From: a virus | DNA length: 21,761 nucleotides | Virus record (IMG/VR): IMGVR_UViG_3300033148_002310 | Coordinates: 1-21,761 of that record | Direction: 5' to 3' (one strand) | Shown: positions 1 to 21,761 of the stretch, piece after piece | How the letters are laid out: each line of letters begins with the position of its first letter | How positions within the stretch are numbered: position 1 is the first letter of the stretch | The notes under the pieces: model-generated | Databases searched by the model: none | Seen by the model: only the letters and a program-made list of their open reading frames with translations | What the model was told of the DNA's origin: nothing | Position numbers and translations under genes: made by a program

Positions 1-14
1 GTGAAATTAATCAC

Positions 15-43
15 TTGCGATTTATGTTATCTATTTGTATAAT
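15..43 (+). promoter_or_regulatory. Putative sigma70-type promoter upstream of the first gene
   Basis: TTGCGA at 15-20 is followed after a 17-base spacer by a perfect TATAAT at 38-43. The -10 box lies inside a 32-bp sequence repeated at 359-390. A short dyad, TTGT (35-38) and ACAA (46-49), overlaps the -10 box and could be an operator. The spacing and -10 match are good, but the AT-rich background raises the chance of a false match. Confidence 0.5.
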
Positions 44-53
44 AAACAAGGAA
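22..53 (+). repeat. 32-bp direct repeat, copy 1 (-10 box plus AAGGAA)
   Basis: Identical over all 32 bases to 359-390. It contains TATAAT and ends in AAGGAA. Outside this core the flanks differ. The two copies bracket the small gene at 82-342, so each of the first two genes has one copy upstream. Confidence 0.85.
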
Positions 54-81
54 GTGAGTTTTTTGAAGGTTGAGGTTTTAA

Positions 82-342
82 ATGAATTCAGAACAAATTT
101 GCGAAAAACATGAAGCTGATTGCATAAATAGAATAGTTTTAGATTTAAAACATTTTCTTTCCATGCAATCACCAAAGATTCCATCTGACAAGACTTTAAA
201 CGAGTTTGCTATTATTTGTAATAATAGCAGTTTGTTATTAGGTCAAAGCATAGATGATTTTATGTTTTCTATAAAAAAGGCCCTGGGATATAGAGAGAGT
301 ATTATTCCATTAAGCGAAGCCCTGGAATCACTTAATGAGTAG
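82..342 (+). CDS. Small hypothetical protein upstream of terminase
   Basis: This 86-residue protein is not recognised. It has no signal peptide or membrane segment and looks like a small, mainly helical soluble protein with several cysteines in its N-terminal half (CEKHEADC near the start). A GAGG element (about 73-76) precedes the ATG, which supports the start. It sits alone between two copies of the same promoter-like repeat, just before the small terminase gene. In many phages this position holds small DNA-packaging accessory proteins or HNH endonucleases, but no HNH motif is present. No function is assigned. Confidence 0.65.
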   Translation: MNSEQICEKHEADCINRIVLDLKHFLSMQSPKIPSDKTLNEFAIICNNSSLLLGQSIDDFMFSIKKALGYRESIIPLSEALESLNE

Positions 343-358
343 GTCAATATGGATGTTA

Positions 359-390
359 TTATGTTATCTATTTGTATAATAAACAAGGAA
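359..390 (+). repeat. 32-bp direct repeat, copy 2
   Basis: Exact copy of 22-53, offset by 337 bases. It carries TATAAT at 375-380 and AAGGAA at 385-390, about 22 bases before the terminase small subunit ATG. The region corresponding to the -35 box of copy 1 reads GATGTT here, a poor match. If copy 2 works as a promoter it may need an activator; otherwise the repeat may be a protein-binding site such as a packaging or repressor site. Confidence 0.8.
375..380 (+). promoter_or_regulatory. Possible promoter -10 box before terminase genes
   Basis: TATAAT at 375-380 within the second repeat copy. There is no good -35 hexamer at the expected distance. Its role is inferred mainly from identity with the better-formed promoter at 15-43 and from its place at the head of the late gene block. 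Confidence 0.35.
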
Positions 391-411
391 TGATAAACAA
401 AATATACAAAA

Positions 412-867
412 ATGGCTAAATTAAATAAAAAACACAAAGACTTTATTGAAGTATTGAAAAAGAAAGCGTTTCATATCGCGAATGCTTGCGATGCTTTTGG
501 AATTCATCGCCAAACATACTATTTGTGGATACGAAAAGTTGACGGATTCAAGGAATTGATAGAAAGTGAACGGATGCGCCTTGTGGACACAGTGGAGGCG
601 TTATTATATGAGAATGCGCTGGACGGTCAACAGCGAGCCATTGAAAAGTTTCTACAACACAACTATCCTGAAAAGTATGGTGAACGAATTAATCTTGAGC
701 ACACAGGCAAAGACGGCGGGCCAATACAGACAAGCAATGTCGAATTGTTGCAAATTCTTGAACGGTATGATATAAAAGACCTGTTAAAATTAATAGCAAG
801 CGGAAAAGACATGATAGATATTACTTGCCCTGGTGAACCAAAAGACTATGTTCCCGCTCACAAATAA
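412..867 (+). CDS. terS: Terminase small subunit
   Basis: This 151-residue protein fits a phage small terminase, the DNA-recognition component that brings the large subunit to the packaging site. Residues about 20-45 form a helix-turn-helix-like segment (ACDAFGIHRQTYYLWIRK). The middle is helical and ends in a motif typical of small terminases, YGERINLEHTGKDGGPI (about residues 89-105). The C-terminal 40 residues are probably the part that contacts the large subunit. The ATG at 412 has only a weak ribosome site; AAGGAA of the upstream repeat lies about 22 bases away, and a nine-codon ORF (390-419) overlaps the start. It overlaps the large subunit gene by 35 bases. Confidence 0.85.
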   Translation: MAKLNKKHKDFIEVLKKKAFHIANACDAFGIHRQTYYLWIRKVDGFKELIESERMRLVDTVEALLYENALDGQQRAIEKFLQHNYPEKYGERINLEHTGKDGGPIQTSNVELLQILERYDIKDLLKLIASGKDMIDITCPGEPKDYVPAHK

Positions 868-1516
868 AAATGTTTACCTACTTTCTTACCTTGCCAAGTT
901 AGCACTTGCAAGGAAAGACTTTTGGGAATTCTGCAAACTTCGGGAGCCTGAATTCTATACAGAGCAACGTTCGCACTTGAAAGTTTTAGCAAGAACATTG
1001 CAGAAATTATATGATGGGAATCTGACAAAGGACGGCGTGCCTGTCAAAAAGTTAATGATAAACATGCCGCCGCGGCACGGCAAGACGCGAACGCTTATAA
1101 ACTTTTGTATGTGGCTATTTGGCAAGAACAACGAAGAGCGAATAATTGCTGTAAGTTATAACGAATTAACTGCTTCAGATTTAGGAAAGTTCACAAGAGA
1201 TGGGATAGCAGAAGAAAAGTTTGATCCCGCGTCTATTACATTTCAAGACATATTTCCAGGAACAAAAATCAAGCAAGGCTCAAGTAGTTATCTAAAGTGG
1301 GCACTGGATGGACAGCATTTCAATTTCTTGTCGACCTCACCAGGCGGTTCAGCAACGTCAAAAGGTGCATCCTGGCAGATTATTGATGACATGATTAAGA
1401 ATGCTGAAGAGGCTTATAACGAGCGAAAACTTGACAAGGATTGGCGCTATTTTTTTTGTTATTATCTGTATGACTCAATGGTCAAGTTTAGATATTTGTG
1501 GGCGGATTGTAGATGA
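833..1516 (+). CDS. terL: Terminase large subunit, N-terminal (ATPase) part, frame-interrupted
   Basis: The large terminase is the packaging motor ATPase plus nuclease. This part carries the ATPase domain: Walker A PPRHGKTRT at residues 79-87 and Walker B QIIDDM at 182-187. It starts with GTG at 833; an ATG at 848 is an alternative. After residue 208 (…KDWRYFF) the frame goes wrong. The final 19 residues of this ORF are out-of-frame noise, while the expected continuation (motif III region CMTQW, like the family's TRW) is in the +1 frame. The break lies at a T8 run, 1450-1457. With one T removed, the protein runs 833-2246, about 470 residues, a normal length for the family. Confidence 0.88.
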   Translation: MNQKTMFPLTNKNVYLLSYLAKLALARKDFWEFCKLREPEFYTEQRSHLKVLARTLQKLYDGNLTKDGVPVKKLMINMPPRHGKTRTLINFCMWLFGKNNEERIIAVSYNELTASDLGKFTRDGIAEEKFDPASITFQDIFPGTKIKQGSSSYLKWALDGQHFNFLSTSPGGSATSKGASWQIIDDMIKNAEEAYNERKLDKDWRYFFCYYLYDSMVKFRYLWADCR

Positions 1517-2246
1517 CCCAGATGAATACAAAGAATGGTACCATTTGCGTCTGCCTGCCTTTGACGGCAAAAAGATGCTTTGTCCAGATATCTTGAATAA
1601 ACGTAGGTGGAACAAATTACAACGAACAATGGACAAGGCCGTTTTTCTTGCGAATTATCAACAAGAGCAAATTGATATTAAAGGTCGTTTGTATCCAAAT
1701 ATCAAAACCTATGATGAATTACCACGAGGCGAAAAAGGGGAATTATTAACAGAGGGCATTTATGCTTATTTCGATATCGCTGACGAAGGAAGTGATTATT
1801 TAGCTGGAGCGGTTTACTCTGTCTGGCAGGGATTTGCTTATATCCTTGACGTTCTATTTTCAAAAGAAAATGCAGAAATTACAGAACCGCAAGCCGCAGA
1901 AATGCTAAACAGAAATAGCGTTGGATTGGCAAACTTTGAAAGCAACAGCGGCGGACGTTATTATGCCAGGAACGTTGAACGGTTATTGCGAGAAGCGGGG
2001 AACAATTCAACAGGGATTAATACTTTTTTCCAATCACAAAACAAAGTCGGACGGATAAGAAGCAAGGCAAGCGAGGTGCAAAGATTAATTCTAATGCCGA
2101 AAGATTGGCGCAACCGGTGGCCTGAATTTTTTAACCATATTTACAAATTCCAAAGTGACGTAAAAAAGAATGAACATGATGACGGGGCGGATTTGCTTAC
2201 GGGTATTATTGAGCGAATGGTTCCAAGTATAGGATTTTTAAAGTAA
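1401..2246 (+). CDS. terL: Terminase large subunit, C-terminal (nuclease) part
   Basis: This is the continuation of the gene at 833. The apparent ATG at 1401 is unlikely to be real; authentic coding in this frame should begin about 1458, right after the T8 run. It holds the ATPase coupling region and the RNase H-like nuclease that cuts concatemeric DNA. Candidate metal-binding acids, in this ORF's numbering, are D125 (YFDIADEG), E180 (NFESNSGG) and the D260-D264 cluster (HDDGADLLTG). It ends in TAATG, sharing one base with the portal start. Whether the live phage makes one protein or the gene is dead depends on whether the frame break is real. Confidence 0.88.
   Translation: MLKRLITSENLTRIGAIFFVIICMTQWSSLDICGRIVDDPDEYKEWYHLRLPAFDGKKMLCPDILNKRRWNKLQRTMDKAVFLANYQQEQIDIKGRLYPNIKTYDELPRGEKGELLTEGIYAYFDIADEGSDYLAGAVYSVWQGFAYILDVLFSKENAEITEPQAAEMLNRNSVGLANFESNSGGRYYARNVERLLREAGNNSTGINTFFQSQNKVGRIRSKASEVQRLILMPKDWRNRWPEFFNHIYKFQSDVKKNEHDDGADLLTGIIERMVPSIGFLK
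1450..1457 (+). other. T8 homopolymer at the terminase frame break
   Basis: Eight T residues sit exactly where the ATPase frame (codons TTT TTT at 1451 and 1454) must shift +1 to continue as GTT ATT at 1458. Deleting one T restores a single terminase ORF. A miscalled homopolymer or a real inactivating insertion both fit. No known programmed frameshift of this type is established for terminases. Confidence 0.75.
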
Positions 2247-3730
2247 TGGCATATTTAACACAATCAGACATTGCAAATTTATTGCTTGAAAATCAAGCAG
2301 GTGAAAATTTTTCAAAAATAATTCAGGATATTATAGACACACACCTAAGCAGCCAGGATTTATCAGAAATGCAAGAGGCTGTAAGGTATTATAACTGTGA
2401 TCATGATATCAATGATGTAGATTTTAGAACCTACTATGTCCGGACAGAGGCAAAGACCGACACAAACGCGGCCAATAATCATATAGTGCATCCATTTTTT
2501 ACGCTCCAGGTGGACCAGAAAGCTGGTTATATAGCAGGCAATCCGATTGCGTTTGGCGTGGAGGGGGATGAGGAAACGGATAAAGCCGATATAATAAATG
2601 ATTTACTTGGCGAAGACTTTGCAGAACTTTGTCCGCAATGGATAACGCGCGCTTCGGTTCGTGGTTATGAGTTTCTGCATCCATATATTAATGAGCACGG
2701 TGAATTTGACTATGTATTAATTGACGCACAACAGTGTATTCCAGTTTATGATTCGCAGTACCAAAAAGAGCTAATTTATATGATCCGCTTTTATCAAGTT
2801 GATTATGTAGATAGTTCCGGTTCTAGTCAAGAGATTTATAAAGTAGAGTGGTGGGACAAAAACAGCGTAACTTTTTACACACAGACAGGCAAAGGAAGTG
2901 AGTTTGTACTTGATCCAACCGAAGCGATAAACCCGCGTGGGCACTTTAAACGTGCTAATTATGATGGAAATGGAAATGTGATTCCGGGGACAGAAGAATG
3001 GTTGGCCTGGGATTATGGCGTGCCGTTTATCAAGTTATCAAATAACGATAACGAAGTGAGTGATTTAAAGACAATCAAGCCGCTTATTGATAACTATGAC
3101 AGAAGTGTTTCTGTAAACGCTAATAAACTTGAGGACATAACAGACGCAATCTGGGAGCTTGCCGGTTATTCAGGAACAGATCTTGCTGAATTTCGAACAA
3201 ACCTAAAAGTATTTAAAGTAATTAACACACAAGAGGGCGGAAGCGCAAAGCCTATAACTATGGAAATCCCATACGAGGCGCACAATGCACACCTTGATAA
3301 ATTGGAAGATAACATCTATATATTTGGGCGCGCGGTTGATCCGCGGAAAGACAAGTTTGGCAATTCACCATCCGGCGTTGCTTTACGTTATATGTATATT
3401 TTACTTGATTTAAAAAGCAATATTTTAATTCGTAAGATGAAAAAGTCACTTCGTGAATTTATGCACTTTGTTGCGCAATATGCAGAAATGGCAAGAAGCG
3501 TCGATGTTGATCCAGCAGTTATCAATTTTACATTTAACAAGAGCATTTTGATAAACGAATTTGAAACTGTTCAGATGCTGCAAATGTCAAAAGGTTTGAT
3601 AAGTGATGAAACAATTGTTGAAAATCACCCACGAGTTGATGACCCACAACAAGAGCTTGAAAGAATGGAAGAAGACAGGGCCTTGATTCCTGATATAGAC
3701 CTTGACCCGGAGCCAGTAAATGCCGATTAA
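2246..3730 (+). CDS. Portal protein, SPP1 gp6-like
   Basis: This 494-residue protein forms the dodecameric ring at one capsid vertex through which DNA enters and leaves. The diagnostic block is NNHIVHPFFTLQVDQKAGYI followed by AGNPI at about residues 77-101, typical of the SPP1 gp6-like portal family. Further support is the C-terminal region with the conserved segment PSGVALRYMYILLDLK (about 379-394) and an acidic tail rich in DD, EE and DLDPEP. Length and position after terminase match the family. The ATG overlaps the terminase stop in TAATG, and the 3' end overlaps the next gene by 11 bases, so terminase, portal and minor head protein are probably one translationally coupled unit. Confidence 0.92.
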   Translation: MAYLTQSDIANLLLENQAGENFSKIIQDIIDTHLSSQDLSEMQEAVRYYNCDHDINDVDFRTYYVRTEAKTDTNAANNHIVHPFFTLQVDQKAGYIAGNPIAFGVEGDEETDKADIINDLLGEDFAELCPQWITRASVRGYEFLHPYINEHGEFDYVLIDAQQCIPVYDSQYQKELIYMIRFYQVDYVDSSGSSQEIYKVEWWDKNSVTFYTQTGKGSEFVLDPTEAINPRGHFKRANYDGNGNVIPGTEEWLAWDYGVPFIKLSNNDNEVSDLKTIKPLIDNYDRSVSVNANKLEDITDAIWELAGYSGTDLAEFRTNLKVFKVINTQEGGSAKPITMEIPYEAHNAHLDKLEDNIYIFGRAVDPRKDKFGNSPSGVALRYMYILLDLKSNILIRKMKKSLREFMHFVAQYAEMARSVDVDPAVINFTFNKSILINEFETVQMLQMSKGLISDETIVENHPRVDDPQQELERMEEDRALIPDIDLDPEPVNAD

Positions 3731-4709
3731 TCCTAATACAATAATTGCGTCAATAATGGGGATGGCTGATAAGCTGGATGAAAAGGCGGCGCGTGCTGTA
3801 GAGAAAGAACTTGTGCACATTTATAGGCGCGGTCTTGATAATATGCGCTTGAGGCTTTCAAAATTCTATGAGCAACACGGGGCGGAATTGACCTTTTCCG
3901 AAGCGGTTAAATATAACAGGCTCACTAAACTTGAAAAGCAAATAGCAGACGAATTAAAAGAGGTTAATAGAGAAGCAAACAAAGCAATAACAAACGCAAT
4001 TGGAGAAAGTTATCAGGAAAACTACTTTATACATTCTTACGCTATTAATTCAAGCTCAAAGTTAAGCTTTGCTGTATCTAATTTATCACCAGATGATATA
4101 AAGGCGGCTTTACTGAATCCCTATGACCGCGTAACTTGGCCTAAGCGCTTGGCCGGTCATACTAAAACTTTGCAGGATAGATTGCGTGGTGCTGTTACTG
4201 ACGCGTTGTTACGTGGCCAAGGCGTTGACGAGGCTGCCAGAAATTTACGAAAAGCCGATTGGTTTAAGACTGCTTTAAATAATGCGAAAGGACATTGGAA
4301 CAACGCGGCGTATAAGGCAAAAACGATAATGTGGACAGAGACACACAGAGCAAGCGAGGCGGGGCGGGCCGTTGCATGGAGCAAGGCAAAAGGCGCGGCT
4401 GATAAACTTGATATTGAAATGCTGAAAATTTGGGATGCGACACTTGATACAAAGACGCGGCCAAGTCATCAAATAATGGATCAACAAGTTTCTGATGCTG
4501 AGGGCTATTTTACCATGCGCGGGAAAAAGGTCGCGGGGCCAGGGAATACAGGCTTCGCGTCAGAGGACATAAGATGCCGCTGTTCAGCAATGGCTCACTT
4601 TCCAGATATGCCGACTAAATACCGACTTGATAATGTTGATAAAAAGATAACAACAGCACAGAATTATCGAGAGTGGGCAAAAAAGAAGGGTTATACAAGT
4701 AAACGATAA
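3720..4709 (+). CDS. Minor head / head morphogenesis protein, SPP1 gp7-like (Mu F family)
   Basis: This 329-residue protein has a helical N-terminal two thirds and a C-terminal Mu-F-type domain. The domain is marked by WTETHRASEAGRAVAW (about 203-218), then KIWDATLDTKTRPSH with conserved D and H, YFTMRGKKVAGPGN and the final DIRCRCSAM cysteine motif (about 284-292). In SPP1 the equivalent gp7 binds the portal and influences DNA ejection. Its place directly after the portal matches SPP1-type phages. It overlaps the portal gene by 11 bases. Downstream come 146 bases without a gene, the longest true non-coding gap in the window. Confidence 0.9.
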   Translation: MPINPNTIIASIMGMADKLDEKAARAVEKELVHIYRRGLDNMRLRLSKFYEQHGAELTFSEAVKYNRLTKLEKQIADELKEVNREANKAITNAIGESYQENYFIHSYAINSSSKLSFAVSNLSPDDIKAALLNPYDRVTWPKRLAGHTKTLQDRLRGAVTDALLRGQGVDEAARNLRKADWFKTALNNAKGHWNNAAYKAKTIMWTETHRASEAGRAVAWSKAKGAADKLDIEMLKIWDATLDTKTRPSHQIMDQQVSDAEGYFTMRGKKVAGPGNTGFASEDIRCRCSAMAHFPDMPTKYRLDNVDKKITTAQNYREWAKKKGYTSKR

Positions 4710-4714
4710 TGAAT

Positions 4715-4742
4715 TTTTCATGCAAAAAAGTTGTTTTATAAA
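4715..4742 (+). promoter_or_regulatory. Weak candidate promoter before scaffold/capsid genes
   Basis: TTTTCA at 4715-4720 and TATAAA at 4737-4742 are separated by 16 bases in the only sizeable non-coding gap of the head module. A dedicated promoter for abundantly made scaffold and capsid proteins would make sense. The hexamers are imperfect and the region is very AT-rich. Confidence 0.25.
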
Positions 4743-4758
4743 TAGTAATAAATCAGTG

Positions 4759-4783
4759 GATTTAGCCTACTTTTAGGCAAATC
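4759..4783 (+). promoter_or_regulatory. Stem-loop in the leader of scaffold/capsid mRNA
   Basis: GATTTAGCCTA (4759-4769) pairs with TAGGCAAATC (4774-4783) across a CTTT loop. That gives a 10-bp stem with one bulged A. It lacks a following T-run, so it is not a standard intrinsic terminator. It may act as an mRNA-stabilising or processing hairpin, or as an attenuator, for the highly expressed genes that follow. Confidence 0.5.
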
Positions 4784-4855
4784 TAAGCTAACTTGCGAAG
4801 GTTACAAACAATCGCGCGTCGGCGTTGCGACTGAAAAACGAAAAAGAGGTACAAA

Positions 4856-5500
4856 ATGGATGAGTTAAAGCAATTACTCGGAGAAGAATTGTTTGAGCAA
4901 GTGACCGAAAAACTCGGTGACAAAAAACTTTTGATTGACGACGGGAAATATATACATAATGTAGACGGTGCATATATTCCCAGGAAAGTTTTTAACGAAG
5001 ATAAAAAAAAGCTCAAAGACCAAATTGATGAATTGACTGGCAAGATTGAGGCTTTGCAAAAAGCAGGTAATGAAAATGAGAAGTTGCAAGAGCAATTAAA
5101 AGAATTATCTGAAAAGCTTCAAACGGTTAGCACTGAATCAGAGGCTCGACTTTTGGAAAGTGAGAGAATCGCTAAAATAGAAACGGCATTGATTAAATCC
5201 GGTGCTAATGATGCGTATATCGACTTTCTCAAAACCAAAATCGATTCTGAGGTTGTGAAAAAATCAGAAAGCGGCGAATGGATAGGGCTTGATCAGATTA
5301 ATGGTTTGAAAGAATCATTCCCTGTGATGTTCGGAACTCAAAAGGTAGTAGGCGAACCGCCGCCAGGTGGCGAACCCACTCCAGCGGTTACGGACTTGCA
5401 AAAGCAATACACAGCAGCCGTCGAACAATTTGGTAAATCTTCTCCTCAAGCGATTGCGGTAAAGAATGAAGCCTTTAGGAAAGGCGAACCGATTAATTAG
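4856..5500 (+). CDS. Capsid scaffolding protein, GP20-like
   Basis: This 214-residue protein resembles the phage GP20-type scaffold family, which guides assembly of the major capsid protein and is removed before packaging. The N-terminus LLGEELFEQVTEKLGDKKLL followed by YIPRKVFNEDKKKLKDQ is characteristic. Residues about 50-110 are a strong coiled coil rich in K, E and L. The C-terminal third has a Pro/Gly linker (EPPPGGEPTPA, near 170) and a basic, helical end that may bind the capsid protein. A GAGG ribosome site lies seven bases before the ATG. It sits directly before the major capsid gene, as expected. Confidence 0.88.
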   Translation: MDELKQLLGEELFEQVTEKLGDKKLLIDDGKYIHNVDGAYIPRKVFNEDKKKLKDQIDELTGKIEALQKAGNENEKLQEQLKELSEKLQTVSTESEARLLESERIAKIETALIKSGANDAYIDFLKTKIDSEVVKKSESGEWIGLDQINGLKESFPVMFGTQKVVGEPPPGGEPTPAVTDLQKQYTAAVEQFGKSSPQAIAVKNEAFRKGEPIN

Positions 5501-5512
5501 GAGAAAGATTAA

Positions 5513-6472
5513 ATGGCAAATGTAGCAGCGGGAACAGTTTGGAACCTTCCAAACTATGCCGGCGAATTGTTAACGGCATCCCCAGAAAAAACTCCCTTCT
5601 TGTCAATGATTGGCGGATTGACAGGCGGTGGATTACAGACAAATAACTTTGAATTTCCGCTAAATAGTAACTATGTGCACGAGTCGGCTTCACAGCCTGC
5701 GATTACAGAAACGGCATCTTTGACGGCGCCAACGGCTATTAGTTACGTTCGAGCACAAGAAAAGAATGTTTCACAAATTTTCCAAGAACAAGTTAGCGTA
5801 TCTTATGAGCGCCTGGCCAATCAGGGCCGTCTGTCTGGTATCAATACAGCAGGGCAAGCGAACCCGGTAGTGAGTGAGCTTGATTTTCAAATTGCAACGG
5901 CATTAAAAAAGATTGCTAGAGATGTAGAATATACATTGATTAACGGCAGTTATCAGATTGCGACAGATGCGTCGACGGCGAACAAGACGCGTGGTATTAC
6001 CGAGGCAGCCACGGGTGCGGGCACTGAGATTGACGCTAGCGATGGTGAACTTGACAAATCGCTATTGAACGAATTGTTACGCACGATGTATAACGCGGGT
6101 GCAGATTTTGAGAATTCCGTTATTTTTGTAAATGGATATCAGAAAGAAATGCTTTCGACCATTTTTACAAAAGACGGCACTCTTGCTCCGCGCGATAGAA
6201 ATGTTGGCGGTTACAATATTCAAACTATTGAAACTGATTATGGACGAATGGGTGTTGTGTTGAATCCATTCGTACAGACAGATGAATTAGTAGTAGTTGA
6301 TGTTGCAAAGTGCGCTCCCGTATTTCAGCCGGTTCCGGAAAAAGGAAATTTCTTTTACGAGATGCTTTCAAAGACTGGCGCGGCTGAAAGTGGCCAAATT
6401 TTTGGCAAGCTGGGTCTTGCTTACGGTGCTGGCTTTTATCATGGTTTCATTGACAGTTTAGCGACGGAATAG
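5513..6472 (+). CDS. Major capsid protein (HK97 fold, SU10-like)
   Basis: This 319-residue protein is assigned as the capsid shell subunit from its position after the scaffold and from its sequence. The N-terminal ELLTASPEKTPFLSMIGGL (residues 18-36) followed by a FEFPLNSN segment resembles SU10-type capsid proteins, where an N-terminal arm leads into an extended E-loop. The middle helix region (LDFQIATALKKIARDVEYTL) and late glycine-rich segments also fit. Its strong ribosome site AGGAG, nine bases before the ATG, fits high expression. I see no cleaved delta domain, which agrees with a separate scaffold gene. The exact subfamily is an inference. Confidence 0.85.
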   Translation: MANVAAGTVWNLPNYAGELLTASPEKTPFLSMIGGLTGGGLQTNNFEFPLNSNYVHESASQPAITETASLTAPTAISYVRAQEKNVSQIFQEQVSVSYERLANQGRLSGINTAGQANPVVSELDFQIATALKKIARDVEYTLINGSYQIATDASTANKTRGITEAATGAGTEIDASDGELDKSLLNELLRTMYNAGADFENSVIFVNGYQKEMLSTIFTKDGTLAPRDRNVGGYNIQTIETDYGRMGVVLNPFVQTDELVVVDVAKCAPVFQPVPEKGNFFYEMLSKTGAAESGQIFGKLGLAYGAGFYHGFIDSLATE

Positions 6473-6482
6473 GAGGCAATAA

Positions 6483-6875
6483 ATGAAAAGATTATTGATT
6501 GTATTGTTTATGGCCTTCGCAATTGCGGGCCTTGCGCGTGAGTGGACGCTGGACTGGGACGGTACGACCGGGCTTAAATCTGATGCGGTAAACCTTCCGA
6601 CTGGCTATGTAGCAAAGTACCTTGTTATCCCTGACAATATAAACTCTGACTCATTGCGATTCGAAGTTTATGGCGGCGGCGGATTTAAAGCACTTGTTAG
6701 CGGTAGTGCAATTTATTGGCAATTGAATGATACGACAGATGCGACTGTAATTCGGCTTGATCCTGATGTCTGGGGCCAATTTGCTGGCGTACAGTTGAAA
6801 GTATTAGTAACCGCGCAAGATAGTGCTGGTATTGCTGCAAGTACAACCTGCAAAATTGGAGCAAGTAAAAAATGA
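6483..6875 (+). CDS. Small beta-rich virion-type protein with Sec signal peptide
   Basis: This 130-residue protein begins with a textbook signal peptide: MKRLL, a hydrophobic core IVLFMAFAIAG, and a likely cleavage after LA-18 before REW. The rest is a single beta-rich domain similar in pattern to a common phage virion domain (segments KSDAVNLP, LVIPDNINSDSLRFEVYG, VIRLDPDVW, VQLKVLVTAQDSAG). That domain is usually encoded beside capsid genes and normally lacks a leader. AGGAGG precedes the ATG, the strongest ribosome site in the window, pointing to abundant product. It may be a capsid decoration protein or an exported protein. It overlaps the next gene in ATGA. Confidence 0.75.
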   Translation: MKRLLIVLFMAFAIAGLAREWTLDWDGTTGLKSDAVNLPTGYVAKYLVIPDNINSDSLRFEVYGGGGFKALVSGSAIYWQLNDTTDATVIRLDPDVWGQFAGVQLKVLVTAQDSAGIAASTTCKIGASKK

Positions 6876-7435
6876 TTGCAACTATAGGCCAAATCGTTAC
6901 TATTCTTGATTTAACGACTGATGCGGAAATAGACAAGGCAAGAATGTTGCTTCCGATTGTACAGTCTGATGTTATAGATTATACGAATAATTTATTCACA
7001 GAGAATGACCGGTATGTATCGGGTGACGGAATTGCCTTTGTGTCAAGTGGTAGACAAATCACGGATGAAGACGAAGGTTTTATAGACGCAAGTTTTTACG
7101 CAGGTATGGACATTTATGTTGACGGCAGCCTGAACAATGATGGCATCTATGAAGTGGCAAACGTGGCTGCCGGAACATTAACACTTGCCAGCGATTTTAA
7201 TTTAATCGACGAAGATGCGGGCGAAGGTGTGATTATTTGGAAAGTAAAATTTCCGCAAGCGTTGACTTTGATAGCAGCGCAAATGATAAAGGCCCTAATG
7301 AGTGGCGATAGATTGGCAGGTATTAAAGCGAAATCTCTTGGTGATTATTCAGAGACGTTTGAGATAGGTGGGAATTCTTATCCTGTTGGTATTGAAAAAG
7401 CACTCAATAAATATAGGCGAATAGCATGGGAATAG
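6872..7435 (+). CDS. Head-tail connector (adaptor) protein with inserted beta domain
   Basis: This 187-residue protein sits where gp15/gp6-type adaptor proteins sit, binding below the portal. The ends fit a helical connector: ARMLLPIVQSDVIDYTNNLF at 24-43, and at the C-terminus a helix IAAQMIKALMSGDR followed by KSLGDYSETF and VGIEKALNKYRRI. Between them, about residues 44-125, is an inserted beta-rich domain (GMDIYVDGSLNNDGIYEVA, TLTLASDFNLIDEDAGE). This type of domain occurs in many phage structural proteins and probably makes the protein longer than simple adaptors. It overlaps both neighbours. Confidence 0.78.
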   Translation: MIATIGQIVTILDLTTDAEIDKARMLLPIVQSDVIDYTNNLFTENDRYVSGDGIAFVSSGRQITDEDEGFIDASFYAGMDIYVDGSLNNDGIYEVANVAAGTLTLASDFNLIDEDAGEGVIIWKVKFPQALTLIAAQMIKALMSGDRLAGIKAKSLGDYSETFEIGGNSYPVGIEKALNKYRRIAWE

Positions 7436-7743
7436 CGGACACATTTAATCACACTTTCACTTTACAGCGTGCAACGTCGGCAAAAGATAGCGGTGGCGCA
7501 ACAACTCAAACGTGGACAGCAATTACAACGTTTAAAGGTCATTTGCGATTATTGAAAGCGATTGAGCAAAGAGAGTACGGCAAGAAAGCCGTTCGCTCAA
7601 CTCATAGGCTTTATTGTCAACAGCTTTTGCAAAGCAATGATCGTATACTTGACGAGAATAATAAAGTTTATAATGTGTTAAGTGTTGACAATCCGCACTT
7701 AATGGATGAATTCTATCAGGCAGATGTAGAGAGGTTGCTTTGA
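7426..7743 (+). CDS. Head closure / head-tail joining protein, SPP1 gp16-like
   Basis: This 105-residue protein matches the small beta-barrel head-tail joining family that closes the connector after packaging. The diagnostic pattern is an early FTLQRATSAKDSGGATTQTW (residues 11-30), then a central segment with STHRLYCQQ, and a late DENNKVYNVLSVDNP. Length is typical for the family. It overlaps the connector gene by 10 bases, and its TGA stop overlaps the TTG start of the next gene. Confidence 0.85.
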   Translation: MGIADTFNHTFTLQRATSAKDSGGATTQTWTAITTFKGHLRLLKAIEQREYGKKAVRSTHRLYCQQLLQSNDRILDENNKVYNVLSVDNPHLMDEFYQADVERLL

Positions 7744-8135
7744 GTAAGCTCGTAAAATCGTATTTATCAAAAGCACTACAAACGTCTGAAAACTTACTTG
7801 AGGAAAAGCTCCAGGTCGCGGGTGAAATGATTGTAGCGCAAGCCAAGCAATTAACACCGGTAGCTTATGGACGGGCAAAGAGTTCTGTCACTTGGGCAAC
7901 GAGTAAAAGTAGAAGCAATCCAACATTAGAATCAGGGCCTAAAGGCAGTGTGACGGCGAAGGCAGAAGAGACTATCAAGCCGCCCAAATCAAAATTGACC
8001 TTGCGGTTCGGATCAGCTGTAATTTATTTTATATGGCTCGAAATCGGAACGAAAACAAATAAACGTTATGCTCCGTTGCGGCTTGGACTTTATAAATCAT
8101 TGCCAAATGTTAAAAGAGTGCTTGCGAAAAAATGA
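7740..8135 (+). CDS. HK97 gp10-like / minor neck protein
   Basis: This 131-residue protein fits the HK97 gp10-like family found between head-closure and tail-terminator genes. An N-terminal helix (residues 10-35) leads to KQLTPVAYGRAKSSVTW, the family's conserved TPV..G.L/R..S motif. A C-terminal segment (YFIWLEIGTKTNKRYAPLR) corresponds to the usual YA..vEyGT… followed by a short helix. The start is TTG in the overlap TTGA, preceded by GAGAGG. The protein is basic. It probably contributes to head-tail joining or tail completion. Confidence 0.82.
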   Translation: MSKLVKSYLSKALQTSENLLEEKLQVAGEMIVAQAKQLTPVAYGRAKSSVTWATSKSRSNPTLESGPKGSVTAKAEETIKPPKSKLTLRFGSAVIYFIWLEIGTKTNKRYAPLRLGLYKSLPNVKRVLAKK

Positions 8136-8524
8136 TTGCTGAACTAAGAGAAGAAATTTACACCGTATTGCAAACGGTTGATGGAATTGAATCACACTAT
8201 ATGGAAGCAGACCAGGATAGCGATCTTGCAACGAATACAAGCGTTCCATATGTGATTTTTTCTGAGATCATTGACAATCATTCACGTATTGACACAAACG
8301 CAAACGAGGCAAACGTTCCTGTTCAGTTTGATTTTTATCATACCAATGTTGCGGATTTAGAATCAATTTACGAGGCGACAAGGACTGCTTTGTTAATTCG
8401 TGCAAACTATTCTTTTGTCGGTTACAATTTGCTTGACTTATTGCAGGACTTTTCGACTCCAGTTTTGCAAACTGAGATTAAGCAAATTTCTTTACAAATA
8501 ACGTATAGATTGGAGAAACTATAA
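8132..8524 (+). CDS. Tail terminator / tail completion protein
   Basis: This 130-residue protein lies directly before the tail tube gene, where the tail terminator (lambda gpU-like, DUF3168-like) is encoded. It begins with a helix (IAELREEIYTVLQTVDGIES), then has a strand segment VPYVIFSEIIDNHSRI, a FDFYHT strand and a helix LESIYEATRTALL. It ends with a strand, KQISLQITYRL, typical of these alpha-beta proteins. It should cap the finished tail and bind the head. The ATG overlaps the previous stop in ATGA. Confidence 0.78.
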   Translation: MIAELREEIYTVLQTVDGIESHYMEADQDSDLATNTSVPYVIFSEIIDNHSRIDTNANEANVPVQFDFYHTNVADLESIYEATRTALLIRANYSFVGYNLLDLLQDFSTPVLQTEIKQISLQITYRLEKL

Positions 8525-8525
8525 A

Positions 8526-8903
8526 ATGGGTAAATTAGCATTTACAGACGGAGACTTTGAATTTAACTCCGTTACTTATTATGTCAGAAACTTTAATATT
8601 GATGAATCACTTGCAGAAATTAATGCAACGGATACGGGCACGTCTGATGACGGTAATGAATATATCACTGGCCGTTATGACCGGACTTTTGATTTTGAGA
8701 GAGTATCAATTCAGACTGATTCAGGCTTGCCTTTGGGTACTGAGTACGCCGGAACGTTTACCAGTGGAACGGGAAGCAGAACGTTTGCTGGTAATATGAT
8801 TTTGACAAGCCGGAAATTTGTTCATTCATTAGATGATGTAATTCTTGAGCAATACACTGGTAGAATTAACGGCACTCATACAATTACACCTGAATCAGCT
8901 TGA
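8526..8903 (+). CDS. Major tail tube protein
   Basis: This 125-residue protein is almost entirely beta-rich and sits between the tail terminator and the tail assembly chaperones, the standard position for the tube subunit. Segments such as SVTYYVRNFNIDESLAEINA and TDTGTSDDGNEYITGRYDR resemble siphovirus tube proteins, where a long loop links two sheets. Length is at the short end for tube proteins but acceptable. Translation of the next gene seems coupled, because the TGA stop overlaps the downstream start in TTGATG. Confidence 0.82.
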   Translation: MGKLAFTDGDFEFNSVTYYVRNFNIDESLAEINATDTGTSDDGNEYITGRYDRTFDFERVSIQTDSGLPLGTEYAGTFTSGTGSRTFAGNMILTSRKFVHSLDDVILEQYTGRINGTHTITPESA

Positions 8904-9232
8904 TGCGGCGTAAAATAGAAATAGAGCTTTTCGGACGCAAATATTATTTATTTGAATTAAACGCGATAGAATATGCGTCTATACCTGCTTATGATGAAAG
9001 CAAGGCTAACGACGTCATTTATAATTTGTATTACCGATGTGAGCTTTTATCAAAAGCATTGCGTTATAATTATTGCGAACTTCCCTTTTATAAACTATTT
9101 CGAAAATTGCGTCTAAAAAAGCTCTTTTCTGTTAAATCAATTGCAAGTTTGCCAAGCTCTGAATTGAAGCGGTTGGCTGAACTTTATGATGAATTCGAGG
9201 GATTTGATAAAAAAAAAGAAATGACAGAATAG
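8903..9232 (+). CDS. Tail assembly chaperone G
   Basis: This is the shorter of two overlapping products, about 109 residues if it starts at ATG 8903 (TTG 8900 is an alternative; the TGATG overlap favours ATG). It lies between the tail tube and tape measure genes, like lambda G. The protein is helical and basic, with a tail LPSSELKRLAELYDEFEGFD and then three lysines encoded by a nine-A run just before the stop. Chaperones of this type coat the tape measure and are absent from the mature tail. See the G-T entry for the frameshift product. Confidence 0.82.
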   Translation: MRRKIEIELFGRKYYLFELNAIEYASIPAYDESKANDVIYNLYYRCELLSKALRYNYCELPFYKLFRKLRLKKLFSVKSIASLPSSELKRLAELYDEFEGFDKKKEMTE

Positions 9233-9456
9233 GGCATGATGTTGTCCTGTGTTTCATTTCTCACTTTTTTAATATCCCCCTTGAAAAAGTCGAACAGCGG
9301 CCGTTATCAGAATATCAGATGTTAGCAGAGCAGGCATTTAATCTTGCCGCTATGTATCGCGGATCAAAATTTGAGCTAATGAGCCAAAAAGAAAAAGACG
9401 AAGATTTGTTAAGATTTAAAATTGAAACGGAAAAGCGCCAATGTCCAGCAAGTTAA
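8903..9456 (+). CDS. Tail assembly chaperone G-T fusion via -1 ribosomal frameshift
   Basis: Reading G up to the A9 run (9209-9217) and slipping back one base continues in an open frame from AGA at 9217 to TAA at 9454-9456. This adds 79 residues and gives about 184 in total. The extension is helical and chaperone-like (FISHFFNIPLEKVEQRPLSE, then QMLAEQAFNLAAMYRG) and ends in charged residues. It has no start codon or ribosome site of its own that would make it a separate gene, and it fills the otherwise unexplained 208 bases before the tape measure. This matches the conserved lambda-type G/G-T arrangement. The stop overlaps an ATG (TAATG) inside the tape measure start. Confidence 0.85.
9209..9217 (+). 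promoter_or_regulatory. A9 slippery sequence for -1 frameshift
   Basis: Nine A residues are read in the G frame as AAA AAA AAA followed by GAA. Slipping by -1 on A AAA AAA keeps full codon pairing and enters the T frame. The site lies four codons before the G stop, as usual for tail chaperone frameshifts. Confidence 0.85.
9218..9260 (+). promoter_or_regulatory. Compound stem-loop just 3' of the slippery site
   Basis: Outer stem: GAAATGA (9218-9224) pairs with TCATTTC (9254-9260). Inner stem: AGGGCA (9231-9236) pairs with TGTCCT (9243-9248), with one G-U pair and a TGATGT loop. The outer stem would partly unwind as the ribosome reaches the A-run, leaving the inner hairpin 13 bases downstream. 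A stimulatory role in frameshifting is plausible but not proven. Confidence 0.45.
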
Positions 9457-11672
9457 TGGAAATGTACATTGAGGTAAAAGCTAAACAGGACAAAGCCGAA
9501 AAGCAGTTAAAGAGCCTTGAAAGAAAAGTTGATGCTGGCAGTAAGAAAATGCAAAAGGATGTCGGGCGGCTTGGTAGTTCTTTTTCAAATTTAGCCGGAA
9601 AAATAAAAGTTATCGGTGGAGTCATTGCTGGGGCGTTTGTAGTTAAAAAGGTATTTGACCTGGGGCGGGCTGCAATAAATACAGCGATGAACTTTGAGAT
9701 GTTGCGCTCAAGATTGGTAGCTTTAAAGGGGAGCCAAGAAGAAGCAAATAAAACTTTTGAGATTTACAAAAAACTTGCAGCGACAACGCCATTTGATTTA
9801 CAGAGCTTGACCGAAGCTGGTGCGGCAATGGAAGCTTTCGGGATTGATTCACAAAAGCATTTAAAGACGACTGCGGACTTGGCGGCGTTTATGGGAGTAA
9901 CTGCACAAGAGGCTGCAAGTGCCTGGGGCCGTGCCTGGGCCGGTGGTGCTGGAGCGGCTGACATATTCAGAGAACGCGGTGTTTTAAACTTGATCAAGAT
10001 GAAAACCGGCATTGAGGATTTGACTAAGCTGACAAAAGAAGAATTTCAGCAAACAATGGTCAAGGTCTTTACAGATGTAAATGGCCGGATCGCAGGGGCG
10101 ACGGACATTTTGGCCAAGACGGCAAAGGGTGGAATCTCTAATTTTCAAGATGCACTTGATGCGTTAGCTGATGCAACTTTCAAAAGGACACTTCCCGCGA
10201 TAAACAGACTTGCGCGTGCTGGGGCAAGTCTGATTGAAAAAATAACACCGGTTGAGACGAATCTCGAAAAGGTTACAAAGGCAAGCGCAGAACAGCGAAT
10301 CGAATTTGAACAGCTTGTCGCTAAATATACTATTTTATCAAGAAAGCAAAATAAATCAAAAACAGAACATAAAGAATATCAAAACACAATCAATCAATTA
10401 AATTCTAATTATGGCGAATATCTGGGTAATATAAATCTTGAAAAAGATTCTTACGACGCTGTAAAAAAGGCCATTGATGGGGCACGAGATGCTTTAATCG
10501 AAAAAACAAGAGTACAAGCTATCGAGGCGGAATTTGCAGACAAGCAAGCTGAAGTTGTAGCGTTGCAACGACAACAAATTCAGGCCGTTAACGCAACAGC
10601 AAATTCGATGGCAAAGTTAAAGATTGCGGGAATTGATGTAAAAAATATAACTGATGAACAGTTAGAAAATATTATTAGGATAGGTACTATCCAGGGTAAT
10701 TTTAAAACAAGTTATACAGAGACTGCGAAGGCGGCATTGTCTATTATAAGAAACCGGACACTTGAGCAGACTTTGATGGAGCAGATAGCCGAAAAACAAA
10801 ATGAGCTTTTGAATTTTACGGAAAGATACAATACAGAGCTTGAGACGGCGGGCGAGGCGTCTATGCAAAACGCAACAAATCTAAATAATGCGGCCATATC
10901 AGCGTCGTCTTTAAAAGATTCATTTGTTGCAATTAATGAAGAAAGTACCATTATTACAGAGGGTACAAAGAATGTTGCAAAAACGTTCAACGATGTCTTG
11001 GAAAAACAAAAACTTGGGATAACAGCGCAAAAGAGATCAAAAAAATTTTTAGAGGGCATTAAAAACACACAAGTAGAAATGGTTCCGGCTATTAGCGAAA
11101 TCACGGCAAAAAACAAATTGTCTGCTGCTCAATATGAGCGCAATAATATGTTATTGCGCGATGCTGCCGACTTGATCAGCAAAAATGTTGCTGGTGGTAT
11201 TACAGACGCGCTATTAGGCGCAAAGTCTTTGGGCGAAGCATTAAAGGGTATTGGCAAGCAACTTGTAGCAATGGCGACTAATAAAATTCTATCATTCGGG
11301 ATTGATTTTTTATTAACCGGCGGTACATCAGCTATTGGCGGCGGTTTGTTTGGCGGGTTGCGTAAAGTGTTCGGATTCGCGCAAGGTGGCGAAATATCAA
11401 ATATTAGCGGACGGCCTATTTTAAAAGGCGCGGAAGGTTTAAACTTTGTAGTTCCGCCAGGGTTTCAAAATGATTCTTTCCCGATTGCTGTTCAAAGCGG
11501 GGAACATGTTAAAGTAACACCAGCCGGACAATCTGCAAGTAATGAAAACTATAATATAAGTTTGAATATACGAGCACTTGATCCGATAGGCTTTGAAAGG
11601 TGGGCAAAGACAGACGGGCGGAGTGCGATAAATAATTTATTAAGAGACTTGCAAGACAGAGGTCGAAATTGA
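9441..11672 (+). CDS. Tape measure protein
   Basis: This 743-residue protein is the longest in the tail module and sets tail length, then is ejected with DNA. Features are an N-terminal coiled coil (residues 10-45), a conserved tape measure region AATTPFDLQSLTEAGAAMEA followed by FGIDSQKHL (about 112-140), and long helical and coiled-coil regions to about 560. A hydrophobic, glycine-rich C-terminal part (about 580-640, including FLLTGGTSAIGGGLFGGL) may insert into the host membrane. By the usual 1.5 angstrom per residue the tail should be near 110 nm. ATG 9441 has only a weak ribosome site; ATG 9456, forming TAATG with the G-T stop, is an equally good start. Confidence 0.9.
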   Translation: MSSKLMEMYIEVKAKQDKAEKQLKSLERKVDAGSKKMQKDVGRLGSSFSNLAGKIKVIGGVIAGAFVVKKVFDLGRAAINTAMNFEMLRSRLVALKGSQEEANKTFEIYKKLAATTPFDLQSLTEAGAAMEAFGIDSQKHLKTTADLAAFMGVTAQEAASAWGRAWAGGAGAADIFRERGVLNLIKMKTGIEDLTKLTKEEFQQTMVKVFTDVNGRIAGATDILAKTAKGGISNFQDALDALADATFKRTLPAINRLARAGASLIEKITPVETNLEKVTKASAEQRIEFEQLVAKYTILSRKQNKSKTEHKEYQNTINQLNSNYGEYLGNINLEKDSYDAVKKAIDGARDALIEKTRVQAIEAEFADKQAEVVALQRQQIQAVNATANSMAKLKIAGIDVKNITDEQLENIIRIGTIQGNFKTSYTETAKAALSIIRNRTLEQTLMEQIAEKQNELLNFTERYNTELETAGEASMQNATNLNNAAISASSLKDSFVAINEESTIITEGTKNVAKTFNDVLEKQKLGITAQKRSKKFLEGIKNTQVEMVPAISEITAKNKLSAAQYERNNMLLRDAADLISKNVAGGITDALLGAKSLGEALKGIGKQLVAMATNKILSFGIDFLLTGGTSAIGGGLFGGLRKVFGFAQGGEISNISGRPILKGAEGLNFVVPPGFQNDSFPIAVQSGEHVKVTPAGQSASNENYNISLNIRALDPIGFERWAKTDGRSAINNLLRDLQDRGRN

Positions 11673-12067
11673 GTATACCAAAGTTGACAACTTCAGACGG
11701 TTCAACCTATAGCGTAACTTTTACGCGCGGGCATCAATTCCCGTGGGGCTATTATTCGGATAAAGGCAATCAGGAAATAGAATATACAAGGGATGGATAC
11801 GGCATTGTTCGCAAAAATGGCGACGAAAAGAAAATTGCTAAAATTCACATAAAAAATGAAACGGAATCAGTCGCAACGCAAGTTAATACATTGTTTAGTG
11901 CATCGTATGTCGACTTTATGATGAATACATTTCGATACTATCCAAACAAAGACAGCGGAAATTACTATACAATGAGATTGACAAAGCCTGTTATTATTAA
12001 TCAAGCGCTTGATACTCCGGTAAGCTCTCGTTTATACGAATTTATTATTGAGGCAAAAGAGGAATAA
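11669..12067 (+). CDS. Minor tail protein (possible distal tail component)
   Basis: This 132-residue, beta-rich protein lies between the tape measure and the tail hub. This slot holds distal tail proteins in many siphophages, but it is much shorter than a full Dit, which usually exceeds 200 residues. It may contain only the ring-forming N-terminal domain, or be a gpM-like tip protein. Segments IEYTRDGYGIVRKNGDE and SSRLYEFIIEAKEE look like strands. The start is TTG overlapping the upstream TGA (TTGA), with GAGG about nine bases before. The end joins the hub gene in TAATG. Confidence 0.65.
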   Translation: MSIPKLTTSDGSTYSVTFTRGHQFPWGYYSDKGNQEIEYTRDGYGIVRKNGDEKKIAKIHIKNETESVATQVNTLFSASYVDFMMNTFRYYPNKDSGNYYTMRLTKPVIINQALDTPVSSRLYEFIIEAKEE

Positions 12068-14211
12068 TGGCAATAACAGAGCCTGGACAATTTACCACTG
12101 AAAAGAACAAACAGGCTTTTCAGGCCATTGTATTTATCGATTGTGATGATAAATCTAAATACTGGGCTAATGAATTACTTGCGTCGTTTAATGGCCATAG
12201 TTACGAGAATGAGCTTGTAAATGTATCGGCTATTTCTGCAAGTGTTGATAGGGACGGCGGTCTTGCAACGGTTGGCGGCTTGACTTTTGATTTAACCAAC
12301 TTAGAAAATTATAGTGACTGGGTTGCCGGAGTCGGAAATATTGAGGGAACAGAAGTAAAGTTTTATCTAGTGTTTAACGACGGTTCGGCGTTAACCTTTT
12401 CAGAATCAGTACAATTCTTTACAGGCTTGATCGATGGTTTTGAAATTGACTATGATAGACTTTCTATTTCTGTATCTCATTATGATTTATTTATTGATGA
12501 AATGGTTGGGGAACTTATTGAAGAAGGTGAATACGACGACGGCTATATAAAGCAATTATCGAGCGCAACGGGGAGAATGAAGCCTATTGTTTACGGCGAC
12601 CATACTTATAACGGCCCAAAGCCAGCAGCGCAATGGAATCCGGCTGAAAAAACGAATATGGTTCCGGCTGTTCGAATTAATGAAAATAAATGGCTGATTG
12701 CAGGCCATGAGATGGGGACTTGTAGTGTAAATGATATATGGCTATATCATAATGGGCTGAATAGATATTTTCAAGTTTCGCCGGATATTGTTACGATAAC
12801 AAATTCGGGGGAATGTATTGTTGAACTGCCAGAATCTCTTGTGTTGAATGTTTATGACTTTTGGCTCCCGCACGCTGTTTATAATTTTGGTTATTCGACG
12901 GACTGGGTAAATGATGAATATTTAATTGACAACGATTTAACAACATACACAAGCATAAATGGAACAGTAACGGGAAAAAGAACTTTAAATTTAAAGTTTA
13001 AAGAATATGACTATGATGGCTATACAAATATAGTTGCAATTCGTAACTTTTCAGCTTATAACGCAAGCGCGGGGACGCTTGAATACTGGATGCTCGGAGC
13101 AGGCGGCGAACCTACAGGGATTGAAAAAAGAGCAGAAATAAATACAATTGTACATTCAGCCGGAACTTGCACGGTGACAACGGTTGACGAGAATGAATTT
13201 CAAGTCGGTGAACTTGTTACACTTTCTGGTGTTCAGGCTAAATCTGGTGATACATACTTTGACGGCGGCATTGACGGGGCCTATATTATAACAGCGGTTA
13301 ACAGTAGTACAGAGTTTGAATTTTCGTTTACGTCGCCTTTGTGGAATAACTTTTATAATGGTTCGGCTATTGTTGTGGTTAGCGATGTAATAAGCCTTCC
13401 AACGACAACGTATGGAACACCGGTTGACGTTGGGGCCTTTGAATTACAAACGCCGGATACTATAGGAAAAATGATCATTATTAGCGCAATCGGTTCACCG
13501 GTTACGGCTAACATTCGATGCTTTTATAAAAGAATTGAGCTTGAAATTCCATTTACTGATGACTTTACTTTGTGCGCTGCGGGGCATGGTAAAAAAGACG
13601 GATCAAGCTATATTGAAAATCCGGCTGACGTTATCAAGGACATTGTAACAACTTGGACAGACTTAACTTATGCAGATAACTTTGATACAATGGCTTTCAC
13701 AGCCGCACAAACAGCGCGTACAAGCTGGGATTTTGATTTTGTTTTAATAAATCAAATCAAAGTAAGAGATTTAATACATGAGCTTGCAAAGGCTTCAAAT
13801 ATACATGCTTTTTGGAATAATGAAAACAAACTTAAATTATCAGCATATACACAGAATCCAAGCTATACGGCGAACATTGACGAATTTAGTGAGGCTCCTG
13901 GCGTATCTGGCGGGAGTTTTAACAAAAATAGAATCATTGCTGGCACATTGCAACAAAGGCAAACACCTGTTAGTGAGCTTGGTAATAAAATATACGTGAA
14001 TTATTTTGCTGATGAAGTGAGCGGAAAGTTTAACGGAAGGATAACTTCTGAGAACACTACAAGCCAAGCAGATTATGGCGTTTTTGAGTTGACCTTTGAA
14101 AACAAGTATATAGCTGATGACGCGGTTATTGAACTTTACGCGGCAAATTTGATTGATATATTTAGCTATAGAATGTGGTTATGTCAATTTGAAGGAAGTT
14201 TGCATCAATAA
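12067..14211 (+). CDS. Tail-tip hub protein, main part
   Basis: This 714-residue protein is taken as the tail hub/tip that closes the tail and carries the fibres. An N-terminal region of alternating strands contains a block found in this type of hub: VQFFTGLIDGFEIDYDRLSI, and later GRMKPIVYGDHTY (about 172-184). A central beta region (about 355-440) has an inserted domain like that seen in the connector (segment GIDGAYIITAVNSSTEFEF). The C-terminal part (VRDLIHELAKASNIHAFWNN) resembles hub gp27/Tal-like domains. The last 15 residues look out of frame; the gene probably continues in the +1 frame to 14545. Confidence 0.75.
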   Translation: MAITEPGQFTTEKNKQAFQAIVFIDCDDKSKYWANELLASFNGHSYENELVNVSAISASVDRDGGLATVGGLTFDLTNLENYSDWVAGVGNIEGTEVKFYLVFNDGSALTFSESVQFFTGLIDGFEIDYDRLSISVSHYDLFIDEMVGELIEEGEYDDGYIKQLSSATGRMKPIVYGDHTYNGPKPAAQWNPAEKTNMVPAVRINENKWLIAGHEMGTCSVNDIWLYHNGLNRYFQVSPDIVTITNSGECIVELPESLVLNVYDFWLPHAVYNFGYSTDWVNDEYLIDNDLTTYTSINGTVTGKRTLNLKFKEYDYDGYTNIVAIRNFSAYNASAGTLEYWMLGAGGEPTGIEKRAEINTIVHSAGTCTVTTVDENEFQVGELVTLSGVQAKSGDTYFDGGIDGAYIITAVNSSTEFEFSFTSPLWNNFYNGSAIVVVSDVISLPTTTYGTPVDVGAFELQTPDTIGKMIIISAIGSPVTANIRCFYKRIELEIPFTDDFTLCAAGHGKKDGSSYIENPADVIKDIVTTWTDLTYADNFDTMAFTAAQTARTSWDFDFVLINQIKVRDLIHELAKASNIHAFWNNENKLKLSAYTQNPSYTANIDEFSEAPGVSGGSFNKNRIIAGTLQQRQTPVSELGNKIYVNYFADEVSGKFNGRITSENTTSQADYGVFELTFENKYIADDAVIELYAANLIDIFSYRMWLCQFEGSLHQ

Positions 14212-14545
14212 TTCTGCAAAGTACCTTGTTTACTCAATCGGTCATAAACCGCTTGATGGAACCGGACGAATAGCCATAGAATGTGTTGAGCAAAAAGACA
14301 CGTCCGGCGACACGATAACACATATAACAAGCGAATGGGGAGTTGGTGGAGAATCAAGTGGCGGTGGAGTTAGCGGCGGTGTTGGCGGCGGCGGTTCAAG
14401 TGGAATTAGTTATTTTAGTGGTAGTGCTAAAAAGAATGTCCGCGGCATTGTATTTTATGATCAATATGGCCGTCCAGTTTACGAATGGCGTGAGAACGCG
14501 GGCGGATCAAGAATAACAAGAAAAACGAGTTATTTAAAACCATGA
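14153..14545 (+). CDS. Probable C-terminal part of the tail hub (frame-shifted)
   Basis: This 130-codon ORF is in the +1 frame relative to the hub and overlaps its last 59 bases. The only early start is a TTG at 14153 without a ribosome site, and there is no ATG anywhere in the first half. It is therefore more likely the displaced 3' end of the hub than a separate gene. It holds the strand-rich KYLVYSIGHKPLDGTG and then a Gly/Ser linker (about residues 67-90). A short conserved-looking tail RGIVFYDQYGRPVYEWRENA could attach fibres. It ends in ATGA with the next gene. Joined, the hub would have about 825 residues. Confidence 0.6.
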   Translation: MIYLAIECGYVNLKEVCINNSAKYLVYSIGHKPLDGTGRIAIECVEQKDTSGDTITHITSEWGVGGESSGGGVSGGVGGGGSSGISYFSGSAKKNVRGIVFYDQYGRPVYEWRENAGGSRITRKTSYLKP

Positions 14546-16620
14546 AAACGATATTAATAATCTTACTTTTATTTTCAGTCTCAATCGCGGCTGATTTTAC
14601 CTTTATAGCTGCCGACTCTGATACAGTCGCTATTCCGGTTGGTGCTTCTCTTTTTTGGGCTGATTCTGGAAAAGTTATATTTGACACGGACACAACCGAC
14701 GCAGATACAGGGCGGTACATAATCCCTAACTGGTTAGCTTTTTTAGATACACTTGGCGGCGGCTGGGATTTACTCGATTCTCTTTATGGCTCACATTTTT
14801 ACAAAGCAAGCGGTCTTTGGCATATCAGACAATCCGGTCTTGATTCGCTCGGTGAATTCGCGCGAAAATATGTTGGTCAAGGTTTATGGGACAATGGGGC
14901 TGATAGTGTTAGAATTGATTTGCAAAGTAATTCTGGCCTTGATTTAAAAGACGCGGGCCTTGCGCTGGACAGAACAGATGCGGCAAATTATGACTGGACT
15001 GATGAAACACACAACTTTGATACAGATGGCTATATCGCGGGCGGTGCGCCGTTCTATTTAAAAGATTCATCTAATACGAATCGGGCTATTATAAATTATA
15101 CAGAAACGACGAAGGATTTTATCACTTTTGGAAATTCATTATTTCCGACAGTGATTAAAGGCGGTAATTCAACGAACGCAATTGAAATTGACAATGGAAT
15201 TACTAATATAAATCAGTTGACTTTAGATAATGATTTATGGCCGCAATATATAGCATACGACTATGGTTTGACTGATTTAGAAAGTGATGACGACCTTGAT
15301 GTTGACACGACTTCAATCGCGACAAGAAAGTATGTTGATAATTATGGGTATTTGACAAGCGAATCCGATCCTGTTTATAGTGCCTGGGACAAATCATCTG
15401 GCATTTCTATAACAGAATCGCAAGTCTCAGATTTAGATCATTATGATTATTGGAATGTTCTAATTGACGGTGTACAAAAAATGCAAGTCTCAGATCAAGA
15501 ATCTGTAAACTTTGAGGGTGGAACACACATAACGATAAGCGAGCCGACGGCGGACAAATTGCGCGTTGACGCGGACACGTCTGGCAGCGGCGGGCTTGCG
15601 TCTAAAGTTTGGACAACAAATCAAATTGCAGCGGCTGGCGGTGGAGACATAACGGGCGTTACGGCGGGTTCAGGATTGTCGGGCGGCGGTTCATCAGGTG
15701 ATGTGACGTTATCATTAGATGGTAGCGATAATCGTAACTATCCGCACACTTCAGACACTCATAGCTGGAGCACCAGCGGATCAATAACGGCTGGCGGCTC
15801 TTTAGAATCAACCGGCGGGTATGTCAAAAGCGCGTCTGGCTTTACGCTTGATGACAGCGCGGGTACAAATCAGCTTATTATGAATTATGTAGAAACAACC
15901 GTCGATTATTATGTATTTGGTTCAAGTTCTCACAAGACAGTTGTAAAGGGCGGAAGCTCAACGAATGCGATTGAAATTGACGCAAACGGAACAAATATAA
16001 ATACTTTGACTTTAGATAATGATTTAGACATTTCAAGCTATACAAATTTAGGAGCAACATCACCGATTACTTTATCAGGCGATAACGTTGGCTTTAATTA
16101 TGATGGGAGTGACTTTAATTTACTTTATGGAACACACTTAGAGATTAAAAACGGCGGGGTTGATAGTTCAGAGTTGCATTCAAATGTGCAGAACTATGTT
16201 AAAACGCATAGCTCAAAAATGGTTTGCAGCAAATTAACCTTAAAAGAGGATAGCGGTTCAGATTTAAGCGCTGAACTAACAAGCGTTAATGGGGGCAAGA
16301 CACTTGCAAAAGTTGAAGGTATTACTTATGGTACAACGTCCGGTGGATTTAAGCTTGAAAGTTTGAACGGATATTACTTTTATATTGACGGTGACAGCTT
16401 AGGCGGCAATGTAGCCGTTGCTATGGTACAATTACAGCGTTATGCTTCCAGGTCGGCACCGGCTTTATCATATACGCCGATTGTTACGGGTTATGTAGAT
16501 TCAAACGGCGACATAAAGATTGAAATGATAGACACGTCTGGTTTTAATGATGATTTTTATGATATAGTAGTAAGCAATTATAACGAGTTGTATTTCTATA
16601 TTTATTATAGGCTTGAATAA
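14542..16620 (+). CDS. Tail fibre protein with N-terminal signal peptide
   Basis: This 692-residue protein starts with a classic Sec signal peptide (MKTILIILLLFSVSIAA, cleavage before DFTF). The mature part is rich in T, S, D, G and N and fits an extended trimeric fibre. The segment encoded by 15640-15720 contains GDITGVTAGSGLSGGGSSGD, a motif common in tail fibres and adhesins. Two gapless 62-residue repeats (about 65% identical) lie at 15052-15237 and 15841-16026. The phrase TTSIATRKYVDNYGYLTSES is also typical of fibres. The C-terminal 120 residues look like a globular receptor-binding or trimerising domain. A signal peptide on a cytoplasmically assembled fibre is unexpected. Confidence 0.8.
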   Translation: MKTILIILLLFSVSIAADFTFIAADSDTVAIPVGASLFWADSGKVIFDTDTTDADTGRYIIPNWLAFLDTLGGGWDLLDSLYGSHFYKASGLWHIRQSGLDSLGEFARKYVGQGLWDNGADSVRIDLQSNSGLDLKDAGLALDRTDAANYDWTDETHNFDTDGYIAGGAPFYLKDSSNTNRAIINYTETTKDFITFGNSLFPTVIKGGNSTNAIEIDNGITNINQLTLDNDLWPQYIAYDYGLTDLESDDDLDVDTTSIATRKYVDNYGYLTSESDPVYSAWDKSSGISITESQVSDLDHYDYWNVLIDGVQKMQVSDQESVNFEGGTHITISEPTADKLRVDADTSGSGGLASKVWTTNQIAAAGGGDITGVTAGSGLSGGGSSGDVTLSLDGSDNRNYPHTSDTHSWSTSGSITAGGSLESTGGYVKSASGFTLDDSAGTNQLIMNYVETTVDYYVFGSSSHKTVVKGGSSTNAIEIDANGTNINTLTLDNDLDISSYTNLGATSPITLSGDNVGFNYDGSDFNLLYGTHLEIKNGGVDSSELHSNVQNYVKTHSSKMVCSKLTLKEDSGSDLSAELTSVNGGKTLAKVEGITYGTTSGGFKLESLNGYYFYIDGDSLGGNVAVAMVQLQRYASRSAPALSYTPIVTGYVDSNGDIKIEMIDTSGFNDDFYDIVVSNYNELYFYIYYRLE
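15052..15237 (+). repeat. 62-codon internal repeat of the fibre gene, unit 1
   Basis: Encodes a 62-residue block starting FYLKDSSNTN and ending TNINQLTLDNDL. It aligns without gaps to unit 2 at 15841-16026, with 40 of 62 residues identical. The best kept part is KGG.STNAIEID…TNIN.LTLDNDL. Confidence 0.85.
15841..16026 (+). repeat. 62-codon internal repeat of the fibre gene, unit 2
   Basis: Encodes FTLDDSAGTN… to TNINTLTLDNDL, a gapless match to unit 1. The starts of the two units are 789 bases (263 codons) apart. The repeats probably form equivalent folded knobs along the fibre shaft. Confidence 0.85.
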
Positions 16621-16859
16621 TGCCAAGACAGCAAAAAAGCGCAATAAATGAAATAAATTCTTACGCGAGAACTGAAATCGATTTGAATAGCTTTTCTCGT
16701 ACTGAGATTGATTTAAATTCTTATACAAGAACTGAAATAGAATTAAATAGCTATGTAAATATCCAAGAATTAGCAGCGCAAATTGGTCGAGTACAAGCAA
16801 CACCAGACGGGCGTATTATAATCACAGCAACAGGACGAAAAATAAGGGTATTTGATTAA
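16620..16859 (+). CDS. Small protein with decapeptide tandem repeats
   Basis: This 79-residue protein is not recognised. Residues 13-42 are three tandem ten-residue units of the form NS(Y/F)xRTEI(D/E)L, followed by a partial fourth (NSYVN). The rest (IQELAAQIGRVQATPDGRII and on to the end) is a short mixed segment. Repeats of this sort with regular polar and hydrophobic alternation suit a beta-helical or triple-stranded stalk. It lies between two fibre genes in TAATG overlaps on both sides, so it is probably a fibre accessory or connector. It has no signal peptide. Confidence 0.65.
   Translation: MPRQQKSAINEINSYARTEIDLNSFSRTEIDLNSYTRTEIELNSYVNIQELAAQIGRVQATPDGRIIITATGRKIRVFD
16656..16745 (+). 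repeat. Three 30-bp tandem units encoding a decapeptide
   Basis: Units start at 16656, 16686 and 16716, with a partial fourth at 16746. Peptides are NSYARTEIDL, NSFSRTEIDL and NSYTRTEIEL. Many differences between units are at third codon positions. Serine is coded TCT, AGC, TCT, AGC in successive units, which suggests duplication of a 60-bp double unit. Confidence 0.85.
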
Positions 16860-17179
16860 TGAGTACTACATATAAAGATTATTTAAATGATCCTAAGACT
16901 ATTTATTTAAAGACGAACGTTGATCTTTCTACTGCATCCGTTGTTAAGGGGTTATATTTTAAGCCTGGCGACAAAACGGGGACATATATAACAGGGACTA
17001 TCAGTGACCATGATGGCGACGGCACGAATAAATGGATAAAGCTAACCGTTGCATATAATACATTAACACCGTCCGGGGTTTGGCGTTGGCAAAGTTACTT
17101 TGAGTTTCCAGAGCATACGTCCGGCCACGGTGTGCATGGAAGTGTTGAGAAATTAATTATTTATGAGCTGGGTGAATAA
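16859..17179 (+). CDS. BppU-like N-terminal domain protein, fibre/baseplate component
   Basis: This 106-residue protein resembles the immunoglobulin-like domain at the start of baseplate upper proteins and many fibre proteins. The pattern is KTIYLKTNVDLSTASVVKGL, then YFKPGDKTGTYITG, then LTPSGVWRWQSYFEF and HGSVEKLIIYEL at the end. In relatives this domain attaches receptor-binding parts to the tail tip. Here it is a free-standing small protein between fibre genes. Both junctions are TAATG, so it is probably translated together with them. It has no signal peptide. Confidence 0.7.
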   Translation: MSTTYKDYLNDPKTIYLKTNVDLSTASVVKGLYFKPGDKTGTYITGTISDHDGDGTNKWIKLTVAYNTLTPSGVWRWQSYFEFPEHTSGHGVHGSVEKLIIYELGE

Positions 17180-18729
17180 TGAAAACTATATTTTTAATAC
17201 TGATTTTAAGCACTTTAATTTTTGCAGCAGACGGCGACACGCTGATAACGACGTTTGATCTTCCCGCTGTTACTGCGAATAATGATTCTATTTTGCAATG
17301 GTTTGTTGACGTTCTAAGTTCAGATTCAACAGACACGACAACGCGAAGGCTGACATATTCAGTTTTACTAGATTTGATGAAAGCCGACACTTCTTTTTCA
17401 GAGCAGAGTTTCACAGCCGCTTTTAACGCGCGGCTGGATTCGTTTTTGACGCTAGCGACGACCGAAATAGATACAACTAACTTTGTTGCGGCGCGGCGGA
17501 CGGAATGGCGGGGGTTTTTCCCCCACGCTGATAGTGTATTCGAGCGTACAAATTGGTTTGGTGGAGCAACATGGGGGACTGAACATAGGCTGCATCTTGA
17601 TTTAGGTACAGCACAATTTGATTCAAATGTTTATATTGGACATCAGGACGCTGGAATTTTCTACAATAGTCCCAACACTAAATTATCAGTGAACGACACG
17701 GTTAAACAGGGGAGCTATCTCGTTACATTTGGGAATGGGACATCTTTGACTTGGTCGCAAAACAATTTGATAAATTTGACTCAGGTTTTGGAGGCAGCAA
17801 ATAATGAGGCTGCTGACGCATCTATTGTTCTATTGAGCGGACAAGCGACTATATCTGCTGCTTCTCAGGACACCGTCGGCTCGGTACATGGTTTGAGCTT
17901 CAACGCTGATAACCTAAATCCATATTACACTAGCTCAATAGGTGGAATCAGCTCTACTGCTCGGAGCATGGGAAGCGCGGGAACAATAAAAGGGCTTTTT
18001 CAAAGCACAGTTAATTATGATTCTTTAAATCAATTCATGTATGGAGCAGAGCTTTTATCCAGAACGTCCCCTAGTTCTTATTATCCGACTTATAATGCTT
18101 ATACGCCAAATAATATTGGACTCCGTATAAAAGTGGAGAATTATGGTAGAAATTACGGTGCTGGAGCTGATGCAAGAACTGATAATATGTTCGGCATAAA
18201 TATGTGGCTTTTGAATTACACAGATGGTGATAGCGCTGTTGCTGATTCCGCTGTTGGTTATTATGTAAAGGCAATAAATAACTCAGCCGGTGCTTATATG
18301 CGAAGCGCAAGCGGAGTTTTAATTGATTCGCCGGAAAATACTGGCGGTCGTATGGATAATATTTGGGGTCTGCACATATTAGATCAATCCACTGCAAGTC
18401 CTACAGCGAAGAATTGGGCCATTTACGCAGAAGGCCCTAAAAGCTATATTGAGGATTTGCGAACAGATACTTTGACGGTTAGCGACTCTATAAGTACAGC
18501 CAAACTTCACATTACTGACATTGCAAGTTATGATAGTGATAGAAACATAACAGACCTTTATCACTTAACGGATAAGCGCTATGTTGATGAAGCCGTCACG
18601 GCTTTGGGGGCACGGTACTATATGATTGATGACGCTTCCGGTGAGGCGGATTATAAATCGTGTTCAACTACCGCATCGACCGGCGGTGAACAGAGTGTTA
18701 GTGGAGAAGATTTAGCAAATGATGACTAA
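17179..18729 (+). CDS. Tail fibre protein with signal peptide, N-terminal part
   Basis: This 516-residue protein opens with a Sec signal peptide (MKTIFLILILSTLIFAA, before DGDT) very like that of the fibre at 14542. The rest is rich in N, S, T and G and fits a fibre shaft. The phrase LTDKRYVDEAVTALGARYYM near 467-486 is common in phage fibres. The last about 30 residues (YYMIDDASGEADYKSCS… LANDD) look like the first strands of a carbohydrate-binding-type domain that continues in the next ORF. The stop at 18727-18729 may therefore be a frame break rather than a true end. Confidence 0.75.
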   Translation: MKTIFLILILSTLIFAADGDTLITTFDLPAVTANNDSILQWFVDVLSSDSTDTTTRRLTYSVLLDLMKADTSFSEQSFTAAFNARLDSFLTLATTEIDTTNFVAARRTEWRGFFPHADSVFERTNWFGGATWGTEHRLHLDLGTAQFDSNVYIGHQDAGIFYNSPNTKLSVNDTVKQGSYLVTFGNGTSLTWSQNNLINLTQVLEAANNEAADASIVLLSGQATISAASQDTVGSVHGLSFNADNLNPYYTSSIGGISSTARSMGSAGTIKGLFQSTVNYDSLNQFMYGAELLSRTSPSSYYPTYNAYTPNNIGLRIKVENYGRNYGAGADARTDNMFGINMWLLNYTDGDSAVADSAVGYYVKAINNSAGAYMRSASGVLIDSPENTGGRMDNIWGLHILDQSTASPTAKNWAIYAEGPKSYIEDLRTDTLTVSDSISTAKLHITDIASYDSDRNITDLYHLTDKRYVDEAVTALGARYYMIDDASGEADYKSCSTTASTGGEQSVSGEDLANDD

Positions 18730-19168
18730 CACCAATGAGCCGGACAAGTTATTGCTCGGCGTATACAACTGGCGGATTTATGCCGAAAAAACGGGCGGCA
18801 CAAAAACGCTGAGATTGTATTGGAAATTAGTCGAACGCAAAAATGACGATTCTGAGGTTGTCATTGCAACTTCAGTTGTCAGTAATGAGGTAATATCCGG
18901 TAAGAATTCCTATATCATTCCGCTAAATTTAGCGTCTGATTATGACATAGCAAGCGATAGTTATGTTGTGGGTAAAATTTACGCAGACGTGTCTGGTGGC
19001 GGTTCAGCGCCGGACGTTACTTTGTATTATGAAGGAAGTTCACATTCACATTGGCAGATTCCAGTCAATACAGAAATTCTTGACAATTTGTATGTCAAGA
19101 AAGCCGGTGACACGATGACCGGCACGTTGAAATTGGAAAAACCGATCCAGACTCTACCCTTGATGTAG
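18719..19168 (+). CDS. Fibre middle part (beta-sandwich), probably continuous with neighbours
   Basis: This 149-residue ORF has strands LLGVYNWRIYAEKTGGTKTL, RLYWKLVERKNDDSE and SYVVGKIYADVSGGG. It reads as the main body of the fibre domain begun at the end of the previous ORF (+1 frame). GGAGA lies about 11 bases before its ATGATG start, so separate translation is possible. It ends with YVKKAGDTMTGTLKLEK, a typical fibre shaft phrase, then runs out of frame into PIQTLPLM and stop. The sequence continues naturally in the -1 frame after an A5 run (19137-19141). Confidence 0.65.
   Translation: MMTNTNEPDKLLLGVYNWRIYAEKTGGTKTLRLYWKLVERKNDDSEVVIATSVVSNEVISGKNSYIIPLNLASDYDIASDSYVVGKIYADVSGGGSAPDVTLYYEGSSHSHWQIPVNTEILDNLYVKKAGDTMTGTLKLEKPIQTLPLM
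19137..19141 (+). other. A5 run at the fibre frame break
   Basis: GAA AAA CCG is read in the upstream frame. With one more A, GAA AAA ACC GAT CCA GAC would continue directly into the downstream fibre frame. A lost A, real or miscalled, is the simplest explanation. Confidence 0.6.
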
Positions 19169-19218
19169 ACGGCAGCGGTCATTTTTCGACAAATTTAAAA
19201 GTCGATGGCCAGTTAAAT

Positions 19219-20340
19219 ATGGACGGCAATGTCAATCTAAACGGGAATTATTTGAGCGGTGATGGGGATGATGAGGGAGTTTATGTGGATTCTGACGGAA
19301 ATGTCGGCATCGGTACGGAGCCGACAAAAGCGTTAGAAGTTAATGGGGAAACTTTATTAAAAACAACAGCAACATCAGGTTGGGCTTCTATATTAGAGTT
19401 TGGCGCTCCAGCTTCGGGTGTAAGTGGCACTGATTTTGTTATGTCTAACTATTATGCAAGAAAACTTAGAGTAAGGGCATATAACAAGAATTCGACAGGC
19501 CCTTTGAGTGGCTCGGCTTTTTTCCAAGAAGGAGGGGGTTCTTTATTATTTATTACAGATACTGCAAATCCAATATATTTTGCGACACATAATAGATGGT
19601 CGGCTCCTGATATGACCATAGGTTCTGCGGGCAACGTCGGCATCGGGACGACAGTAACAGATTCTGGCCGCGTTACAATTGCTCTGGACAGCCCCTGGGC
19701 ACTTGTGCTCGGGAATAAGGCAAGCACTCCGTGGAGTGCGATTAAAGTTGGGGACGCTTCTTTTACAACTTCATCAGATTCGACAAAGAAGCGTAATATT
19801 AAACGCAAAATTGCCAGAGGTGATACAACCGTGTTGTCACGGCTTTTGAACATGCCGGAGGCAGACTGGTACTGGGATGGCGCAAAAGTTAAACGGGAAA
19901 AGTTTAATCCTGAACGGCATTATGGCGGCGAATGGGATTCATTGAACATAACAAAGAAAGATTCAATCCGTTCAGCGTGGATCGCACGCAGGGAGGCGCG
20001 GATTGCTAAACTTGCAGAGCGTAAACGGTTCGGGCCTATGGCGCAAGACGTGGCGAATGCGTTAGGGCCGGAAGCGGGTGACGGTGAATCGATAAACTGG
20101 GATCGGGTTAATTCTGAATACAGGCGGGCCGTGCAGGAACTGATTGTAATTGTCCGTAAACAGCAAGAGCAGATTGATAACTTGACAAAGAGAATCGAAA
20201 AATTAGAAAAGAAAAAAACGGCCTTTTTTATGCCGTATAATCCAGACACTGTAACTATACCATTTTTAAAAAACACATTAGAGAATCTCGAACCTTATAT
20301 TTACCAAAAAACGAAGCCATTACCGTTAGGGCAAGATTGA
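19219..20340 (+). CDS. Fibre C-terminal part with S74 intramolecular chaperone domain
   Basis: The first ATG of this frame is at 19219, but coding sense begins earlier: from about 19144 it reads DPDSTLDVDGSGHFSTNLKV, the expected follow-on from the previous ORF. Two fibre motifs NVGIGT occur (19300 and 19633). The C-terminal half is an S74 (endosialidase-type) chaperone that helps trimerise the fibre and cleaves itself off. The site is SSDSTKKRNI with Ser186-Asp187 and Lys190/191; then come FGPMAQDVANALGPEAGDGE and a long coiled coil (about 305-330). A 43-residue extension after the coil is unusual. Repaired, the fibre 17179-20340 would have about 1050 residues. Confidence 0.82.
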   Translation: MDGNVNLNGNYLSGDGDDEGVYVDSDGNVGIGTEPTKALEVNGETLLKTTATSGWASILEFGAPASGVSGTDFVMSNYYARKLRVRAYNKNSTGPLSGSAFFQEGGGSLLFITDTANPIYFATHNRWSAPDMTIGSAGNVGIGTTVTDSGRVTIALDSPWALVLGNKASTPWSAIKVGDASFTTSSDSTKKRNIKRKIARGDTTVLSRLLNMPEADWYWDGAKVKREKFNPERHYGGEWDSLNITKKDSIRSAWIARREARIAKLAERKRFGPMAQDVANALGPEAGDGESINWDRVNSEYRRAVQELIVIVRKQQEQIDNLTKRIEKLEKKKTAFFMPYNPDTVTIPFLKNTLENLEPYIYQKTKPLPLGQD

Positions 20341-20378
20341 CGCTTTTGAAAAGCGGGTTGAAAATTGGAGAAACGCCG

Positions 20379-20576
20379 ATGAAAATTATATTATTAATTA
20401 TTATCTGTCTGGCTTTATTAGCTTGTGTTCCTGATTCAGAGGAACCAGCAGAAGAGCCGGTACAGGAAGAACAGCAAGAGGAACAGCAAAAAGAGCCGAT
20501 GCCGCCGGTGAATGATCATCCACAAGGGCCGAACTTTCCATTCCCTGATGAACCGGTTGACGCTCCATTACCATAA
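20379..20576 (+). CDS. Small proline/glutamate-rich lipoprotein (outer-membrane spanin candidate)
   Basis: This 65-residue protein starts at ATG 20379, preceded by GGAG; an upstream in-frame start at 20337 would bury the signal peptide. MKIILLIIICLALLAC is a signal peptide II with lipobox L13-L14-A15-C16. The mature protein is short, unstructured and rich in E, Q and P (EEPAEEPVQEEQQEEQQ, then PMPPVNDHPQGPNFPFPDEP). Small proline-rich lipoproteins near phage late genes are often outer-membrane spanins (Rz1-like). No matching inner spanin with an N-terminal membrane segment and periplasmic coil is evident nearby, so this role is tentative. Confidence 0.65.
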   Translation: MKIILLIIICLALLACVPDSEEPAEEPVQEEQQEEQQKEPMPPVNDHPQGPNFPFPDEPVDAPLP

Positions 20577-20617
20577 GCGATATGATTAAAGAAAAGAAAA
20601 AAGAGACGGAAGACGAT

Positions 20618-20884
20618 ATGGCATTTGATGAAGGGCGGTGCGCGGTACATGAGAAAGACATTTTATATATTAAAGAATCTTTGGAACGGATTAAAAGATT
20701 CCTATTTGACAACAATGGAGAAAAGGGCATAAGTATGAGAGTTCACGATGTAGAAAGCACGCTTGAGGTATTTAAAGAGCGCGAACGGCGCAAGCAGCAA
20801 AAGTATGATCGACTTTCGGTTGCGCTGATTATACAAGCCGTCGCTTTTTTGATTCTAATCTTAAAAGACTACTTTTTGAAATGA
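20618..20884 (+). CDS. C-tail-anchored coiled-coil protein (XhlA-like topology)
   Basis: The start at 20618 (MAFDEGRC) has a good ribosome site, GGAAG, five bases upstream. A longer form from ATG 20582 lacks one and only adds a lysine/glutamate-rich stretch. The protein of about 88 residues has a helical, charged N-terminal part (KDILYIKESLERIKRFLF; DVESTLEVFKERERRKQQK). It ends in one membrane segment, LSVALIIQAVAFLILILKDY, at the very C-terminus. This topology resembles XhlA-type proteins that work with holins, but the match is by shape only. It overlaps the next gene in ATGA. Confidence 0.6.
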   Translation: MAFDEGRCAVHEKDILYIKESLERIKRFLFDNNGEKGISMRVHDVESTLEVFKERERRKQQKYDRLSVALIIQAVAFLILILKDYFLK

Positions 20885-21237
20885 TTTCGGTTTTAATTCG
20901 AATAATCCTTGCTTTTTTAGTGTTTAGTTTTTATAATGCACTATCGATAAAAGGATTTACAGATACAACGATCTGGCATCTATCACAACGCGCAAGCGTA
21001 ATTATGTTTATTTTTTGCGGACTTGAAAATAAACTTTGGGCTTTGTGGGCAAGCTATTGTTATCGGAATTGCGGTTTATGTAGAAAGTCTACATTACTTT
21101 TTACCGCGAGTTTTAGAATGGATGACATAAAGTTATATTGGGAACTATTCAGATTAAAGTTAGCAAGAGCTATTTTCCTTGCTGGCCGCAAATTAGCAAG
21201 GTTGGTTTATGATATTGAAAAAAATAAAACTTCCTAA
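20881..21237 (+). CDS. Membrane protein (holin candidate); ORF is probably a chimera caused by a frame break
   Basis: The first about 57 residues encode membrane segments (SVLIRIILAFLVFSFYNAL; ASVIMFIFCGLENKLWALWA). The next about 22 residues (SYCYRNCGLCRKSTLLF…) are cysteine-rich and out of character. In the +1 frame from 21053 the same bases read AIVIGIAVYVESLHYFLPRV and then LEWMT, ending at TAA 21128-21130, a sensible third membrane segment. The true gene is therefore probably 20881-21130, about 82 residues with up to three membrane segments, like a small holin. The last 39 residues of this ORF seem to belong to a separate gene starting at ATG 21118. Confidence 0.55.
   Translation: MISVLIRIILAFLVFSFYNALSIKGFTDTTIWHLSQRASVIMFIFCGLENKLWALWASYCYRNCGLCRKSTLLFTASFRMDDIKLYWELFRLKLARAIFLAGRKLARLVYDIEKNKTS
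21118..21237 (+). CDS. Possible separate 39-residue basic amphipathic protein
   Basis: ATG 21118 opens MDDIKLYWELFRLKLARAIF and continues for 39 residues to TAA 21237. It would overlap the re-framed stop of the preceding membrane gene by 13 bases, which is normal spacing for this genome. It contains alternating hydrophobic and Arg/Lys residues, as in an amphipathic helix. No function is recognised. If the frame break upstream is real, this is simply the C-terminus of the 118-residue ORF. Confidence 0.4.
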   Translation: MDDIKLYWELFRLKLARAIFLAGRKLARLVYDIEKNKTS

Positions 21238-21451
21238 GTCGCTAACCGGCCTTGTGATTGTTCTGGCTGGCGCTGGAGCCGCTCAGGTTCCATTTCTGCA
21301 AGTACTAAGTCCGTATCTGATTACGTCTGGACTTGGTATGCTTGGAATCGGAATCGGCGCAAAAGTTAGACGTGGGATTAAAAGAGAAGATGTTTTTCAA
21401 AATGAGAAATCAATTGTTACAAAAATGAAAGGGAAGAAAAATGAAAGTTAA
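21209..21451 (+). CDS. Small glycine-rich membrane protein (holin-like)
   Basis: This 80-residue protein has a basic N-terminus (LKKIKLPKS), then a hydrophobic, Gly/Ala-rich stretch from about 12 to 49 (LTGLVIVLAGAGAAQVPFLQ, then LITSGLGMLGIGIGA). That could form two membrane segments around a short proline turn. A basic tail ends in KMKGKKNES. Size, two-segment topology and charged tail match small class II holins, but no family signature is recognised. It overlaps the previous ORF by 29 bases and the next by 11. Confidence 0.55.
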   Translation: MILKKIKLPKSLTGLVIVLAGAGAAQVPFLQVLSPYLITSGLGMLGIGIGAKVRRGIKREDVFQNEKSIVTKMKGKKNES

Positions 21452-21731
21452 ATTCTTTGGAATTTCGATGGATATAGAGTGGTTGATTATGTGGCTCATT
21501 AAGGCACTTGGGAGCCTGATTGATCACTTTGTTCCTGGTGAAACTCTTGACATCAAACAAAAGAAGGCGGTACGTACCGCAGATTATCTCGGCAAAGAAT
21601 GGGGCCTATTTCTGGCCAAAAACACAGAAACAGAAATTGATGACACCGGCGTTGAAATGATTTTAGATCAGACAAAAGACGCGGCGGAAGAGGGCGGCTT
21701 TGAGTTGCCGATAGTTCCTGACTTAGAATAA
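21441..21731 (+). CDS. Hypothetical protein with short N-terminal hydrophobic helix
   Basis: This 96-residue protein is not recognised. Residues 10-30 (MDIEWLIMWLIKALGSLIDH) are amphipathic or membrane-associated. The rest is polar and acidic (KNTETEIDDTGVEMILDQTK). GGGAAG lies shortly before the ATG. It follows the holin-like gene and overlaps it by 11 bases, so it may belong to the same lysis or membrane unit. It shows no catalytic motif of a lysozyme, amidase or transglycosylase. Confidence 0.6.
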   Translation: MKVKFFGISMDIEWLIMWLIKALGSLIDHFVPGETLDIKQKKAVRTADYLGKEWGLFLAKNTETEIDDTGVEMILDQTKDAAEEGGFELPIVPDLE

Positions 21732-21739
21732 ACCGCTGG

Positions 21740-21757
21740 CGACTTGCGTTAAAGTCG
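21740..21757 (+). terminator. Hairpin at the window edge, possible terminator
   Basis: CGACTT (21740-21745) and AAGTCG (21752-21757) form a 6-bp stem with a GCGTTA loop, just after the last gene's stop. Only TTCC follows before the window ends, so a U-tract cannot be confirmed. Confidence 0.3.
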
Positions 21758-21761
21758 TTCC

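Follow-up and report, generated by a model that had tools for sequence, protein, structure and literature searches.

The window, a 21.8-kb IMG/VR contig, comes from a tailed phage in which two fibre genes and a gene of the head module each begin with a predicted Sec leader. We consider it slightly better than an even bet (probability about 0.55) that these leaders are Sec signal peptides processed by signal peptidase I, and that the peripheral virion proteins bearing them are exported, cleaved and mounted on the particles at or after lysis. The closest parallel was found in cultured Cellulophaga phages, where fibres annotated from virion proteomics carry leaders of the same kind.

Gene organization of the window phage

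Pfam searches assigned the portal of the window phage to the SPP1 type and its major capsid protein to the SU10 type, and the late genes run on the plus strand from terminase to lysis (Table 1). The major capsid protein, whose closest match in genomes is 63% identical, connects the phage to many relatives; no homologue of the 714-aa large tail protein was detectable in IMG/VR. Fibres 1 and 2 lie in the tail module, 3' of the tape measure and tail genes and 5' of the third fibre and the lysis genes. Only two small genes separate them, so that the leader-bearing peripheral tail genes are near-adjacent. The third fibre shows a Peptidase_S74 match above cut-off within 19219-20340 and matches the tail protein family phrog_1330.

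Table 1. Features of the window phage discussed in the text.
Feature	Position	Strand	Description
Major capsid protein, SU10 type	5513..6472	+	Pfam SU10_MCP, E 3.4e-66; no leader
Head-slot protein, 130 aa	6483..6875	+	Sec signal peptide MKRLLIVLFMAFAIAGLA; flanked by the major capsid and head-tail adaptor genes
Fibre 1, 692 aa	14542..16620	+	Fibre-like repeats, no S74 domain; position in tail module
Sec signal peptide, fibre 1	14542..14595	+	MKTILIILLLFSVSIA followed by AD; predicted cleavage at about residue 17 or 18
Fibre 2, 516 aa	17179..18729	+	Body unrelated to that of fibre 1; assigned as a fibre from position and composition
Sec signal peptide, fibre 2	17179..17232	+	MKTIFLILILSTLIFA followed by AD
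Third fibre	18719..20340	+	C-terminal S74 intramolecular chaperone; no leader; apparently frameshifted near 19160
Small proline-rich lipoprotein	20381..20576	+	MKIILLIIICLALLAC; lipobox LLAC; adjoins small membrane-protein/lysis genes

Leaders of fibres 1 and 2

The reading frame of fibre 1 opens with MKTILIILLLFSVSIAAD and that of fibre 2 with MKTIFLILILSTLIFAAD. Each start codon overlaps the stop codon of the upstream gene (ATGA at 14542 and TAATG at 17177), an arrangement suggestive of translational coupling. The first alternative in-frame ATG, GTG or TTG of fibre 1 is codon 127, and a wrong start codon was therefore rejected; for fibre 2, whose next in-frame starts are TTG39 and ATG67, it is unlikely. 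Signal peptides were scored with a home-made, rule-based predictor that considers the charge of the n-region, the hydrophobic core and the -3/-1 rule. The leaders of fibre 1, fibre 2 and the head-slot protein all combine a charged n-region, a hydrophobic core and small residues at -3/-1, and no membrane segment follows them. The fibre leaders score 13.2 and 12.8, respectively, while scores of at least 12.5 were reached by 5 of 9,419 internal in-frame ATGs and by 1 of 932 out-of-frame ATG ORFs. Neither fibre has a lipobox or a cysteine near the end of its leader, the sole cysteines being at residues 562 (fibre 1) and 495 (fibre 2). Judging from these sequence features, we regard both leaders as real and as lying at the true gene starts. 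Export and cleavage of the window fibres are predicted from the leaders and carried over by analogy with the Cellulophaga phages described below.

The two leaders had been described as near-identical, with shared origin or selection for export suggested as the reason. Both are present at true starts, but they agree at only 10 of 18 residues and at 32 of 57 nucleotides (about 56%), with the same codon used at 4 of the 10 common residues. According to a crude model, about 1-1.6% of random signal-peptide pairs reach such similarity, and a comparison of the two bodies detected no homology. A recent duplication of the leader was rejected given the 56% DNA identity and the unrelated bodies. A common origin is possible, but the shared origin suggested initially is not supported.

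Fibre 1 matches the PHROG tail fibre family phrog_38058 weakly (E 5.5e-5) and over part of the protein, and the only match of fibre 2, also weak, is to a family of unknown function; Pfam returned no match for either. Secreted cellular proteins with fibre-like repeats exist, and the two fibres might be adhesins acquired from the host, with inherited leaders and no place in the virion. The searches fit such an origin, as neither protein has a homologue in IMG/VR, fibre 1 has none in INPHARED, and fibre 2 has none in the PDB. However, the two genes belong to the tail operon, where they are start-coupled and precede the S74 fibre; relatives, moreover, have leaders on proteins of virion families, and cultured phages have them on proteins annotated from MS/MS. 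We therefore consider a host origin improbable.

The head-slot protein and the lipoprotein

The initial annotation had also pointed to an exported protein in the head module, and this observation held. The head-slot protein is preceded by a strong Shine-Dalgarno sequence (AGGAGG), and its leader, which ends LAR-E, scores 13.8 with the rule-based predictor; the relatives L079/L081 carry a leader-bearing homologue in the same slot between the capsid and head-tail adaptor genes. It is a probable surface protein of the head. AlphaFold models of this protein and of the leader-bearing protein of relative L013 were of low confidence (pLDDT 43 and 46) and were set aside. The lipoprotein, which had been cited as further support for exported outer parts, does carry a lipobox, but it is probably, from its sequence, an ordinary outer-membrane spanin. 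As such it offers weak support, and it was set aside as backing for the idea.

Distribution of leaders among relatives

A signal-peptide survey across related phages, as proposed initially, recovered further leaders by the same rule-based scoring. Besides L079/L081, a leader-bearing protein occupies the slot between the capsid and head-tail adaptor genes in L121, and another directly follows the capsid gene in L013; the slot protein of L137 probably has a leader as well, its start lying inside the preceding gene. In cyanophage S-SCSM1, the family to which the body of the L121 protein belongs carries a virion-protein annotation, and the leader is absent from the 3 annotated homologues compared and from all 80 of 80 related IMG/VR loci. 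Similarly, the L013 protein is homologous to a protein of L010 that has no leader. These sequence comparisons suggest that, in L121 and L013, leaders were added onto ordinary phage structural-type proteins.

No convincing head-slot leader was found in the Bacillota relatives, and leaders as a general trait of this phage family were rejected on this ground. In the capsid tree, the leader-bearing phages fall outside the Bacillota groups, as would be expected if a periplasm were needed; several of the branches there are long, and most hosts are unknown. Leaders were also rejected as a general trait of fibres with the motif GDITGVTAGSGLSGGG, which is shared with fibre 1. None of the 47 called genes with this motif has a leader, and the one further gene that does (L223), a tblastn match in the same search, lies outside the motif pattern, indicating that the trait is uncommon.

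Leader-bearing fibre blocks in Cellulophaga phages

Cellulophaga phage phi10:1 has five genes for fibres and pectate lyases (gp91-gp95), each of which starts with a signal peptide; for gp91-gp94, the annotation in the genome record derives from MS/MS proteomics. Leaders are likewise present on the MS/MS-annotated gp101-104 of phi19:1 and gp085-087 of phi18:3. The virion MS/MS basis consists of notes in the genome records, which are silent on whether the leader is present in virions. The same arrangement was found in Nekkels_1, phi13:2, phi46:3, phi19:3 and Ingeline_1, so that leader-bearing blocks span three phage families (Assiduviridae, Pachyviridae and Duneviridae). In contrast, none of the 13 core and inner tail genes of phi10:1, from the portal to gp90, has a leader. 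No leaders were found on the recognized structural genes of phi18:1, Flavobacterium phage 11b and Bacteroides phage B40-8; phi38:1 was examined over 45 of its 72.5 kb. Purified particles can carry membrane debris, a point that counts against our best explanation.

The first 60 nt of phi46:3 gp081 and gp082 are 98% identical, after which the genes are unrelated and have the leader alone in common. Conversely, phi10:1 gp93 and Ingeline gp32 share 49% identity over 737 aa, with leaders that are 40% identical, and the gp92-type body occurs behind three different leader modules. An [AGS]-Q motif, which corresponds to the Bacteroidetes Q rule of signal peptidase I (PMC10367356), lies at residues 13-26 in 16 of 17 distinct leaders compared with 12 of 255 control windows; 6 of the 17 are near-copies, and when these are counted once the motif fits 11 of 12. 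The leader common to unrelated bodies, the homologous bodies with differing leaders and the cleavage motif together argue that the Cellulophaga leaders work as cleaved signal peptides.

Fibre N-termini usually attach to the virion. The hydrophobic N-terminus could accordingly be a retained attachment or trimerization segment rather than an export signal, and the conservation of about 42 N-terminal residues in gp94-type proteins agrees with this. Yet an anchor needs no n-region charge, core length or AxA/Q cleavage site; phi46:3 shares the leader alone, and the differing leaders of homologous bodies still end in the cleavage motif. In our estimate, a retained segment has little chance of being the right explanation. 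Somewhat less improbable, though still unlikely, is dual targeting, in which an inefficient leader would leave part of the protein in the cytoplasm, where it would be assembled into virions in uncleaved or trimmed form, the remainder being exported. This would explain how the leaders can coexist with conventional assembly in the cytoplasm and with annotation as virion proteins; nevertheless, the cleavage motif is strongly kept, and the long, very hydrophobic cores give no sequence sign of weak leaders.

The Cellulophaga blocks resemble the window in that neighbouring peripheral tail genes each carry a Sec leader, core genes have none, and the bodies are variable. No sequence homology to fibres 1 and 2 was detected; the resemblance between ETDPLYSAWDK in phi10:1 gp92 and ESDPVYSAWDK in the window reflects a common fibre motif. 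In the window, unlike in these blocks, a head-slot protein carries a leader too. Furthermore, its leaders end AAD, AAD and LAR-E instead of [AGS]-Q, which suggests that the host is probably not a typical member of the Bacteroidota. By analogy with the MS/MS-annotated Cellulophaga fibres, fibres 1 and 2 may be present in virions.

Comparison with known exported phage proteins

The filamentous phage coat proteins pIII and pVIII are virion proteins with cleavable Sec signal peptides. They are, however, membrane-anchored and assembled during extrusion, whereas the window phage is tailed and of lytic type, with tailed-phage portal and SU10 capsid genes, and its proteins lack a C-terminal anchor of the filamentous type. 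Cor-type exclusion lipoproteins and outer-membrane spanins are exported phage proteins, as the window fibres would be, but they are lipobox-anchored and not part of the virion. In Porphyromonas gingivalis phages, genes of unknown function encode Q-rule signal peptides, and envelope modification was proposed for them (PMC10367356); these genes share with the window the predicted use of the general secretion system of the host, but are not tied to virion fibres. Phage hypervariable target proteins are stated to lack signal peptides (PMC6199706). Our literature search found no report on Sec leaders of tailed-phage fibres, although the source paper of the Cellulophaga MS/MS data may already remark on them. 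The initial statement that no established system of this kind was known thus agrees with the literature searched, but overlooks an apparently unremarked precedent in public Cellulophaga genomes.

Exported fibres might instead act mainly on the infected cell, their virion presence being secondary or absent. Displayed on or released from the surface, they could block receptors (superinfection exclusion) or keep progeny off debris, and the pectate lyases could strip surface polysaccharide before release. The same leaders fit this, Cor-type receptor blockers are a described example of exported phage-encoded proteins (PMC4936722), and the envelope modification proposed for the Q-rule proteins points the same way. 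On the other hand, virion MS/MS underlies the annotation of leader-bearing fibres in three cultured phages, and the fibres lack a lipobox or membrane anchor. We regard action on the infected cell as unlikely, though less so than dual targeting.

A proposed two-compartment route of assembly

Based on conserved cleavage motifs and the exchange of leaders, we infer that the leader-bearing proteins are exported and cleaved. Under our preferred explanation, the two fibres and the head-surface protein would be made late, cross the inner membrane via Sec, lose their leaders and be retained either in the periplasm or at the cell surface. The particle core, whose proteins have no leaders, would be built in the cytoplasm as usual, and lysis would bring the exported parts together with finished, DNA-filled particles for mounting. 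Export combined with virion annotation would imply that the peripheral parts encounter the completed particles outside the cytoplasm, lysis being the simplest occasion, and the absence of leaders from core proteins fits this model; late mounting of exported fibres is plausible. Mounting outside the cytoplasm must overcome dilution at lysis, which weighs against our explanation. The original idea of outer parts that are sent out of the cytoplasm is partly supported, namely by the leaders on MS/MS-annotated Cellulophaga virion fibres, the conserved signal-peptidase motifs and the 0 of 13 core genes with a leader.

More tentatively, and with somewhat less than even odds, we propose that two-compartment assembly occurs in tailed phages infecting several groups of diderm hosts: a DNA-filled core formed in the cytoplasm would be combined with Sec-exported fibres, depolymerase spikes and head-surface proteins that mature within the envelope and are not mounted until lysis. 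In the usual view, tailed-phage assembly is wholly cytoplasmic. If our proposal is true, host-range proteins would be finished outside the cytoplasm, reliant on host secretion, and could be swapped between particles released together. The cultured Cellulophaga phages make the export of virion fibres directly testable.

Frame changes in late genes

Three late genes of the window, one of them the third fibre gene with a C-terminal S74 chaperone, are interrupted by frame changes that look like single-base indels. These apparent indels probably stem from sequencing or assembly errors; programmed frameshifts are a less likely cause.

Frame changes along the window
Gene	Window position	Observation
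Large terminase	1401-1516	Reading shifts to another frame after short overlap or gap
714-aa tail protein	14153-14211	Reading shifts to another frame after short overlap or gap
S74 fibre	about 19160	Reading shifts to another frame after short overlap or gap

Repeats and exported proteins

The first leader-bearing fibre gene contains an internal repeat of 91 bases (window 15147-15237 vs 15936-16026, 79% identity). Between this gene and the second such fibre gene sits a 79-aa ORF (16620-16859), itself internally repetitive, with the units ARTEIDLNS, SRTEIDLNS and TRTEIELNS.

Between the major capsid and head-tail adaptor genes, L137, a relative through the major capsid protein, encodes a protein (L137:4652-5281) with a possible export leader, MKRFIKCTLSLIIFLALAFWAVLLFGPSSVFA-AG, as does L232, but the start of the L137 protein falls within the upstream gene. 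Neighbouring exported genes in two marine phage contigs (L225:10156-10913 and L226:11013-12077) look, judged by eye, like those of the curli secretion proteins CsgF and CsgG. Residue usage at a locus not shown hints at a putative archaeal (DPANN-like) host.
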